Source of the DNA: Pelagibacterium sp.
Lineage (GTDB): Bacteria; Pseudomonadota; Alphaproteobacteria; Rhizobiales; Devosiaceae
Direction of reading: 5' to 3'
DNA length: 64,000 nucleotides
Assembly: GCA_002723255.1 (NCBI GenBank)
Contig: PBNW01000078.1
Span: 1 to 64,000 of the forward strand
In this document: one piece after another, positions 1-64,000 of the stretch
Layout: each line of letters opens with the position of its first letter
Position numbering within the stretch: position 1 is the stretch's first letter
Notes under the pieces: model-generated
Databases searched by the model: none
The model's input: the letters and a program-made list of their open reading frames with translations, nothing else
What the model was told of the DNA's origin: nothing
Translations under genes and position numbers: made by a program

Positions 1-1845
1 TATCGCGTCATCGCCGACCATTTGCGTTCGATGTCGTTCCTGATTGCCGACGGCGTGCTGCCGGCCAATGAGGGGCGCGGTTATGTGCTGCGCCGCATCA
101 TGCGCCGTGCCATGCGCCATGCAACACTGTTGGGCACCAACAATGCCACGATCTTCAAGCTCGTGCCGTCCCTGGTGCGCGAGATGGGGCAGGCCTATCC
201 GGACCTCGTTGCGGGCGAGGCGATGATTTCGGAAACGATCCGGCTCGAAGAGGAACGCTTCTTAAAGACGCTCAGCCGCGGGCTGCAGATTCTCGAGGAC
301 GAAAGCGCCGGATTGGGCAAGGGCGATACGCTGGCCGGCGAGACCGCCTTCAAGCTTTACGACACTTATGGCTTCCCGCTCGATCTGACCCAGGATGCGC
401 TGCGGCTGCGGGGTGTTTCGGTCGACCAGACCGGGTTCGATGCGGCCATGGCGCGCCAGAAAGCCGAAGCACGCAAGAACTGGTCGGGATCGGGCGATGC
501 GGCAACGAGCGCGGTGTGGTTTTCGATTGCCGACACGGCCGGGCCCACAGAATTTCTGGGCTATGAGACCGAAGACAGCGACGGCGCAGTCAAGGCGCTG
601 GTCAAGGACGGGGCAAGCGTAGATGCGCTCAATGCGGGAGACGAGGGTTTCATCGTCCTTAACCAGACGCCATTCTACGGCGAAAGCGGCGGGCAGGTGG
701 GAGACACCGGCACGATGGAGAGCGAGGACGGCGCGAAGGTGGTCGTGCTCGATACCACAAAGCAGGCGGGCGGCGTGTTCGCCCATCGCATCAAGGTCGA
801 AGCCGGGACGGTCAAGATCGATGAGGCGCTGACGCTCAAGGTCGCCCATTCCCGCCGAACCGCGATCCGCGCCAACCATTCGGCGACCCACCTTCTGCAC
901 GAGGCGTTGCGCGAAGTGCTGGGCAGCCATGTTGCGCAGAAGGGCTCGTTGGTTTCGCCCGACCGGTTGCGGTTCGACTATTCGCACACCAAGCCGATGA
1001 GCGAAGCGGAGATCGCCGAGGTCGAGCGCATGGCCAATGCCATCGTGCTGCAGAACGCGCCTGTCGAAACGCGGCTGATGGCCGTCGACGATGCGGTCAA
1101 AGCCGGGGCCATGGCGCTGTTTGGCGAAAAATACGGCGACGAGGTGCGCGTGGTCTCCATGGGCACGTCGCTGGATGGAGAAAAGGCGGGCAAGACCTAT
1201 TCGATGGAATTGTGCGGCGGCACGCATGTGCGGCGCACCGGCGACATCGGGCTGGTCAAGATCGTCCAGGAAAGTTCTGTCGCAGCGGGCGTGCGGCGTG
1301 TCGAGGCGCTGACCGCCGATGGCGCACGGGCCTATCTCAACGAGCAGGAAGATCAGCTCAAGACGGTCGCTGCGGCGCTCAAGGTGTCGCCGCGCGATGC
1401 GGTGTCGCGGGTCGAAGCGCTGGTGGAAGAACGGCGGGCACTGGAGCGGCAGGTCGCCGATCTGCGCCAGAAGCTGGCCATGGGCGGCGGCGCTGCCAAT
1501 GGGGCGGCCAGCGAAACGATCAATGGCGTGACCTTTATGGGGCGCGTGGTCGAAGGACTGCAGCCCAAGGATTTGCGCGGGCTCGTCGATCAGGGCAAAA
1601 AGCAGATCGGGTCGGGGATTGTTGTCATCGTGGGCACGACCGAGGATGGCAAGGCCGGCATTTCGGTGGGCGTGAGCGACGATCTTGTGTCGCGTTACAG
1701 CGCCGTCGATCTGGTGCGGATCGGCTCGACGACGCTCGGCGGGCAGGGCGGCGGCGGTCGTCCCGACATGGCGCAGGCCGGTGGCCCCGACGCCTCGCAA
1801 GCCCAGGCGGCGGTTGATGCCATCAAGGCTCATCTGGGCGCCTGA
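1..1845 (+). CDS. alaS: Alanyl-tRNA synthetase, 3' part (5' end outside window)
   Basis: Charges tRNA-Ala with alanine and edits mischarged Ser/Gly in the cytoplasm. The reading frame is open from base 1, and 614 residues are visible. AlaRS is about 880 residues, so roughly 270 N-terminal residues (most of the catalytic core) lie outside the window. Visible parts are the end of the aminoacylation domain, the editing domain with its zinc motif HSATH (codons 877-891) and CGGTH (1213-1227), and the C-terminal DHHA1-type region ending in a glycine-rich segment (about 1730-1770). A symmetrical terminator follows. No internal stop or frameshift is seen. Confidence 0.97.
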
Positions 1846-1864
1846 TCGCCCCTATCAAACGCAT

Positions 1865-1892
1865 AAAAATGGCCCCGTGAGGGGCCATTTTT
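1865..1892. terminator. Bidirectional terminator between alaS and fadL-like gene
   Basis: A perfect 12-bp stem (AAAAATGGCCCC at 1865-1876 with its complement at 1881-1892) closes a GTGA loop. It has T-runs on both strands, so it can end both convergent transcripts. Confidence 0.85.
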
Positions 1893-1918
1893 CTGTCCGG
1901 ACCGTTACCGCGAAACGC

Positions 1919-3040
1919 TCAGAACGACGCCTTGAGGCTGGCGCTGATGGCGAGGACCGAGCCGCGGTCCCAGCTTTCGTTCTGCAGATTGCTGCCGGGC
2001 GCGATTGTCGAATAGGACACGCCGCCGGAGAACTCGACGCTCTCGGAAATGTCGTAGGCCGCGCCCAGGGTTGCGCCCCAACGGTCGGTCTGGGTGCCGT
2101 TTTCCAACACGCCCGCATTGTCGACCGAGGCGGTGCCGCGATCCCATGTAACCGTGCCCAGCACGGTAAGCTCGGGAGTCAGTGCGTGCCCGACCCCGCC
2201 GGTCACCGTCCAGCCATCGCGATAGTTGAGATCGGTGCTGATGGGACCGGCATTTGTACTGACAGCAAGTGTATCGACCACCGACCAATCGACCCATTTG
2301 ACCGAGCCGAGCACGAGCCACCCCGGCGCAACGCCGGTCTGGGCCTTGAGCTCGATCGATTGCGGGGCGGTGACATTGGCGCTGGCCGGGCCGGAGAACG
2401 GGGTGCCGTCCAGGGCCGTGCCATCGAGGTCATAGGAAACGGCGGAATTGTAGATTGCGCTGACGCGCAGGGCGATCTCTTCGATTTCATAGGCAACACC
2501 CAGCCGCCAGCCGGCCGACATGCCGTCGATATCGATGGGGGCCGTAATGCCCAGAGCCGTGGGGACGGTGGCAGTGTAGCTCAATTGCTGGGCCGATATG
2601 CCGCCGATGATGCTGGCAACGCCGGGGCCGACGTCGAGCCCGTAAGCGCAGGTCAGGCCGATGTCATTGGAACTTATGCGCTCGCGCACGGCCTGGCTGG
2701 TGGCGAAGGCATAGGCCCTGTCGCGATCGGTGCCCGAACCGAACGGGTTCTGTGCCGAGACCAGGCATGAGGTGTTGTCGATAATCTCGCCGCTTATGCC
2801 GAAATTGTAGTGAACGCGGCTCGGTGACGAGGACACCGTGGTCCCCGGGTAGCCGGGATTGGTAATGGCGTGATCGATATCGACATAGGTGATCGTGCCT
2901 TTGGCGGCATAGGTCGCCGGATCGAAGATCATGTCCCAGTTGTAGCCATTGGCTTCCAGACCCCCGGCCTGGGCGGAGCCGCCGACGGCCATCAGGCCCA
3001 AAAGGGCAAGTGCATGGGAACGCTTGCGTGGTGCACGCAT
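1919..3040 (-). CDS. OmpP1/FadL-family outer-membrane transport protein
   Basis: Predicted outer-membrane beta-barrel for uptake of hydrophobic substrates such as long-chain fatty acids. The 373-residue product starts with a signal peptide (cleavage probably after SAQA, about residue 25). The rest is aromatic and polar alternating beta-strand sequence, including the family-like segment GMSAGWRLGVAYEIEE and a C-terminal Phe typical of barrel proteins. It is somewhat shorter than E. coli FadL (about 420 mature residues), and substrate specificity cannot be read. The start is supported by GGAGGA just upstream on the minus strand. The 5' UTR contains one arm of a palindromic repeat (3058-3151). 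Confidence 0.8.
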   Translation of the reverse strand: MRAPRKRSHALALLGLMAVGGSAQAGGLEANGYNWDMIFDPATYAAKGTITYVDIDHAITNPGYPGTTVSSSPSRVHYNFGISGEIIDNTSCLVSAQNPFGSGTDRDRAYAFATSQAVRERISSNDIGLTCAYGLDVGPGVASIIGGISAQQLSYTATVPTALGITAPIDIDGMSAGWRLGVAYEIEEIALRVSAIYNSAVSYDLDGTALDGTPFSGPASANVTAPQSIELKAQTGVAPGWLVLGSVKWVDWSVVDTLAVSTNAGPISTDLNYRDGWTVTGGVGHALTPELTVLGTVTWDRGTASVDNAGVLENGTQTDRWGATLGAAYDISESVEFSGGVSYSTIAPGSNLQNESWDRGSVLAISASLKASF

Positions 3041-3057
3041 TGAGTAACTCTCCTCCT

Positions 3058-3151
3058 GGAGCCGTTCGGGATCTGATTGACTCAGATCCTTGGCTCCAAC
3101 CTTTGTTTTGTCGCGTGTCCGAACCGCAAAAACGTCTTGCCGGACATGCGC
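3058..3151 (+). repeat. Palindromic repeat, R-family copy 1
   Basis: Two hairpins in tandem. The first pairs GGATCTGA (3069-3076) with TCAGATCC (3082-3089) around TTGAC and is flanked by GGAGCC/GGCTCC. The second is built around GCGTGTCCG (from 3113) and CGGACATGCGC (from 3141). The same composite recurs at 16472 and 18421. The left edge lies directly against the ribosome-binding site of the fadL-like gene, so the element sits in that gene's 5' UTR on the minus strand. Confidence 0.8.
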
Positions 3152-3332
3152 GGGATTGTCCTGACGCGTCCCTCCAACACGCCGACGCCATAAGCCCTAT
3201 CGTTATCGATAGCGCTATGACGCTTACGTCAACAATCGCTGCGTTCCCCGTCCCGGTCAATTGCCCCGAAGCGGATTTGGTCAAAAATGTGTCACAAATG
3301 CACATCCGCAACAGCGCCGTGCGAGACTGCAG

Positions 3333-3364
3333 GCAAAAGAAAAGCCGCCCCGAGGGGCGGCTTT
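3333..3364 (-). terminator. Terminator of icd
   Basis: An 11-bp perfect stem (3341-3351 with 3354-3364) has a 2-base loop and is followed on the minus strand by TTTTCTTTTG. It lies 27 bases beyond the icd stop. Bases 3152-3332 between this and repeat copy 1 hold no recognisable gene; they probably carry the fadL-like gene's promoter. Confidence 0.85.
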
Positions 3365-3390
3365 GGCAGCTGTGTACGGCTTGATGACGG

Positions 3391-4602
3391 TTACGCCATG
3401 GCCTTTTGCAGGTTGGCGTCGATGGCGTCCAGGAACCCCATTGTGGTGAGCCAGGGCTGATCAGGGCCAACCAGAAGCGCCAGATCCTTGGTCATCTTGC
3501 CCTGTTCGATCGTGTCGACGGTGACCTTTTCGAGCGTGGCGGCGAAGGTTGCCAGTTCGTCATTGCCGTCGAGCTTGGCGCGGTGGGCAAGGCCACGGGT
3601 CCAGGCAAAGATCGAGGCCGTGGAATTGGTCGAGGTTTCCTTGCCCTGCTGGTGCTGGCGGTAGTGACGGGTCACGGTGCCGTGGGCCGCTTCGGCTTCG
3701 ACGGTCTGCCCATCGGGGGTCATGAGAACCGAGGTCATCAGGCCGAGCGAGCCAAAGCCCTGGGCGACGATGTCGGACTGCACGTCGCCATCATAGTTCT
3801 TGCAGGCCCAGACGTAACCGCCGGACCATTTGAGGGCCGCTGCAACCATGTCGTCGATCAGGCGGTGCTCGTACCAGATCTTCTTGGCTTCGTATTTTTC
3901 CTTGAACTCGGCCTGGAAGACTTCCTCGAAGATATCCTTGAAGCGGCCGTCATAGACCTTGAGGATGGTGTTCTTGGTCGAGAGATAGCAGGGGACGCCG
4001 CGCTGGAGGGCATAGTTGAGCGAAGCGCGGGCGAAGTCGCGGATCGACTCGTCGAGGTTATACATGGCCATGGCCACGCCCGAGGAGGGAGCGTCGAACA
4101 CTTCATGCTCGATTTCCTGTCCGTCTTCGCCAACGAACTTGATGGAGAGCTTGCCTTTGCCGGGGAATCTGAAATCGGTGGCGCGGTACTGATCGCCATA
4201 GGCGTGACGGCCGACGATGATGGGCTGGGTCCAGCCGGGGACGAGGCGCGGCACGTTCTTGCAGATGATGGGTTCGCGGAAGATCACCCCGCCCAGGATG
4301 TTGCGGATGGTGCCGTTGGGCGAGCGCCACATCTTCTTGAGGCCGAATTCCTCGACACGGCCCTCATCGGGGGTGATTGTGGCGCATTTGACGCCGACGC
4401 CGTGCTTCTTGATGGCGTTGGCAGCGTCGACGGTGATCTGGTCGTCGGTTTCGTCGCGCTTCTGAACGCTGAGATCGTAATATTCAAGATCGATGTCGAG
4501 ATAGGGGTGGATCAGCTTGTCTTTGATGGCCTGCCAGATGATGCGTGTCATCTCGTCGCCGTCAAGTTCGACGACGGGATTGGCGACTTTGATCTTGCTC
4601 AT
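3391..4602 (-). CDS. icd: NADP-dependent isocitrate dehydrogenase (homodimeric type)
   Basis: Oxidatively decarboxylates isocitrate to 2-oxoglutarate with NADP in the TCA cycle. The 403-residue product belongs to the homodimeric subfamily shared with eukaryotic IDH1/2, not the E. coli type. Recognisable stretches are [14 protein letters not shown] near the N-terminus, the substrate-loop region SPNGTIRN, and [12 protein letters not shown] / [10 protein letters not shown], which carry metal-binding aspartates. The ATG at 4602 is preferred over an upstream in-frame ATG because GAGGAG lies at the right distance and MSKIKV matches the family N-terminus. The gene is monocistronic, with its own terminator. 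Confidence 0.96.
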
Positions 4603-4749
4603 ATATGTGTGCTCCTCGCGCGCAAAAACCCGGTTCGGCCAGCACGGGCCAGCCAAAGTTCGCGGTCCCTATAGCAGAGCATTGGAAAGGCGCAAAGTGT
4701 CTCGCCGCGAAGGGGACTTGCCGAGCGGGGGTGGCACGGAGGTGAATAG

Positions 4750-4783
4750 TATAGTGTATTTACACATGTGTAATTACACTATA
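4750..4783. promoter_or_regulatory. 34-bp near-perfect palindrome, likely MarR operator
   Basis: The left half TATAGTGTATTTACACA (4750-4766) pairs with the right half TGTGTAATTACACTATA (4767-4783), with a single mismatched base pair. It ends 10 bases before the MarR start codon, so it must overlap the promoter or leader. The site is longer than a usual 16-20 bp MarR site and could hold two dimers. Binding is inferred from position and symmetry. Confidence 0.75.
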
Positions 4784-4793
4784 GGTTGCCGCC

Positions 4794-5234
4794 ATGACCT
4801 TTGCCTTTTTCGATTGCCTCGTGCTCAACACCGTCATGGCGGCGCGGGCGCTGACGCGCCGGTACGACAAGGTGCTCCGGCCTTTTGAAATTTCGGTTGT
4901 CCAGTTTACCGTCCTTATGACGGTTCGGAACTCGCCGCGCATGTCGGTCAATTCGATGGCGGCACGAATTTCGATGGATCGGACGACGCTGCTGCGCAAT
5001 CTCGAGCCACTCGCCAAACGCGGGCTCGTCGTCGCGGGACGCCCGGAAAAGGGCAATATCCGACACTATGAACTCACCGGGAAGGGCGCGGCGCTGCTTG
5101 ACGACATCCTGCCGCTCTGGCGGGAGTCGCAGGTCGAATTGAGGGCGCTGGTGGCCGAGCCGGGGGCTGAGGATTTCCTTGGCGGGTTGCGTGCCCTTAC
5201 CGCTGGTGAGGCTCGCGAGCACGCGGACGCCTGA
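4794..5234 (+). CDS. MarR-family transcriptional regulator
   Basis: Cytoplasmic winged-helix dimer of 146 residues. The N-terminal helices (CLVLNTVMAARALTRRYD) match the MarR dimerisation region. The recognition helix lies around SVNSMAARISMDRTTLLRNL, and the wing around GRPEKGNIRHYELTGKG. It lies 46 bases upstream of a FabF-type synthase on the same strand, so it may control that gene as well as itself. The regulatory target and ligand are unknown. The 34-bp palindrome just upstream is the probable operator. The ribosome-binding site is poor, and a downstream ATG at residue 15 would remove conserved helix residues, so the first ATG is kept. Confidence 0.9.
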   Translation: MTFAFFDCLVLNTVMAARALTRRYDKVLRPFEISVVQFTVLMTVRNSPRMSVNSMAARISMDRTTLLRNLEPLAKRGLVVAGRPEKGNIRHYELTGKGAALLDDILPLWRESQVELRALVAEPGAEDFLGGLRALTAGEAREHADA

Positions 5235-5280
5235 AGGCCCGGACGGCATATCAATCCAGAACCATTGATGGAGACTTTCG

Positions 5281-6552
5281 ATGCAAAGCGATGATCCGGT
5301 TGTTGTAACCGGGATGGGTGTGGTGTCGCCGCTTGGGGTGGGCGTTGCGACCAACTGGGAGCGGCTTATTGCCGGCAAGAGCGGGGTCGTGCGCAACGAT
5401 CGCTTCGATACGACGGGGTTTGCCTCCCACATCGCCGGGCTGGTTCCCGACAAGACCAATGATCCCCAAGGGTTCGATCCAGCCGAATGGATCGAGCCCA
5501 AGGAAATCAAGAAGATGGATCTTTTCATCCAGTATGGGCTTGCCGCAGCGGCGCAGGCGCTCGATCAGGCCGGCTGGCACCCCCAGGACGATGCAGGGCA
5601 GCAGGCAACGGCAACGATCATCGCTTCGGGAGTGGGCGGGGAGCCGGTGATGGCGCAGGCGGCGCGCACCATTGCCGAAAAGGGGCCGCGGCGGCTCTCG
5701 CCATTCACCGTGCCCTCGTTCCTGGCCAATATGGCGGCGGGCTGGATTTCCATTGTGCATGGGTTTCGTGGGCCGATCGGTACGCCGGTTACGGCGTGCG
5801 CGGCGTCGGCCCAGGCGATCGGCGATGGCATGCGGCTGATCCTGACCGGTGAAGCCGAAGTTGCCGTGGTGGGTGGGGCCGAAGGATCGGTCGATCCCAT
5901 ATCAATTGGCGGGTTCGGCGCGTCGCGCGCTTTGACCTCATCCTATAATGACGAGCCGCACAAGGCCTCGCGGCCGTTCGACAAGGGGCATTCGGGGTTC
6001 GTGCTGGCCGAGGGGGCAGCGGTGCTGGTGATCGAAAAGCTCAGTCACGCCAGGGCGCGCGGGGCCGTGCCGCTTGCGGTCGTGGCGGGATATGGCACGT
6101 CGGCCGACGCCTATCATTTGACGGCGGGATCGCCGGATGGGGCTGGGGCTCAAGTGGCGATGCGCAAAGCACTGGCCATGGCGGGCATTTCTCCCGATGC
6201 CGTGGGCTATGTCAACGCGCATGCGACCGCCACGCCGGTGGGCGATGCGGCGGAATTGGCCGGCATTGGTGCGGTGTTCGGCGATCGGGGCAAGTCGCTG
6301 GCGATTTCGTCTACAAAATCGTCGACCGGGCATCTTCTCGGCGCGGCAGGGGGCATCGAGGCGATGTTCTCGGTGATGGCGCTGCGCGAAAACACGCTGC
6401 CTGCCACGATCAATCTCGACGATCCGGTGCCCGAGGGCGGGGACTTCGAGCTCGTGCCCAATACGCCGATCGCCAGGGAAGTGGACTATGTCATGTCCAA
6501 CTCGTTCGGGTTCGGCGGGATCAACGCGACGCTGGTGTTCGGGCGGGCCTGA
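5281..6552 (+). CDS. Beta-ketoacyl-ACP synthase II family (FabF-like)
   Basis: Decarboxylating Claisen condensation of acyl-ACP with malonyl-ACP in fatty-acid elongation. The 423-residue protein has the complete KAS active site: Cys173 (in TACAASAQ), His314 (in NAHATATPVGD) and His351 (in SSTGHLLGAAGG), with Lys346. The start has GGAG upstream. It stands alone with a MarR regulator and has no acpP or fabG neighbour, so it is probably a regulated paralogue and not the housekeeping fabF. Its role could be a special acyl chain or lipid adjustment. The last 32 bases overlap the convergent tfoX-like gene. Confidence 0.9.
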   Translation: MQSDDPVVVTGMGVVSPLGVGVATNWERLIAGKSGVVRNDRFDTTGFASHIAGLVPDKTNDPQGFDPAEWIEPKEIKKMDLFIQYGLAAAAQALDQAGWHPQDDAGQQATATIIASGVGGEPVMAQAARTIAEKGPRRLSPFTVPSFLANMAAGWISIVHGFRGPIGTPVTACAASAQAIGDGMRLILTGEAEVAVVGGAEGSVDPISIGGFGASRALTSSYNDEPHKASRPFDKGHSGFVLAEGAAVLVIEKLSHARARGAVPLAVVAGYGTSADAYHLTAGSPDGAGAQVAMRKALAMAGISPDAVGYVNAHATATPVGDAAELAGIGAVFGDRGKSLAISSTKSSTGHLLGAAGGIEAMFSVMALRENTLPATINLDDPVPEGGDFELVPNTPIAREVDYVMSNSFGFGGINATLVFGRA

Positions 6553-6889
6553 CCTGTTTGGGCGGCAGGGTGGCCGTAAACGCCAGGCAGCGGTCGACCC
6601 ATTGGGCGAGACCGCTGTCGGGTTCGAGCACGTCGCCATCGACTTCAACAAAGCCCGACATGGTCTTGGTGCCCATGGTCATGGGCTGGCAGCCGGGAAG
6701 GGTAAGAGCGTCCTCATAGCCGTCCTTGCCGACGCGGGCGAGCAGGGCTCCGTTTTTCATGATGCCGCAAACCATGTTGCCGTCGAGCATGAAGCAGCGT
6801 CCGCCGAACATCTTTTGTTCGGTGATGCCGGGAATGGGGGCAAGGCGCTCGCGGATTCGGTCTGAGAGGGCGTCGGCGATGTGGCTCAT
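6521..6889 (-). CDS. TfoX/Sxy N-terminal domain protein
   Basis: Small 122-residue cytoplasmic protein with the TfoX N-domain signature GITEQKMFGGRCFMLDGNM and the core GALLARVGKDGYEDAL. It has no TfoX C-terminal domain. In gamma-proteobacteria full-length TfoX/Sxy promotes competence gene expression; the role of the alphaproteobacterial one-domain forms is not known. The start codon follows directly after the stop of the GFA gene (TAG then ATG), so it is the last gene of a three-gene operon. Its 3' end overlaps fabF by 32 bases. Confidence 0.85.
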   Translation of the reverse strand: MSHIADALSDRIRERLAPIPGITEQKMFGGRCFMLDGNMVCGIMKNGALLARVGKDGYEDALTLPGCQPMTMGTKTMSGFVEVDGDVLEPDSGLAQWVDRCLAFTATLPPKQVRPARTPASR

Positions 6890-7288
6890 CTACATTCTTT
6901 CATGGGCCTCAATACCGGGGAGTTCAGGGTCCCATTGCGGGCGCTGTCCGGCATAAAGCACCATTGCGGGATTGAACCAGTCGGAATTGTCGAAGGCGCC
7001 GATGGCGATGCCGATCACGCCGGGAGCCGTGTTGCGTTCGGAAAACAGGGTGGAGCCGCAGGTTGGGCAGAACGAGCGGCGGCGTTCGCTGCCACTATCG
7101 GCAACGTTTTCGAACACGGCCGGTTGTCCGCTGACCGTCAGATCATCTGTCTTGAAGAATGCCTGAACGATGTGCCCGGTGCCGGTGAGCCGCCGGCAAT
7201 CCTCGCAATGGCACTGGGCCATGCGGATGGGCGGTTCGGCGACCGTAAAGCTGATGGCTCCGCACAGGCAGCGGCCGGTTGCAAACAT
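6890..7288 (-). CDS. GFA-family (glutathione-dependent formaldehyde-activating enzyme fold) protein, copy 1
   Basis: A 132-residue zinc-binding protein of the GFA/Mss4-like fold. All cysteine clusters of the family are present: CLCG near residue 7, CHCEDC about 25 residues on, and CPTCG in the second half, giving two zinc sites. Family members were first linked to S-hydroxymethyl-glutathione formation, but most have no proven activity. The ATG at 7288 overlaps the stop of the upstream GFA gene by one base (TGATG) and has GGAGG 6 bases upstream, so it is chosen over a longer reading frame. Confidence 0.88.
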   Translation of the reverse strand: MFATGRCLCGAISFTVAEPPIRMAQCHCEDCRRLTGTGHIVQAFFKTDDLTVSGQPAVFENVADSGSERRRSFCPTCGSTLFSERNTAPGVIGIAIGAFDNSDWFNPAMVLYAGQRPQWDPELPGIEAHERM

Positions 7289-7719
7289 CAAAATCCTCCG
7301 TTGTCGCGATAGGTGTCGTAGTGTGGGAGCGTCTCGTCGAGGGTGTCCCAATCGAGATGGGTGCGCGAGAAAATCGCCTGACTGGGCGAAAACCAATCGG
7401 GTCGGTCGAACAGGCCGGCGGGAACCAGAGCCAAAAGCGGCGCACGGGCTGTTCTGGCAAAAAGGGGCGTTCCACATTGGGGGCAGAAATAGCGGGTGAT
7501 CTCAGACCCGGAAGCGGCCTGGCGGGTATGGCCCTTGGTCTTGCCCGAAACGGCAACTGAATCGGTCGACATCAAGACGACGGCAGAGTGGCCCGTGCCG
7601 GTCGATTTGCGGCAATCGAGGCAGGAGCAGACCAGCATGGAGCGGACAGGCCCCTCGATCCGAAGGCTTACGGCGCCGCAGGCGCAACTGGCGGTTTCAT
7701 CGAGGCTGAGTGTTGGCAT
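7288..7719 (-). CDS. GFA-family protein, copy 2
   Basis: Second GFA-fold zinc protein (143 residues from the chosen start). It has the same cysteine pattern: CACG, CSCLDC and CPQCG. It heads the operon GFA-GFA-tfoX. The start is uncertain: the ATG at 7719 leaves about 10 residues before the first Cys motif, as in relatives, while an in-frame ATG at 7782 would add 21 residues that do not resemble the family. The two copies have diverged clearly, so this is an old duplication and not a recent one. Confidence 0.82.
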   Translation of the reverse strand: MPTLSLDETASCACGAVSLRIEGPVRSMLVCSCLDCRKSTGTGHSAVVLMSTDSVAVSGKTKGHTRQAASGSEITRYFCPQCGTPLFARTARAPLLALVPAGLFDRPDWFSPSQAIFSRTHLDWDTLDETLPHYDTYRDNGGF

Positions 7720-7822
7720 CGGCGAAAGCTGGCACGAGCACGCTGACAAATCCAGCGCTATTGTTGCCATTGCGACCGGCAAGCATTAGTGCCTCAGCCT
7801 TCAACAAACGAGCGCCGGGCTA

Positions 7823-8386
7823 ATGACTTTTTTCGCAATAGAAACCGAGAGGCTGATGCTGCGCAAATTCGCACCGTCAGATGCCGAAGCGACAGCCGCC
7901 TATCAGGGGCTGCCCGAAGTCGCACGCTACTGCATGTGGGAGCCGCGCTCGCTCGATCGCGTTCGTGAGCTGATCCCGCGCTGGATCGCCATGGATGGAA
8001 CGGGCGAGAACAGCGAAGGCATTCAATATGCGGCCGTGCTCAAGGCGAGCGGAGCGCTGATCGGGGATGTGGTGCTGATGTTTGAGGATCGCGCAGCGCG
8101 GCAGGGGCAGATCGGCTATGTCATGAGCCCCCAATTTCAGGGCCAGGGCTATACGACCGAGGCGATGGAAGCGGTGCTGGCGGTGGGTTTTGAGCAGGTG
8201 GGCCTTCACAGGATTTCGGCGCGGTGCGATGCGCGCAACAGCGCCTCGTGGCGGGTTATGGAAAAGCTGGGCATGCGGCGGGAAGCGCATTTTCGCGAGC
8301 ATGCGATCTTCAAGGGTGAGTGGGACGAGGAATTGGTTTACGCCATTCTCGAAGACGAATGGCGCGCGGCGCGGAAGGCAAACTGA
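7823..8386 (+). CDS. GNAT acetyltransferase, RimJ/RimL type
   Basis: N-acetyltransferase of 187 residues using acetyl-CoA. The N-terminal ETERLMLRKFAPSDA is the RimJ/RimL-like entry strand. The acetyl-CoA loop is in GYVMSPQFQGQGYTTEA, and ISARCDARNSASWRVMEKLGM is the classic C-terminal block. Members acetylate ribosomal proteins or other amines; the substrate here cannot be told. The stop overlaps the start of trmJ by one base (TGATG), so the two are translationally coupled. Confidence 0.88.
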   Translation: MTFFAIETERLMLRKFAPSDAEATAAYQGLPEVARYCMWEPRSLDRVRELIPRWIAMDGTGENSEGIQYAAVLKASGALIGDVVLMFEDRAARQGQIGYVMSPQFQGQGYTTEAMEAVLAVGFEQVGLHRISARCDARNSASWRVMEKLGMRREAHFREHAIFKGEWDEELVYAILEDEWRAARKAN

Positions 8387-9195
8387 TGGCGGGGACCGAC
8401 AGCAGCAAGGAATTTGCGTTCCGGCCCACGCCGGCGATCATTCTGGTCGAGCCCCAGCTTGGCGAGAACATCGGGGCTGCGGCGCGGGCCATGGCCAATT
8501 TCGGGCTTTGGGATCTGCGGCTGGTCAATCCACGGGACGGATGGCCGAACGAAAAGGCCACGGCATCGGCGGCCAAGGCGCTGCCGGTGATCGAGCGGGT
8601 GCAGGTGTTCGAGACGCTGACAGAGGCGATGGCCGATCTCAATCTGGTCCTGGCAACGACGGCGCGCAACCGCGAGATGTTCAAGCCGGTGATCGGGCCC
8701 GACGAAGCGGCGGACCGGCTTTCGACCCATATCGGGGGCGGGCAGAAGGCCGGGATTTTGTTCGGGCGCGAGCGCTGGGGGCTCAACAATGACGAGGTGG
8801 CGCTGGCCGATGCCATCGTGACGCTGCCGGTCGAGCCGGCCTTTGCCTCGCTCAACATTGCCCAGGCGGTGCTGGTTATTGCCTATGAATGGCGGCGCGC
8901 GGCGCTCAAGGATCAGCCACTGCCCTTTTCTGCCGATGAGGGCGAGCCGGCACCGCGCGGGCAACTGGCCGCGATGACTGAACAATTGGGCGAAGCGCTC
9001 GACCGGGCGGGGTTTTTCAAGACCCCGGCGAAGCGGCCCGGCATGATGAACAATATTCGCGCCATGTTCGCGCGCGGCGGGTTCAACGCGCAGGAGGTGC
9101 GCACGCTGCGCGGCATCGTTGCGGCGCTCGACCGGCGGCACGAGCGGCCCAATCCTGCTCGGCACAAGGACGAGGACGCAGACGATTTGTCCTGA
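8386..9195 (+). CDS. trmJ: tRNA/rRNA 2'-O-methyltransferase, TrmJ-like (SPOUT class)
   Basis: SAM-dependent ribose methyltransferase of the TrmH/SpoU superfamily, probably acting at tRNA position 32. Motif 1 is IILVEPQLGENIGAAARAM, motif 2 GILFGRERWGLNNDEV, and motif 3 LPVEPAFASLNIAQAV, which together build the trefoil knot. The product is 269 residues, and the C-terminal extension (about residue 195 on) is typical of TrmJ. The start at 8386 overlaps the preceding stop codon; a longer frame reaching 8320 lies inside the GNAT gene and is rejected. Confidence 0.9.
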   Translation: MAGTDSSKEFAFRPTPAIILVEPQLGENIGAAARAMANFGLWDLRLVNPRDGWPNEKATASAAKALPVIERVQVFETLTEAMADLNLVLATTARNREMFKPVIGPDEAADRLSTHIGGGQKAGILFGRERWGLNNDEVALADAIVTLPVEPAFASLNIAQAVLVIAYEWRRAALKDQPLPFSADEGEPAPRGQLAAMTEQLGEALDRAGFFKTPAKRPGMMNNIRAMFARGGFNAQEVRTLRGIVAALDRRHERPNPARHKDEDADDLS

Positions 9196-9265
9196 GGTTG
9201 CCGTGCTCGGGTCTCGCAGCTAGGGTGGGACGCAAAACCCTCCCGTATTTCCAATCAGGTCTGTC

Positions 9266-10186
9266 ATGGTCGCCACGCAATCTCCCGCTCCCAAAGCTGG
9301 AGCCGGTTCACCGCAAAGCGGGATGGCGCTTATGATCGCGGCGGTTCTTCTGGTGCCGATCAGCGATGCGATGTCGAAGAGCCTGACAGGCCTTCTCAGC
9401 CCGTTCGAGATCGCCTTCTGGCGTTTCGCGTTTCAGATGGTGATGCTGGGGCTGTTCATTGTGGTGATGCGCCGGCGGCTGGCGCGGGGGCCATGGGGGC
9501 TGATGCTTCTGGGCGGGGCGACGATGGCGATCGTGCTCTCCTCGCTGATCGGGGCGTTCGTCACCATGCCGATTGCCACAGCGATCGCGATCTTTTTCGT
9601 CGAGCCGTTGATCCTGACAGTGCTTTCGGGCCTGCTGCTGGGGGAAAAGACCGGCTGGCGGCGCTATGTGGCGGTGGCCGTGGGGCTGGTTGGCGCGGTC
9701 GTCGTCATTCGGCCGAGTTGGGATATTTTCGGCTGGGCGTCGATTCTGCCGCTGATCGCAGCGACTGGATTTGCTTCCAATGCGATCGTCATGCGCAAGC
9801 TGGGCCGGCATATGGACGCCATTTCGATGCAGTTCTGGTTTTCGCTGGTGGCGATGGTGTTGATCGGGGTCGGATTTGCGCTGCTGGGCCAGTTCCAGTT
9901 GGTAAGCTTTTCGGGCGGCATCGATACCAGCGGACCCTGGGGGTTGCTGGTGTTCATGGGCATGTTCTCGGGGCTGACCTTCTTTTTGTTTGCCGAAGCC
10001 TTTCGGCGTACACCGGCTTCGACGCTGGCGCCGTTCCAGTATATCGAGATCATCGGGGCGACGATCGTGGGGTATATCGTGTTCGGCGATTTTCCAGACC
10101 TGTGGACCTGGGTGGGCACGGCCATCATACTGGCCTCCGGGCTCTACGTCTTTCACCGCGAGCGCAGGGTCGCCCGCAGCGCTTGA
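9266..10186 (+). CDS. DMT-superfamily permease (EamA family)
   Basis: Inner-membrane transporter of 306 residues with about ten hydrophobic segments in two EamA repeats. The first begins at GMALMIAAVLLVPISDAMSK and the second near LPLIAATGFASNAIVMR. It resembles the RhaT/EamA group of small-metabolite exporters; the substrate cannot be deduced. It lies 70 bases after trmJ with a weak ribosome-binding site and may share its transcript. Confidence 0.87.
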   Translation: MVATQSPAPKAGAGSPQSGMALMIAAVLLVPISDAMSKSLTGLLSPFEIAFWRFAFQMVMLGLFIVVMRRRLARGPWGLMLLGGATMAIVLSSLIGAFVTMPIATAIAIFFVEPLILTVLSGLLLGEKTGWRRYVAVAVGLVGAVVVIRPSWDIFGWASILPLIAATGFASNAIVMRKLGRHMDAISMQFWFSLVAMVLIGVGFALLGQFQLVSFSGGIDTSGPWGLLVFMGMFSGLTFFLFAEAFRRTPASTLAPFQYIEIIGATIVGYIVFGDFPDLWTWVGTAIILASGLYVFHRERRVARSA

Positions 10187-10323
10187 CTTTATGCGCTTTG
10201 CCCCCTAGAAACCGGCCATCCTGATCGGCTTTGTCCGTCAGGAAGCACCCGGGACCGTCGGTTTGCGTTTTTGGTCGGCTTTCGAGCCGGACCTGAAATT
10301 CACGTTTTTCGCACGGTCTGTCG

Positions 10324-10465
10324 GTTCTGCTTTCGGGCAGAACAGAGGAGGGCGCTGTCTTTTATCGGTTAGAGAATCCGTCCGGTCGATCCGGACGTCA
10401 TTCTCCAATTTTTTGTGTCGCGCTTTCGAACCGCAAAAGTCTGCAACTTTTGCCGAAAGCGCTCT
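10324..10465 (+). promoter_or_regulatory. Hairpin-rich leader of rpsD
   Basis: Three stems occur in the 160 bases before rpsD: GTTCTGC/GCAGAAC (10324-10343), GTCCGG/CCGGAC (10380-10396, with outer pairing 10371-10406), and the R-type palindrome GCGCTTTCG...CGAAAGCGC (10419-10463). The last ends 19 bases before the start codon. Bases 10187-10323 between the DMT gene and the first stem hold nothing recognisable. A role in S4 autoregulation is only an inference. Confidence 0.5.
10412..10465 (+). repeat. Palindromic repeat, R-family copy 2 (short form)
   Basis: Contains GTGTCGCGCTTTCGAACCGC and the inner pair GCAAAAGT/AACTTTTGC. It shares the GTCGCG...CGAACCGCAAAA core with copies at 3058, 18421 and 31557 but lacks the upstream TTGAC hairpin. 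Confidence 0.65.
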
Positions 10466-10483
10466 GATTTGAAAGGACAAGCG

Positions 10484-11101
10484 ATGTCAAAACGTCATTC
10501 GCAGAAGCACAAGATCGACCGCCGTCTCGGCGAAAATATCTGGGGTCGTCCCAAGTCCCCGCTCAATGCCCGCGCCTATGGCCCCGGCCAGCACGGCCAG
10601 CGCCGCAAGAGCAAGCTTTCCGACTTCGGTATTCAGCTGCGCGCCAAGCAGAAGCTGAAGGGGTATTACGGCTCGATCACCGAAAAGGCCTTCAAGCGCG
10701 TTTACGCCGAAGCTGCACGTCGTCGCGGTGATACCGGCGAAAACCTGATCGGCATTCTCGAAAGCCGTCTGGACGCCATCGTCTATCGCGCCAAGTTCGT
10801 GCCGACCGTGTTCGCGGCGCGCCAGTTCGTCAACCATGGCCATGTTCAGGTCAATGGCAAGCGCGTCAACATTCCGAGCTACAACGTGCAGCCGGGCGAT
10901 GTGATCTCGGTCCGTGAGCGCTCCAAGCAGCTCACCATCGTTCTCGAAGCCGTCCAGCTCGCCGAGCGCGACGTGCCCGACTACGTCGATGCCGATCACT
11001 CCAAGATGACCGCGACCTTCGTCCGCGTCCCGACCCTGGGCGATGTGCCCTATCCGGTCCAGATGGAACCGAACCTGGTTGTGGAATTCTATTCGCGCTA
11101 A
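10484..11101 (+). CDS. rpsD: 30S ribosomal protein S4
   Basis: Primary 16S rRNA-binding protein that starts assembly of the 30S body. It is 205 residues long and begins [20 protein letters not shown]. The S4 RNA-binding domain lies at about residues 94-155 ([33 protein letters not shown]). It is monocistronic with a strong terminator, as in other alphaproteobacteria, and is not in an alpha operon. The start at 10484 has GAAAGGAC upstream; the longer upstream frame runs through the R-family palindrome and is not coding. Confidence 0.97.
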
Positions 11102-11124
11102 GCGAACCATACAGTTTTACGAAC

Positions 11125-11156
11125 AAGGGCCGCCCGGTGGGCGGCCCTTTTTGTTT
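11125..11156 (+). terminator. Terminator of rpsD
   Basis: GGGCCGCCC (11127-11135), loop GGT and GGGCGGCCC (11139-11147) are followed by TTTTTGTTT. The same 32 bases recur at 12987-13018. Confidence 0.92.
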
Positions 11157-11374
11157 GGCCCGCCCATATGCGCGGACGTTCCGCCTTGCGGAATGCTGGC
11201 TGGCGGGGTTTGCCAGTACCCTGGCGCGCCGCAATCATTTGATCGTTCAATTCCGGACAGTTTGAGAGCACCAGTCCGCTGGGCGGTGCACGGCAGGCGT
11301 TTGCGTGCGTAGCAGGCGTCGACTGCCGTCTGCCGGTTTGAACCTAATGTTGCCATTCGTTTGAGGAGGACGAG

Positions 11375-12970
11375 ATGACTAACAACAGGGCCAATGGACC
11401 TGGCAGGATGGGCCGAGCGGCGCTGGTCGCCGGGTTGATCGCAGGGCTGGGCACGATGCCGGGGTGGGCTGTCGAGATTGCTGCGGACAGTGCCGCCGGC
11501 TGGTGCGAGAGTCTTTCAGGCTTCGCGTATCCGGACCTGCGGATTGACAGCACCGAACTGCGGCTGGACGAGATGAGTGGCGAGACAAGTTTGCCGCCCC
11601 ATTGTGTTCTCACAGGCTACATGGAAGAGCGCAAGGGCGTTGACGACGTCGCGTTTTCGACCGGGTTCGAGCTGCGCTTGCCACTCGACTGGAACGAGCG
11701 GTTCTACTTCCAGGGCGGTGGCGGGACTGACGGTTCGATCCGTCCGGCCGTTGGAACGAACACGGCCGGCCAGCCGCCGGCGCTGACGATGGGCTACGCC
11801 GTGGTTTCCACCGATGCCGGACATACAGGGTCGAACGGGCGCGATGCATCGTTCGGGCTCGACCCCAAGGCGCGCATCGACTGGGGGTACAATTCGCTCG
11901 ATCTAGTAACGGGTGTCTCCAAGTCGCTGCTGCAGTCGGCCTATGACATGGCACCGCGCTATTCTTATCTTGTCGGTGCGTCGAATGGTGGCCGGCAGGG
12001 GCTTACCGCTGCCCAGCGCTTTGCCAACCATTTCGATGGCATCATCGCGGGGGCCCCCATCATCTCGCAGTCGCGCGGACACGTCGCGACGGCATGGGAT
12101 CTGGCGGCGATGGCCGAGATTGCGCCGCGTGACGCCGAAGGACGTCCGCTCCTGAGCGAGGCCTATTCGCAGGCCGACACCGACCTGATCTTTGCCGAAA
12201 TGATCGCCCAGTGCGATGGACTCGATGGTCTGGAAGACGGGATCATCGATCTGCCGCTGCGGTGCCAATATGATCCTTCGCCGATCGTCTGCGAGGGCGA
12301 AAAGACCGATAGCTGCATCACGGCGGTGCAGGCCGAGGCCTTCGTCAAGGTTCATGAAGGCGCGCGCAACGCGGCCGGTGAGCAACTTTATGCGCCATTT
12401 CCTTATGACCCCGGTTCTGACTTCCGCAGATGGAAGCTGGGGACAGCGACCGAATGGCCCAACAACAACCCGCGGGCAACCAACACATCGATCCGCTATG
12501 TTTTCATGACGCCGCCCGATCCCGATTTCGATTCCTTTGCCTTCGATTTCGAGACCGATCCTGCAGCCCTGGAAGGCTCGGCAGAGTTTTCCAGTGCCAA
12601 CAGCCCCAATATGGACGCCTTCCGCTTCGCGGGCGGAAAAGTGATTGTCTATCATGGCACAGGCGATCAGGGCGTTTCGGCCATCGACACTGTGGATTGG
12701 TATGACGCAATGATCGAGCGTTATGGCAGTGCGGAGGCGGTGCAGGATTTTGCGCGGCTGTATCTGATGCCCGGCGTCGGGCACGTTTCGGGTGGAACGG
12801 GCCCGGAATTGTTCGACGGTCTTGATGCGCTGGTTGCCTGGGTTGAAGACGGTGTCGCCCCTGGCCATCTGCCGGTGAGCGGCGGCACTCCGGATCGCGA
12901 GCGTCTCTTGTGCGTTTATCCGGCCGAAACCCGCTATGACGCGGCCAGCGCGGCGTTTATCTGCGAGTAA
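11375..12970 (+). CDS. Tannase/feruloyl-esterase family secreted hydrolase
   Basis: Exported alpha/beta-hydrolase (531 residues, signal peptide to about residue 32) of the tannase family, which cleaves aromatic esters such as gallate or ferulate esters. Predicted triad: Ser203 (GASNGGRQG), Asp431 (YHGTGDQG) and His470 (PGVGHVSGG). A probable Ca-binding lid loop lies at CDGLDGLEDGIIDLPLRC (280-297). The family's CS-D-HC signature is altered: residue 202 is Ala and 471 is Val where a disulfide-linked Cys pair is expected. It has GGAGGA at the start and its own terminator. Bases 11157-11374 upstream show nothing but a presumed promoter. Confidence 0.88.
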   Translation: MTNNRANGPGRMGRAALVAGLIAGLGTMPGWAVEIAADSAAGWCESLSGFAYPDLRIDSTELRLDEMSGETSLPPHCVLTGYMEERKGVDDVAFSTGFELRLPLDWNERFYFQGGGGTDGSIRPAVGTNTAGQPPALTMGYAVVSTDAGHTGSNGRDASFGLDPKARIDWGYNSLDLVTGVSKSLLQSAYDMAPRYSYLVGASNGGRQGLTAAQRFANHFDGIIAGAPIISQSRGHVATAWDLAAMAEIAPRDAEGRPLLSEAYSQADTDLIFAEMIAQCDGLDGLEDGIIDLPLRCQYDPSPIVCEGEKTDSCITAVQAEAFVKVHEGARNAAGEQLYAPFPYDPGSDFRRWKLGTATEWPNNNPRATNTSIRYVFMTPPDPDFDSFAFDFETDPAALEGSAEFSSANSPNMDAFRFAGGKVIVYHGTGDQGVSAIDTVDWYDAMIERYGSAEAVQDFARLYLMPGVGHVSGGTGPELFDGLDALVAWVEDGVAPGHLPVSGGTPDRERLLCVYPAETRYDAASAAFICE

Positions 12971-12986
12971 AGTTACCCAAGACGCG

Positions 12987-13018
12987 AAGGGCCGCCCGGT
13001 GGGCGGCCCTTTTTGTTT
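12987..13018 (+). terminator. Terminator of tannase-family gene
   Basis: Identical in sequence to the rpsD terminator (9-bp stem, GGT loop, TTTTTGTTT). It ends one base before the stop of the convergent SbmA gene. Confidence 0.92.
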
Positions 13019-13019
13019 G

Positions 13020-14396
13020 TCAGTCCGCGTATTGGCTGACCGATTCCTTGATCGGTTCCTGATCGCGCGGGATGTGGCTTTCAAAGTGCATCAGACGCTT
13101 GTGGACCGAGAGCAGTTCGATGACCGTGGACCAGGCGCGGGCCAGGAACTGGAACGAGGACGAAACCTGGCCGAAGGCCTGCTGGACCTGCTGATAGAGC
13201 CCGAGCGTCAGGGCACCTGCGAGGATGGATGGCGAGAGGGCGAGGAGCGGGATGTAGCCTGCGAGGTTGAGATAACCGTAGCGGGCGAGATTGAAGTAGG
13301 TGTAGTGCCAATAGAGGCGGAAATAGTTCTTCTGCACATTGGCAAACAGCTCGCGCCATGTGGCGGGCTGGGCATATTCCTCGTGGTCTTCGCCATAGAC
13401 CAGTTCCTTGCGATAGGCCGCCTCGACCTTCTGGTTCTCGAAGTTGAGGCCCGGCAGCTTTATGCCGACTACGGCCAGCAGCACGGTGCCGAAGGCCGCC
13501 GACAGCAGCGCCACCCAGACAAGACTACCCGGCACGTCGCCGATCAGGGGCAGGGAGGTGACGTTTTGCGACAGGGTCCACAAGAGTGGGATGAACACCA
13601 CAAGGGTAATCAGCGAATCGAGGAAGGCGACGCCGAGATCCTCGGTGATCGAAGCAAAGCGCATCGTATCTTCCTGCACGCGCTGGGCGGCACCTTCCGT
13701 GGAGCGGATCGAGGGCCACCAGGCCATGTAGTAGGAGTTCATCGCCTTGCGCCAGCGGAAGACGTAGTGGGCTGTATAGAACGCAACGATCACCGCCACG
13801 ATAATGCGCGGCATCAGGACGACGAAAGCCTCTGCGATCTGGCCGTAAAATTCTTCGGGTGTCACGGACCCCGGTTCGGTCAGGGCCAATTGCATGGTGT
13901 TGAAAAAACGGCCCTGCCAATTGTTGATGAAGGCGTCGACCTGAACGTTGAAATAGACCAGCAGCATGATCGCCACGGTGCTGACCACGGACCACCAGTA
14001 CCATTCATTGCGTTTGTAATTGTACCAGAACACACAGAAGCCGACGGCCAGAATGAGCAGGTACTGGTAAAACCAGACCCGCTCGGCGGTAAGGAACGAG
14101 CCTTCCGGCAGGCAGCGCGCTTCGGTGGCCGAGGGGGCATCGGACTCCGTTATCGAGGAATCGGGCAAATCGGGCTCGGAGAGCTCGGCGCCCGGCACGG
14201 CCTGGGCCGTGTCGCCCACGCCCGGCGGCGTCGCCGGCTCGGTGGGCGCGCATGGGGGGGGCAGTAGGAACCGGTCCAGGCTGAGATAGGGCTGGAGCGT
14301 TGGACCCAGCGCCGACCAGCCGATGATCGCCAGGATCAACAAGCCGAGAAGGGATGAGAAAAACTGCTTGGGGACCGGGAAGAAAGATCGAAACAT
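13020..14396 (-). CDS. SbmA/BacA-family peptide transporter
   Basis: Inner-membrane proton-driven importer of peptides; rhizobial BacA is needed for symbiosis and for very-long-chain fatty-acid lipid A. The 458-residue product begins MFRSFFPVPKQFF. It contains the family blocks VFRWRKAMNSYYMAWW, EGAAQRVQEDTMRFAS and GIKLPGLNFENQKVEAAYRKELVYGE. E. coli SbmA has 406 residues. The difference is mostly an acidic, proline-rich periplasmic loop at about residues 47-98 between TM1 and TM2, bounded by Cys49 and Cys95. The ATG at 14396 has CGGAG upstream and matches SbmA starts, unlike the longer frame. Confidence 0.92.
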   Translation of the reverse strand: MFRSFFPVPKQFFSSLLGLLILAIIGWSALGPTLQPYLSLDRFLLPPPCAPTEPATPPGVGDTAQAVPGAELSEPDLPDSSITESDAPSATEARCLPEGSFLTAERVWFYQYLLILAVGFCVFWYNYKRNEWYWWSVVSTVAIMLLVYFNVQVDAFINNWQGRFFNTMQLALTEPGSVTPEEFYGQIAEAFVVLMPRIIVAVIVAFYTAHYVFRWRKAMNSYYMAWWPSIRSTEGAAQRVQEDTMRFASITEDLGVAFLDSLITLVVFIPLLWTLSQNVTSLPLIGDVPGSLVWVALLSAAFGTVLLAVVGIKLPGLNFENQKVEAAYRKELVYGEDHEEYAQPATWRELFANVQKNYFRLYWHYTYFNLARYGYLNLAGYIPLLALSPSILAGALTLGLYQQVQQAFGQVSSSFQFLARAWSTVIELLSVHKRLMHFESHIPRDQEPIKESVSQYAD

Positions 14397-14804
14397 TGCA
14401 CGCTCCGTATAGGACGGCGACTCGTCATTCCAGCTGCGGGCCGCGAACGATGATCTAAGGCCGGGAATCCGGCGCATGCAAGACCGCGCAGGAGCCAGAT
14501 CAGCGCTGATCGAAGGCAATTGAGCGGTTTTTGACAAGAATGCGTATCTGCGCGTTGAGCGAAGGGCAATGTCTGGGGGATATGAATGGGCAAGCCGGAT
14601 CGCAGATGGTTCCTGACGGGTCCGGTTCGAACGGGTTCACAGTAGCCTTGTTCTGCGTCACTGGGCCGGGTGAGCCGCAATCGCGGGTTTCGCCCGGCCT
14701 GTCGTTCCTGAAATCGGCACCTGCCCCTTTTCCCCCGCGCCGGCGGCATGTATCAAACGCATGCGCCCCAGCTTCACATTTCGTCTGGCGCGAGAAGGGT
14801 CAAA
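14397..14804. other. Intergenic region between divergent sbmA-like gene and ttcA
   Basis: About 408 bases with no supportable gene on either strand and no member of the repeat families. It presumably contains the two divergent promoters; no convincing operator was seen. Confidence 0.5.
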
Positions 14805-15656
14805 ATGAGTATTGCCGAACCTATCGCCGATCCCGATGAGTCCTGCCCGGCGCTGTTTCGGGATGCGCCGGCGGGCGTGGAGTTCAACAAGCTGCGCAAG
14901 CGGCTGATCCGTCAGGTCCGCGAAACGCTCGATGCCTATGGCATGGTGCGGCCGGGCACGAAATGGCTGGTCGCGCTGTCGGGTGGCAAGGACAGCTACG
15001 GGCTTCTGGCGGTGCTGCTCGACCTCAAATGGCGCGGGCTTTTGCCGGTCGAGCTTCTGGCGTGCAATCTCGACCAGGGACAGCCCAATTTCCCCAAACA
15101 CATCCTGCCTGAATTTCTCGAGCGCAACGGTATCGCGCACAGGATCGAATATCAGGACACCTATTCGATCGTCACCGACAAGCTGCCACAAGGCGCGACC
15201 TATTGCTCGCTGTGTTCGCGGCTGCGGCGCGGGCATCTCTATCGCATCGCGCGCGAGGAAGGGTGTTCCGCGCTGGTGCTTGGCCATCACCGCGAGGACA
15301 TCCTGGAAACCTTCTTCATGAACTTCTTTCATGGGGGCAAGCTGGCGGCCATGCCGCCCAAATTGCTCAATGACGAGGGCGATGTCGAAGTGCTGCGCCC
15401 GCTGGCCTTTTGCGCCGAGGCCGATCTGGCCCGGTTTGCAGAAGCGCTCGAATTCCCAATCATTCCCTGCGATCTGTGCGGCTCGCAGGACGGGCTGCAG
15501 CGCAACGCCATGAAGGCGATGCTCGATGATTTCGAGCGCAAGATGCCGGGACGCAAGGACGTGATGATCCGGGCGCTGGGCAATATCAATCCCAGCCACA
15601 TGCTGGACCCGAAACTTTTCGACTTCGCCGCACTGGCGGCCAGGATGGACCAATGA
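14805..15656 (+). CDS. ttcA: tRNA 2-thiocytidine(32) synthetase TtcA
   Basis: ATP- and Fe-S-dependent thiolation of cytidine 32 in tRNA. The 283-residue protein has the PP-loop SGGKDS (59-64), Cys134 and Cys137 ([11 protein letters not shown]), and Cys222/Cys225 (PCDLC). The first pair and one of the second ligate the 4Fe-4S cluster in TtcA. The start at 14805 has AGAAGGG upstream; 19 further in-frame codons upstream are rejected. The stop overlaps the next start (ATGA), so it is co-translated with the phosphatase. Confidence 0.94.
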
Positions 15657-16465
15657 ACATCGAGCGCCTGACGGCAATTCTGCGTGAGGCAGCGGCCAAG
15701 GAAATCATGCCGCGGTTCCGGCGGCTCGATGAAGGCGCGATCCGCACCAAATCGCACGCCCATGACCTGGTGACCGAAGCCGACGAAGCGTCGGAGCGGT
15801 TCATTACCGAGGCGATCAAGGCAGCTTCACCACAGACCGTGGTGATCGGCGAGGAAGCGGTGGCCGCCAACCCCAAGCTGCTCGACACTCATTTCGAGAA
15901 CGAGACGGTTGTCTATGTCGATCCGGTGGACGGCACCTGGAATTTTGCAGCCGGGTTGCCGCTGTTCGCGGTAATGGCGGCGGTGGTGCACAAGGGCGAG
16001 GTGGTCGCCGGGGTGATCTACGATCCGGTGGGGGATGACTGGATGATGACCGAGCGCGGCTGCGGGTGTTTCCAGGTGTTTCCCGACGGACGCATTGTGG
16101 CGCAGAAATTTGCCGCTCCGGTGCCGCTCGACCAGATGGCCGGCACGGCATCGGCATCTTACGTCGCACAGGACAAGCGGGCCGAAGTTCTGGCCAATCT
16201 GGCCAAAATCCACACGCTGGCCGCCTATCGCTGCGCTGGACATGAATACCGGCTGGGGGCGGGCGGCAGCCTCAACTTCATGATGTATAACAAGCTCACG
16301 CCCTGGGATCACGCGGCGGGATCGCTGATGATGGTGGAAGCGGGCGCCCATGTGGCCCATTTCGACGGCTCGGCGTACAAACCCGCCCATATGGAGGGCG
16401 GGCTTCTGGTGGCAGGCAGCAGGGACAGCTGGGACGAACTGCGCCGCGAGGTGTTTACCGTCTAG
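15653..16465 (+). CDS. Inositol monophosphatase family protein
   Basis: Mg-dependent phosphatase of the IMPase/FBPase/CysQ superfamily with 270 residues. Metal motifs are GEEAV (66-70), DPVDGT (90-95) and WDHAAG (218-223). It could act on inositol-1-phosphate, histidinol phosphate or 3'-phosphoadenosine phosphate; none can be preferred from sequence. It is translationally coupled to ttcA by a 4-base overlap. A repeat begins within about 10 bases of its stop. Confidence 0.9.
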
Positions 16466-16471
16466 AGTCAT

Positions 16472-16590
16472 TCAGGATTTGATTGACTCAAATTCTCGGC
16501 TCCAAACCCTTGTTTTGTCGCGTGTCCGAACTGGAAAACAGTTTCCATCCCCGATCGCGTCGCGGACAGGGTTTTGCTGGACACGCTCCA
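16472..16590 (+). repeat. Palindromic repeat, R-family copy 3 (left border of cassette)
   Basis: Starts with ATTTGA-TTGAC-TCAAAT (16477-16493), then the GTTTTGTCGCGTGTCCGAAC core, and ends with GGTTTTGCTGGACACGCTCC, which pairs with the core. It is in the same orientation as copy 4 at 18421 and differs from it at about 10 of 112 aligned bases by hand count. Confidence 0.85.
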
Positions 16591-16630
16591 GGCTTTGGTC
16601 CAACGCAGCAAAGCTGCCGCTGTCTGCCGA

Positions 16631-17365
16631 TCATTCGACCCGAATCGTAATCGGGTCACTGTAGAGATCGAAATCAGTCCGCCCAGGTGCCGTGGCCGTG
16701 AACATCAATGCCCGGGCAGGGGTCGGCCCGCCGCAACTGCGGCTGTTGCGCAGTCCTATGCCGCCGTCGGACCATGAGCCTATATCGATGTCGGGCAGGT
16801 CTTTTCGGGTAACCTCCCAGGCTGGAGGCATCTCGCCGCACGCGCCGCGCCGACCATGAATGATCTCGGAGTCCCCGACGCCCAGCGTCACGAGCCTGTG
16901 GTACTCGATTTCGGGATATCCCGTGCTTTGGGGGGCGGGCGAGAGAAGCAGGTAGGCGAGGGTTCCGGCCAGGCCAATCAGGCATATGACAGTTCCAGCC
17001 AACATCAACTGCAACTGCCTGATCTGAGTTCGGCCATTATCGATCTTACTGTCGTTTGCTCCGGTCTCAGCGGGCTTTCGGGCTTCCTGGTAAAGCGCAT
17101 TCCAGCCCGCGCTCAAGTCCTCCCGGGACTCGATCTGCAGGACCTTGGTGAGGAGCAGGAAGTTGCGGCGCCGGGGAACGTGAGTACCGTTTCGCCAATT
17201 GTGCAGGTTCCTTAGCGTCGCCTCGAACGACTCCTGGGATTTGCTGCCCGAGGCCAGGCAAAGCTCTTCGGCCAGAGCCATGTTGTCGAGATGGCCCTGG
17301 CGGATGCATATGGCGTCGAGCAGCTCGTGCCAGTGCCGATATCCTGCAATGTTATCGTTTTCCAT
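16631..17365 (-). CDS. Unknown HTH-like, single-TM, periplasmic-domain protein
   Basis: Not a recognised family. The 244-residue product has an N-terminal cytoplasmic helical region (1-95) whose segment LRNLHNWRNGTHVPRRRNF (51-69) reads like an XRE-type helix-turn-helix, a linker (96-118), one TM helix (119-141) and a C-terminal periplasmic part. That part holds Cys176 and Cys211, a possible disulfide, and ends in a beta-rich ARALMFTATAPGRTDFDLY. The architecture suggests a membrane-anchored one-component regulator or an anti-sigma-like sensor. It is divergent from two small secreted-protein genes. The start at 17365 has GGAGAAGG upstream; the longer frame lacks support. Confidence 0.7.
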   Translation of the reverse strand: MENDNIAGYRHWHELLDAICIRQGHLDNMALAEELCLASGSKSQESFEATLRNLHNWRNGTHVPRRRNFLLLTKVLQIESREDLSAGWNALYQEARKPAETGANDSKIDNGRTQIRQLQLMLAGTVICLIGLAGTLAYLLLSPAPQSTGYPEIEYHRLVTLGVGDSEIIHGRRGACGEMPPAWEVTRKDLPDIDIGSWSDGGIGLRNSRSCGGPTPARALMFTATAPGRTDFDLYSDPITIRVE

Positions 17366-17575
17366 TGCCTTCTCCCGTCTCAGCCATTCGACAATAAGCA
17401 TATGAGTTATCACAGTAAATCCCCGAAAATGCCCCGCAGTCTCGGGATCTTCCGGGAATGTCCAAGACATCGGCATGGCAAGATGATTAAGGCTGCTTTC
17501 GCGCTCTCGTCGAACCGGGATAGGCCGTGATTGGCGCAGGGGCGATCACTAGCTCTCATTAAAACGGAGGAATAA

Positions 17576-17932
17576 TTGAAGTACACACTCCTGCTATTGT
17601 TTGCAGCGGCCTGCTTTGTGCCGCTTGGTGTCTCTCCGACATTTGCCCAGCAGGCAAACGACTGTGTTGACGTGCGCAATACAAGCAATACGGCGTTTTT
17701 CAAGAGCCAGATGTATAACGGATGCAACAAAACAATCGTTGTTCATTACTGCATGGCTAACGCCTGCCGATCGAGCTCGGGGTATTATACCTCATCGGAA
17801 ACGCTTTCGCCTGGAGAGAGCGCTCCGGTCGATACCGAAGGGAACGGTGTCTACTGGGCCGCTTGTGTTTATGAAGCGCCTGATTGGGACACACCGATCT
17901 CGGACTCATCGGGACGATTCCGGTGCGGCTAG
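17576..17932 (+). CDS. Small secreted cysteine-rich protein (unknown)
   Basis: 118 residues with a clear signal peptide (cleavage probably after TFAQ, about residue 23). The mature part of about 95 residues has six Cys, consistent with three disulfides, and is rich in Ser/Thr/Asn. No family is recognised. The start is TTG at 17576, supported by GGAGG 6 bases upstream; no ATG fits. Base composition is low for this genome: 87 G+C in 180 bases at 17581-17760, against 39 in 60 at 15001-15060 in ttcA. It is the first gene of a likely two-gene operon. Confidence 0.72.
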   Translation: MKYTLLLLFAAACFVPLGVSPTFAQQANDCVDVRNTSNTAFFKSQMYNGCNKTIVVHYCMANACRSSSGYYTSSETLSPGESAPVDTEGNGVYWAACVYEAPDWDTPISDSSGRFRCG

Positions 17933-17994
17933 CGCCATTCTTTGGGACTGCCGAGGTCGGTTCACCGCCACCTAACTCCAGGAAAGGAAAGGCA

Positions 17995-18312
17995 ATGACA
18001 GCGATCCGAACCATCGCCCTGGCCGCGACAGTGAGTCTTGTGCCGACATTTGTTTTGGCCCAATCGTGTCCCACGGCTGTAAACGGGGTGAGCATGGCGC
18101 AGACAATCGGTGAAGCCGGTGGCGCGGAAGCGCTCTTTGATGCGGCAAGCGCCCAGGTTCTTGAACTCGACAAATTTCTTGCCGAACTCGAACCGGCCCG
18201 AGGGCAGGGTATCCGAGAAGCCGAGATCGAAGCGCTCAGGAGCGAGGCGCTTGAACTGCGGGCGGCAAACGAGGCCCTCGCTGAAGCCGCCCGGTGTTAT
18301 ATGGGGCAATAG
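17995..18312 (+). CDS. Small exported helical protein (unknown)
   Basis: 105 residues with a signal peptide ending near FVLAQ (about 23). The mature part has one Cys near each end and a long Ala/Glu/Leu-rich helix, possibly coiled coil (LDKFLAELEP...EIEALRSEALELRAANEAL). It begins 62 bases after the cysteine-rich gene with a strong AGGAAAGGAAAGG ribosome-binding site, so it probably shares its transcript. No family is recognised. The exported pair may act in the periplasm with the receptor-like protein encoded divergently, but this is inference. Confidence 0.7.
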   Translation: MTAIRTIALAATVSLVPTFVLAQSCPTAVNGVSMAQTIGEAGGAEALFDAASAQVLELDKFLAELEPARGQGIREAEIEALRSEALELRAANEALAEAARCYMGQ

Positions 18313-18372
18313 CGCCACCAAAGGTGGCACGCGTGCATGGCCGGTTGGGCCAGCCGTTTTCAGGGTGAAAGG

Positions 18373-18410
18373 GAAGGGCCGTATGCTCAGGCGAGCACGC
18401 GGCCCTTTCC
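18373..18410 (+). terminator. Probable terminator after secreted-protein pair
   Basis: GAAGGGCCG...TGCTC pairs with GAGCA...CGGCCCTTTC (18373-18408), giving a long, slightly bulged stem with a short T-rich tail. A small GCCACC/GGTGGC hairpin also occurs at 18314-18328. Confidence 0.6.
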
Positions 18411-18420
18411 ATTTACGCTA

Positions 18421-18541
18421 GAGCCGAGGATTGATTGACTCAAATCCTTGGCTCCAAACCCTTGTTTTGTCGCGTGTCCGAACCGCAAAGCCATTTTCAT
18501 CCCCGATCGCGTCGAGGACATGGTTTTGCTGGACACGCTCC
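18421..18541 (+). repeat. Palindromic repeat, R-family copy 4 (right border of cassette)
   Basis: Begins GAGCCGAGGATT, which pairs with AATCCTTGGCTC around TTGATTGACTCA. The GTCGCGTGTCCGAACCGCAAA core follows, then GGTTTTGCTGGACACGCTC. It is a direct repeat of copy 3. Confidence 0.85.
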
Positions 18542-18754
18542 AGGACAATCGACATTGAGCTGATGGCGGCCTGCAAATGGCAGTTTGCTGCGTTTCCGGT
18601 GCTTACGTACCCGAACGTACGCTGCTCATAGCCCCGCGAGCTTAAGCTCGCCGGGCGTTTTTCCCTACATAAGGTCCACCGGACCTTCTGTAGCCGGTCA
18701 TCACTCTCGAAACCCGCCGTTTTCGACTCACCCTGAGCTGAATGTCGATTGGTC
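18542..18754 (+). repeat. S-family element 1: MITE-like, bounded by 16-bp inverted ends
   Basis: CAATCGACATTGAGCT (18546-18561) and AGCTGAATGTCGATTG (18736-18751) are inverted repeats with one mismatch. Inside are TGATGGCGGCCTGCAAA, TTCCGGTGCTTACGTAC, a perfect 16-bp palindrome around CTTAAG (GCGAGCTT/AAGCTCGC, near 18637-18652), a hairpin with AGGTCC/GGACCT arms, and CGCCGTTTTCGACTCACCCT. No coding capacity. It abuts the stop codon of the minus-strand MFS gene at 18755. Confidence 0.75.
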
Positions 18755-20014
18755 CTAGTGTTCGCCGCCGACCGGGGGGAGTTCGTCCTTGTATTCCTCG
18801 CCGACACCGAACAGCTTGCCATTTTCGGCAATCAGGATGAAGACGAGCGCGACGCAGCCGAGCACGAAATATCCCGCAGCGATGGGCGTTATGGTGCCGT
18901 TGTAGAACTGACCGATCACGGTTCCGATCAGGGCGCCGCCCACTGTCTGGATCAGGCCGAATACGGCCGAAGCGGTGCCTGCAACCCTGCCGAGCGGTTC
19001 CATGGCCAGTGAATTTACATTGGCCATCGTCCAGCCGAACATGAACATGATGACGGCAAGGAAGGCCAGGAACAGCCAGAGCGGCATGAACCCGGTGAGC
19101 GAGACCATAAGCCAGATGCCGCTCATGATGGTGAAGACCAGCATGGCGCCATGGCTCAGCCGGCGCATGCCGATTTTCCGGACCATGCGGGAGTTGGTGT
19201 AGGACGAGATCGACATCAGGCCGGCGATTGCGGCAAAAGCGACCGGGAAATAGGCGCCCAGATCGTAGATATCGACATAGATCTGCTGGGCCGTGCTGAT
19301 GAAGCCGAAGAGGGCGCCGAACACGAACATGGCCGAAAGCCCGTAGCTGAAGGCCATCTTGTTGGTGAAGACGAGCCGAAAGCCTTCAATGATGATCGCC
19401 GGGCGCAGTTCGCGGCGGTTCTCGGGCCGCAATGTTTCGGGCAGGCGAATGAATGCCCAGACCGTGATGACAAATCCCAGGGCGGCCATGAAAAAGAAAA
19501 TGTATTCCCACGGTCCGGTCAGCAAAAGCACCTGGCCGATTGCGGGCGCTATCACCGGAATGATCATGAATACCATAAAGACCAGCGACATGACTTCGGC
19601 CATCGCCCTGCCGCCAAACCTGTCGCGCACCAGCGAGGTGGCGATCACGCGGGTGGAGGCGGCGCCAAGGCCCTGAACGAAGCGCAGAACCAGAAGCGTC
19701 GCGAAGGTCGGCGAGAACGCAGCCGCAAAGGCGGCGATAACGTAGATCGTCAGGCCAACCATGAGCGGAGCGCGGCGTCCGAAACGGTCCGACAGTGGGC
19801 CGAAGGCAATCTGCGCCGCGCCGAACCCGAGCATATAGGCGGTCAGCACGTAATGGCGGTCGTTTTCATTCATCACGCCCAGCGCCTCGCCCATATAGGG
19901 CAGCGCAGGCAGCATGACGTCGATAGCCATGGCATTGAGCGCCATTAGCCCTGCAACAAGGGCAATGAATTCTGGCCGGGAAACGTCCCGGGTCACTGTC
20001 GTCGTGGTCGTCAT
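18755..20014 (-). CDS. Bcr/CflA-type MFS drug exporter
   Basis: Twelve-TM proton antiporter of 419 residues. The N-terminal half has ALNAMAIDVMLPALPYMGEALG and FGPLSDRFGRRAP (motif A). RFVQGLGAASTRVIATSLVRDRFGG is diagnostic for the Bcr/CflA family (bicyclomycin, chloramphenicol and related export). The ATG at 20014 is preferred over a TTG 7 codons upstream. It is followed downstream by the S element and not by a classic terminator. Confidence 0.9.
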   Translation of the reverse strand: MTTTTTVTRDVSRPEFIALVAGLMALNAMAIDVMLPALPYMGEALGVMNENDRHYVLTAYMLGFGAAQIAFGPLSDRFGRRAPLMVGLTIYVIAAFAAAFSPTFATLLVLRFVQGLGAASTRVIATSLVRDRFGGRAMAEVMSLVFMVFMIIPVIAPAIGQVLLLTGPWEYIFFFMAALGFVITVWAFIRLPETLRPENRRELRPAIIIEGFRLVFTNKMAFSYGLSAMFVFGALFGFISTAQQIYVDIYDLGAYFPVAFAAIAGLMSISSYTNSRMVRKIGMRRLSHGAMLVFTIMSGIWLMVSLTGFMPLWLFLAFLAVIMFMFGWTMANVNSLAMEPLGRVAGTASAVFGLIQTVGGALIGTVIGQFYNGTITPIAAGYFVLGCVALVFILIAENGKLFGVGEEYKDELPPVGGEH

Positions 20015-20032
20015 GGGATACCCTGGAAATGG

Positions 20033-20061
20033 CAAGGCCGGGACTCATCGGCCCGGCCTTG
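20033..20061 (-). terminator. Hairpin between two MFS genes, possible terminator
   Basis: CAAGGCCGGG (20033-20042) pairs perfectly with CCCGGCCTTG (20052-20061). The U-rich tail on the minus strand is weak (CCATTTCC), so it may only attenuate read-through from the upstream MFS gene. Confidence 0.5.
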
Positions 20062-20111
20062 TTGGTAAAGCTTGAACCCCTCTGTCGGGTTTGGCAACCC
20101 TAAAATCGGCA

Positions 20112-21347
20112 CTAGCCGATGGAAGCGGGCTGGGGGGCGATGAAGGCGGGCGCCTTGCCCTCCCTGATCGGTATGTGAATTGCCGCGGACAGCAGGCCGA
20201 TGACGATGCCCAGATACCACACCGCATAGTAGTCGCCGGTCATGTCGTAGGACAGGCCGCCGAGCCAGACACCAAAGAACGAGCCGATCTGGTGGGAGAG
20301 AAAGGCCACGCCATAGAGCATGCCCATATAGCGCGGGCCGAAGAACAGGCTGACGAGCCCGGCGGTCAGCGGCACTGTGGCCAGCCAGAGCATGCCCAGG
20401 GTTGCCGCATAGATATAGGCGCTGACCTCGGTTATGGGCAGCAAAAGGAAGGCGGCGGTGCCGACGGCGCGCAGCAGATAGATCACCGAAAGCAGGATCT
20501 GCTTGGGCAATCTATCGCCCAGCCAGCCGGCCATAAGCGAGCCTGCGACGTTGAACAGGCCGATCAGCCCCAGCGCCCAGGAACTGGCTTCCGGTGTCAG
20601 CCCGCACTGGACGAGGAAGGCGGGGAAGTGGACAGTGATGAAGGCCAGATGGAAGCCGCAGACGAAAAAGCCGATGACCAGCAGGCGATAGGAGCCATGG
20701 CCGAGCGCCTTGGAGAGCGCCTGCATGAAGGGCATATCGGCATCGCCGGGCGCGCTGTTTGTCTGGCCGCGCAGCATTGTCGAGAGCGGGACGACCAGCA
20801 GGATGATCAGCCCGAGATAGACCAGCGCACTCTGCCAGCCGAAATTGGAGATGAAGGCCTGTCCGAGCGGGGCGAAAACGAACTGGCCCATCGACGAGGC
20901 GGCGGTGGCTATGCCGAAGACGAAGGAGCGCTTTTCGGGCGGAACGGCGCGGCCGAAGGCGGCCATGACCACGCCGAACGAAGCCGTGCCGATGCCGACG
21001 CCCATCAAGACGCCGCCGGTGAGCATGAACATGCCTTCGGTTGGCGTGATCGACCACAAAAACAGGCCAAGTGCGTAAACCAGCGCGCCGCCGGCCAATA
21101 CGCGACCGGTGCCGAATTTGTCGGCCATGCCGCCCGCGAAAGGCTGGGTAATGCCCCAGACAAGGTTCTGGATGGCCAGCGCCATGGCAAAACCCTCACG
21201 CGACCAGCCGAGGTCCTCGGTCATGGGCAGAAGGAAAATACCGGAGGTGGAGCGGGCGCCAAAGGTCACCATGGCGATGAAACAGCCGGCCACGATGATG
21301 ACAGGCAAGGGAACCGGCAGGGCGCGGCGGGTGGTTGTGGCGGACAT
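20112..21347 (-). CDS. MFS transporter, monocarboxylate/oxalate-formate antiporter-like
   Basis: 411 residues, twelve predicted TM helices. Its features, such as GIFLLPMTEDLGWSREGFAMALAIQNLVWG and ITQPFAGGMADKFGTGRV, resemble the OFA/MCT-like branch of MFS permeases, which often move organic acids. The substrate is unknown. It faces the Bcr-like gene as the upstream partner on the same strand with a hairpin between, so the two are probably only weakly co-transcribed. Confidence 0.85.
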   Translation of the reverse strand: MSATTTRRALPVPLPVIIVAGCFIAMVTFGARSTSGIFLLPMTEDLGWSREGFAMALAIQNLVWGITQPFAGGMADKFGTGRVLAGGALVYALGLFLWSITPTEGMFMLTGGVLMGVGIGTASFGVVMAAFGRAVPPEKRSFVFGIATAASSMGQFVFAPLGQAFISNFGWQSALVYLGLIILLVVPLSTMLRGQTNSAPGDADMPFMQALSKALGHGSYRLLVIGFFVCGFHLAFITVHFPAFLVQCGLTPEASSWALGLIGLFNVAGSLMAGWLGDRLPKQILLSVIYLLRAVGTAAFLLLPITEVSAYIYAATLGMLWLATVPLTAGLVSLFFGPRYMGMLYGVAFLSHQIGSFFGVWLGGLSYDMTGDYYAVWYLGIVIGLLSAAIHIPIREGKAPAFIAPQPASIG

Positions 21348-21457
21348 AGTCAGGATTCCGTTTGTATCGCCGGGCGACGATAAAGACTTCCGCGCACGTC
21401 ACAAACGAAAAAGCACGATGGGTATCATCAATATGATTGATTTGAGAAAGCCCGACG

Positions 21458-21490
21458 GCAAAACGGCCCCAAGCATGGCTTGAGGCCGTT
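21458..21490 (-). terminator. Terminator of grxD operon
   Basis: AACGGCC (21462-21468) pairs with GGCCGTT (21484-21490), with an inner AAGC/GCTT stem. The minus-strand tail is TTTTGCC. Confidence 0.75.
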
Positions 21491-21512
21491 CAAATGGCGA
21501 CAGTTCGGCCGA

Positions 21513-21848
21513 TCAGGCGGTCTGCTTGACCGGAATGCCGGCGTTTTCGAAATGGGTCTGGAGTTCGCCGGCCTGGAACATCTCGCGGATGATGTCGCAG
21601 CCGCCGACAAATTCGCCCTTGACGTAAAGCTGGGGAATTGTGGGCCAGTTGGAATAGTCCTTGATGCCCTGACGCAGCTCGTCGGTTTCAAGAACGTTGG
21701 CGGATTTGTAATCGACGCCGAGATAGCTCAGAATCTGGACCACCTGTCCGGAAAATCCGCACTGGGGAAAATCGGGCGTGCCCTTCATGAACAGGAAGAC
21801 GTCGTTGGACTTCACCTGTTCGTCGATAAATGCGTTGATGTCACTCAT
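21513..21848 (-). CDS. grxD: Monothiol glutaredoxin (Grx4 type)
   Basis: CGFS-type monothiol glutaredoxin of 111 residues, which carries 2Fe-2S clusters and partners with BolA proteins. The CGFS motif is residues 30-33 after KGTPDFPQ, and the glutathione-binding segments [19 protein letters not shown] follow. The ATG at 21848 is used because the in-frame codon before it is TTG and AAGGAC lies at a suitable distance. It is the last gene of the bolA-DUF6665-grxD group, an arrangement common in Hyphomicrobiales. Confidence 0.95.
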
Positions 21849-21949
21849 CAAAATGTCCTTTCGGCCCGTTGGGGAGGTTCGGGGCGTTGATCGGCGTTTC
21901 CCGATAGATAGGGGATGATGGTGGCCATGTCGAGGTCACCGTGTTCAAA

Positions 21950-22264
21950 TCAGCGGTGAACGGCGCCAAGCCCGTTGAGCACTTCGCGCGGAATGGCGAA
22001 GGCGGCGATCACGTCCTGATGGCGCTTGAAGCCGCACAACTCACGCTGGACGAAATAGGCCCAGACGGCATTTTGCGCGGCGGTGAGTTGGTCAGTGCGC
22101 TGGCCGGGCGTAGCGGCATTATAGGCAGCGACGGTTTTGGCCACCCGCTGTTCGGCGGCGCCGAGCGAGGCGGCGCGTTCGCCCATGATCTCGTTTTCGA
22201 GAACGGCGTGGCCGCCTTCGGGATTGACGGCCTTGATGAGATCGAGGCTGTCGCGCAAGCTCAT
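21950..22264 (-). CDS. DUF6665-like small protein
   Basis: 104-residue soluble helical protein of unknown function, found between bolA and grxD. It contains GHAVLENEIMGERAASLGAAEQRVAKTVAAY, which I associate with DUF6665, though from memory and not a search. It starts 7 bases after the bolA stop, so it is in the same operon. Its place suggests a link to the Grx-BolA Fe-S pathway, but nothing in the sequence proves this. Confidence 0.75.
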   Translation of the reverse strand: MSLRDSLDLIKAVNPEGGHAVLENEIMGERAASLGAAEQRVAKTVAAYNAATPGQRTDQLTAAQNAVWAYFVQRELCGFKRHQDVIAAFAIPREVLNGLGAVHR

Positions 22265-22271
22265 TTCAGGA

Positions 22272-22505
22272 TCAATCGGGCGCGTTGGTGGTCAGCGCCA
22301 AAGCGTGCAACTCGCCGCCCATATTGCCCTTTAGCGCCTGATAGACAAGCTGATGCTGCTGCACGCGGGATTTTCCGCGGAAGGTTTCAGAGGTGACGGT
22401 CGCGGCGTAATGGTCGCCATCGCCGGCCAGGTCGCGGATATCAACCTGTGCATCGGGAAGCGCCTGTTTGATAAGGGTCTCGATTTCGGCTGCATCCATT
22501 GGCAT
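22272..22505 (-). CDS. BolA-family protein
   Basis: 77-residue BolA/IbaG-like protein that binds monothiol glutaredoxin through a shared Fe-S cluster. The signature is SETFRGKSRVQQHQLVYQALKGNMGGELHALAL, with the conserved C-terminal His (GELHAL). The start at 22505 (MPMDAAEIE) has GAAAGAAAG 8 bases upstream; the second ATG two codons later is also possible. It lies 46 bases after purL and is probably co-transcribed with it. Confidence 0.9.
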   Translation of the reverse strand: MPMDAAEIETLIKQALPDAQVDIRDLAGDGDHYAATVTSETFRGKSRVQQHQLVYQALKGNMGGELHALALTTNAPD

Positions 22506-22551
22506 GTGAGGCACTTTCTTTCTTGTCGTGCTGTGGTGAGCACGTCGGAAC

Positions 22552-24762
22552 CTAGTTGATTGTAGCGCCGATGAAGGTCGGAAACCAGCCTTCATAGGCG
22601 GCGTTGAGGTCTGTGACCGATATGGACCGGGCCGCGCCAAGCTTCAAGGTATCGCCGCCCGTGGCGCCGATAATGGTGGCGGAAACGGGCGATCCGGCGA
22701 CGATTTCCCCGGCCAGGTCGGCGGAGGCCGTGACGATATAGCGGCCCTGATCTTCGCCGAACCAGGTGGCAAGGGTCTCGTGCTCGGGTGCGGCGATTTC
22801 AGCGCCGATGCCCGATTTGATCGCTGCCTCGGCGAGGCCCAGAGCGAGACCGCCGTCGGACAGATCGTGGGCCGAGCGGATTTTTCCCGCGCGGATGAGG
22901 GAAAGCACGAAAAGCCCGGCCTTTTTCTCGTGATCGAGATCGACATAGGGCGCGGTGCCCTCGCGACGGCCCAGAACGTCGCGCAGATAGGCCGATTGGC
23001 CGAGATGGCTGCCCCAATTTTCCGGCGCGCCGATCAGGACGATGACATCGCCTTCGCGGGCGAAACCGGAGCGGGCCATCTTGGCATTGTCTTCGATCAG
23101 GCCGACGCCGGCGATGGTGGGGGTGGGCAGGATGCCGCGGCCGTTGGTTTCGTTATAGAGCGAGACATTGCCCGAAACGATGGGGAAATCGAGCGCGGTG
23201 CAGGCTTGGCCGATGCCTTTGATGGCGTGGACGATCTGGCCCATGATTTCGGGGCGTTCGGGATTGCCGAAATTGAGATTGTCGGTGGCGGCGAGCGGTT
23301 CGGCGCCCGTCGCGATCAGGTTGCGCCAGCATTCAGCAACGGCCTGCTTGCCGCCCTCGAAGGGATCGGCTTCGCAATAGCGCGGATTGACGTCCGAGGA
23401 GAAGGCCAGCGCCTTGGTGGGGTGGCCTTCGACGCGGACCACGCCGCCATCGCCGCCCGGGGTCTGGAGCGAATTGCCCTGGATGAGCGTATCGTACTGC
23501 TCATAGACCCAGCGGCGCGAGGAGTGATTGGCCGAGCCGAGCAGCGCCAGCAGGGCGTCAGCGATATCTGCGTCCGGTACGGTCGCCGGGTCGAGCGGGG
23601 CGGGCAGAGCAGGGACAACCCAGGGGCGGTCGTATTCGGGAGCCTCGTCGCCCAGATCCTTGATGGGAAGGTTGGCCACTTCTTCGCCCTGGAACAACAC
23701 GCGGAAGCGCAGATCGTCGGTGGTCTTGCCGACGGTGGCGAAATCGAGTTCCCACTTTTCGAACACGGCGCGGGCCTGGGCTTCCTTTTCGGGATGCAGA
23801 ACCATGAGCATGCGCTCCTGGGATTCCGAGAGCATCATCTCGTAGGGCGTCATGCGATCTTCGCGCACGGGTACGGCATCGAGATTGAGCTCGATCCCCA
23901 GATCGCCCTTGGCGCCCATTTCGACGGCCGAACAGGTGAGCCCTGCCGCGCCCATATCCTGAATGGCGATCACCGCACCGGTTTTCATCAATTCGAGGCA
24001 GGCTTCGAGCAGGCGCTTTTCGGTGAAGGGGTCACCGACCTGGACGGTGGGGCGCTTTTCCTCGATGTCGTCGCCAAATTCGGCCGAGGCCATCGTGGCG
24101 CCGCCGACGCCATCGCGGCCGGTCTTGGCGCCGAGATAAACGACGGGCAGGCCGACGCCCTTGGCTTCGGAGAGGAAGATCTTGTCGGCATCGGCAAGGC
24201 CGGCGGCAAAGGCGTTGACGAGGATGTTGCCATTGTAGCGGGCATCGAACTGGACTTCGCCGCCAACGGTCGGGACGCCGAAGGAATTGCCATAGCCCCC
24301 GACACCGGCCACCACGCCTGAGACGAGGTGCTTTGTCTTTTCGTGATCGGGCTCACCAAAGCGCAGGGCGTTCATCGCCGCGATGGGGCGGGCGCCCATC
24401 GTAAAGACGTCACGCAGAATGCCGCCCACGCCGGTCGCCGCGCCCTGATAGGGCTCGATAAAGGACGGATGGTTGTGCGATTCCATCTTGAAGACGACCG
24501 CCTGACCATCCCCGATATCGACAACGCCCGCATTTTCGCCCGGACCCTGCAGGACGCGCGGGCCCTTGGTGGGCAGGGTCTTGAGCCATTTTTTCGAGCT
24601 CTTGTAGGAACAGTGTTCGTTCCACATGGCCGAGAAAATACCGAGTTCGGTGAACGTCGGTTCACGCCCGATCAGGTCGAGAATCTTCTGGTATTCGTCG
24701 GGCTTGAGGCCGTGATTGGCGACGAGTTCGGGGGTGATTTCGATATCGTTGCGGAGGGTCAT
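22552..24762 (-). CDS. purL: Phosphoribosylformylglycinamidine synthase, PurL subunit
   Basis: Large ATP-dependent subunit of FGAM synthase (736 residues), the Bacillus-type small PurL that works with separate PurQ and PurS. It has the duplicated PurM-like fold: EHCSYKSSK near residue 50, [42 protein letters not shown], and a second repeat beginning about residue 440. No frame breaks. It lies 61 bases downstream of purQ on the same strand, so purQL are probably one transcript leading into bolA-grxD. Confidence 0.97.
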
Positions 24763-24823
24763 TTCAGCCAGTCGTCAATGAGGAACCGGGGCGTTGAGCA
24801 TTTCCACCTGGTGTGCGGACACT

Positions 24824-25483
24824 CTAGTTGAGAAGGCCGGCGAACAGGTTCTTGCCGTCCTCGCCGCCATGGGCAGGTTCGATCAGGTTTTCGGGGTGGG
24901 GCATCAGGCCCAGAACGTTGCCGCGGGCGTTGGTGATGCCGGCGATGTTGTTGATCGAGCCATTGGGGTTGGTTTCCGCAGTATAGCGGAACACCACCTG
25001 GCCATTGTCCTCGAGCGCGGCGATCGTATCGTTATCGGCGAAGTAATTGCCGTCGTGGTGGGCGACAGGGCAGCGGAACACCTGGCCCTGCTCATAGCGG
25101 CGCGAGAAAGCGGTGTTGGCGTTGGCGACTTCGAGGTTGACCTCGCGACAAACGAATTTGAGCGAGGCGTTGCGCATCAGCGCGCCGGGAAGGAGCCCGG
25201 CTTCGGTCAGGATCTGAAAGCCGTTGCAGACGCCGAGGACGTGAACGCCTTTTTCGGCCCGTTCGCGGATCACATCCATCATGGGCGAGCGGGCGGCGAT
25301 GGCGCCGCAGCGCAGGTAATCGCCGTAGGAAAAGCCGCCGGGAATGACAATCAGGTCAACATCGGGCAGTTCGGCATCCTTGTGCCAGACGACAGCGGGC
25401 GGCGTGCCGCCAATCTTTGTCAGCGCCGCGATCATGTCGCGTTCGCGGTTGAGGCCGGGAAAGACAACGACTGCGGACTTCAT
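24824..25483 (-). CDS. purQ: Phosphoribosylformylglycinamidine synthase, glutaminase subunit PurQ
   Basis: Class I glutamine amidotransferase of 219 residues that delivers ammonia to PurL. The nucleophile Cys is in [11 protein letters not shown], and His and Glu of the triad are in [11 protein letters not shown]. The oxyanion region FPGLNRERD is at the N-terminus. It is separated from the acyltransferase gene by a terminator, so it must have a promoter in the 25484-25552 interval. Its usual partner PurS is encoded about 1.6 kb upstream. Confidence 0.97.
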
Positions 25484-25552
25484 CGCGCTGGGTCTCGCTT
25501 TTTAGATATTGGGGCTGGCACCGGATGGGCGCCTTGTCGGGATTCTGGCCGC

Positions 25553-25595
25553 AAAAAGCAAGGGGATTCGTACGCTTTCACATACGAATCCCCTT
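25553..25595 (-). terminator. Terminator of acyltransferase gene
   Basis: A perfect 13-bp stem (AAGGGGATTCGTA at 25560-25572 with 25583-25595) carries a 10-base loop and is followed on the minus strand by GCTTTTTGC. Confidence 0.85.
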
Positions 25596-25662
25596 CAAGT
25601 TCGCGTGGTCGCGCTTCCGAACCCGATATGTGGTCTTAAAGCCCCTCAGCGTTGAAGTGAGC

Positions 25663-26748
25663 CTATTCGGCCGGGGCGGGAGCCGGGCGCTGTGCCCAGC
25701 GGCTGCCGGGTGCGCCGGGCAGGTGCGCCCAGGCGGGCCGTTCGAAGAGGAACTTGCCCAAGCCTGTCTTGCCGATGATCCAATAGAGGATGAGGGGGCA
25801 GACGACTGCGACGATCAGGCAGGCAAGGCTGGCAATACCCGCATCGATCTGGGGAACGAAGCGCAGCAGTATCGTACGGAAGCTGCCCATGGGGATGACG
25901 AAGCTGAGATAGATGACGATGGAATGGGCACCCATCCAGCGCAGCCAGTCCATGGCGGCGAGGCGGGCGAGCAACACTGCGGCCGCGCAGATGGCGGTGG
26001 CACCGGCCATGGCCATGAGGAAATGGGCGCCGGGGATGTTGTCGACGCCGCTGGTCACCACACCATAAGTGACCGAATGACCCGGCGAGAACACCAGAGC
26101 GCCATTGGCCAGTGCCCAGGCTGCAAGCCCTGCAACGGCGAGGGCGGGATGGGACTGGATCCAGTCTGCCAGCTTGAAGATAGCCGGTGCCAGAGCGTAA
26201 CCGGCGTAGAAATAGACGAAATACTCGGCCACGTAGTTGACGATGGAAATTGGCGTTGCGACCGGGGCGATGGAAGCTGCGGCAGCTACGATCAGCACGG
26301 CGATGTGGGGTACACGCAACTGAAAGAGCAACTTGGCGATCAGGCCATAGATGGCCAAGGCATAGATGAACCACAAGATCGAATAGGGCTCGTAGACGGC
26401 GCTGGCCATGAGGGCGAGCGTGCCGGCAGGGTCGCGGTCGACGATCAGATGCTTGAAGGCGATCAGGATCACGGCCCAGAGCGCATAGAAATAGAGGTAG
26501 TGGACAACGCGCCGGTCGGTGAAATTGCGCCAGGGGCGGGCGATGACCGCCGAAAGGAAAAGCCCCGAAACGAGGAAGAATTCGGGCATGCGGAAGGGGG
26601 TTGCGAAGCCGAGAATGTAGTGCATGAAGCCGACGCGCTCGGTCGCTTCGCCCACGCCGTAGGTTGAATGCATCATCACAACGAGAATGATGGAAAGGCC
26701 CTTGGCCACATCGACCCAGGCGTGGCGTGGTTTGGCAGTGTCAGTCAT
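25663..26748 (-). CDS. Acyltransferase 3 family membrane protein
   Basis: Integral membrane acyltransferase (361 residues, about ten TM helices) of the OafA/OpgC-type family that O-acylates surface glycans. The N-terminal WVDVAKGLSIILVVMMHSTYG contains the family's catalytic His region, and FATPFRMPEFFLVSGLFLS carries the conserved RMPxFFxxSGxF block. It is inserted between purS and purQ, with terminators on both sides, so it is a separate unit. The ATG at 26748 is chosen because the family N-terminus begins 8-10 residues later. The glycan target is unknown. Confidence 0.87.
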   Translation of the reverse strand: MTDTAKPRHAWVDVAKGLSIILVVMMHSTYGVGEATERVGFMHYILGFATPFRMPEFFLVSGLFLSAVIARPWRNFTDRRVVHYLYFYALWAVILIAFKHLIVDRDPAGTLALMASAVYEPYSILWFIYALAIYGLIAKLLFQLRVPHIAVLIVAAAASIAPVATPISIVNYVAEYFVYFYAGYALAPAIFKLADWIQSHPALAVAGLAAWALANGALVFSPGHSVTYGVVTSGVDNIPGAHFLMAMAGATAICAAAVLLARLAAMDWLRWMGAHSIVIYLSFVIPMGSFRTILLRFVPQIDAGIASLACLIVAVVCPLILYWIIGKTGLGKFLFERPAWAHLPGAPGSRWAQRPAPAPAE

Positions 26749-26843
26749 ATCGCGTCCCCAAAGCAAGATTTGGGGCGATCATAGTTCAAGGCACTAAACG
26801 GCGCCTTTCACCAATGATAACAACTGGAAGCGTGGTTAAGAAT

Positions 26844-26878
26844 GCGAAAAGGCCGGAGGGATGCTCCGGCCTTTTCGC
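26844..26878. terminator. Bidirectional terminator after purS/small ORF
   Basis: A perfect 15-bp stem (GCGAAAAGGCCGGAG at 26844-26858 with 26864-26878) encloses a 5-base loop, with T-rich runs in both directions. Confidence 0.85.
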
Positions 26879-26912
26879 GAAAAATCGTGCCGCCCGGGGG
26901 CGGGTGGGGTGT

Positions 26913-26999
26913 TCAGACCACCGGAACGGTGCCGTAGGCGGCAACCATTACGCCGATGGCGAGAAAGAACAGGGCCGAAAGGGAAACGGTCTTCAGCAT
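26913..26999 (-). CDS. Candidate 28-residue single-TM protein
   Basis: A short frame starting ATG-CTG-AAG encodes a hydrophobic peptide (MLKTVSLSALFFLAIGVMVA and 8 more residues), almost entirely one TM helix with a Lys at the N-side. It sits between purS and a strong terminator 35 bases beyond its stop, in the same orientation as purS. A GGAG lies about 12 bases before the ATG, which is a long spacing. It could be a real small membrane protein or chance; conservation would decide. Confidence 0.4.
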   Translation of the reverse strand: MLKTVSLSALFFLAIGVMVAAYGTVPVV

Positions 27000-27065
27000 T
27001 TCGAGGCATACTCCATGGCGCGCGGACGCGACAAATTGCGCGGGATTTAATTTAAATGGCAGAGG

Positions 27066-27308
27066 TTAACCGATGATCTCTACGGCGTAATTTTCGATCA
27101 CGGTGTTGGCGAGAAGCTTTTCGCACATCCTCTCGATTTCCGTTTTCGCACTAACGGGATCGGTGGCCGAAAGTTCCAGATCGAACACCTTTCCCTGCCG
27201 TACGGACTCGACTCCGGCAAAGCCGAGACCTTCGAGTGAACCTTCGATGGCCTGTCCCTGAGGATCCAGGACACCGGTTTTCAAAGTGACGATGACGCGG
27301 GCTTTCAT
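27066..27308 (-). CDS. purS: Phosphoribosylformylglycinamidine synthase subunit PurS
   Basis: 80-residue small subunit that joins PurQ to PurL and helps ammonia transfer. It has the typical N-terminus MKARVIVTLKTGVLDPQGQAIEGSL and the core RQGKVFDLEL. It lies 59 bases after purC on the same strand and is very probably in its operon. It is separated from purQ by the acyltransferase unit. Confidence 0.96.
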   Translation of the reverse strand: MKARVIVTLKTGVLDPQGQAIEGSLEGLGFAGVESVRQGKVFDLELSATDPVSAKTEIERMCEKLLANTVIENYAVEIIG

Positions 27309-27367
27309 GGTTCCGTTTGGCCTTTTGGTTGGGCGGAAGAATTTTCGTTATCCCGGGAAAACTCCGG

Positions 27368-28132
27368 TTACTGAACCAGCCGGGGACCGGTGGTCAGCGC
27401 GTTGTCTGCCTCGACGAGAATGCCGAGACGCTGGGCGACTTCGCGATAGGCATCGACGAGACCCCCAAGATCTTCGCGGAAGCGGTCCTTGTCGAGCTTG
27501 TTACGGGTCTTGATGTCCCATAGCCGGCAATTGTCGGGTGAGATTTCGTCGGCCAGCACGATGCGCATGAGGTCACCCTCATAAAGGCGGCCGCATTCGA
27601 TCTTGAAATCGACAAGCTGGATGCCGACGCCCATGAACAGGCCGGTCAGGAAATCGTTGACGCGCACGGCGAGCGCCATGATGTCGTCGAGCTCCTGGGG
27701 ATTGGCCCAGCCGAAGGCGGTGATGTGCTCTTCGGAGACCATGGGATCGTTCAGCGCATCGTCCTTGTAGTAAAATTCGATGATCGAGCGGGGAAGCTGG
27801 GTGCCCGATTCAAGGCCCAGACGCTTGCAGAGCGATCCCGCTGCGACATTGCGCACGACCACTTCGATTGGGATGATCTCGACTTCGCGGATCAACTGTT
27901 CGCGCATGTTGATGCGGCGCACGAAATGGGTGGGGATGCCGAGCGTATTGAGCTTGGTGAAGATGTACTCGGAAATCCGGTTATTGAGGACGCCCTTGCC
28001 ATCGATGATCTCGTGCTTGGCGCCGTTACCGGCGGTGGCGTCGTCCTTGAAGTGCTGGATCAGCGTGCCGGGCTCGGGGCCCTCATAGAGCACTTTGGCC
28101 TTGCCTTCGTAAATCTTGCGACGACGGTTCAT
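27368..28132 (-). CDS. purC: SAICAR synthetase
   Basis: ATP-dependent joining of aspartate to CAIR in purine synthesis (254 residues). Motifs are YEGKAKVLY at the N-terminus, [16 protein letters not shown] in the middle, and the substrate region [11 protein letters not shown]...[14 protein letters not shown]. It heads the purC-purS transcript and is divergent from the ATPase-inhibitor gene, with 286 bases between them (28133-28418) in which no other gene is seen. Confidence 0.97.
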
Positions 28133-28418
28133 TTCGACGGTGTCCCGTAGATTGCGTGGTTAAGCGGGTCGGAATTTGGGCGCACTCATGCGCCTTTTTG
28201 GGTGGCCAATGCAAGCCCTTTCATGGGGCGGGCCAAACCATTCACGCTCTACATATCGCGATTCCGCCCCCTGTTGCGCAAAAACTGCGATAAGGGTTTA
28301 CGCAGGCGTCTGGCGGGCGTGCAATACGTTGATTTTGGGGGCGATAGAGCCTATTTCAAACCGTAAACCGCGCGTGGCGGCCAGTACCGGAAAACCAAAC
28401 AAGCCGAGGGACCGAGAA

Positions 28419-28745
28419 ATGTCTTCATTCGACGAACGCCAGAGGGGCGAGGAAGCCAAATTCGCCCATGACGCATCGCTGCGATTCAAGGCCGAAGCGC
28501 GCCGCAACAAGCATCTGGCGCATTGGGCCAGCGCCGAAATGGGCGTGACCGAGGCCGATGCGATTGCCAATTATGTTGCCGAAGTGATCGCCGCAGACAT
28601 GACAGAGGCCGGCCCGGCCGACGTCGCGCGCAAGATCAAGGCCGATTTCGAGGCCAAGAATATCGAGATCGACGAAAAGACCATCGAGGCCAAGATCGCC
28701 CAGTTCGATATTCAGGCGCGGGCCGAGGTGCTGGCCGAGGCCTGA
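28419..28745 (+). CDS. DUF1476 protein, F1-ATPase inhibitor subunit zeta
   Basis: 108-residue helical protein of the alphaproteobacterial zeta family, which blocks reverse rotation (ATP hydrolysis) of the F1 motor in Paracoccus and relatives. The N-terminal inhibitory segment MSSFDERQRGEEAKFAHD and the four-helix core are both visible. The ATG at 28419 matches the family start; an upstream in-frame extension to 28176 is non-coding. It is followed after 25 bases by a DUF1801 gene. Confidence 0.93.
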   Translation: MSSFDERQRGEEAKFAHDASLRFKAEARRNKHLAHWASAEMGVTEADAIANYVAEVIAADMTEAGPADVARKIKADFEAKNIEIDEKTIEAKIAQFDIQARAEVLAEA

Positions 28746-28770
28746 GGTTCCGGCTCGGAGGGCAGGCGCC

Positions 28771-29169
28771 ATGAAAGGCATCAGGCACGAGACCATTGCC
28801 GGCTATCACGCGGTCCAGACCGATGAGGATCGCGCGATCTGCGAGCAACTGCGCGGCGTCATCGACCGGGTGCTGCCCGAGGCCGAAAGCAAGATCTGGC
28901 ACGCCCATCCGGTATGGTTTCTGGCCGGCAACCCGATCGTTGGGTACAGCAAGCTCAAGCATTGTGTGCGGCTGTTGTTCTGGAGCGGGCAATCCTTCGA
29001 GACCCCGGGACTGGCGCCTGAAGGCACTTTCAAGGCGGCCGAAGCCCGCTTCACGCGGGCCGAGGAGGTGGATGAAGGCCCGCTGATGCAGTGGCTGGAA
29101 GAAGCCCGTACGATCCAGTGGGACTACAAAAATCTCATCAAGAAGCGAAAGCTGGAGCGGCTGATCTAG
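28771..29169 (+). CDS. DUF1801 domain protein
   Basis: 132-residue cytoplasmic protein of the DUF1801/YdhG-like fold, which has no proven function. Typical stretches are LRGVIDRVLPEAESKIWHAHPVWF and CVRLLFWSGQSF. It lies directly downstream of the zeta inhibitor and ends at a strong terminator, so the two form an operon. Confidence 0.85.
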   Translation: MKGIRHETIAGYHAVQTDEDRAICEQLRGVIDRVLPEAESKIWHAHPVWFLAGNPIVGYSKLKHCVRLLFWSGQSFETPGLAPEGTFKAAEARFTRAEEVDEGPLMQWLEEARTIQWDYKNLIKKRKLERLI

Positions 29170-29190
29170 GGATTGATCCAGGCTCATCTG

Positions 29191-29221
29191 AAAGCCCCGC
29201 GTACTCGGCGCGGGGTTTTTT
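29191..29221 (+). terminator. Terminator after DUF1801 gene
   Basis: CCCCGCG (29195-29201) pairs with CGCGGGG (29209-29215), with A/T extension and a run of six T. Confidence 0.92.
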
Positions 29222-29228
29222 ATTGCAA

Positions 29229-29254
29229 AACAGATAAGTGTATGCTTATCTGTT
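29229..29254. promoter_or_regulatory. Likely ArsR operator, perfect 10-bp inverted repeat
   Basis: AACAGATAAG and CTTATCTGTT are perfect complements around a 6-base spacer (TGTATG). The site ends three bases before the ArsR start codon, so it overlaps the promoter or leader of the ArsR-SRPBCC operon. Binding is inferred from symmetry and position. Confidence 0.75.
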
Positions 29255-29257
29255 GGC

Positions 29258-29572
29258 ATGGATGATGATTCTCTTTTCAGGGCACTGGCCGATCCCACAC
29301 GCCGCGCGATCTTCGAGCGGCTGAGCGCCGGGCCAGCCAATGCAAGCGGGCTGCGCGAGGGCTTCGGCATCAGCCAGCCGGCGATGAGCCAGCATCTTGG
29401 CGTTCTGGTCGGAGCGGGGCTGGTGCGGCAGGAGCGGGATGGCCGGTTCGTCAATTACGAAGTCGATCCGGCCGGTATCGGTCGGATCGGGGCCTGGCTG
29501 TCGCGATACAGGGCCTACTGGCCGAGCCGGATGGCCGATCTGGATGAGGTTTTGAGGGAGATGGATCAATGA
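29258..29572 (+). CDS. ArsR-family transcriptional regulator
   Basis: 104-residue winged-helix repressor. The N-terminus [17 protein letters not shown] and the recognition helix [19 protein letters not shown] are typical of the ArsR subgroup paired with SRPBCC/AHSA1 proteins. The metal-binding ELCVCDL motif of ArsR/SmtB is absent, so it probably does not sense metals. It overlaps the SRPBCC start by four bases (ATGA). Confidence 0.92.
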
Positions 29573-29890
29573 GCGAGACGATCGAGATGGAATTTAGCTT
29601 CGATGCGCCGCCGGAAAAGGTCTGGCGCGCAGTCTCCATCGCCCAGTATCGCGAACGCTGGCTGCCGGGCACCGATCTTGCGCAGGACGAGCCGCTGGCT
29701 CTCGAAGAGGGAAGCGCTGTGAGCTATCGCATGCGCGACAGTGCACCCCCGCATGAGGAAAGCGTCGTCACCTTCCAGATAGCCGCCGACGGCTCGGGGG
29801 GGCACGCGGCTCGAAATCATACAGCGTCTTGTGGTCGCGGTGCCGGCTGCCGCCAATGCAAATGGCGAGACGATGATGCTGGCCGCCTAA
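29569..29890 (+). pseudogene. SRPBCC (AHSA1-like) gene with frameshift in a G7 tract
   Basis: The N-terminal 78 codons ([22 protein letters not shown]...[11 protein letters not shown]) are a normal SRPBCC start-helix-grip protein. At the run of seven G (29796-29802) the frame is lost: in the original frame translation runs on into the ClpP gene. If one G is removed, the frame continues [20 protein letters not shown] and stops at TAA 29890, giving a plausible protein of about 106 residues. This is either a real mutation, a slippage-prone (phase-variable) tract, or a sequencing error. It is paired with ArsR by a 4-base overlap. Confidence 0.75.
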
Positions 29891-29934
29891 GGCCCTCTTT
29901 AATTCCTATCAGTACCAAGCAATGGAGGTCGCCC

Positions 29935-30540
29935 ATGCGCGACACGATGCAACTCGTCCCCATGGTGGTCGAGCAATCCCAGCGTGGCGAGCGCTCGTTC
30001 GATATCTATTCGCGGCTGCTGCGCGAGAGAATCGTTTTCGTCAATGGCGAGATCAACGATGCGATGGCCTCGCTGGTCTGCGCGCAGCTTCTGTTTCTGG
30101 AGGGCGAAAACACGAAAAAGCCGATCCAGATGTATATCAACTCCTATGGCGGCGTGGTGACCAGCGGGCTGGCCATGTACGACACCATGCAGTTCATCCG
30201 CTCGCCGGTGCATACGCTGTGCATGGGCACGGCGCGGTCGATGGGTTCGTTCCTTCTGATGGGCGGGGAAGCCGGTTTCCGCGCCGCATTGCCCAATGCC
30301 AGCCTGCATGTGCACCAGCCCTTGGGCGGGTTTCAGGGGCAGGCCAGCGACATGCTGATCCATTCCGATGAAATGCAGCGCACCAAGAAGCGGATGATTG
30401 AGCTCTACGCCCAACATTGTGGACGCAGCTATGACGAGGTGGAAAGAACGCTCGATCGCGACCGGTTCATGACGCCGCAGGAAGGCAAGGAATGGGGGCT
30501 GATCGATACGATCATGACCGAGCGCCCGCCAGTTGGGTGA
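29935..30540 (+). CDS. ATP-dependent Clp protease proteolytic subunit (ClpP)
   Basis: Serine peptidase of the ClpP family, 201 residues. The triad is Ser102 (ARSMGSFLL), His127 ([15 protein letters not shown]) and Asp176 (DRDRFM). The ATG at 29935 has TGGAGG upstream and gives the standard N-terminus. No clpX follows, so it is probably a second ClpP and not the tig-clpP-clpX copy. Its C-terminus is short, and its stop codon TGA is part of S-family element 2. Confidence 0.9.
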
Positions 30541-30650
30541 TGGCGGTCTGCAAAACGCAATCTCCTGCGCTTCCGGTGCTCACGTACTTTGAAGTACGCT
30601 CCGCTCCGGTTCTCGAAGATCGCCTTTTTCGACTCGCCCTGACCCAACTG
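30530..30650 (+). repeat. S-family element 2
   Basis: CAGTTGGGTGATGGCG (30530-30545) and CGCCCTGACCCAACTG (30635-30650) are inverted ends with two mismatches. Inside are the shared blocks TGATGGCGGTCTGCAAA, TTCCGGTGCTCACGTAC, CTCGAA and CGCCTTTTTCGACTCGCCCTGA, plus a GTACTTTGAAGTAC hairpin. The outer arms differ from those of element 1, yet each copy is self-complementary. Confidence 0.75.
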
Positions 30651-30663
30651 CTCGCCGCTGCGG

Positions 30664-31215
30664 CTATATCCGGCTCATCAGCCGGGTGAACATCAACAAC
30701 CCTTCGGGCCACGGACCGTGGCCGGATTCGATGTTGATATGGCCGACATCGCCCGCGACATGGAAATCGGAGCCCCAGCGGGCTGCAAATTCGGCGGCGC
30801 GTTCGACGCTGCAATAGGGATCGTTGGAAGACGCGACCAGCATCGAGGGGAATCTGAGCGGGTCGGAGGACAGACCCCGAAAGGGCGAGGTCGCTTCCGG
30901 GACGTCGGGGTGCTCGTCGACATCGGGCGGGGCAACGAGAAAGGCGCCTTTGACCTTGGTATCGGCCTGGGTCTGGCTCGCGGCAACAATGGTCTGAACG
31001 CCGAGCGAATGGCCGACCAGAACCACAGGCCGCATGGCCATCATGATCTCGCGTTCGAGGGTTTCGAGCCAGCCGGCGAGCGTTGGGGCTTCCCATTCGT
31101 CCTGTTCGACGAATTTTGCATTGCGGATCTTTTCGACCCAGCGGTGCTGCCAGTGGCCGGGGCCGGAATGACCCAGTCCGGGGATGATGAGGATGTCGGC
31201 GTCTGCGGTTTTCAT
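30664..31215 (-). CDS. RBBP9/YdeN-type serine hydrolase
   Basis: 183-residue alpha/beta hydrolase of the DUF1749/RBBP9 group. The N-terminus has IIPGLGHSGPGHWQHRW, followed by the nucleophile Ser70 (VGHSLG), Asp132 (SSNDPYC) and His159 (DVGHINIESGHG). Relatives hydrolyse small esters, but the natural substrate is unknown. It is monocistronic on the minus strand, ending 13 bases from S element 2. Confidence 0.88.
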   Translation of the reverse strand: MKTADADILIIPGLGHSGPGHWQHRWVEKIRNAKFVEQDEWEAPTLAGWLETLEREIMMAMRPVVLVGHSLGVQTIVAASQTQADTKVKGAFLVAPPDVDEHPDVPEATSPFRGLSSDPLRFPSMLVASSNDPYCSVERAAEFAARWGSDFHVAGDVGHINIESGHGPWPEGLLMFTRLMSRI

Positions 31216-31362
31216 AGCACGATTACTTGGTGGATTTCCGGCAGTTGCGCAAGGGGCCGCTCGGCTGGAGGGGCGACTGCAGGCTTGTCGTTTTGACGGG
31301 ACTGCTGACGCAGGCTGTCAGGGCGTTTCTGTTATGTTCTTATTGCAACGGAGAGCGGACAA

Positions 31363-31554
31363 ATGACGGAATGGAAAATGGCCCAAAGCCGCACACTCAA
31401 GGCAAGCCGGGCCGGGAGCATCCTTGCCATGCTCAGGATATCTCCTGTTTTCAGTGAGCGGCGGGGCCGGGCACAAGCTGTACCCGACACGCTGCGGGTG
31501 GATGTGGGATTGGAGCCGAAAGAAACGCGCCGGACGTGGCGGGATTATCGCTAG
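31363..31554 (+). CDS. Small basic protein of unknown function
   Basis: 63 residues, rich in Arg/Lys, with no TM segment. The ATG is preceded by CGGAG at about 8 bases, and the frame ends just before R-family copy 5. The segment VPDTLRVDVGLEPKETRRTWRDY reads like a genuine conserved tail. It is the only plausible gene in 31216-31556; upstream bases 31216-31350 show nothing else. Confidence 0.5.
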   Translation: MTEWKMAQSRTLKASRAGSILAMLRISPVFSERRGRAQAVPDTLRVDVGLEPKETRRTWRDYR

Positions 31555-31556
31555 AT

Positions 31557-31616
31557 GCTTTGTTTGTCGCGTGTCCGAACCGCAAGACCGTTTCCACTTT
31601 TGCTGGAGCCGCTCTA
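31557..31616 (+). repeat. Palindromic repeat, R-family copy 5
   Basis: Core TTTGTCGCGTGTCCGAACCG followed by CAAGACCGTTTCCACTTTTG and GCTGGAGCCGCTCTA. It lacks the TTGAC hairpin. Its last bases (31614-31616, CTA) are the stop codon of purB on the minus strand. Confidence 0.7.
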
Positions 31617-32918
31617 TTCGCCGAACACGCGTTTGAAGATCGTGTCGACATGCTTGAGGTGATAGGCGTCGTCAAAACTGGCATCGATCTGTTCGTCGGA
31701 AAGCTTGGCCGAAACATCGGGGTCGGCCTTGAGGAAATCGGGAAACTTGCCTTCGCCGCGCCAGACCTTCATGGCGTTGCGTTGCACGGCGGAATAGCTT
31801 TCCTCGCGGCTCATGCCGGCCTGGGTAAGAGCGAGCAGGAAGCGCTGGGAATTGTGCAGGCCGCCGAGCTTGTCCATGTTGGCCTTCATGGTCTCGGGAT
31901 AGACCACGAGATTTTCGATGACGCCGGTGAGGCGGGCCAGGGCGAAATCGAGGGTCACTGTCGCGTCAGGGCCGATCATGCGTTCGACCGAGGAGTGCGA
32001 AATGTCGCGTTCGTGCCAGAGGGCGACGTTCTCTAGCGCCGGGGTCACCATGCCGCGCACGAGGCGGGCGAGGCCGGTGAGGTTTTCGGTCAGCACGGGA
32101 TTGCGCTTGTGCGGCATGGCCGACGAGCCCTTCTGACCCTTTGAGAAAAATTCTTCCGCCTCGAGCACTTCGGTGCGCTGGAGGTGGCGGATTTCGGTCG
32201 CCAGACGCTCGATGGACGAGGCAATGACGCCGAGCGTTGCGAAATACATGGCGTGACGGTCGCGCGGAATGACCTGGGTCGAAACCGGCTCGACAGCAAG
32301 GCCCATCTGCTCGGCGACATATTCTTCCACCGAGGGATCGATATTGGCGAATGAGCCCACAGCGCCTGAGATCGCGCAGGTGGCGATTTCGGCGCGGGCG
32401 TTGACCAGCCGGTCGCGGCAGCGGGAAAATTCGGCATAGGCCTGGGCGAGTTTGACCCCGAACGTGGTCGGCTCGGCGTGAATGCCGTGGCTGCGGCCGA
32501 TGGTGATGGTGTTCTTGTGCTCGTAGGCGCGCTTTTTGAGCGCTGCGAGCAGGGCGTCGAGATCGGCAAGCAGCAGGTCGGCGGCGCGGGCGAGTTGGAC
32601 CGAGAGCGTGGTGTCGAGCACGTCGGACGAGGTCATGCCCTGATGGACGAACCGGGCCTCGGGGCCGACGATTTCGGCGAGATGGGTCAGGAAGGCGATG
32701 ACGTCATGTTTGACTTCCCGTTCGATCTCGTCGATCCGGTCAACGTCAAATTTTGCGTCCTTGCCCCTGGCCCAGATTCCATCGGCAGAGGCCTGCGGCA
32801 CGACGCCGAGTTTAGCCTGCGCGGTGGTGGCATGCGCTTCGATCTCTAACCAGATCTTGAACTTGGTCTCTGGTGACCAGATGTCGACCATCTGCTGGCG
32901 GGAATAGCGCGGGATCAT
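31614..32918 (-). CDS. purB: Adenylosuccinate lyase
   Basis: 434-residue fumarase/aspartase-superfamily enzyme acting twice in purine synthesis (SAICAR to AICAR, adenylosuccinate to AMP). The signature is GSSAMPHKRNPV in the catalytic loop, with HQGMTSSDVLDT and GRSHGIHAEP in the earlier conserved regions. Length is as in Bacillus-type PurB. It lies 35 bases after rpe on the same strand, so an rpe-purB transcript is likely. Confidence 0.96.
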   Translation of the reverse strand: MIPRYSRQQMVDIWSPETKFKIWLEIEAHATTAQAKLGVVPQASADGIWARGKDAKFDVDRIDEIEREVKHDVIAFLTHLAEIVGPEARFVHQGMTSSDVLDTTLSVQLARAADLLLADLDALLAALKKRAYEHKNTITIGRSHGIHAEPTTFGVKLAQAYAEFSRCRDRLVNARAEIATCAISGAVGSFANIDPSVEEYVAEQMGLAVEPVSTQVIPRDRHAMYFATLGVIASSIERLATEIRHLQRTEVLEAEEFFSKGQKGSSAMPHKRNPVLTENLTGLARLVRGMVTPALENVALWHERDISHSSVERMIGPDATVTLDFALARLTGVIENLVVYPETMKANMDKLGGLHNSQRFLLALTQAGMSREESYSAVQRNAMKVWRGEGKFPDFLKADPDVSAKLSDEQIDASFDDAYHLKHVDTIFKRVFGE

Positions 32919-32953
32919 GGGTTTAGGGTCCGTCGTTCAAAGATTGATTCAGA

Positions 32954-33628
32954 TTATCGGGCCATCGCGGCGTCGCGGATGGTTTTGATGCGGGGGGCGT
33001 AGGTGGCGGCGTCATTGCCCTTGTAAACGGCAGAGCCCGCGACCAGCGCTGTGGCGCCGGCTTTGGCGAGTGCGCCGGCGTTTGTGGGATCGACACCACC
33101 ATCGACCTCGATGTCGATGGGGCGATCGCCGATCAGACTTTTGGCCTGTTCTACCTTGGCAATGGCTTCGGGGATGAAGGCCTGGCCGCCAAAACCGGGA
33201 TTGACGCTCATGATCAATATAAGATCGAGCTTATCGATGACGTGCTGGATCGTGGAAACCGGCGTAGCCGGGTTGAGCGCCACGCCAGCCTTTTTGCCCA
33301 GTGCCTTTATCGCCTGAAGCGAGCGGTCGAGATGGGGGCCGGCTTCGGCGTGAATGGTGATAAGATCGGCACCGGCTTTGGCGAAGGCCTCGAGGTATGG
33401 ATCCGCCGGCGCGATCATCAGATGCACGTAGAGCAGTTTGCCGGTGACCGGGCGGATCGCTTCGACGATCAGCGGGCCGATGGAAATGTTGGGGACGAAA
33501 TGGCCGTCCATTACATCCACATGCACCCAGTCGCAGCCGGCCTGATCGATGGCGCGGACTTCCTCGCCCAGCCGGGAGAAGTCTGCCGACAGGATGGAGG
33601 GGGCGATCTTTATGGGATGGCTGGTCAC
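32954..33628 (-). CDS. rpe: Ribulose-phosphate 3-epimerase
   Basis: 224-residue TIM barrel interconverting ribulose-5-P and xylulose-5-P in the pentose phosphate and Calvin pathways. It has IAPSILSADFSRLGEEV, the metal-binding VHVDVMDGHFVPN, VNPGFGGQ, and IEVDGGVDPTNA for phosphate binding. The start is GTG (33628) with a GGGG-type ribosome-binding site. It lies upstream of purB on the same strand. Confidence 0.96.
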   Translation of the reverse strand: MTSHPIKIAPSILSADFSRLGEEVRAIDQAGCDWVHVDVMDGHFVPNISIGPLIVEAIRPVTGKLLYVHLMIAPADPYLEAFAKAGADLITIHAEAGPHLDRSLQAIKALGKKAGVALNPATPVSTIQHVIDKLDLILIMSVNPGFGGQAFIPEAIAKVEQAKSLIGDRPIDIEVDGGVDPTNAGALAKAGATALVAGSAVYKGNDAATYAPRIKTIRDAAMAR

Positions 33629-33718
33629 GGCGAACCCCGGATAGTGGTCTGTTGGCAGGCTTGTTAGTATGGCGGGGGCCGGAATCCTAGTCCCAAAAGG
33701 TCTGATGTGGCTGTTTGC

Positions 33719-34567
33719 TCACCGCTTGCGGCGTTCGGCGGCCAAAAGCGCAAGGGCCACGCCGCCCAGAATGCCGATCGAAGCGAGCGCGAGCCGCAAC
33801 GTAATCGTTTCGCCTATGATGAGGACACCGCCGGCCGCGGCAATTGCGGGAACCGTCAATTGCACCGTCGAGGCCTGAACCCGCGAGAGTGCGGGCAGCG
33901 CCGTGTACCAGACAGCGTAGCCCAGCCCCGAAGCGATGGCGCCGGACGCTATGGCGTAGGCGACCCCGGTCGGTGCAACGGGCGTCGTCCAAAGCCCGAT
34001 GCCCACCAGACCAGCGGCAATGGGCGCGCAGCGCACGAAATTGCCCGTGGTATCGGCGAGTGGCGAGCGCGATCCGCGGCCGATCAGCGAATAGACGGCC
34101 CAGGATGCCCCGGCCAGTGCAATCAGGACGGTGCCGAACGGATGGGGTGCCGTCAGCCCCGGAGAAACCAGATACACCAGGGATGCAACCGCCAGTCCGA
34201 TCCCGGTCCATTCGATTGCTCCGGGCCGGTCGCCCTTGATGATGGCCCAGCCGAGCATGCTCATCTGAACGCTGGCAAACAGGATAAGCGCGCCCAGGCC
34301 GGCACCGAGCATGAGGTAGGCAACCGAGAACGCGATGGCGTAGCCCAACAATGCGGCAGCGCCGGCCCAACTGCCGCCCATCCTGCGGGCGCCAGCCGTT
34401 CCGGGTCCCCAAAACAGCAGGAAGTAAAGCAGCATGGCGCCGGCGAGCAGCCGGATGCCCGTGTAGCTTGCCGCATCGATTGCGCCGTCTGACAGCGCAA
34501 GGCGGGCAAGAACGGAATTGGCCGCAAAGGCCAGCATGGCGGTGCCCGTCAATATGATGATGCGCAT
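33719..34567 (-). CDS. EamA-family DMT permease
   Basis: 282-residue ten-TM transporter with two EamA repeats. The first starts MRIIILTGTAMLAFAANSVLARLAL; the second is near PFGTVLIALAGASWAVYSLIGRGSRSPL. Substrate unknown. It is divergent from ccdA. Its monocistronic position between rpe and ccdA gives no clue to function. Confidence 0.87.
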   Translation of the reverse strand: MRIIILTGTAMLAFAANSVLARLALSDGAIDAASYTGIRLLAGAMLLYFLLFWGPGTAGARRMGGSWAGAAALLGYAIAFSVAYLMLGAGLGALILFASVQMSMLGWAIIKGDRPGAIEWTGIGLAVASLVYLVSPGLTAPHPFGTVLIALAGASWAVYSLIGRGSRSPLADTTGNFVRCAPIAAGLVGIGLWTTPVAPTGVAYAIASGAIASGLGYAVWYTALPALSRVQASTVQLTVPAIAAAGGVLIIGETITLRLALASIGILGGVALALLAAERRKR

Positions 34568-34712
34568 GCCAATCTCTCCACCCGTTTTGCCATGCTAGCG
34601 GCAAACGGGGCGAACCGCCATCGATCATCAAAACGTTGCGATGAGACAAAACGAGCCATTGCGCACCGTCCGCACGCCGTTACAAGTCCCCCATCGGTTT
34701 TCGGGAGCGGAA

Positions 34713-35450
34713 ATGTTCGGATTTGAATTGCCTGTGGTGTTCGGTGCCGGGATACTGAGTTTTCTCAGCCCGTGCGTTCTGCCGCTGGTTCCGGCCTATC
34801 TCACCTATATGTCGGGGGCGACCTTCGAGCGGTTGCGCGAAGAGGGTGTCGCGGGCGGGCGGCTTTATGGCCGGACGCTGGTGACGGCACTGGCTTTCGT
34901 TCTGGGCTTTTCGCTGATCTTTATCGCGTTCGGCGCGACGGCGACGTTTTTCGGACAGGCTTTGCGCCGCGCGCTTCCCATCCTGATGCCACTTGCGGGC
35001 ATTGTCATCGTCGTCGTGGGCCTGCACTTTCTCGGCATCTTCCGGATTTCGTGGCTATATCGGCAGTTCCGCATGGAAGGCCCGAAAATGGCCAGTGGGC
35101 CATTGGGGGGATTCCTTCTCGGGCTGGCGTTCGCCATCGGGTGGACGCCATGTATCGGGCCGATCCTCGCCGCCATCCTGACCGTTGCCGCCAACCAGCA
35201 GACCGCTTGGGAAGGTGCCGCGCTGCTCGCTGTCTATTCGGCGGGACTGGGAGTGCCGTTCATTCTTGCGGCCCTGGCGCTCGGGCCGTTCCTGTCTTTC
35301 TTCGACGGGTTCAAAAAGCATCTGGGTACCGTCGAGAAGGTGATGGGAGCCTTGCTGGTCCTGGTCGGCATTCTCTTTCTTACGGGCAATTTCACGCGAT
35401 TGGCCTTCTGGCTGCAGGCCAATTTCGAAGGCCTGAGCAAATTCGGCTAG
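34713..35450 (+). CDS. ccdA: CcdA-type thiol-disulfide transporter
   Basis: Inner-membrane protein of 245 residues with six TM helices that passes reducing power from thioredoxin to the periplasm for cytochrome c maturation. It has the two conserved one-Cys TM motifs FLSPCVLPLVPAYL (near residue 20) and GWTPCIGPILAAIL (near 148), the redox pair of the DsbD-beta/CcdA family. The start at 34713 has GGGAGCGG upstream. No ccm genes are nearby. Confidence 0.93.
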   Translation: MFGFELPVVFGAGILSFLSPCVLPLVPAYLTYMSGATFERLREEGVAGGRLYGRTLVTALAFVLGFSLIFIAFGATATFFGQALRRALPILMPLAGIVIVVVGLHFLGIFRISWLYRQFRMEGPKMASGPLGGFLLGLAFAIGWTPCIGPILAAILTVAANQQTAWEGAALLAVYSAGLGVPFILAALALGPFLSFFDGFKKHLGTVEKVMGALLVLVGILFLTGNFTRLAFWLQANFEGLSKFG

Positions 35451-35581
35451 GCTTCGCTTAACCATAGCCATAGACAAATTTGGCTAGTGCCGATTTTGGC
35501 GCAACACGACGCGATCACGAAACCGCGAGTTTACCCCTTGGGTCCAATGTCCTGTCTGGATCAATTGGGGGATCAGCAGCA

Positions 35582-36763
35582 ATGTCGGCACTTTCTGCCA
35601 TGGTGAACGCAGCGCCGGAGTCGGTTTCGGCGCGTGCATCTGTCAGCGTGCACCAGAGGATCGAAGACGTGGCCGATGCCTGGCAGCGGCTGGAAAATGC
35701 CCACTGCACCCTGGCTTCGCAGAAATACGGGCTGATCAGCACATGGATAGAGGCGGGCGCGCTCGGGAGTGCCGATTGCGTGTTTATCGTCATCTCGCTG
35801 GCGGGCGTGCCGGTCGCCTTGCTGCCGTTGATGCGAAAGCGCGCCTATGGGCTCCGTGTCGCGAGTTGGTTCACCGGGGATCATCTGGGATCTTACGCGC
35901 CGCTGATCGATCTTGAACGGTGGCGGACCGTCGCCGAGGGCGAACAGGTTCGCCTGTGGCGGCAGGGGTTTTCGTTGCTCGCCGATTGCGATCTGGTTCA
36001 TCTCCCCGATATGCCCGCCTCGCTTGCTCAGGCGAGCGGATTGAGCGCCGCGCTCGGCGGCCGGGTACTTGCCGATTGCATACACATTTCGCGCTATGAC
36101 GATTGGGCGTCGTGCGATGCCGAGCGCCGCGACAAGCGCCGCCGCAAGGTCGACCGCCAGCAGGGCAGCAAGCTGGCCGGGCGAGGCGAGGTGAATTTTG
36201 AGATCGTTACCGCCGGCGCGGAAGCGGACGGAATTATCGATACGATGTTTGCCCACAGGGCCGAACGGTTCAAGGTCCAGGGCATCCGCGACCCGTTCCG
36301 CCACGGCCCGGTCAAGGCATTCTACAAGCACGCCATGCAGAGCGCCGACGGCATTCTGCATGTGTTGCGCCTCGACGGCCAAGTGATCGCCGTGCGCTAC
36401 AACATCGAAGCGGGCGGGGGGCTTTATTCGCTCATCACCTCCATGCATCCGTCTCCGGACATGCAGTTTGGCTCCCCGGGCAAGCAGAATCTGCTGCACG
36501 CCATGCAGGCAAGTTTTGACGGCGGTTATCGGTTCATCGACATGGGCAAGGGCGAAAGCGACGAAAAACGCCTCTGGTGCAATGAAAAACAGCCGCTCAT
36601 GGCGTTCGCCCATGCGCTGACCCCGACCGGACGTCTTGCGGCGGCGGGTCTGGCGGCCGGCGAGAGGGCAAAGGGCGCGATCAAGACCCATCCGGCGCTG
36701 TTCGACATGTATCGCAAGCTGCGCAGCCGCATGGGCGGCCGGGTGCAGACCGCAAGGACATGA
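35582..36763 (+). CDS. GNAT-fold protein, CelD/BcsL-like
   Basis: 393-residue cytoplasmic protein of the FemAB-like, GNAT-related CelD family (also called BioF2-like acetyltransferase_6) linked to polysaccharide synthesis. There are two halves: residues 20-190 with WQRLENAHCTLASQKYGLISTW, and the GNAT-like second half with FMAHRAERF-type helices, LHVLRLDGQVIAVRYNI and FIDMGKGESDEKRLW. The start at 35582 is chosen because the upstream 34 codons run through non-conserved intergenic sequence and GGGGATC precedes it. The substrate is unknown, and no cellulose genes are nearby. Confidence 0.8.
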   Translation: MSALSAMVNAAPESVSARASVSVHQRIEDVADAWQRLENAHCTLASQKYGLISTWIEAGALGSADCVFIVISLAGVPVALLPLMRKRAYGLRVASWFTGDHLGSYAPLIDLERWRTVAEGEQVRLWRQGFSLLADCDLVHLPDMPASLAQASGLSAALGGRVLADCIHISRYDDWASCDAERRDKRRRKVDRQQGSKLAGRGEVNFEIVTAGAEADGIIDTMFAHRAERFKVQGIRDPFRHGPVKAFYKHAMQSADGILHVLRLDGQVIAVRYNIEAGGGLYSLITSMHPSPDMQFGSPGKQNLLHAMQASFDGGYRFIDMGKGESDEKRLWCNEKQPLMAFAHALTPTGRLAAAGLAAGERAKGAIKTHPALFDMYRKLRSRMGGRVQTART

Positions 36764-36821
36764 TGGTGTGCCTGGGTCGCGTTGGCTCGGTGAATCCGAA
36801 AGTCGCGATAAAGAACTGAAG

Positions 36822-37541
36822 TTAAAAGAGCTTCATGCCGCGTAACGAGGTGTGGGTCGATTTGCCGACGATGATGTGGTCATGCACGGTGATGCCCAGC
36901 GGCTTGGCGATATCGGCGATCTGACGGGTCATCTGGACGTCAGCTGACGACGGCGCAGGGTCGCCCGACGGGTGGTTGTGCACAAGGATAAGCGCGGTGG
37001 CCGAAAGCTCCAGAGTGCGCTTGATGACTTCGCGCGGATAGACCGGCGTGTGGTCGACCGTTCCGATCTGCTGCACCTCGTCGGCGATCAGCTTGTTCTT
37101 TTTGTCCAGAAACAGGATGCGGAACTGTTCGACCGTTTCGTATGACATCGAGGCCTTGCAGTAATCGATGACCTCGGTCCACGAGCCCAGGATCGGGCGG
37201 TCGTGTACGGCATCCCTGCCGATGCGCTGGGCGGCGGCGAGGATGACCTTGAGATCGGTGATCGCTGTGGGCCCCAGTCCGTCGATTTCCTCGAGCAAAT
37301 GCGGCGGGGCGCCAATCGCTTCGGAAAAGCTGCCAAAGCGCTTGAGCATGGCCTTGGCAATGGGCTTGGTGTCGCGGCGAGGCAGGAGCCGGAACAGCAA
37401 GAGCTCGAGCAGTTCATAATCCTGCAGTGCCGCTGAGCCGCCTTTGGTAAAGCGTTCGCGCAGCCGGTCGCGATGCCCGTGATAATCGGGCGCCGCTTCG
37501 GCCAATCCATTCGTGTCGCTTGCCCCCGGTTTCGACGTCAT
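36822..37541 (-). CDS. radC: RadC-like JAB-domain protein
   Basis: 239 residues with an N-terminal helix-hairpin-helix-like region ([18 protein letters not shown]) and a C-terminal JAB/MPN metal domain with [15 protein letters not shown]. coli RadC was once called a repair protein, but its enzymatic role remains unsettled. The ATG at 37541 overlaps the map stop by four bases (ATGA), so the two are translationally coupled. Confidence 0.92.
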
Positions 37542-38374
37542 GGATCGTTGCGGGCCTCCAGGGGATTGAACAGACCACGCGGCGAGAGCGTGAAAATCTC
37601 GTTTCCGGTTTCGGTTATGCCGATCGAATGCTCGCACTGGGCCGAAAGCGTGCGGTCGCGGGTGACGGAGGTCCAGCCATCGTTGAGGATTTTGACCTGC
37701 GGCCGGCCGAGATTGATCATCGGCTCGATGGTAAAGATCATGCCCGGTTTGAGTTCGACCCCGGTGCCGGGATTGCCGAAATGCATGATGTTGGGTTCAT
37801 CGTGGAACAGGCGGCCCAGCCCGTGGCCGACGAAATCGCGCACCACGCTGGCCCGCTCGCCTTCGGCATAGCGCTGGATGGCGGCGCCGATGTCGCCGGT
37901 GGTGTTGCCGGGTTTGGCCGCTTCGATGCCCAGCCGCAGGCTTTCATAGGTGATCTCGATCAGCCGCTCTGCCTTGCGGGAAATTTCACCCACCGGATAC
38001 ATGCGGCTCGAATCGCCGTGCCAGCCATCGACGATCAGGGTGACGTCGATATTGACGATATCGCCCTCGCACAGCGGCTTTTCGCCCGGCATGCCGTGGC
38101 AGACGACGTGGTTGATCGAGGTGCAGGTGGAATAGCGGTAGCCGCGATAGTTGAGCGTCGCCGGCGCGGCGCCGTTGTCGCGGGCAAACTCATAAACGAA
38201 GCGGTCGAGCTTTGCAGTCGGAACGCCCGGTTCGACCATGGGAACGATAAGATCGAGCACTTCGGCGGTCAGCGCGCCGGCCTTGCGCATGCCGGCGAAG
38301 CCCTCCTCGCCGTGCAGCGGGATGACACCGGGCATGCGTTTCTTCTTGGCCGCCGCTTCGACGTAGGTGGTCAT
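37538..38374 (-). CDS. map: Methionine aminopeptidase type I
   Basis: 278-residue dinuclear-metal enzyme removing N-terminal Met. Metal ligands are in [15 protein letters not shown] (two Asp), [12 protein letters not shown] (His), TIEPMIN (Glu) and CEHSIGIT (Glu/His). The ATG at 38374 has AGGAG upstream, and a 33-codon upstream extension is rejected. It precedes radC in an operon, and sfsA lies 32 bases upstream on the same strand. Confidence 0.96.
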
Positions 38375-38406
38375 TGTGGTCTCCTGTTGGAGGCAAGGTA
38401 ATCGGC

Positions 38407-39108
38407 TCACTCGCGTATGGGAAGAGGGTCTCCGAGGGTGATCGCGTCTGCCGTTATATCGGTGGCGTAGCACAGGGCCTCAACCCCTGCCGCGCGCGCC
38501 TCGCCGAACGCTCTGGCATAAGCCTTGTCGATATCGGCGGCGAGGGTGAACTGAGTGCAATCGCCGCGCTGGACGAGATAAAGCATCACCGCGCGGTGGC
38601 CTTCCCCGACCATGCGCGCCAGATCGGCCAGGTGACGCGCTCCGCGCGTGGTTACCGAATCGGGAAATTCGGCCAGCCCCGCTGCGCGCACCAGATGGAC
38701 GTTTTTGACCTCGAGATAGCAGTCGGGCAGCCCTTGGCCGGTCAGAAGGAAGTCGATGCGGCTTTTTTCGGCGTATTTCACTTCAGGCCTTATGCCGTCA
38801 TAGGCGGCCAGCTCGGGAATGGCGCGGGCACGCAAGGCTTCGCCGACGATGCGGTTGGGGTGGGCGGTGTTGATGCCCACAATGCCGGTGGGCAGTTCGA
38901 CCAGTTCGAGAGAATGGGCCAGCTTGCGTTTCGGATCGTCCGATTTGGAGAGCCAGACGGGCAGGCCGGGCATGGCGAGTCCGGTCATGGCGCCGGGATT
39001 GGCGCAATGGGCGGTAACGATATCACCGGTTTCGAGCGTCACGTCGGCAAGGAAGCGCTTGTAGCGCCTGATCAGCGTGCCGCGGGTCAAAGGCCCTGAA
39101 AAGTGCAT
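38407..39108 (-). CDS. sfsA: SfsA DNA/RNA nuclease-fold protein
   Basis: 233-residue SfsA family member; the E. coli protein was found as a sugar-fermentation stimulator with DNA binding, and the fold has a PD-(D/E)XK-like nuclease core. Conserved blocks are RYKRFLADV, ITAHCANPGAMTGL, SRIDFLLTG...CYLEVKNVHLV and YLVQRGDC. It begins an sfsA-map-radC minus-strand run common in Hyphomicrobiales and is divergent from cinA. Confidence 0.93.
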   Translation of the reverse strand: MHFSGPLTRGTLIRRYKRFLADVTLETGDIVTAHCANPGAMTGLAMPGLPVWLSKSDDPKRKLAHSLELVELPTGIVGINTAHPNRIVGEALRARAIPELAAYDGIRPEVKYAEKSRIDFLLTGQGLPDCYLEVKNVHLVRAAGLAEFPDSVTTRGARHLADLARMVGEGHRAVMLYLVQRGDCTQFTLAADIDKAYARAFGEARAAGVEALCYATDITADAITLGDPLPIRE

Positions 39109-39181
39109 AAACTCACCAGAATTGCTTGATTTCCCGGACCGGGAAGGGCATCCATGACGCTCCGTTTAGAGCATTGAACCC

Positions 39182-39955
39182 ATGAATGAAACAGCAGTCA
39201 CTGCCGGCCTGATCGTTATCGGGGATGAAATCCTTTCGGGACGGACAAAGGACGTCAACATCGCAACCACGGCGCAGTTCTGCACCGATCTGGGGATCGA
39301 GTTGCGGGAAGTGCGGATCGTTTCCGACGACACCGATGCGATCATCGAAGCCGTCAACGCGCTGCGCGCCCGCTGCACATATGTCTTTACGACCGGTGGG
39401 ATCGGGCCGACCCATGACGATATCACCGCCGATGCCATAGCAAAGGCGTTCGGGGTCGACTTGCCGATCAACCAGGAAGCGCGGGCCATGCTCGAAGCGC
39501 GCTGGGCCGAAAGCGGCACACCCGCGACGCCGGCCCGGCTGCGGATGGCACGCATTCCAGTCGGGGCCGATCTGATCGTCAATGCCGTTTCGGCCGCTCC
39601 GGGTTTCCGCATCGGCAATGTGCATGTGATGGCGGGCGTGCCCAAGATCATGCAGGCCATGCTCGAATCGATCGCGCCGACGCTTGAAGGCGGCCGCAAG
39701 GTGGAAAGCCGGACGGTGCCGGCCGCCGTGGGAGAGGGCGCCGTTGGCGACCCCTTGGGCGAAATCCAGTCGCGCTATGACGACGTCAAGATCGGGTCCT
39801 ATCCGCAGATGGGCAATACCCATGTGATGACCTATCTCGTGTTACGCAGCCACGATATTGAACGGCTCGAACAGGCGACAGCCGAGGTGCAGGCGCTGGT
39901 CGATCGCCTTCACGCCGAAAAGAACATCGTTTTGCCCAAGGAACCTTACGCATGA
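39182..39955 (+). CDS. CinA-like MoeA/MogA-fold protein (competence/damage-inducible protein A family)
   Basis: 257-residue molybdopterin-binding-fold protein equal to the N-terminal (COG1058) half of CinA, related to ADP-ribose and NMN pyrophosphatases. Signature: [17 protein letters not shown] and [17 protein letters not shown]. The nicotinamide-nucleotide amidase domain (PncC) is missing, as is usual for the short alphaproteobacterial form. It overlaps gpt by four bases. Confidence 0.92.
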
Positions 39956-40446
39956 CCCCGCAGAACAAATCCTTCCCGGTTTCCTGGGATCAGTTTCACC
40001 GTGATTCCCGTGCGCTGGCGTGGCGGCTGACGAGCGAAGGGCCGTTCCATTCGATCGTCGCGATCACCCGCGGCGGGCTGGTGCCGGCGGCGATCATCGC
40101 GCGCGAACTCAACATTCGGGTGATCGAGAGCGTCTCGGTCAAATCCTACGATCATCAGAGCCAGGGCAAGATCACGGTGCTCAAGGCAATCAATTCCGAT
40201 CTGATCGCGGCCGATGCGTCGGGCGAAAAACTGCTCATCATCGACGATCTGGTCGACACCGGCGCGACGGCCCGCGCGGTGCGCGACATGCTGCCCAACG
40301 CCCATTTCGCCACGGTCTATGCCAAGCCGCAGGGCCGCGATATGGTCGACAGCTTTATCACCGAGGTCAGCCAGGACACATGGATTTTCTTCCCATGGGA
40401 TCTGGACTTCACCTACGCCGCCCCCATTGCAGGCGGCACTGACTGA
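39952..40446 (+). CDS. gpt: Xanthine(-guanine) phosphoribosyltransferase
   Basis: 164-residue PRTase of purine salvage, adding ribose-phosphate to xanthine, guanine or hypoxanthine. The PRPP motif is [17 protein letters not shown], and the N-terminal [19 protein letters not shown] is typical of Gpt. Starts and stops overlap on both sides (ATGA with cinA, TGATG with the ASCH gene), so the three genes are tightly coupled. Confidence 0.94.
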
Positions 40447-40724
40447 TGCTGATCAAGCTCGAGGTTCTCGAGAAGATAAAGTCGGGCGAGATCACGCTTC
40501 AGTTCCGCCGCTGGCGGCGGCGCACGGTCAAGGCGGGTGGTACACTCAAGACGAAGGTCGGGGTTTTGCAGATCGGCAGTATCACACCGATCAGGCCCGA
40601 CGATGTCGGTGATGCGGACGCCCGCCGTGCCGGTTTCCGTGACAGCGCCGAATTTCTCCAATGGCTCGATACAATGAAGCCTGGAGAATTGGACCGGATC
40701 GAGGTCGGGTACAAGGGCGAATAA
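40446..40724 (+). CDS. ASCH/PUA-like small protein
   Basis: 92-residue protein with the ASCH-domain pattern: SGEITLQFRRWRRRTVKAGG followed by GVLQIGSITPIRPDDV. ASCH domains are RNA-binding-like beta-barrels, and some members deacetylate modified nucleosides. It is coupled to gpt by a one-base overlap, so a link to nucleoside or nucleotide handling is plausible but unproved. Confidence 0.8.
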   Translation: MLIKLEVLEKIKSGEITLQFRRWRRRTVKAGGTLKTKVGVLQIGSITPIRPDDVGDADARRAGFRDSAEFLQWLDTMKPGELDRIEVGYKGE

Positions 40725-40736
40725 ACGCCCTCGCGC

Positions 40737-41591
40737 TCAGTCCACGATCTCGATCGAGAGCGCCAGAAGGTCGATGACCTGTCCGGTGCCGGCGGGATCG
40801 GGCAGAATGCCGACAAAGTCCCCTTTGCCCTGCTCGATTTCCCTGACCGCATAACGGAACATGGCCGGTCCGTCGCCCGCGGTTACCTGGCGCCAGCCGC
40901 TGTTTCCGACTTCGTGTGTGGAATAGGCAACTTCGATATCGGCACTCGTACCCTCGACGGGGGCGGCAAGAATATGGACACGTATGTCATTGCCGCTTGC
41001 GGCCTGTTCAACCTCATCGGGCAAGCGGAACGCTATGCCGCCTGTCTTGCCGCTCGAATGGGGATCCTCGACGCTGCCGGAGAGGCGGAGAGCGTCGTCG
41101 CGCCGTTCGACGGTGAACCCTCTGGGAACCGTGCGATCGGGAAGATCGCTCCACGCAAAGACGTAGGCGCCGGGCAGGTCGGGTCTTTCACCGGTCGATT
41201 CCGCAGCCGGTGCGGCGGGCGCTTCGGCTGCCGGTTCTGCAATGGGGTCAGCTGTTTCTTCGGGGGCTGGTTCAACACCGGATTCATCTGGTGTTTCGGC
41301 CGTCGGTTGAGCCGGCAGTTCGACTGGCTCCTGGGTAGCCTCGGTTTCCTCCGATTCGGGACCGCCGGGCAAAGAGATCACAGTGCCTATGGACAACTGG
41401 TCGCAATCGCCCTCAAGCACATCGGCATTCGCCTCGCACAAGGCGGGCCAGAGGCGGCCGTTGCCCAGTTCACGGGCTGCAATGGACGAAAGGGTATCGC
41501 CGGATTGAACGGTGACGGTGGCAGCGGTGGCCGGAAAAGCGGCCGCGAGAAACCCCAGAAAAACCAGCCCCTGCTTGGTCGTGATCGGCAT
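40737..41591 (-). CDS. Exported LysM-domain protein
   Basis: 284 residues: signal peptide to about residue 24, one LysM domain (TVTVQSGDTLSSIAARELGNG...LSIGTVISLPGG, 25-76) that binds peptidoglycan, an acidic Pro/Glu/Ala linker (about 77-135), and a C-terminal beta-rich domain of unknown type. It probably acts in the periplasm at the wall. The ATG at 41591 has GGAAGG upstream; a longer frame would run through the tRNA gene on the other strand. It converges with the cinA operon with 12 bases between. Confidence 0.85.
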   Translation of the reverse strand: MPITTKQGLVFLGFLAAAFPATAATVTVQSGDTLSSIAARELGNGRLWPALCEANADVLEGDCDQLSIGTVISLPGGPESEETEATQEPVELPAQPTAETPDESGVEPAPEETADPIAEPAAEAPAAPAAESTGERPDLPGAYVFAWSDLPDRTVPRGFTVERRDDALRLSGSVEDPHSSGKTGGIAFRLPDEVEQAASGNDIRVHILAAPVEGTSADIEVAYSTHEVGNSGWRQVTAGDGPAMFRYAVREIEQGKGDFVGILPDPAGTGQVIDLLALSIEIVD

Positions 41592-41744
41592 TACGAACCT
41601 TCCTATCGCAAGTGAGAAACAGCACCAATAGGGTACAGTTGTTGCACTTTTTCGAAGGGATTTGAACCGATTGCCGGAACAGCAGAATTGCGTGTCGTGC
41701 AGACCTTTCCAAAATTCGTCCCGCAACCTATAGGTTTGTGCTGC

Positions 41745-41830
41745 GCGGGCGTGGTGGAATGGTAGACACACAGGACTTAAAATCCTGAGGAGGTATCTCC
41801 GTGCGGGTTCGAGTCCCGCCGCCCGCACCA
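41745..41830 (+). tRNA. tRNA-Leu (anticodon TAA)
   Basis: 86-nt class II tRNA with a 7-bp acceptor stem (GCGGGCG with CGCCCGC), anticodon stem CAGGA/TCCTG, loop CTTAAAA giving anticodon TAA, a long variable arm typical of Leu, T-arm GTTCGAGTC and encoded 3' CCA. It is divergent from the LysM gene. Confidence 0.97.
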
Positions 41831-41880
41831 GTTCTGCAAAACAATGGGCAGGACCCGGCGTTTACCGACGGGCCGGCGGC

Positions 41881-42012
41881 CTATTTGGTGCTTTTTTGCG
41901 CGGTATCGGCCTTGCCGGTTTTCCGGCTGGCCTTGAGTTTATCCAGCAAGGCGCGCTTGGCGTCATTGGACGCTTTGCGGCGGTCGGCATGATCTGGAAG
42001 TTTGAAGTTCAT
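41881..42012 (-). CDS. DUF6481-like small charged protein
   Basis: 43-residue highly charged peptide (starts MNFKLPDHADRRKASNDAKR, ends in a Lys/Thr-rich tail). It matches my memory of DUF6481, small alphaproteobacterial proteins of unknown role. The ATG at 42012 has GAGCG in a purine-rich stretch upstream. Too short for most gene callers, but codon use and start are convincing. Confidence 0.72.
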   Translation of the reverse strand: MNFKLPDHADRRKASNDAKRALLDKLKASRKTGKADTAQKSTK

Positions 42013-42042
42013 TTCGTGCGCTCTTTTGCGGTGCCGCCCAAA

Positions 42043-42081
42043 TAAATGGCCCGGCCAGGAGGTGGAATCTCCGACCGGGCC
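42043..42081 (-). terminator. Possible terminator of lipoprotein gene
   Basis: GGCCCGG (42048-42054) pairs with CCGGGCC (42075-42081). The minus-strand tail is ATTTATTTGG. Confidence 0.45.
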
Positions 42082-42164
42082 AAGCCTTCAATCGGCGAAG
42101 ATCGAAGGGAGGCGAACAGTTAGAGCAGGGCGCCACGCAACGCAAGATTTATCGCGGGCTGGCC

Positions 42165-42587
42165 TCATTGACAGGGCGAAAACAGTGTCGCCTCGGTTCC
42201 GCGATCGGGCCAGACAATCGCGATCTGTTCGCCGGCCTGGGCGAAGCTGATCGGCTCCTGGATGGTTTCGCCCTCCGATTGGCACGCCAACTGCGCGGTG
42301 GCACCGCCTTCGGGCGTGGTCTCGATTTGCGTCATGTCGCAGATATTCTCGCGACCCTCGAACCGGGATTCGGTGATCGTGATCGGAAAACCGTCGGTCT
42401 GGTCCGTGCACCAGACCGGATCGGCGGCCCACTGGCCGACATAGAACGGTGCGGGCTCGGGCGAGGGCTCGGCTGCCGCTTCGGAATCGCTGGCTTCCGC
42501 GTCGGCCTGGGGCGCTTCGCTCTCTGAACATGCAGCCAATGTTGCGGTGAGTGCCAGAGCGCACAATGTGATGAGATGGCCTCGCAT
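42165..42587 (-). CDS. Putative lipoprotein (unknown)
   Basis: 140 residues with a lipobox (LTATLAACSE; Cys20), so it is probably anchored in the outer membrane or periplasm. An acidic Ala/Glu/Pro-rich linker follows, then a domain with four Cys (WCTD, ICDM, LACQ, SPCQ) that may form two disulfides. No family is recognised. The start has GGAGG 7 bases upstream. It neighbours another small exported protein gene on the same strand. Confidence 0.75.
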   Translation of the reverse strand: MRGHLITLCALALTATLAACSESEAPQADAEASDSEAAAEPSPEPAPFYVGQWAADPVWCTDQTDGFPITITESRFEGRENICDMTQIETTPEGGATAQLACQSEGETIQEPISFAQAGEQIAIVWPDRGTEATLFSPCQ

Positions 42588-42729
42588 GATGGTCCTCCGA
42601 AACCTGGTTGCCAGTTCGCGATGCTGACACAAAATCGGCCGCCCCGCGAGCGCGGAACGGCCGACCGGGAGGAGGTCTGCACCAAAAATCCAGGCGGAAA
42701 GGGAGGGCCGCCAGGACCGTGTTCGGAAC

Positions 42730-43032
42730 CTACTGGGCCGCGGGCGCTTCCATGGGGGCATCGGTCATCGGTGCTTCCATGGTGTTGGCCGGTGCTTCGG
42801 TGGCCGGCATCAGCGCCGCGAATTCTTCGGCCGAGAGCGATCCGTCGGTGTCGGTATCGAGCATGGCAAAGCTTTCAGCGGTCAGGTCTGGAATCGCGAC
42901 CTGCAACTCTTCCATGCTGATAACGCCATCGGCGTTGGCATCGAGCGAATTGAAATCGAGGGCCTGTGCGAATGCGCCGCCGGTTGCGGAAAGGCCAATA
43001 AGCGTCGCAAGGGAAAGAACTGTCTTATTCAT
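42730..43032 (-). CDS. Small exported EF-hand protein
   Basis: 100 residues: signal peptide (to about 23), two canonical EF-hand Ca loops (31-42, DANADGVISMEE; 59-70, DTDTDGSLSAEE) and a low-complexity tail with repeated EAP motifs. It is likely a periplasmic Ca-binding protein. The ATG at 43032 has GGAGC upstream. It lies 142 bases upstream of the lipoprotein gene. Confidence 0.83.
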   Translation of the reverse strand: MNKTVLSLATLIGLSATGGAFAQALDFNSLDANADGVISMEELQVAIPDLTAESFAMLDTDTDGSLSAEEFAALMPATEAPANTMEAPMTDAPMEAPAAQ

Positions 43033-43337
43033 GGCTTTGTGCTCCATGTGATGTGGTCCGGACGGGGCCGGCCATTCATTCAAAAATCGCTCGGCAGGTG
43101 CCGGGCGTCGATTCCGCTGATCGCGAAACCGTGAGCACATCGTGAGCAGGCGCAGTGGCGGGGGTTGGACCTCGCTGCGGCTATGCAGTGGAGTTTGTTG
43201 GGATTTTTTGTGTCGGACCGGGCGCACTGTGGCGAGAATTCGATCACGAAAACGGAGCGAAAGCCCCGATTTGTCGGCTCAACGCGGCCTGGGTGGTAAG
43301 CCAATCTGGGCGGCGGGTTCCGGTCTTGCCTTACTCG
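43033..43337. other. Intergenic stretch upstream of EF-hand gene
   Basis: 305 bases with no convincing gene, tRNA or repeat on either strand. It presumably carries the promoter of the EF-hand gene. Confidence 0.5.
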
Positions 43338-43655
43338 TTAAGCTGCGGCGCTTGCCCGGACCATGGGTTCGGGTTCGGCAATCGAGAGCGTGCACATGGG
43401 CTGGGTCAGCATTTCACGCAGCATCATCAGGCCACGGGTCCAGCGCGCAAGGGCGACGGGGTCGGATGGCGGGACGTTGCCGGAGCGTGCATGGGAAACC
43501 ACGGCTGCTGCCTCGGCCACGGGCAGGGCCATGACGTTGCAATAAAGCGTGTGCGCGTCGACGTGCGGATTGATCGCAGACTCGACTTTTTCGTCGTGGA
43601 AAGCCCAGACCAGCATGAGCGTCAGTTCGTTTCGAGTCAGCAGTTTCATGCCCAT
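43338..43655 (-). CDS. Hypothetical 105-residue protein
   Basis: Soluble, helical, without signal peptide. It starts MGMKLLTRNELTLMLVWAFHD and has one internal hydrophobic stretch (TLYCNVMALPVAEAAAVVSHA). No family is recognised. Two in-frame ATGs (43655, 43649) are possible; GGGAA precedes the first. The far longer upstream frame overlaps a terminator and is non-coding. Confidence 0.55.
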   Translation of the reverse strand: MGMKLLTRNELTLMLVWAFHDEKVESAINPHVDAHTLYCNVMALPVAEAAAVVSHARSGNVPPSDPVALARWTRGLMMLREMLTQPMCTLSIAEPEPMVRASAAA

Positions 43656-43820
43656 TTCCCATTCTGGAAAACCGTTGTCGAGCAAAGCTACACCCGCTTG
43701 GACCGTCAGATGGTAAACAACGGGCGCCTCGGGGCGCCAGATTGAAGATGTTGTAAATCGGCGGTTTCGGGGAAAGATAAAATTGCACGAATCGGCAGTG
43801 CGTTGCTGCCCCGAAGCCAA

Positions 43821-43855
43821 AATGAAAAAGGCCGCCTTTGGGGGGACGGCCTTTT
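43821..43855 (-). terminator. Terminator of TRAP operon
   Basis: AAAAGGCCG (43826-43834) pairs with CGGCCTTTT (43847-43855), followed on the minus strand by TTTTTCATTTTGG. Confidence 0.75.
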
Positions 43856-43876
43856 GTCGTTCTGGGTCGGGAGCCT

Positions 43877-46057
43877 TCAGTCGGCGCCCTTTGCCAGGGT
43901 TCGTGGTGTCACGAAGCGCTTCTGGTAGAAGAACAGTCCGACGGCGACGGCGAGGCCGAACAGATCGGTGTACCAGGTGCCCTCGATCATCGAGAGCGCG
44001 GCGATGAGCAGCACGATGCGCAGAACGATGCCGATGGGCCCGAAATAATACCCCTGCACCGAGGCTGAGAGCAGATACATGCCGAGCAGGGCCGTCGCCA
44101 CCACGCGCGCGATGTCGATCCATTCGCCCTGCATGAGCAGTTCATGGCTGTAAAAGAACATGAACGGCACGATGAAGGCGGCCAGGCCGATCTTGAACGC
44201 TTCGACCGAAGTCTTCATGGGATCGGACCCCGACAGTCCCGCACCGGCATAGGCGGCCAGTGCCACGGGCGGGGTGATCGCCGACATCACAGCGTAATAG
44301 AAGACAAAGAAGTGGGCGACGAGCACCGGAATGCCCAGCTGGATGAGACCCGGTGCAACCACCGCGGCGGCCACAGCGTAAGCTGCAGTGGTGGGCATGC
44401 CCATGCCGAGAATGATCGAGATGCACATGGCAAAGAACAGCGCAACGAGCTGGTTCTGCTCGGCGATGCCAAGCAGCAGCGAGGAGAACCGCGCCCCGAC
44501 CCCGGTGAGGGCGATCACGCCGACGATAATTCCGGCAGCGGCACAGACCGCAACGAGCTGGATACTCATCTTGGCGCCGAGTTCGAGCGCCTTGAGCACG
44601 GCAGTGGGTCCCATGCGATAGGGCGTGAGCCAGGATACCACGGCTGCCGAAGCCATGGCGACGGTGCCGGCGCGGATCACCGAATAGCCGGCAAACAGAG
44701 TGTAGATGAGGATGATGATGGGCAGAAACAGGAAGATCTGCTTGGCCAGCACCCGGAACTTGGGCAACTCGGACTTGGGCAGACCCTTCATGCCGAGCTT
44801 TGTGGCCTGAATGTCGATCATGAAATAAACCGACACGAAATAGAGCAGGGCCGGGATGATCGCGGCGACGACGATCTCGGTATAGGGAATGCCGGTCACT
44901 TCGGCCATGATGAAGGCGCCGGCGCCCATGATCGGGGGCAGGATCTGGCCGCCCGAGGAGGCGGTGGCTTCGATGGCCGCCGCGCTCTTGGCCGGATAGC
45001 CGACCTTTTTCATCAGCGGAATGGTCAGCGAGCCCGTGGCCACCACGTTGCCGGCCGAGGTGCCGTTGATCATGCCCATCAGGCCCGAGGCGAACACGGC
45101 CACCTTGGCCGGGCCACCACGCAGATTGCCGGCCGCTGCAAAGGCGAAGTTGACGAAGTAGTCGCCGACCCTGGAGGCCTGCAGGAACGCGGCAAAGACG
45201 ATGAACAGGATGATGTAGGTCGAAGACACCGCAATCGGATCGCCCAGAATGCCCTGGTCGGTGAAGATGTAGGTGAAGAAGCGCTCGGCGGTGTAGCCGC
45301 GATGGGTGAGAAACCCTGGAAGCCAGGGGCCGACGAATGAATAGGCGATGAAAACGCCGGCAATGATGACCAGCGCCAGACCGGCCACGCGGCGGGTCAA
45401 TTCGAGAATCAGGATGACGCCGACCAGTGCCGCATAGAAATCGGCGGTCTGGGCCATGCCCGTGCCGGCCCGCAAACGAAGGGCGCCGACGTTGAAGATG
45501 ATATAGCCGAACATGGCGAGCGCGGCGATACCCAGCAGCCAGTCGGCGGGATGGACACGTTCGCGGTTGCGGTCGGAAAACAGCCAGCCGGCGGCGACCG
45601 CGGCAATCGTGCCGATCAGCAGCGGCAGGCCGTACGTGGTGAACACGAAGGCGTCGGGCAGGGGCGCAAAGCCGAACCAGCGGCCCGCCCAGGCGTAGCC
45701 GACCATGACGGCGCCATAGAGGACACCGGCAGCACCAACAGCGATCAGCCCCCATTCGATAGGGCTGCGGTTGCGGGCCACGACGGGTGCGTCGGGATTG
45801 AGGGTCAGCGCCGAATAGGTGAGAAAGCCGATGAACAGGCCGCCGGTCACATGGACCATGCGGTAGGTCCACGGTTCGAGCGGGGAGATGTTCATCACAT
45901 AAATGTGGAAGATCGTATAGGCGATGGCCATGATGGTGACCGCCAGACCCACCCTGCCTGCAAGGCTGCGCTGGTTGGTGGCGAGGGGCTCCTCGTCGGT
46001 CCCCTGTGCGATCATCGGACCGGCGTCGCTGGCCGGTGCGGCATTGTCCTGAGACAT
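43877..46057 (-). CDS. TRAP transporter, fused 4TM/12TM permease
   Basis: Secondary (Na+- or H+-driven) permease of the TRAP family with the small (Q) and large (M) subunits fused, the form that pairs with TAXI binding proteins. 726 residues with about 17-18 TM helices. Family blocks include GLMGMINGTSAGNVVATGSLTIPLMKKVGY, ASSGGQILPPIMGAGAF and LGMGMPTTAAYAVAAAVVAP. The start has GGGAGGAA upstream. The binding protein gene lies 132 bases upstream with a hairpin between. Confidence 0.94.
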   Translation of the reverse strand: MSQDNAAPASDAGPMIAQGTDEEPLATNQRSLAGRVGLAVTIMAIAYTIFHIYVMNISPLEPWTYRMVHVTGGLFIGFLTYSALTLNPDAPVVARNRSPIEWGLIAVGAAGVLYGAVMVGYAWAGRWFGFAPLPDAFVFTTYGLPLLIGTIAAVAAGWLFSDRNRERVHPADWLLGIAALAMFGYIIFNVGALRLRAGTGMAQTADFYAALVGVILILELTRRVAGLALVIIAGVFIAYSFVGPWLPGFLTHRGYTAERFFTYIFTDQGILGDPIAVSSTYIILFIVFAAFLQASRVGDYFVNFAFAAAGNLRGGPAKVAVFASGLMGMINGTSAGNVVATGSLTIPLMKKVGYPAKSAAAIEATASSGGQILPPIMGAGAFIMAEVTGIPYTEIVVAAIIPALLYFVSVYFMIDIQATKLGMKGLPKSELPKFRVLAKQIFLFLPIIILIYTLFAGYSVIRAGTVAMASAAVVSWLTPYRMGPTAVLKALELGAKMSIQLVAVCAAAGIIVGVIALTGVGARFSSLLLGIAEQNQLVALFFAMCISIILGMGMPTTAAYAVAAAVVAPGLIQLGIPVLVAHFFVFYYAVMSAITPPVALAAYAGAGLSGSDPMKTSVEAFKIGLAAFIVPFMFFYSHELLMQGEWIDIARVVATALLGMYLLSASVQGYYFGPIGIVLRIVLLIAALSMIEGTWYTDLFGLAVAVGLFFYQKRFVTPRTLAKGAD

Positions 46058-46133
46058 TGAACTTTCCTCCCGCGGGCTGCTGGTGCCCCGGACAGCGCAT
46101 GAGCATGCGCCGCAATTGGTTTTCCTGCAAACA

Positions 46134-46163
46134 GGCGGATGGCGGTAAAAACCGTCATCCGCC
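46134..46163 (-). promoter_or_regulatory. Intercistronic hairpin between TAXI and TRAP permease genes
   Basis: GGCGGATGGCGGT (46134-46146) pairs with ACCGTCATCCGCC (46151-46163), one mismatch, AAAA loop. There is no clear U-run, so it probably stabilises the binding-protein message and lowers permease expression, as in many transport operons. Confidence 0.6.
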
Positions 46164-46189
46164 GCGATTGCCTTTCAGAATGGCTGGCG

Positions 46190-47167
46190 TCAGCCGCGCA
46201 ACTCGTCAGGGATCTCGATGCCGACTTCATCAAAGTACCGCACGGCGCCCGGATGGAACGGCATGAAGGTATTCTTGTCGACATTGTCGATGATTGTTTC
46301 GGCGGCAGCCGAGTGGATCTGCACCATGCGCTCGGTGTTTTCCATCACCAGCTTGGTGATTTCGTACGCCAGGCTTTCAGGCATGGAATCGCTTGCGATG
46401 GCAAAGTTCCACATGGCGACCGTCGGGCTTTCGTCGGGGAAGCCTTCATAGAGACCGCCCGGAGCGTCGAACGCGGCCATTTCAGGCATTTGCGTAAGAA
46501 TCTGGCCACGCTGTTCTTCGGTGAAGCCGAAAATCCTGACGTCGTTCTCGGCAGCGATCTGAGCGAAGGCTGCAATCGGCACGCCGGCGGCGAACGCAAA
46601 GGCGTCGATCAGGCCGTCCTTGACCTGGCTGACAGCGTCATTGGCGCCCGAATAGGAAATCTCGGGCGAGACGCCCAGGATCTCGAAATAGCGGGGCCAG
46701 TAAGTGGCAGCCGTACCGCCGGCAGGACCGACAGAAACGCGCTTGCCGTCAAAATCGGCAACCGATTCGATGCCCGAGGAGGCCAGCGTCACGACCTGGA
46801 AGGGGGTCTGATACATCGGGAACAGGGCGCGCAGGCTCTTGTGCTCGACGCCGGGTGCGAGTTCTGAAACGCCGGTCCAGGCTTCATATGCCGGGCCCAT
46901 GGTGACAAGGCCCATCAGGTGGTCACCGGTTTCGACAAGTGTCGAGTTCTGTACCGGGCCGCCGGTCACTTCGCCCGAAGCGTTGACGCCGAGTTCCTGA
47001 GTGATCAGGCCGCCGAGGCCGGTGCCATAGATGAAGTAGGTGCCGCCCTGGCTGGCAGTGCCGATGGTCATGCTCGAGGGCCAATCGGACCGGTCATCCT
47101 GGGCAATGGCCGGAGATGCGGCGAGCAGGGTCGCTGCCGCAAAAGCGGCAAGAGTGGTAAAACGCAT
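46190..47167 (-). CDS. TAXI-family TRAP substrate-binding protein
   Basis: Periplasmic binding protein of 325 residues with signal peptide (to about SPAIA, residue 22). TAXI features are IGTASQGGTYFIYGTGLGGLI and SVGPAGGTAATYWPRYFEILG. The ligand is unknown; TAXI proteins bind small dicarboxylates or related acids. It precedes the fused permease and is probably controlled by the DctBD-like pair encoded upstream on the same strand. Confidence 0.93.
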   Translation of the reverse strand: MRFTTLAAFAAATLLAASPAIAQDDRSDWPSSMTIGTASQGGTYFIYGTGLGGLITQELGVNASGEVTGGPVQNSTLVETGDHLMGLVTMGPAYEAWTGVSELAPGVEHKSLRALFPMYQTPFQVVTLASSGIESVADFDGKRVSVGPAGGTAATYWPRYFEILGVSPEISYSGANDAVSQVKDGLIDAFAFAAGVPIAAFAQIAAENDVRIFGFTEEQRGQILTQMPEMAAFDAPGGLYEGFPDESPTVAMWNFAIASDSMPESLAYEITKLVMENTERMVQIHSAAAETIIDNVDKNTFMPFHPGAVRYFDEVGIEIPDELRG

Positions 47168-47275
47168 TGCGTTCCTCCCGTGGGTTTACCTCTTTGGGTT
47201 CATTCCTGACCGGGCGCGTAACGTCCTCCGCATCGCCCGGCGGTGGCCCATGAGGGGCGCAATGGCCGGCGCGGC

Positions 47276-47298
47276 GCAAGCGGATCGAGACCGCTTGC
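47276..47298. promoter_or_regulatory. 8-bp inverted repeat upstream of TAXI gene
   Basis: GCAAGCGG and CCGCTTGC are perfect complements around a 7-base spacer, about 110 bases before the TAXI start. It could be a regulator site. A T-run lies only on the plus-strand side (47303-47309), where no gene needs ending, so a terminator is less likely. Confidence 0.45.
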
Positions 47299-47390
47299 CA
47301 TAGTTTTTTCATATTTTTGGAGGTGCGTGGGTGGAAACGGTAACATCGGCCCCATCCGGTGTGTGGATTCCCCCACAAGCGCACCCGAAT

Positions 47391-48758
47391 TCAGTCGGCC
47401 TCGGCCTCGCTGGGCAGATAACGGCTGCGCTCCAGCCCGTATTTCTGCATCTTTTCGTAAAGCGATTTGCGCGACAGCCCGAGCGATTCATAGACCGGCT
47501 TGAGGCTGCCCGCATGGGCGATCAGCGCGCTTTCTATGACGCCGCGCTCGAAATCGGCGACCCGCTCGGCCAGCCGGGAGTCGCCTTCCACCGCGCCATT
47601 GTGGCTGACCGTTTCAATGAACGGCAGGCCAAGATCGAGGATGTAGCGGTCGGCCGCATTGCGCAGTTCGCGCACATTGCCGGGCCAGTGGCGTTCGCTG
47701 AGTGCTGTCAGGACCTGCGGCGGCACGGTGGTCGGCTCGCGCCGGTAGCGGGCTGCCGCTTCGGTCAGAAGCTGCAGGAAGAGCAGGGGAATATCCTCGC
47801 GCCGCTCCGACAGCGGAGGAATTTCCAGCGTTATGACATTGAGCCGGTAAAGCAGGTCGGCCCGGAACGTTCCTTCCGCCACATTGGCTTCGAGCGGGGT
47901 TTTCGAGGTTGCGACAAACCGCACATCGAGCGGCAGGCCATCATTTGAGCCCAGCCGGGTTATGGTGCGCTCCTGGATGACGCGGAGCAGCTTGCCCTGG
48001 ACGTCCATGGGCATCGAGCCGATCTCGTCGAGCAGGATGGTGCCGCCCTGCGCCAGTTCGAACTTGCCGAACCGGGCCCGCATGGCGCCTGGAAAGGCGC
48101 CGACTTCGTGGCCGAACAGTTCGCTCTCGATCAGATTGGCGGGCAGCGCGGCGCAGTTGATCGCGACGTAGGGCTTGCTCGAGCGGTGGGAGAGATCGTG
48201 CAGGGCACGGGCCGTCACCTCCTTGCCCGATCCCGTATCGCCGACGATCAACACGTCGGTGTCGGTCGGGCCGATGGTTCGCAGCTTGCGGCGCAACTCC
48301 ACCATGGGGTTGGAGCGGCCCAAAAGCCGCTGTTCGAGATCATCGCTCTGGCCGGCTGCAGCGCGAAGGACCCGGTTTTCCAACACCAGCTTGCGGTATT
48401 CGAGGGCGCGGGCGGCGATCTCGGCCAACTGGCTGGTCACGAACGGCTTTTCGATGAAATCATAGGCGCCTTCGCGCATGGCGCGGACTGCCAGTTGGAC
48501 GTCGCCATGGCCGGTGATCAGGATCACCGGTATGTCGCGGTCGAGTTCGTGCAGCCTGTTCATCAATGTCAGGCCGTCCGGGCCCGGCATGCGGATATCG
48601 GTGATGACGATGCCTTTAAAGCCAAACCCGGCGAAATGGGTGGCCTGTTCGGCCGAAGCGAAATCGATGACCTCGAAGCCGGCCAGTTCCAGGGCCTGGG
48701 CGGTCGAATGACGCAATTCGTTTTCGTCGTCGACGAGGATGATCTTTGCGCCGCTCAT
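47391..48758 (-). CDS. DctD-type sigma-54 response regulator (GAFPGA variant)
   Basis: 455 residues: receiver domain (1-120, phospho-Asp54, Lys104), AAA+ domain with Walker A GDTGSGKE (173-180) and Walker B ILLDE (241-245), and a C-terminal Fis-type HTH (about 428-450). Position 223 in the sigma-54 contact loop is Pro (GAFPGA) where most activators have Thr. It forms a four-base overlap with the kinase gene and lies upstream of the TAXI-TRAP genes, its likely targets. It could instead act through a non-sigma-54 mechanism. Confidence 0.92.
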   Translation of the reverse strand: MSGAKIILVDDENELRHSTAQALELAGFEVIDFASAEQATHFAGFGFKGIVITDIRMPGPDGLTLMNRLHELDRDIPVILITGHGDVQLAVRAMREGAYDFIEKPFVTSQLAEIAARALEYRKLVLENRVLRAAAGQSDDLEQRLLGRSNPMVELRRKLRTIGPTDTDVLIVGDTGSGKEVTARALHDLSHRSSKPYVAINCAALPANLIESELFGHEVGAFPGAMRARFGKFELAQGGTILLDEIGSMPMDVQGKLLRVIQERTITRLGSNDGLPLDVRFVATSKTPLEANVAEGTFRADLLYRLNVITLEIPPLSERREDIPLLFLQLLTEAAARYRREPTTVPPQVLTALSERHWPGNVRELRNAADRYILDLGLPFIETVSHNGAVEGDSRLAERVADFERGVIESALIAHAGSLKPVYESLGLSRKSLYEKMQKYGLERSRYLPSEAEAD

Positions 48759-50623
48759 TGTGCGGCCTCGGCAAACCCCGATTGGATGCTTTGGAGTTCG
48801 ATGGTGAACAATGCGCCGCCTTCGGGATGGTTTTCCACGCGCAATTCGCCTCCGAAGTCCTTGATGATGTTGTAGGAAATCGAAAGCCCGAGCCCCAGCC
48901 CCTTGCCGACTCCCTTGGTGGAAAAGAACGGGTCGAAGATCCGCTCGGCAAGGCTCGAAGCGATGCCCGGCCCGTGGTCGCGGATCGCGACGGCGACCCG
49001 GTTTTCCTCTCGCCGCGCAGTCAGTTCAATGCGGCGGTCGGTTCCGGTTTCGGCGGCGTCGATGGCATTGGTGAGAATGTTGACCAGAACCTGCTGGAGG
49101 CGAACCGGACCGCCAATGACCGTCAGCGGTTCTTGTTCGATGTCGACGATCAGGTCCACGCCAGTCGATTTCACCCGCCAGTTTATCAGTTCGATCGTAT
49201 CGCCGATCACCAGATCGAGCGGCACATTTGTCAGCTTTTGCTTGGGCTTGCGGGCGAAATTGCGCAGGTGGCCCGAGATGGAATTCATGCGGTCGATCAG
49301 CCCCGAAATGCGCCCCACATTGGCGCGCGCGTCTTCGATCCGTCCACGATCGATCAGGACCAGCGCGTTGTCGGCATAGTTGCGGGCGGCCGAGAGCGGC
49401 TGGTTGAATTCGTGCGACAGGGCGGCCGACATCTGACCCAGAGCGGCGAGTTTGCCAGCCTGAATCAGGTCCGATTGGGTCTTGCGCAACATCTGTTCGG
49501 TCACCCGGCGCTCGGCCACTTCTTCTTCGAGCTTGATATTGACGCTGGCGAGTTCGGCCGTGCGCTCGGTGACGCGGCGCTCGAGCATTTCCTTGGCCTC
49601 GCGTTGCAGGTGCATGCGCTCGCGCAAGCGGGCCCGTCGCTGGGCGTAGATTGCACCGGCCAATGTGCCCAGCGCGATGGCGAGGAGGGCGATGATGGTG
49701 GTCGTGAGCGCCTGGGCACGGGCCGAGGCGGTGTCGAGCATGACGCTGACCGTCCAGTCGGCCTCGGGCATGGATTCGGAGACCACAAGATATTCGCTGG
49801 CCGTCGCCTCGCGCTCGATGCTGAGCAGGCGATGGCGCGCGTCTCCGGTTTCGCGGAACGGCAGCTCGACGAGTTCGGCGTTGGCATAGCGCCGGGTTTC
49901 GGCGGTGCGGGCTAACCGGTCGGCGGTCAGCGGCAGCATGGAATTGTAGAGCAGGTCGGCCCGACTCGACATGAAGATGATGCCCTCGGGGTCGGTCACC
50001 ACGATGAGATAGTCGCCGCCGCGCCAGGTCTCTTCGATCGAATCGACGTCAACCTTGACCGCCACGACACCCTTGAACTGGCCATCGACCAGAACCGGTG
50101 CGCCGAAATAATAGCCGCGCTTGAACGATGTGGTGCCAAGAGCAAAGAAGCGGCCTTCGCCCCCTTCGATTGCGTCGTAGAAATAGGGGCGATACTGGAA
50201 ATTCTCGCCCACGAAAGGCGTATCGCTGTCGTAATTGGAGGCGACGATTGTCGTTCCGTCTTCGCCCATCACGTAGATGTCGGAGGATTCGAACTGGGTA
50301 TTGATCTGCTTGAGATAGGTGTTGACGTCGGCAACGAGGTCCTGATTGCCGGGATCGGCGAGCACGGCCTTGATGTCATCAAAATCGGCAATAACCCTGG
50401 GCAGGCTTTCGTAGCGCTCCATGTGGCCACGCAACACGGCGACCGCGAGACGCAGGGTGTTGTTGCCGCGCGCATTGGCTTCGTCGAAATAGAGCCGGTT
50501 GGCGTAGCCGCTGCCCCACAAGGCCACCGCCGCCATGGCGAACACGGCAAAGCCAGCCGCCGCAATCCAGCGGCGTGGCATTGGCCGGTGAAGCGGCGCG
50601 CTTATGGTTTGAGCAAGGGTCAT
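48755..50623 (-). CDS. DctB-type sensor histidine kinase
   Basis: 622-residue membrane kinase: TM1 (about 18-38), a large periplasmic double-Cache region (to about 295) resembling C4-dicarboxylate sensors, TM2 (about 303-325), coiled coil, HisKA with the H-box LSHEFNQPLSAARNYADNAL, and a HATPase with N-box NILTNAIDAA and GLGLGLSISYNIIKDFGG. It probably senses the substrate or a related acid outside and phosphorylates the overlapping response regulator. It is divergent from the TraB-like gene. Confidence 0.93.
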   Translation of the reverse strand: MTLAQTISAPLHRPMPRRWIAAAGFAVFAMAAVALWGSGYANRLYFDEANARGNNTLRLAVAVLRGHMERYESLPRVIADFDDIKAVLADPGNQDLVADVNTYLKQINTQFESSDIYVMGEDGTTIVASNYDSDTPFVGENFQYRPYFYDAIEGGEGRFFALGTTSFKRGYYFGAPVLVDGQFKGVVAVKVDVDSIEETWRGGDYLIVVTDPEGIIFMSSRADLLYNSMLPLTADRLARTAETRRYANAELVELPFRETGDARHRLLSIEREATASEYLVVSESMPEADWTVSVMLDTASARAQALTTTIIALLAIALGTLAGAIYAQRRARLRERMHLQREAKEMLERRVTERTAELASVNIKLEEEVAERRVTEQMLRKTQSDLIQAGKLAALGQMSAALSHEFNQPLSAARNYADNALVLIDRGRIEDARANVGRISGLIDRMNSISGHLRNFARKPKQKLTNVPLDLVIGDTIELINWRVKSTGVDLIVDIEQEPLTVIGGPVRLQQVLVNILTNAIDAAETGTDRRIELTARREENRVAVAIRDHGPGIASSLAERIFDPFFSTKGVGKGLGLGLSISYNIIKDFGGELRVENHPEGGALFTIELQSIQSGFAEAAQ

Positions 50624-50716
50624 GGCGCCATAGTAATGGCGAGATGAACTTTTCGAAACAATTTCTTGGACTGGGGGTTCTCCCCATTCCGCTTATCGAC
50701 TTGAAAGGTTGAACTT

Positions 50717-51595
50717 ATGGCGTTTGGACGATGGACACGAAGGATTGCGGCTGGACTGTTGTTTGGAACAATGGCCGGCCCGCTTGCCGCCCAAACGCCC
50801 GAGCCACCGATCTGGGTTATCGAGGACGACAATTCGACCGTCTATATGATTGGCACCGTGCACATGATGCGCGACGGCGTGGATTGGGAAAGCCCGCAAC
50901 TGGCCGACATTCTCGATGCGGCCGACAACGTCTGGCTCGAACTCGCCAGTTTCGAACCTCCGGAAAACCTGTTCGGGCTCATAATGGAATCGGGCATGTC
51001 GCCTGACCGTCCGCTGTCTTCATTGCTTGATGACGAGGAAATGGCAGGGCTTGAAACCATTCTCGATGAGCATGGGGTGCCGCTCGACAGTTTCGATGAC
51101 TTGCGCCCCTGGTACGCCTATTTGCAGATTTCGAGCCTGATGCTGGTCGATGCCGGGTTCGATCCGCAGGGCGGCATCGACATGCACATCAAGGACCGGG
51201 CCGACCGGATGGGCATTCCAGTGATGGGGTTTGAAACCTTCGAGCAACAGTTCGAAACGCTTTCGGGCATGGACGAGTCCGTGCAACTGGACGTGCTGCG
51301 CCAGACCATAATCGAATATGAGGAAGCCAAGATCAGTCTGGTCGATGAACTGGAAAGCTGGATCGACGGCGATCTTTCCACTCTGGAGAGGGAAACTGCC
51401 GAAATCGCCGAGGAACTCGAAGGGTTCTACGATGTGCTGTTTACCGAGCGCAATCTCGGTTTTGCCGATGGTATCGAGGACATTCTCTCGGGCAAGGGGA
51501 CATCTTTGGTGGCCGTCGGGCTGGGCCACTATGTCGGCCCGGATTCCATTCCCGAAATTCTGGAAGAACGCGGCTATACGGTCGAGCGGCGCTAG
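50717..51595 (+). CDS. TraB/GumN-family exported protein
   Basis: 292 residues with a signal peptide (to about AAQ, residue 26) and the TraB/GumN motif VYMIGTVHMM followed by WLELASFEP; the C-terminal VAVGLGHYVGPDSIPEILEERGY is the second family block. Related proteins include Tiki-type metalloproteases, which use GxxH and E residues like those seen here. The role in bacteria is unknown. Its stop overlaps the gluconokinase stop on the other strand by four bases. Confidence 0.88.
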   Translation: MAFGRWTRRIAAGLLFGTMAGPLAAQTPEPPIWVIEDDNSTVYMIGTVHMMRDGVDWESPQLADILDAADNVWLELASFEPPENLFGLIMESGMSPDRPLSSLLDDEEMAGLETILDEHGVPLDSFDDLRPWYAYLQISSLMLVDAGFDPQGGIDMHIKDRADRMGIPVMGFETFEQQFETLSGMDESVQLDVLRQTIIEYEEAKISLVDELESWIDGDLSTLERETAEIAEELEGFYDVLFTERNLGFADGIEDILSGKGTSLVAVGLGHYVGPDSIPEILEERGYTVERR

Positions 51596-52113
51596 CCGAG
51601 TGCCGCAGCCGCTTCGTCGACGATCTCTTTGATCGACAGTGCCACGTCGATGGTTATGCCGTGCTCGTCGGGTCCGAACGGCTCGAGGGTCGCGAACTGG
51701 CTGTCGAGCAGGGCCGATGGCATGAAATGGCCCGGACGGTTGGCCTGGCGCTCGGCAATGACCGATTTGTCCCCATGCAGCAGCACGAAGGCGATCGGTT
51801 CCTCGGCCCGGTTTGTGAGGCAATCGCGATAGGACCGGCGCAGGGCCGAGCATGCGCAGACAACCCGCCCATTGGTGTCGGCGGTGTTGCGCATGGCGTC
51901 GGCAACGATCTCCAGCCACGGCCAGCGGTCTGAATCCTCGAGCGGGGTGCCGCCGCGCATCTTTTCGACATTGGCGCGCGGATGGAGATTGTCGGCGTCG
52001 ATAAAGGGCACATCCAGCCGTTCGGCCAGCTCCTCCCCGATTGTCGACTTTCCGGCGCCCGAAACGCCCATGACGACGATGAGACGGGGTTTGCTGGAGG
52101 CAGGTGACGGCAT
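51592..52113 (-). CDS. gntK: Gluconokinase, thermoresistant (GntK) type
   Basis: 173-residue P-loop kinase phosphorylating gluconate to 6-phosphogluconate. Motifs are VMGVSGAGKST (Walker A), DADNLHPRANVEKM and CSALRRSYRD. The ATG at 52113 has a weak ribosome-binding site; a further upstream in-frame ATG (52197) would place a LacI-type palindrome inside the coding region. It is divergent from gnd, whose product uses its 6-phosphogluconate. Confidence 0.92.
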   Translation of the reverse strand: MPSPASSKPRLIVVMGVSGAGKSTIGEELAERLDVPFIDADNLHPRANVEKMRGGTPLEDSDRWPWLEIVADAMRNTADTNGRVVCACSALRRSYRDCLTNRAEEPIAFVLLHGDKSVIAERQANRPGHFMPSALLDSQFATLEPFGPDEHGITIDVALSIKEIVDEAAAALG

Positions 52114-52169
52114 GGCGATCCGGGTGTTGCTTGATGAGGTTTTCTTACCTGCCACGGTCCCGCCCGCGC

Positions 52170-52183
52170 TGCAATCGGTTGCA
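52170..52183. promoter_or_regulatory. LacI/GntR-type operator between gntK and gnd
   Basis: TGCAATCGGTTGCA fits the LacI-family palindrome (TGnAAnCGnTTnCA form), with one mismatched pair. It lies 57 bases upstream of the gntK start in the divergent intergenic region. The regulator gene is not in this window. Confidence 0.6.
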
Positions 52184-52329
52184 AGCCATTGATGCATCGG
52201 AGTGACAGCAGGGCGCGATGATGCACGCCGGAGGTTCGGCACAACTTGCCCCGGCTCCCGTCGAGGGCTAGAGACAAGGACTATAGAACTGGAACCAGGG
52301 GTCGCCCAACCGATGGACACGGCGTTCCA

Positions 52330-52388
52330 GGTCCTTATTTGGTCGCGCGGTCGAAGCGGAAAAGTCTGCAGCTTTTCCTGACCGCACA
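52330..52388 (+). repeat. Palindromic repeat, R-family copy 6 (short form) in gnd leader
   Basis: GTCGCGCGGTCGAAGCGGAA with inner GGAAAAG/CTTTTCC and outer GCGGTC/GACCGC arms. It has the same architecture as the rpsD-leader copy and ends about 25 bases before the gnd start. Confidence 0.6.
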
Positions 52389-52410
52389 CGAAAGTTGAGA
52401 GGCTTTGTGC

Positions 52411-53823
52411 ATGGAAGAGGCAGATATCGGCCTTGTCGGGCTTGGGGTGATGGGTGAAAATCTTGCCCTCAACATTGCCGACAACGGCTACAAGGTGGCC
52501 GTTTACAACCGCACCGCTGAGAAGGTGGATGCGTTTCTGGCCAATGCCGGGGACCTGAAATCCAACGTGATGGGCAGCGGCGAACTGGCGACGTTCATTT
52601 CCATGCTCAAACGGCCGCGCTCGGTCATCATCATGGTCAAGGCCGGCGATCCGGTCGATCAGGTGATTGCCGAACTCAAGCCGCTGCTTTCCGAGGGCGA
52701 TGTCATCATCGACGCGGGCAACGCCAATTACCACGACACCGTACGCCGCTTTTCAGAGCTCGATGGCACGGGCATCGGCTTTCTGGGCATCGGGGTGTCG
52801 GGTGGAGAAGAGGGTGCACGGCACGGCCCCTCCATCATGGTCGGCGGTTCGGAAGCCCAGTGGGACAATGCCGAGGCCGTCCTGACCGCCATTTCCGCCA
52901 AGTTCAATGGCGAGGCGTGTTGCGCCTATCTGGGGACCGGCGGGGCGGGCCATTTCGTAAAGACCATCCACAACGGCATCGAATATGCCGACATGCAGAT
53001 GATCGGCGAGATTTACGGCATCATGCGCGACGGGTTGGCCATGAGCCCCGCCGAGTGTGCCAAGGTTTTCGAGGAGTGGAACAAGGGCCCCCTCGATAGC
53101 TATCTCATTGAAATCACCAGCCATGTGCTCAACGCCATGGACGATGAGTCCGGCAAGCCACTGGTCGAGGTCATTCTCGATGCGGCGGGCCAGAAGGGTA
53201 CTGGCCGCTGGTCGGCCATCGAAGCGCTCAATCTGGGCGTGTCGGCCACCACGATCGAAGGTGCGGTTGCCGCGCGGTCGATTTCGGCGATGAAGGACGA
53301 GCGCGTCCGGGGCGAGGAAATCTACGGCGCGGGCGCCAAAGGCAAGGCGACCATTTCGCTCGAGGCGCTGGAAAAGGCGCTGCTGGCCGGAAAGATCGCA
53401 GCCTATGCGCAGGGCTTTGCAGTCATGGCCAAGGCGTCCGAGGACAATGGCTGGAACCTGCCGCTGGCCACCATCGCCAAGATCTGGCGGGCAGGCTGCA
53501 TCATCCGGTCGCGGTTCCTTGACCAGATTGCCCAGGCGTTCGACAGCGGTGGGGCGGCCAATCTTCTGACCCAACCGGCCTTCATCGACATGATGAAGGA
53601 CAGCAATGGCGCATTGCGGGCCGTGGTTGCCACCTGCGCGATCAATGAATTGCCGTCGCCCTGTCTTTCGTCGGCCCTGGCCTATTTCGATGCCTATCGC
53701 CAGGCGCGGGGCACGACCAATCTGACCCAGGGGCAGCGCGATTTCTTCGGCGCCCACGGGTTCAAGCGCTTGGACAAGGATGGCGATTTTCACCACACAT
53801 GGCCGAGCCTGATCGGTCAATAA
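52411..53823 (+). CDS. gnd: 6-phosphogluconate dehydrogenase, decarboxylating
   Basis: 470-residue NADP-dependent enzyme of the oxidative pentose phosphate pathway. The dinucleotide fold is GLVGLGVMGENLALN; substrate and catalytic regions include GVSGGEEGARHGPSIM, the catalytic Lys/Asn segment HFVKTIHNGIEYADMQ, and IWRAGCIIRSRFL. The ATG at 52411 is preferred to an in-frame TTG two codons upstream because it matches the family and has GAGAGG upstream. It is followed by a terminator. Confidence 0.96.
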   Translation: MEEADIGLVGLGVMGENLALNIADNGYKVAVYNRTAEKVDAFLANAGDLKSNVMGSGELATFISMLKRPRSVIIMVKAGDPVDQVIAELKPLLSEGDVIIDAGNANYHDTVRRFSELDGTGIGFLGIGVSGGEEGARHGPSIMVGGSEAQWDNAEAVLTAISAKFNGEACCAYLGTGGAGHFVKTIHNGIEYADMQMIGEIYGIMRDGLAMSPAECAKVFEEWNKGPLDSYLIEITSHVLNAMDDESGKPLVEVILDAAGQKGTGRWSAIEALNLGVSATTIEGAVAARSISAMKDERVRGEEIYGAGAKGKATISLEALEKALLAGKIAAYAQGFAVMAKASEDNGWNLPLATIAKIWRAGCIIRSRFLDQIAQAFDSGGAANLLTQPAFIDMMKDSNGALRAVVATCAINELPSPCLSSALAYFDAYRQARGTTNLTQGQRDFFGAHGFKRLDKDGDFHHTWPSLIGQ

Positions 53824-53827
53824 CGAG

Positions 53828-53855
53828 AAGGCCGGGGCAACCCGGCCTTATTTGT
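53828..53855 (+). terminator. Terminator of gnd
   Basis: AAGGCCGGG (53828-53836), loop GCAA and CCCGGCCTT (53841-53849) are followed by ATTTGTT. It overlaps the stop codon of the convergent MFS gene. Confidence 0.85.
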
Positions 53856-55215
53856 TCGTGGTCTGAGCTGCACCTTCCGGCTCACCGTTGCCGTTCTCGT
53901 CCTCGGGCAGTTCGGTTTCGGGCGGATTGACCGCCTGGCCGCTTGGTTGGGCATAGCGCGGCTTTTCGCGCGCTTCATCATAGGGCCGGTGCGACAGGTC
54001 ATAGCGAATGGCGGCGAAGATAAAGAGCGCCATGGCGCAGGCAATGATCAGCCCGGCCGCAAAGAACGGCGCACCGGGGAAGGTGAAGGGCCGCAGATCA
54101 TTGTTGGTGAAAAAGGAAAACATCTGCGTCGCCGCGAGCGGCGCGATGATGGCGGTCAGCGAATTTGAGGCGTTGACCGCGCCCTGAAGTTCACCCTGCT
54201 GGTTGGCGCGGGCGTTGTTGGCCAAAAGTCCGGTGAGTGCCGGGGCCGCGACACCCGAAAAGGCGCCGACGACCAGGAAGGTCCACAAGCCCAGCTCGGT
54301 GTGGATCATCGAGACCCCGATAAAGGCGACCATGGCCAGCGTGAGCCCGATGATAACGGTGGCGGTAACACCGAGATAGCGGGTTGAAAATCCGACCAGA
54401 AGGGCTTGGCTCAGCGCGAACAGGATGCCGAATATGGCCAGCGACCGGCCAACCTGCGATGGCCCCCAGCCAAATTGCTCGATGGTGAAGAAGTTCCAGA
54501 CATTGGGATAGGTCTGTCCGGCGAGCGAAAACAGGAAAACGCAGCCGAGCAGAACGAAGATCACCGGGGTATGGCGGAAGGCCCAGAGCGCGCCGAAGGG
54601 GTTGGCGCGCTTCCAGTTGAACCGGCGACGCCGGAATTTCGACAGGCTTTCGGGCAAAACGAAAAAGCCGAACACCACATTGGCGGCAGCCAGCGCCGAG
54701 GCCAGATAGAAGGGTGCGCGAGGCCCGAATTCGCCCAATTCGCCGCCGATCACCGGGCCCACGATAAAGCCCAGCCCGAATGCGGCCCCGATCAGCCCGA
54801 ACCGTTGCGAACGCTTTTCCTGGGGCGTGATGTCGGCCACATAGGCCGTTGCCGTGCCCATCGCCGCGCCGCAGATGCCCGAGAGCACGCGGCCAACGAA
54901 CAGACACAGGAGCGTGGGCGCCCAGGCCATGATGAGGTAATCGAGAGACAGTCCGACCAGCGAGAGCAGCAGGATCGGTCGGCGTCCCCACCGGTCGGAC
55001 AGATTGCCCAGGATGGGGGAGAAGATGAACTGCATCGAGGCATAAACGAAGATCAGATAGCCGCCGATCTTGGCGGCATCGGTCATTCCTTCGTGCGACA
55101 GCTCGACGATCAGCCCCGGAAGCACCGGCAGTATGATGCCCAGCCCCACGATGTCGAGAAATACCGTGAGAAGGATAAATACGAGCGTCAGCTTGGACTG
55201 GGGATTAACGCGCAT
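53848..55215 (-). CDS. TCR/Tet-family MFS exporter
   Basis: 455-residue twelve-TM exporter related to TetA. It has FLDIVGLGIILPVLPGL at the N-terminus, GNLSDRWGRRPILL (motif A), VGRVLSGICGAAMGTATAYVADIT and FGLGFIVGPVIGG (motif C of antiporters). The C-terminal about 40 residues form a charged cytoplasmic tail. Natural drugs or metabolites are possible; a true tetracycline resistance role is not shown. Confidence 0.9.
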   Translation of the reverse strand: MRVNPQSKLTLVFILLTVFLDIVGLGIILPVLPGLIVELSHEGMTDAAKIGGYLIFVYASMQFIFSPILGNLSDRWGRRPILLLSLVGLSLDYLIMAWAPTLLCLFVGRVLSGICGAAMGTATAYVADITPQEKRSQRFGLIGAAFGLGFIVGPVIGGELGEFGPRAPFYLASALAAANVVFGFFVLPESLSKFRRRRFNWKRANPFGALWAFRHTPVIFVLLGCVFLFSLAGQTYPNVWNFFTIEQFGWGPSQVGRSLAIFGILFALSQALLVGFSTRYLGVTATVIIGLTLAMVAFIGVSMIHTELGLWTFLVVGAFSGVAAPALTGLLANNARANQQGELQGAVNASNSLTAIIAPLAATQMFSFFTNNDLRPFTFPGAPFFAAGLIIACAMALFIFAAIRYDLSHRPYDEAREKPRYAQPSGQAVNPPETELPEDENGNGEPEGAAQTTNK

Positions 55216-55306
55216 GGATTTTGGGTGCGGCCTTTGGACAAGCGTTCAGTTGGCATATCGGCGGTGGGAAAGGCAAGAACCAAGAAGCCGGTTCCGAGGC
55301 CTTCGA

Positions 55307-56497
55307 TCAACTCTTTCCCGTTTGAATGGCATCATACCCATAAAGCCAGTCCAGACGCTTGAAATGTCCCTGGGGACCTTCAACCCTTATGACCGTGTTG
55401 CGGGCAAGCGAGAAGGGAAAGCCCATATGAAAGATTTTCCCGTTGCTGGCCGAGGCGTCCTGCACACGCTTTACCCGCTCCTGACGCAAGGCTGCAAAGC
55501 GGGAAAAGGCGTGCTCGGCGCTGGGCGAAGCGGCGAGCAGGGGCGCCAGAACCGCAGCGTCCTCTATGCCCATCGCCGCGCCCTGCGCCTGAAACGGCAG
55601 CATGGCGTGGGCGGCATCGCCGACAAGCCCGATAGGACCCTTGTGCCAGACGGGCGTTTCCACGCTCGAAAGGACCCAGGGTGTCCATTCTTCGCCCACT
55701 GAATCGAGAATGCGGGCCAAGCGCCTGTCCCTGCCGGGTTTTATCCGTGGTGCGCGGTGGTCGAGGACGGAAAGATCGCGCTCTTTTTCCTGCGTGAACA
55801 GCGCCAGGTTGACCGCGTTGCGGTGCGGCAATGGATAGACCACGAGGTGAAAATGGGGATTGAGCAGCAGGCTGGTGCGATTGAGGTCGAGGACATCTGA
55901 GAGCGCGTCGGGCGCAACCAGCGTCCGCCAGGCCACCTTGCCGGTGTATCGGGCGCCCGGACCGTCCAGATAGCGGGTTCGCGTGACCGAGCGGACGCCG
56001 TCGGCGCCGACAAAAGCGAAGGGCCTTGCCTTGCGGCTTTTCCCGTCCGGGTCCTGTGCGCTCACCGTCGGGGTGTTGGCTGAACTCTCGAGGACAAAAT
56101 CGGTGACGGAAAAGACGATGTCGATATTGGCAAAGCGCCTAGCGGCGCTGTGGAGCACGTCGAGCAGATCGGCCCGATGCATCACGGCATAGGGCGCCCC
56201 GAAGCGTGTTTCGATGGCTCTGCCCAGCGTGAGGGTCTGCAGCGGCGTTTCCCTTCCATCGGGAAAGATGTCGATCCCTTCGGGTGCAAAGCTGCGTTCG
56301 GCTATCGCTTGAGAAAGCCCCAGGCTGTCGAGCACTTTTCGCGCGTTGGCGCTGATCTGGAGCCCGGCGCCGAATTCGGAAACCGCGGCATTGCGCTCGA
56401 GCACGACAACCTGCAGGCCGAATTTGGCCAGCGCCAGCGCAAGGGTCAGCCCGGCAATTCCAGCGCCGGCAATATAGACTGTGCGCGGAGCGCCCAT
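55307..56497 (-). CDS. FAD-dependent monooxygenase (salicylate hydroxylase-like)
   Basis: 396-residue class A flavoprotein hydroxylase. It has the Rossmann GAGIAGLTLALALAKFG, the middle DG motif (AFVGADGVRS) and the second FAD motif IGLVGDAAHAMLPFQAQGAAMGIEDA. The substrate is unknown; similar proteins hydroxylate salicylate or related aromatics. It starts six bases after the CHCC zinc-finger gene stop, so they form an operon. Confidence 0.9.
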   Translation of the reverse strand: MGAPRTVYIAGAGIAGLTLALALAKFGLQVVVLERNAAVSEFGAGLQISANARKVLDSLGLSQAIAERSFAPEGIDIFPDGRETPLQTLTLGRAIETRFGAPYAVMHRADLLDVLHSAARRFANIDIVFSVTDFVLESSANTPTVSAQDPDGKSRKARPFAFVGADGVRSVTRTRYLDGPGARYTGKVAWRTLVAPDALSDVLDLNRTSLLLNPHFHLVVYPLPHRNAVNLALFTQEKERDLSVLDHRAPRIKPGRDRRLARILDSVGEEWTPWVLSSVETPVWHKGPIGLVGDAAHAMLPFQAQGAAMGIEDAAVLAPLLAASPSAEHAFSRFAALRQERVKRVQDASASNGKIFHMGFPFSLARNTVIRVEGPQGHFKRLDWLYGYDAIQTGKS

Positions 56498-56503
56498 GGC
56501 GCT

Positions 56504-56749
56504 CTAGGCGTGTTCGACCTCGAACACCGCGCTGGGCGGGTTGGCCGCACCATGGGGCAGGGCGGGGCTGAAGATATAGAGCGTCGAGCAATAGGGGCAG
56601 ACGATCTCGGTGTCGTGGCCCATGTCGAGGAACACATGGGGATGGTCGAAGGGCGGCTTTGCGCCAACGCACTGGAATTCCTTGGCGCCGATCTCGATGC
56701 GGGCCAATCCTTCGGAATTGTGGAAGTGAGGAGTTCCGTGCTGTGCCAT
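56504..56749 (-). CDS. CHCC zinc-finger protein (NDUFS6-like)
   Basis: 81-residue protein similar to the mitochondrial complex I accessory subunit NDUFS6, found in alphaproteobacteria. The zinc ligands Cys27, His36 or His38, Cys51 and Cys54 fit FQCVG...DHPHVF...VCPYCS. The start at 56749 matches the family N-terminus; in-frame ATGs at 56761 and 56794 are alternatives, and the ribosome-binding site is weak. It is in an operon with a flavin monooxygenase. Confidence 0.88.
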   Translation of the reverse strand: MAQHGTPHFHNSEGLARIEIGAKEFQCVGAKPPFDHPHVFLDMGHDTEIVCPYCSTLYIFSPALPHGAANPPSAVFEVEHA

Positions 56750-56894
56750 GAGAGCGACCATCCGGCTGGGCTTGTTTGAAATCGGGCGGACCATACCGAT
56801 TTGGGCCGGTCATGGCCAGAGACATGTTGGCGCGGTTGGCGCTGCGGTGCGGGCTTGGTAAGAGAAGGCGATTTCAGAATCGAAAGAATCCCTT

Positions 56895-57653
56895 ATGCCC
56901 GTTTTCCAATCCGAAGGTTTCGCGCTTGCCTACCAGGTTCACGGCGAGGGAAAGCCGATAATTGCCGTTCATGGCTTTGCTTCGAATGGAAACGTCAACT
57001 GGGTGGCGACCGGCTGGGTCGATGAGCTCACCAAGGCGGGTTATCAGGTCGTCACGCTGGACAATCGCGGTCACGGGGCGTCCGAAGAGATCTACGATCC
57101 ATCGGTCTATGGCGCTCCGGACATGGCGCGGGACGTGGCCAATCTCATCGATCATCTCGGGTTCGATAAGGCCGCGCTGATCGGCTATTCGATGGGCGCG
57201 CGGATCAGCGCTTTCGTGTGCATCCAGAACCCGGAAAAGGTCGCCTGCGCCATCTTTGGCGGGCTGGGCGGCAATATGGTGCGCCCGATGCTCGACAGCG
57301 ACGAGATCATCGCCGGGCTCAACGCGCCCACGCTGGCCGATGTCACCCACAAGACCGGGCGGCAGTTCCGCATTTTTGCCGAACATACAAAGAGCGATTT
57401 GAAGGCGCTTTCGGCCTGCATGGCCGGTTCGCGCACCAAAATGACCGAAGAGCAGGTCAGCCAGATTGCCGTGCCGGTTCTGGTTGCCGTGGGCAGCGAA
57501 GACGAGGTGGGTGGCGACCCCCAGGTGCTGGCCAATCTGATGGCGCATGGCGAAGCGCTGGTTATCGAGCGCCGCGATCACATGCGCGCAACCGGCGACC
57601 CGCAGTTCAGGCGGGGCGCGGTGGCGTTTCTGGCGCGGGTTTATCCCGCGTAA
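56895..57653 (+). CDS. Alpha/beta hydrolase
   Basis: 252-residue hydrolase with the nucleophile Ser in IGYSMGARI, Asp in GSEDEVGG and His in RRDHMRATG, plus the oxyanion HGFASNG. It could be an esterase, lipase or lactonase; no substrate is indicated. It lies 97 bases upstream of cysE on the same strand. Confidence 0.85.
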   Translation: MPVFQSEGFALAYQVHGEGKPIIAVHGFASNGNVNWVATGWVDELTKAGYQVVTLDNRGHGASEEIYDPSVYGAPDMARDVANLIDHLGFDKAALIGYSMGARISAFVCIQNPEKVACAIFGGLGGNMVRPMLDSDEIIAGLNAPTLADVTHKTGRQFRIFAEHTKSDLKALSACMAGSRTKMTEEQVSQIAVPVLVAVGSEDEVGGDPQVLANLMAHGEALVIERRDHMRATGDPQFRRGAVAFLARVYPA

Positions 57654-57750
57654 GGCAAAAGTGAACCAATTTGCCTCAGAACCCTTTGTTTGCGACAATG
57701 GGTTCGCCTATATGTGGCAATCGGAAAAAATCGCAGCGAGCGGAGAAGTC

Positions 57751-58572
57751 ATGTCCTCGAGCGTCAAGAAGCCCGGCACCATCAAGGCCGTCGATCCCAT
57801 ATGGGATGCGATGACGGTCGAGGCCGAGCGCATTTGCGCCGACGAACCCTTCCTCACGCAACTGGCGATTTCGAGCATTCTCAATCATTCGAGTTTTGAA
57901 TCGGCGCTGGCCCATCGGCTGGCCGCGCGGCTCGACCATTCCGACGTTCCGGCCGATCTTATCCGGCAGGCGTTCGATGAAATGCTCGAGAGCCATCCTG
58001 AAATCACCGCCTCGGCACGGGCCGATCTGGCGGCGACCCTGGAACGCGACCCGGCCTGCCACAGGGTCGTCGAGCCCTTCCTGTTCTTCAAGGGCTTTCA
58101 GGCCATTCAGACGCATCGTTTTGCCCATGCGCTGTGGAACACGGGGCGTCGCGATTTCGCACTCTATCTGCAAAGCCGGTCCAGCCAGGTGTTCCAGACC
58201 GACATCAACCCAGCCGCCCGGATCGGCAAGGGCATCATGCTCGATCACGCCACCGGCTTTGTCGTGGGCGAAACGGCGGTGATCGGCGATCATGTCTCGA
58301 TTCTGCATTCGGTGACGCTGGGCGGCACCGGCAAGGCCGATCAGGACCGGCACCCCAAGATCGGCAATGGCGTGCTCATCGGGGCAGGAGCCAAGATTTT
58401 GGGCAATATCAAGGTTGGCGATTGCTCACGCGTCGCCGCCGGCTCGGTAGTGCTCAAGGAAGTGCCCGAGCGCACCACGGTGGCCGGTGTGCCGGCCAAG
58501 GTGGTTGGCGAAGCCGGTTGCAACCAGCCGGCGACGGTCATGGACCAGATCGTCATGGTCCCACGCGACTGA
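57751..58572 (+). CDS. cysE: Serine O-acetyltransferase
   Basis: 273-residue hexapeptide-repeat enzyme making O-acetylserine for cysteine synthesis. The left-handed beta-helix part holds DINPAARIGKGIMLDHATGFVVGETA and the conserved GGTGKADQDRHPKIGNGVLIGAGAKILGNI. The N-terminal helical domain matches the full-length SAT type. The ATG at 57751 has GGAGAAG upstream; a longer upstream frame overlaps the hydrolase and is rejected. Confidence 0.95.
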   Translation: MSSSVKKPGTIKAVDPIWDAMTVEAERICADEPFLTQLAISSILNHSSFESALAHRLAARLDHSDVPADLIRQAFDEMLESHPEITASARADLAATLERDPACHRVVEPFLFFKGFQAIQTHRFAHALWNTGRRDFALYLQSRSSQVFQTDINPAARIGKGIMLDHATGFVVGETAVIGDHVSILHSVTLGGTGKADQDRHPKIGNGVLIGAGAKILGNIKVGDCSRVAAGSVVLKEVPERTTVAGVPAKVVGEAGCNQPATVMDQIVMVPRD

Positions 58573-58722
58573 CAGCGTGTGCAGCGGGGAAAAATCATCC
58601 CCGTTCTTGCGTTTGGGGCCATGATGGCTAAAGTCGCGCCGACCTCAAAACGACTGTAATCGATAGCGTTCCAGCGGTGGGCATTGGCTTCGCCGAGCGA
58701 TAGCGCGCAATGGAGACTTTTT

Positions 58723-58941
58723 GTGAAGCACGAAGAAATCATCAAGCTGCAGAAATACCTGCAACACAAGTTCGGCAACCGCTCCATCGATGTTCGCCCC
58801 CGCCCCAAGCAGGACGACTCGGTCGAACTCTACCTGGGCGATGAATTCATCGGTCTGATCTATCTCGATGAAGACGAGGGGGAACGGTCTTACATGGTGC
58901 AGATTTCGATCCTCGATATCGATCTCGACGAAGTCAGCTAA
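58723..58941 (+). CDS. DUF3126 protein
   Basis: 72-residue cytoplasmic protein of the alphaproteobacterial DUF3126 family, function unknown. The motif EIIKLQKYLQHKFGN and ELYLGDEFIGLIYLDEDEGERSY cover nearly the whole length. The start is GTG at 58723, supported by TGGAG 7 bases upstream; earlier in-frame ATG codons have no ribosome-binding site. It is followed by a terminator. Confidence 0.9.
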   Translation: MKHEEIIKLQKYLQHKFGNRSIDVRPRPKQDDSVELYLGDEFIGLIYLDEDEGERSYMVQISILDIDLDEVS

Positions 58942-58970
58942 TCGGCTGCAAATAAAAAGTGAATTTTGAA

Positions 58971-58997
58971 AAGGCTTCCCGTTCGGGGAGCCTTTTT
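58971..58997 (+). terminator. Terminator of DUF3126 gene
   Basis: AAGGCTTCCC pairs with GGGGAGCCTT (one mismatch) around a short loop and is followed by a T5 run. Confidence 0.82.
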
Positions 58998-59069
58998 GCA
59001 TTTCGGCCGTTTGCCGTGCATGCTTCCCGTCAGGGGGATTTGTTTGCGGGCTAACAAAGGGAGGCTCCA

Positions 59070-60680
59070 ATGGAAGCCTGGGCCGAGCGGTTGGGTCTGA
59101 GGACGGACCCGACGATATTTTTCGTTTCAGCGGGACTTACTGTCATTTTCGTTCTTTTGCTGGTCGTTGTTCCCGAACCGATCGGCAATTTCTTTGAGGT
59201 AACCCGTGCCTGGATCGTTACCAATCTGGGCTGGTTTTTCATTCTCGGCGTCAATGCCTGGCTGGGGTTTTTGATCTGGGCCGCCGTCAGCCGGCACGGC
59301 CATATCAAGCTTGGCCCGCGCGACAGTACGCCCGACTATTCCAATCTCTCATGGTTCACCATGCTGTTTGCCGGCGGCATCGGCACGGTCCTCATGTTCT
59401 GGGGCGTGGCCGAGCCGATCAGCCATTTTTCAAGCCCGCCGATGGCGGGTGTCGAGCCGTTCAGCGAACAGGCGGCCAAGGACGCGATCTCGATCTCGAT
59501 CTATCATCTTGGCCTGCACACCTGGACGATTTTTACGCTGCCCGGTCTGGCCTTCGGCTATTTCATCAACCGCTATAACCTTCCGGTGCGGGTGAGCTCG
59601 GTGTTTTATCCCCTGCTCAAGGACGGCATTCACGGCCCCATAGGCAAAGCGATCGATATCGCCTCGATTCTCGGCACGCTTTTCGGCGTGGCGGTGTCTC
59701 TCGGCCTCGGGGCCTCGCAGATTTCGGCTGGCATTTCCGCTTTGACCGGGATGGCCGACGATGTGCCGTTGACGGTGGGGATCCTTGTGGTGCTCACCGC
59801 CGTCGCGGTCGTTTCGATCGTTGCCGGTCTCGACAAGGGCGTGAAGTTGCTCTCCAACCTCAATATCGGCATGGCCGTGGGGTTGATGATCTTTGTTCTG
59901 GTGACCGGCTCGACCCTGTTTCTGTTTCGGGCGATCGTCGAGACGTTCGGGCTTTATTTCTTCAATCTGCCCAGGCTGGCGTTCTGGAACGACATGTTGG
60001 CCAATATCAATCCCACCAACGACCCGTGGGGCTGGCAGGGTGACTGGACGGTCTTTTACTGGGCCTGGACAGTGACCTGGTCGCCGTTCATCGGCCTGTT
60101 CGTGGCCCGCATTTCGCGGGGGCGGACGATTCGCGAGTTCGTGTTCGGCGTACTTCTGGCGCCCTCGCTGTTCACCCTGATCTGGTTTGCGATCTTTGGC
60201 TGGCAGGCCATGGAAATCGACGGCATCGGTCTGGCGCTGCGCGAGCAGATGGGGCCGGCTGCCGGCGAATTGAGCCGGGCGGTCGGTGAATCGGTGCCGC
60301 TGGCGATGTTCGCCTTTTTCGAGCATTTCCCCTTGGCCACCCTCGTGCAGGGCATCGCCATCGTCGTCGTTGCCATCTTTTTCGCAACGTCTTCGGATTC
60401 GGCCTCGCTCGTGGTCGATATGCTGTGCACGGGCGAGGCTGAGCCCGGCCCGGTGCACCAGCGCGTGTTCTGGGGCGTGGCGGAAGGAATGGTGGCCGTG
60501 ATGCTGATCATCCTGGCCGGCGATCTGGGCCTGACGGCACTGCAGCAGGTGATTACGGTGGTCGGGCTGCCGATCTTCTGTCTGGTGTTCATGATGATCC
60601 CGTCGATCATCATGGGTTTCCAGATCGAAGACATCGACCACGTCACTGTGGGCCGACGGCCCAAGCTCGACCAGTTCTAG
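59070..60680 (+). CDS. BCCT-family osmolyte/quaternary amine transporter
   Basis: 536-residue twelve-TM secondary transporter for betaine, choline or carnitine. It contains the family core WFTMLFAGGIGTVLMFWGVAEPISHF and the substrate aromatic-box region (WTVTWSPFIGLFVARISRGRTIREF). Terminal tails are short, so osmosensing by a long C-terminal domain is unlikely. It has a good GGGAGG ribosome-binding site. Consistent with a halotolerant or osmoadapted host. Confidence 0.93.
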   Translation: MEAWAERLGLRTDPTIFFVSAGLTVIFVLLLVVVPEPIGNFFEVTRAWIVTNLGWFFILGVNAWLGFLIWAAVSRHGHIKLGPRDSTPDYSNLSWFTMLFAGGIGTVLMFWGVAEPISHFSSPPMAGVEPFSEQAAKDAISISIYHLGLHTWTIFTLPGLAFGYFINRYNLPVRVSSVFYPLLKDGIHGPIGKAIDIASILGTLFGVAVSLGLGASQISAGISALTGMADDVPLTVGILVVLTAVAVVSIVAGLDKGVKLLSNLNIGMAVGLMIFVLVTGSTLFLFRAIVETFGLYFFNLPRLAFWNDMLANINPTNDPWGWQGDWTVFYWAWTVTWSPFIGLFVARISRGRTIREFVFGVLLAPSLFTLIWFAIFGWQAMEIDGIGLALREQMGPAAGELSRAVGESVPLAMFAFFEHFPLATLVQGIAIVVVAIFFATSSDSASLVVDMLCTGEAEPGPVHQRVFWGVAEGMVAVMLIILAGDLGLTALQQVITVVGLPIFCLVFMMIPSIIMGFQIEDIDHVTVGRRPKLDQF

Positions 60681-60700
60681 AAATATGCGGTCTTGAAAAG

Positions 60701-61396
60701 CTATTTTCGGAGAGGCGTCAGCGCCTCTTCGATACGGCTGTCAAAGCTGCGCCAGTTGTCCAGCGCTGCCGGATCGAAAGCCACGATTGCCGTGTTGCGA
60801 TCGGAAAGGGTCAGCACGCGCAGGCAGGTTCTGTCGCCGATTGTCATGGCGACCGGCGTCATGCATTTGGCCACGAAGGGGTTGGCCGTCAACGGGTCAT
60901 ACCAAACCGTCTCGCCCGACGTTCCGGCGTCGAGTTCGAGGGGCTTGCCGACAAGTCCGGGAACACCCGAAAGCTGGGTTGCTGCAAACTGGTGCAGATA
61001 GACGCTGTCGAGCAGCGCCGCGCTGGTGCGCATGCGTCCGCGCGGCATGATGGTGATCGCGACTTCGCTCAGCTTCCCGTTCTCGCCCAAGGGCAGGGCC
61101 AGGGTCAAATCCATCCGCTCGGCAAAACCGTCGCGGCGCTGGATCGGATCGGCCATCAATGCGGCGGGTATCGCGTAACGCTGGGCGCCGATGGTGACGA
61201 TGTGACTGGCCGAGGGTTCGGCGGCTGCGGCGTCGGCGGCCATCGAATCGAGCCAGCTTCGCGCGCCATAGGCAGCTCCCAGGCCCGCCATGGCCACAAT
61301 CAGCCCGACAGCAATCACCGTATAGAGCGCAGAGCCCGCCGTACGGGCAGGCAGGATGTCTCGGCGGGTGTCCGAAAGGCTGTTCACATTAACCAT
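60701..61396 (-). CDS. Hypothetical single-TM protein
   Basis: 231 residues: short cytoplasmic N-terminus, one TM helix (about 22-44, ALYTVIAVGLIVAMAGLGAAYGA) and a periplasmic domain of about 185 residues with two Cys (KCMTP, TCLRV). No known family. The sequence (GDRTCLRVLTLSDRN) looks conserved and soluble-domain-like. It converges with the BCCT gene. Confidence 0.75.
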   Translation of the reverse strand: MVNVNSLSDTRRDILPARTAGSALYTVIAVGLIVAMAGLGAAYGARSWLDSMAADAAAAEPSASHIVTIGAQRYAIPAALMADPIQRRDGFAERMDLTLALPLGENGKLSEVAITIMPRGRMRTSAALLDSVYLHQFAATQLSGVPGLVGKPLELDAGTSGETVWYDPLTANPFVAKCMTPVAMTIGDRTCLRVLTLSDRNTAIVAFDPAALDNWRSFDSRIEEALTPLRK

Positions 61397-61491
61397 AGAT
61401 GCGCGTGAGCAATGACAACCAGTTTGGGGGCACTTATGCTTAATAAATCGTAAAGTCGGTAATCTGCGCCGCCCCGGCGCCGGAGGAAAGC

Positions 61492-61818
61492 GTGACGCAT
61501 CTTATTTTGGCGCTGTTTCTGATCGCCGTGGGCATGAGCGTTGCCGGCACCGGCACCCATCTCTACCAGCAGGTTGCCCGCAAGGTGGCCGAGTTCCGCG
61601 TCGAGGGCGCCAACGCGCTCGAGAGCCTCGTCAATCTGTTCGTGATGTTTATCTGCGGTCCCTACATGATGCTCAGGCTCGGCATGCGCGCCGACGCGAG
61701 CGGAAGGGCCTCCACCGTCAACGTGATGCTTGCTGCGGTCATCGCGTTCGGCTGGAGTTTCGTGACCGGAATGATGGTTGTGGGCACCTATATCTCGGTT
61801 CTCAAGGCCGCTGCCTGA
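61492..61818 (+). CDS. DUF6949-like membrane protein
   Basis: 108-residue protein with three predicted TM helices (residues about 3-25, 45-65, 78-103). I recall the DUF6949 family of Hyphomicrobiales with similar layout; function unknown. The start is GTG at 61492, supported by CGGAGGAAA just upstream. Confidence 0.7.
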   Translation: MTHLILALFLIAVGMSVAGTGTHLYQQVARKVAEFRVEGANALESLVNLFVMFICGPYMMLRLGMRADASGRASTVNVMLAAVIAFGWSFVTGMMVVGTYISVLKAAA

Positions 61819-61819
61819 C

Positions 61820-61840
61820 GCCATGCGTCCGGCGCATGGC
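61820..61840 (+). terminator. Hairpin after DUF6949 gene
   Basis: GCCATGCG (61820-61827) and CGCATGGC (61833-61840) are a perfect 8-bp inverted repeat but have no T-run after, so termination is uncertain. Confidence 0.45.
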
Positions 61841-61860
61841 AGTAATGCCTTGCGCTCGGG

Positions 61861-62020
61861 CACCGTTTCCGGTCAAACGTGGACCCACGAACCCCGGACC
61901 CGGTGAAACCCCGGGTGGCTCTTCCGGCCGCCGATCCGCCGGACAACTAAATCAAGTTTCCAGCTCTCCTGGACCGGAGTATTTCGCTCCGCTGGTTTGG
62001 TTCTCAAAACATTCGGAAAA
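61861..62020 (+). promoter_or_regulatory. Possible structured 5' leader of SulP gene
   Basis: A 160-base region without a gene contains ACCCGG/CCGGGT around a TGAAACC loop (about 61898-61916), CCGGC...GCCGG (about 61924-61942) and CTCC...GGAG/CTCC segments before the start. Sulfate-transporter leaders in alphaproteobacteria can carry conserved RNAs; I cannot confirm which, if any, this is. Confidence 0.35.
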
Positions 62021-62023
62021 TAA

Positions 62024-63508
62024 ATGACCTCATTGACCGCCTATCGCGCGCAGTGGTTTGGCAATGTGCGCGGCGATCTTCTGGCCGGCCTCGTTGTTGC
62101 TCTCGCGCTCATTCCCGAAGCCATTGCGTTTTCAATCATTGCCGGGGTCGATCCCAAGATCGGCCTTTATGCATCGTTTTCAATTGCCGTCATCACCGCT
62201 ATCGCCGGCGGACGTCCGGGGATGATCTCGGCAGCGACCGCGGCAACCGCCGTTCTCATGGTCACGCTGGTGCGCGATCACGGGCTGCAATATCTGCTTG
62301 CCGCAACCGTTCTGGCCGGGCTGTTGCAGATCGGCATGGGTGCGCTCAAGCTGGGCAATCTCATGCGGTTCGTCTCGCGCTCGGTGATGACCGGGTTCGT
62401 GAACGCGCTTGCGATTCTCATTTTCATGGCGCAACTGCCCGAGCTGATCGGCGTGCCGGGGCTGACCTATGTCATGGTAGCAGCGGGCCTGGCCATCATT
62501 TATCTGTTCCCCCGTTTGACTCGGGCCGTGCCTTCGCCGCTGGTCTGCATCATCGTTCTGACCGTCGTCAGCCTATCGTTCGGGCTGGACGTGCGCACTG
62601 TCGGCGACATGGGCGAGTTGCCCTCGACGCTGCCTGTGTTTCTGATTCCGGATATTCCGCTAAACCTCGACACGCTCATGATAATCCTGCCCTATTCGGC
62701 GGCAGTGGCTGTGGTCGGTTTGCTCGAATCGCTGATGACGGCGCAGATCGTCGATGACCTGACCGATACCCCCTCGGACAAGAACCAGGAGTGCATCGGG
62801 CAGGGGCTGGCCAACACCGCTACGGGCTTTATCGGCGGCATGGCGGGCTGCGCGATGATTGGGCAGTCAATCATCAATGTGAAATCGGGGGGTCGCGGGC
62901 GGCTTTCATGCTTTGCAGCGGGCGTGTTCCTGTTGTTCATGATCGTGGTGCTTGGAGACCTTGTGGCCCGCATCCCGATGGCCGCACTGGTTGCGATCAT
63001 GATCATGGTATCGATCGGCACCTTCTCGTGGTCCTCGATTCTCAACCTGCGCACCCATCCGCGCTCGTCCTCGATCGTGATGATCGCAACGGTCGTGACG
63101 GTGGTCTACACCCACAATCTGGCGATCGGCGTTCTGGTTGGGGTGTTGCTGTCAGGGATCTTTTTTGCCTGGAAGATCGCCCAGCTCTTCGTTGTGCGCT
63201 CGGAGATTTCAGAAGACGGACGCCATCGCACCTATGTTGTCGAGGGGCAATTGTTCTTTGCTTCGGCCGACGATTTCATGGCAGCCTTCAACTTCAAGGA
63301 GGTGCTTGAAACCGTCACCATCGACGTCAGCCGTGCCCATATCTGGGATATTTCGAGCGTTGCCGCGTTGGACATGGCGGTGCTCAAATTCCGGCGCGAG
63401 GGGGCCACGGTCGAGATCATCGGTCTCAACGAAGCCAGTGAAACGATCGTCGACAAGCTGGCTAGCCACGACAAGCCGGGCGCCGTCGACAAGCTCATGG
63501 CACATTAG
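62024..63508 (+). CDS. SulP-family anion transporter with STAS domain
   Basis: 494-residue transporter of the SLC26/SulP family for sulfate, bicarbonate or other anions. It has ten or more TM helices (from [34 protein letters not shown]) and a C-terminal STAS domain (about 385-494, [18 protein letters not shown]...[20 protein letters not shown]). The next gene, a universal stress protein, begins 10 bases later, so the two form an operon. Confidence 0.93.
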
Positions 63509-63518
63509 GGAGGCAATA

Positions 63519-64000
63519 ATGGGAAACAAACTTGTCGCGCTGGTCGATGGCTCGGTCTATTCCAAAAGCGTTTGTGAAAATGCGGCCTGGCTTGCAACCC
63601 GGTCGGGCCAGCCGGTCGAGGTGCTCCATGTGCTGGGCCGGCGGGACGTGCCGGTCACCGACCTGAGCGGATCGATTGCGCTGGGTGCGCGTTCGGCGTT
63701 GTTGGCCGATCTGGCAGACCTCGACGAACGCCGGGCCAAGCTGTCTCAGCAGAAGGGCAGGGCGATCCTTGAGGATGCCCAATCGATACTGACGGACGGG
63801 GGCGTGGAGGCGGTCTCTACCCGTCTGATGAATGGCGATATCGTCGAGACGTTGAGCGATCTCGAAAAGGATGCCGAACTGCTGGTCATCGGCAAGCGCG
63901 GAGAGGGTGCCGATTTCGCCAAGCTGCATCTGGGGTCAAATCTCGAGCGTGTCGTGCGGTCGTCCAAGCGTCCGGTATTTGTGGCAGCCAGGAGCTTTGT
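63519..64000 (+). CDS. Universal stress protein, partial (3' end outside window)
   Basis: The first 160 residues of a UspA-family protein. The N-terminal beta-strand MGNKLVALVDGSVYSKSVCENAAW and the ATP-binding-type loop GKRGEGADFAKLHLGSNLERVV are present. Length and whether it has a second Usp domain cannot be seen. A good AGGGAGG ribosome-binding site precedes it. Confidence 0.9.
   Translation, partial: MGNKLVALVDGSVYSKSVCENAAWLATRSGQPVEVLHVLGRRDVPVTDLSGSIALGARSALLADLADLDERRAKLSQQKGRAILEDAQSILTDGGVEAVSTRLMNGDIVETLSDLEKDAELLVIGKRGEGADFAKLHLGSNLERVVRSSKRPVFVAARSF

Follow-up and report, generated by a model that had tools for sequence, protein, structure and literature searches.

A predicted membrane-anchored regulator with divergent exported genes, a likely lineage-specific gain between suhB and bcr in Pelagibacterium

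In the lineage of a Pelagibacterium sp., about 2.1 kb of DNA (16466-18544) appears to have been gained between suhB and bcr, and our preferred reading, to which we give a probability of roughly 0.5, is that it encodes a transmembrane one-component regulator whose exported cargo is exchangeable and which switches the genes g2 and g3. The gene g1 would specify a single-pass transmembrane transcription regulator, and g2-g3, which run divergently from it, would specify exported proteins. The cytoplasmic XRE-type head of g1 may bind the 210-bp divergent promoter region, its periplasmic, disulfide-type Ig-like domain would sense an envelope condition, a ligand or a partner, perhaps the exported products of the segment themselves, and g1 would then switch g2-g3 on or off. 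A first-pass annotation of this DNA had already proposed a membrane sensor that controls its own exported proteins; the predicted build of g1 is indeed that of a sensor-regulator, and the control of g2 and g3 is what we infer.

The window analysed here is a stretch of 64,000 nucleotides, in which suhB is followed by R1, g1, the divergently oriented g2-g3, R2, P and bcr. R1 (16466-16592, + strand), a copy of a dispersed palindromic repeat, starts directly after the suhB stop codon. On the opposite strand, g1 (16631-17365) encodes a predicted membrane-anchored regulator of 244 aa, a description that draws on a structural model, fold matches, conservation and hydropathy; its start is placed at 17365 rather than at 17476 because the relatives begin there, and this ATG is preceded by GGAGAAGG. 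The intergenic region of 210 bp between g1 and g2 (17366-17575; 51.9% G+C) is the expected site of both promoters and of any operator, and a scan reported in it neither a sigma-70-like site nor an inverted repeat that might serve as an operator, which, like the normal composition of g1, runs counter to our preferred reading. Both g2 (17576-17932, + strand; TTG start with GGAGG upstream) and g3 (17995-18312, + strand; ATG start with AAGGAAAGG upstream) encode small exported proteins with signal peptides whose cuts were placed by eye after TFA and VLA, respectively. The g2 protein (118 aa) has six cysteines in its mature part, in keeping with the earlier mention of one small secreted protein with six cysteines, and the g3 protein (105 aa) has two conserved ones (C25 and C101) and is helical-looking by eye. 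Downstream on the same strand, a GGGCCG...CGGCCC hairpin followed by TTT (18374-18408), which was noticed by eye and was not reported by the scan, is a possible g2-g3 terminator. It is followed by R2 (18420-18544, + strand), a second and strongly palindromic copy of R, and by a further palindromic element, the inverted repeat P (18545-18754), which extends to the bcr stop codon. No RNA family matched at E ≤ 1 in 16400-18800, and none of the segment's three genes has a Pfam match to a transposase or integrase, as a composite transposon or an IS-carried cassette would lead one to expect. Against Pfam, NCBIfam, PHROGs and PADLOC the trio returned only matches with E values of 0.03 or worse (PADLOC best 0.032), and the statement that no known family fits any of the three holds for these collections.

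The stretch that carries the trio is probably acquired DNA. The first-pass annotation had counted 48% G+C in a piece of the first secreted gene against 65% in ttcA; the direction of this difference is right, its size was too large, and it is mainly a property of g2 rather than of the whole cassette. Over whole genes, G+C is 53.2% for g2, 60.4% for g1 and 60.7% for g3, as compared with 60.7% for ttcA, 63.0% for suhB and a mean of 61.1% (sd 2.7) for 70 ORFs picked by script in the window. At third codon positions, g2 (0.60) and g3 (0.61) are low and g1 (0.73) is normal against an ORF mean of 0.74 (sd 0.06).

The host draft genome (G000; 3.02 Mb, 80 contigs, 84% completeness) was set beside 60 relatives, which were searched for suhB, and the best 19 loci were compared. 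In all 19, ttcA precedes suhB, with a suhB-like paralog between them in G058, and bcr lies convergent beyond suhB in 18 (in G026, in a longer stretch), the contig of G058 ending before it. In none of the 19 loci is g1, g2 or g3 found at the suhB site (tblastn, E ≤ 1e-4), and longer stretches of G006, G035 and G026 also contain none of the three at E ≤ 1e-5. Since the trio is absent from all 18 relatives in which both sides are visible, a lineage-specific gain is likely and would be the simplest account of these comparisons; as a single genome carries the trio, the direction of the change is argued from parsimony. The convergent gap between suhB and bcr tolerates insertions, and other genes occupy it in 4 of the 18 relatives, namely G007 (an ORF of 233 aa), G006, G035 and G026. 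By eye these genes are VIT-like; MarR- and rhodanese-like; methyltransferase-like; and ClpP-, SRPBCC- and ArsR-like. In the sisters G009 and G011, suhB is followed by a palindromic element related to P and then by bcr. In the close sister G008, suhB is followed by one element related to R, which begins exactly where R1 does, and then by bcr; the alignment score of this element with R1 is 25.5, against a mean of -6.6 (sd 4.5) and a maximum of 10.5 in 500 shuffles. The first-pass annotation had looked to relatives that lack the trio and retain a single R, and the site comparison bears this out as to the absence (18 of 18) and comes near to it in G008, whose single related element is, however, a diverged relative of R and not the same R.

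It was also proposed at the outset that the trio is carried as a unit that could be gained or lost by recombination between the repeats. On a model of this kind, DNA with R at both ends would have entered by recombining with an R already present between suhB and bcr, and recombination between R1 and R2 could excise the trio. The arrangement itself was described correctly: the two copies (aligned over 16479-16592 and 18431-18544) lie on the same strand around the divergent g1 and g2-g3, show 91% identity across 114 nt, with stretches of about 34 and 23 nt free of differences, and start 1952 nt apart. That common orientation with identical runs, the element placed exactly after suhB in G008, and a clustering of R in the genome (of the 40 listed copies, 5 neighbour pairs lie within 2.1 kb, where 1.08 were expected, or 4 without the trio pair) speak for a recombination model, which the G008 element keeps alive at low weight. 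We nevertheless consider it unlikely. Contig C80 has two same-strand copies of R, 1246 bp apart, around an ordinary gene to which 5 of the 6 congeners searched have a relative at 80-90% identity (the match in G010 is at 46%; the comparison is of the gene itself), R2 is nearer to the copies on contigs C27 and C48 (95%) than to R1 among the copies compared, which makes R1 and R2 no sister copies, and R has no match at the suhB-bcr loci of the four relatives with other gap genes, one of which, G007, has no R match genome-wide. The genome-wide counts, the C80 control gene and the comparison of R1 with R2, which concerns only the copies compared, led us to drop R as a cassette boundary as the leading idea.

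R is instead, most likely, an ordinary intergenic repeat that often occupies tail-to-tail gaps and was not the vehicle of the trio. It has at least 40 scored copies in the host genome, drawn from 99 first-look candidates, and matches in 8 of 11 congeners, few and weak in three (G004, G006 and G010). Of 12 copies read in context by eye, 6 lie between convergent genes, 3 between genes of the same direction, and 3 were not assignable. The fold of R2 as RNA is strong (z -6.4; 0 of 200 shuffles as stable) and that of R1 weak (z -1.4; 18 of 200). With its many intergenic copies and its palindromic build R is REP-like, and by description it resembles repeats of the type of Br-REP1, an alphaproteobacterial (Bradyrhizobium) REP reported from overlapping 3'-UTRs of convergent genes (PMC5082802): it is palindromic, intergenic, present in many copies and often between convergent genes, but, at about 114 nt, longer. 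A literature search on Pelagibacterium and palindromic repeats found papers that do no more than mention these words. Because a divergent trio between suhB and bcr makes exactly two convergent gaps, flanking copies of R are not very surprising, and the site comparison is a reminder that repeats in the same orientation on both sides of accessory genes are not in themselves a reason to read a cassette boundary.

The product of g1 is predicted to consist of a lambda-repressor-like (XRE) DNA-binding domain (about residues 9-96), one membrane helix (about 122-140) and an exported, periplasmic Ig-like beta domain (about 154-244), a build that agrees, through the model, the fold matches and the hydropathy, with the original description of an HTH-like, single-TM and periplasmic protein. 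An AlphaFold model made from five sequences (mean pLDDT 75.6, pTM 0.42) has helices within 12-96, a long helix at 112-139 and a beta domain at 158-243; confidence is higher in the two end blocks (pLDDT 75-88 for residues 11-100 and 82-95 for 151-244) than in the long helix (mostly under 50). The hydrophobic segment at residues 122-140 (Kyte-Doolittle mean 2.11) is the single strong one in g1, and a strong segment (2.00-2.89) is present in all 8 full-length g1 proteins, in every one of which lysine and arginine are more frequent in the 15 residues preceding it than in those after it. The closest fold matches of the N-terminal domain are DdrO (Z 8.3, rmsd 3.0, 74 aligned), HigA (Z 7.9, rmsd 4.8, 82 aligned) and the P22 c2 repressor (Z 7.8, rmsd 2.0, 66 aligned); the aligner warns that a Z around 8 may mean a common arrangement, and most of the top rows have the lambda-repressor-like fold. 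For the C-terminal domain the matches are weak and Ig-like, with the tail of phage SU10 (Z 5.8), SbsC (Z 5.5) and chagasin (Z 5.2, rmsd 4.1, 81 aligned), the last tied with unrelated Ig-like domains. This domain is barely covered by the fold list, so that little can be concluded from finding no better match; plain Foldseek and a BFVD fold search each gave no match at E ≤ 0.001. A 16-member alignment of the domain has two invariant cysteines, C34 and C69 (C176 and C211 of g1). Its best E value against PDB sequences is 0.95, and three Pfam models were each matched by one member, the best being a zinc-finger-associated model (E 0.0016) that we took as chance.

The heads of ToxR and CadC are winged helices (Trans_reg_C), from which g1 differs in its XRE/lambda-repressor-like head and in having an Ig-like sensor family without a Pfam model. 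If its head, which matches XRE DNA-binding domains by fold (Z 8.3 and below) and no sequence model, does bind DNA, it would be like these transmembrane transcription regulators (TTRs; ToxR, CadC, TcpP) in its predicted series of DNA-binding head, one membrane helix and periplasmic sensor, and in being encoded divergently from possible targets. TTRs are known and widespread, and a survey of them found DNA-binding domains with Pfam models (PMC10269533); ToxR, TcpP and CadC are functional analogues of g1 (PMC11856585). Such a Pfam-based survey is expected to miss g1, because g1 matches nothing in Pfam at E ≤ 1, ToxR/CadC-type and RodZ-type models included. Our literature search found neither an XRE-type membrane regulator nor a link between chagasin and HTH domains.

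Full-length relatives of g1 are rare and patchy, and some are on plasmid or conjugative-type DNA. In the 60 relatives g1 is found twice, once as the C-terminal domain only. An HMM search of the order found it in 14 of 397 genomes, the host included (5 full length, 2 with the N-terminal domain only, 6 with the C-terminal domain only and 1 weak match containing two stops). Five loci came from a scan of named genomes: full-length genes in Aquibium, Rhizobium rhizophilum and Pelagibacterium xiamenense, part of a C-domain, with no intact gene seen, in a Rhodobacteraceae MAG (L035), and in a Rhodobacter MAG (L036) a C-domain that stands alone and by eye is exported. Plasmid records hold a full-length copy (Rhizobium) and a C-domain protein (Pseudosulfitobacter), and the g1 locus of G140 includes an ArdC-like anti-restriction gene (Pfam) together with a TraG/VirD4-like gene and a resolvase (both by eye). 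Viral contigs and phages gave no g1.

RodZ, too, has an HTH head, one membrane helix and a periplasmic beta domain, and works through protein contacts. Since g1 has the same order of parts, it might be a membrane scaffold whose head contacts proteins, with the exported proteins acting in the envelope free of transcriptional control by g1. This seems improbable to us: besides the lack of a RodZ-type Pfam match, g1 is an accessory rather than a conserved gene, with the patchy and partly plasmid-borne or conjugative-type distribution just described, and its N-domain-only relatives, which lack a strong hydrophobic segment (Kyte-Doolittle 1.05 and 1.35), adjoin what by eye is an Rrf2-like regulator gene.

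Our preferred reading, that of a transcription regulator with exported cargo, is echoed by the surroundings of g1 elsewhere. For the 8 full-length loci we took, of the genes picked, the two closest to g1 on either side (30 genes); an automatic signal-peptide rule called 10 of these exported, in 6 of the 8 loci (L032, L033, L041, L034, L058 and L060), against 7 of 67 other ORFs (Fisher P 0.0095); without two doubtful calls, in L032 and L033, whose starts lie inside larger ORFs, the counts are 8 of 30 against 7 of 67 (P 0.066). The two Rhizobium loci L033 and L041 hardly differ, chance alone at the control rate would leave about a third of loci with an exported call among their four neighbours, and the procedure also missed genes: the picker took antisense ORFs over g2 and g3 in the window, and the export rule overlooked L059. 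Because of these doubtful calls, near-identical loci and misses, the tendency of g1 relatives to adjoin genes for exported proteins is supported but not proven. Divergent exported genes stand beside g1 in the window (by eye), L032, L058 (the second gene out), L060 and L059, where the Tat signal is weak (E 0.006, short of the curated cut-off). The exported neighbours in P. xiamenense and Rhizobium run convergently with g1 instead, and the layout there therefore does not imply control. Some kinds of neighbour recur. DUF995-like proteins occur in L041 (E 0.00018), L033 (0.00079) and L060 (0.0019), only that of L041 reaching the curated cut-off, and a protein in L059 shares 60% identity with the L060 protein across 73 residues. 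L032 encodes a PEBP-family protein (E 2.3e-10), to which a protein of L034 that itself gives no PEBP match is weakly related (pairwise E 4e-6). In the literature search the term DUF995 occurred a single time.

The trio is, by sequence comparison, not a conserved or evolutionary unit. The first-pass annotation had raised co-conservation of the divergent genes; the other full-length g1 loci compared have neither g3 nor a convincing g2 nearby, and g3 occurs without g1 in G010, and regulators and exported proteins therefore occur in different sets. No relative of g2 was found with confidence, and none in the 60 relatives. A candidate in G010 (L010:902-1351), suggested by its position and a Cys/PGE pattern, was rejected (BLASTP E 0.18, 11 of 29 identities), and an HMM built from this pair found the window only among 385 genomes of the class; the single-sequence AlphaFold model of g2 is unusable (pLDDT 44.7). 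Viral contigs and plasmids yielded no match to g2 and none to g3. When g2 and g3 were compared by tblastn with 19 loci that carry g1, its domains or g3, g3 was found in G010 only, and the sole match of g2 (E 0.004) lay in the sensor domain of the g1 protein from P. xiamenense. In the first half of that domain, 17 of 53 residues are identical to g2 (pairwise E 2e-4; profile probability 4%), so that a resemblance of g2 to the g1 sensor is an unproven hint. Relatives of g3 were present in one of the 60 genomes, G010, as two copies (E 3.8e-16 and 7.4e-9) divergent from a LuxR-type regulator (GerE domain), a homolog of which (32% identity, E 9e-55) lies just upstream of the stand-alone C-domain of the Rhodobacter MAG. 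Next to these G010 copies, which have similar neighbours, is a protein whose Trypsin_2 match falls below the threshold.

The C-terminal domain of g1 has a possible, weak beta-sandwich similarity to the chagasin/ICP (I42) inhibitors of cysteine proteases, from which it differs in its two conserved cysteines, and the inhibitory loop motifs of chagasin are not evident in it. That the segment is an envelope defence or competition module, with the exported proteins as toxins, inhibitors or immunity factors and g1 as a protease-inhibitor-like membrane protein, as the chagasin match and the Trypsin_2 protein beside the G010 copies might suggest, we regard as very unlikely, given fold matches that are weak and no better than those to unrelated Ig-like domains, PADLOC matches of E 0.032 and worse only, and no sequence match to an inhibitor family (0 of 16 C-domain members in Pfam at E ≤ 1 and none in PDB sequences).

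It is tempting to extend our preferred reading, as a possible if distinctly tentative step, to the proposal that g1 founds a hitherto undescribed family of membrane-tethered XRE regulators in the Hyphomicrobiales, whose Ig-like domain would also occur as a free secreted protein and whose cargo (PEBP-like, DUF995-like, six-cysteine or helical) would change as the switch is kept. If this is true, the tethered g1 could have as its ligand or decoy the secreted domain on its own, or cargo similar to the sensor, for which the faint similarity of g2 is the only hint. Should our preferred reading hold, the transmembrane one-component regulators would gain a family likely to escape Pfam-based surveys, with a periplasmic sensor domain for which Pfam has no model and with a divergent candidate target.

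The domains of g1, the predicted membrane-anchored regulator of the trio, are also found apart from one another. Two relatives consist of the XRE-like N-domain only (L061:4820-5347 and L062:4499-4981); both are without a strong hydrophobic segment, and each is adjoined by a gene that we named by eye as an Rrf2-like regulator. A piece of the C-domain, without an intact gene, lies in a Rhodobacteraceae metagenome-assembled genome (L035:3974-4222), and the same stretch carries a gene that by eye is TraG/VirD4-like. The exported protein g2 of the trio shows, in its second half (window 17743-17902), a faint similarity to the sensor domain of the g1 protein of Pelagibacterium xiamenense, in the first half of that domain (L034:4448-4591). 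For the other exported protein, g3, two relatives are present in one stretch of a related genome (L057, G010:C21:14000-28199) that is rich in small exported-looking proteins and also holds LuxR-type regulators and trypsin-like proteins.

Further copies of the palindromic repeat R were seen in the same draft genome: a partial copy of 58 nt (window 3074-3130; 94.8% identity to part of R2, one of the copies flanking the trio) and, at L075 (G000:C5:18500-28000), four copies inside about 5 kb, in both orientations, surrounding a glyoxalase-like gene and transposase-like ORFs (gene names by eye). Elsewhere in the window, positions 61893-61948 (+) match the Rfam sul1 RNA (RF03058); the match scores 77.5 bits, and the family's gathering score is 36.2.

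The trio occupies the gap between the convergent suhB and bcr genes (window 16466-18754; compared loci L017, L064, L065 and L066). In 4 of 18 relatives (G007, G006, G035 and G026) this convergent gap contains extra genes, which differ among the genomes, and it therefore looks like an insertion-tolerant site.
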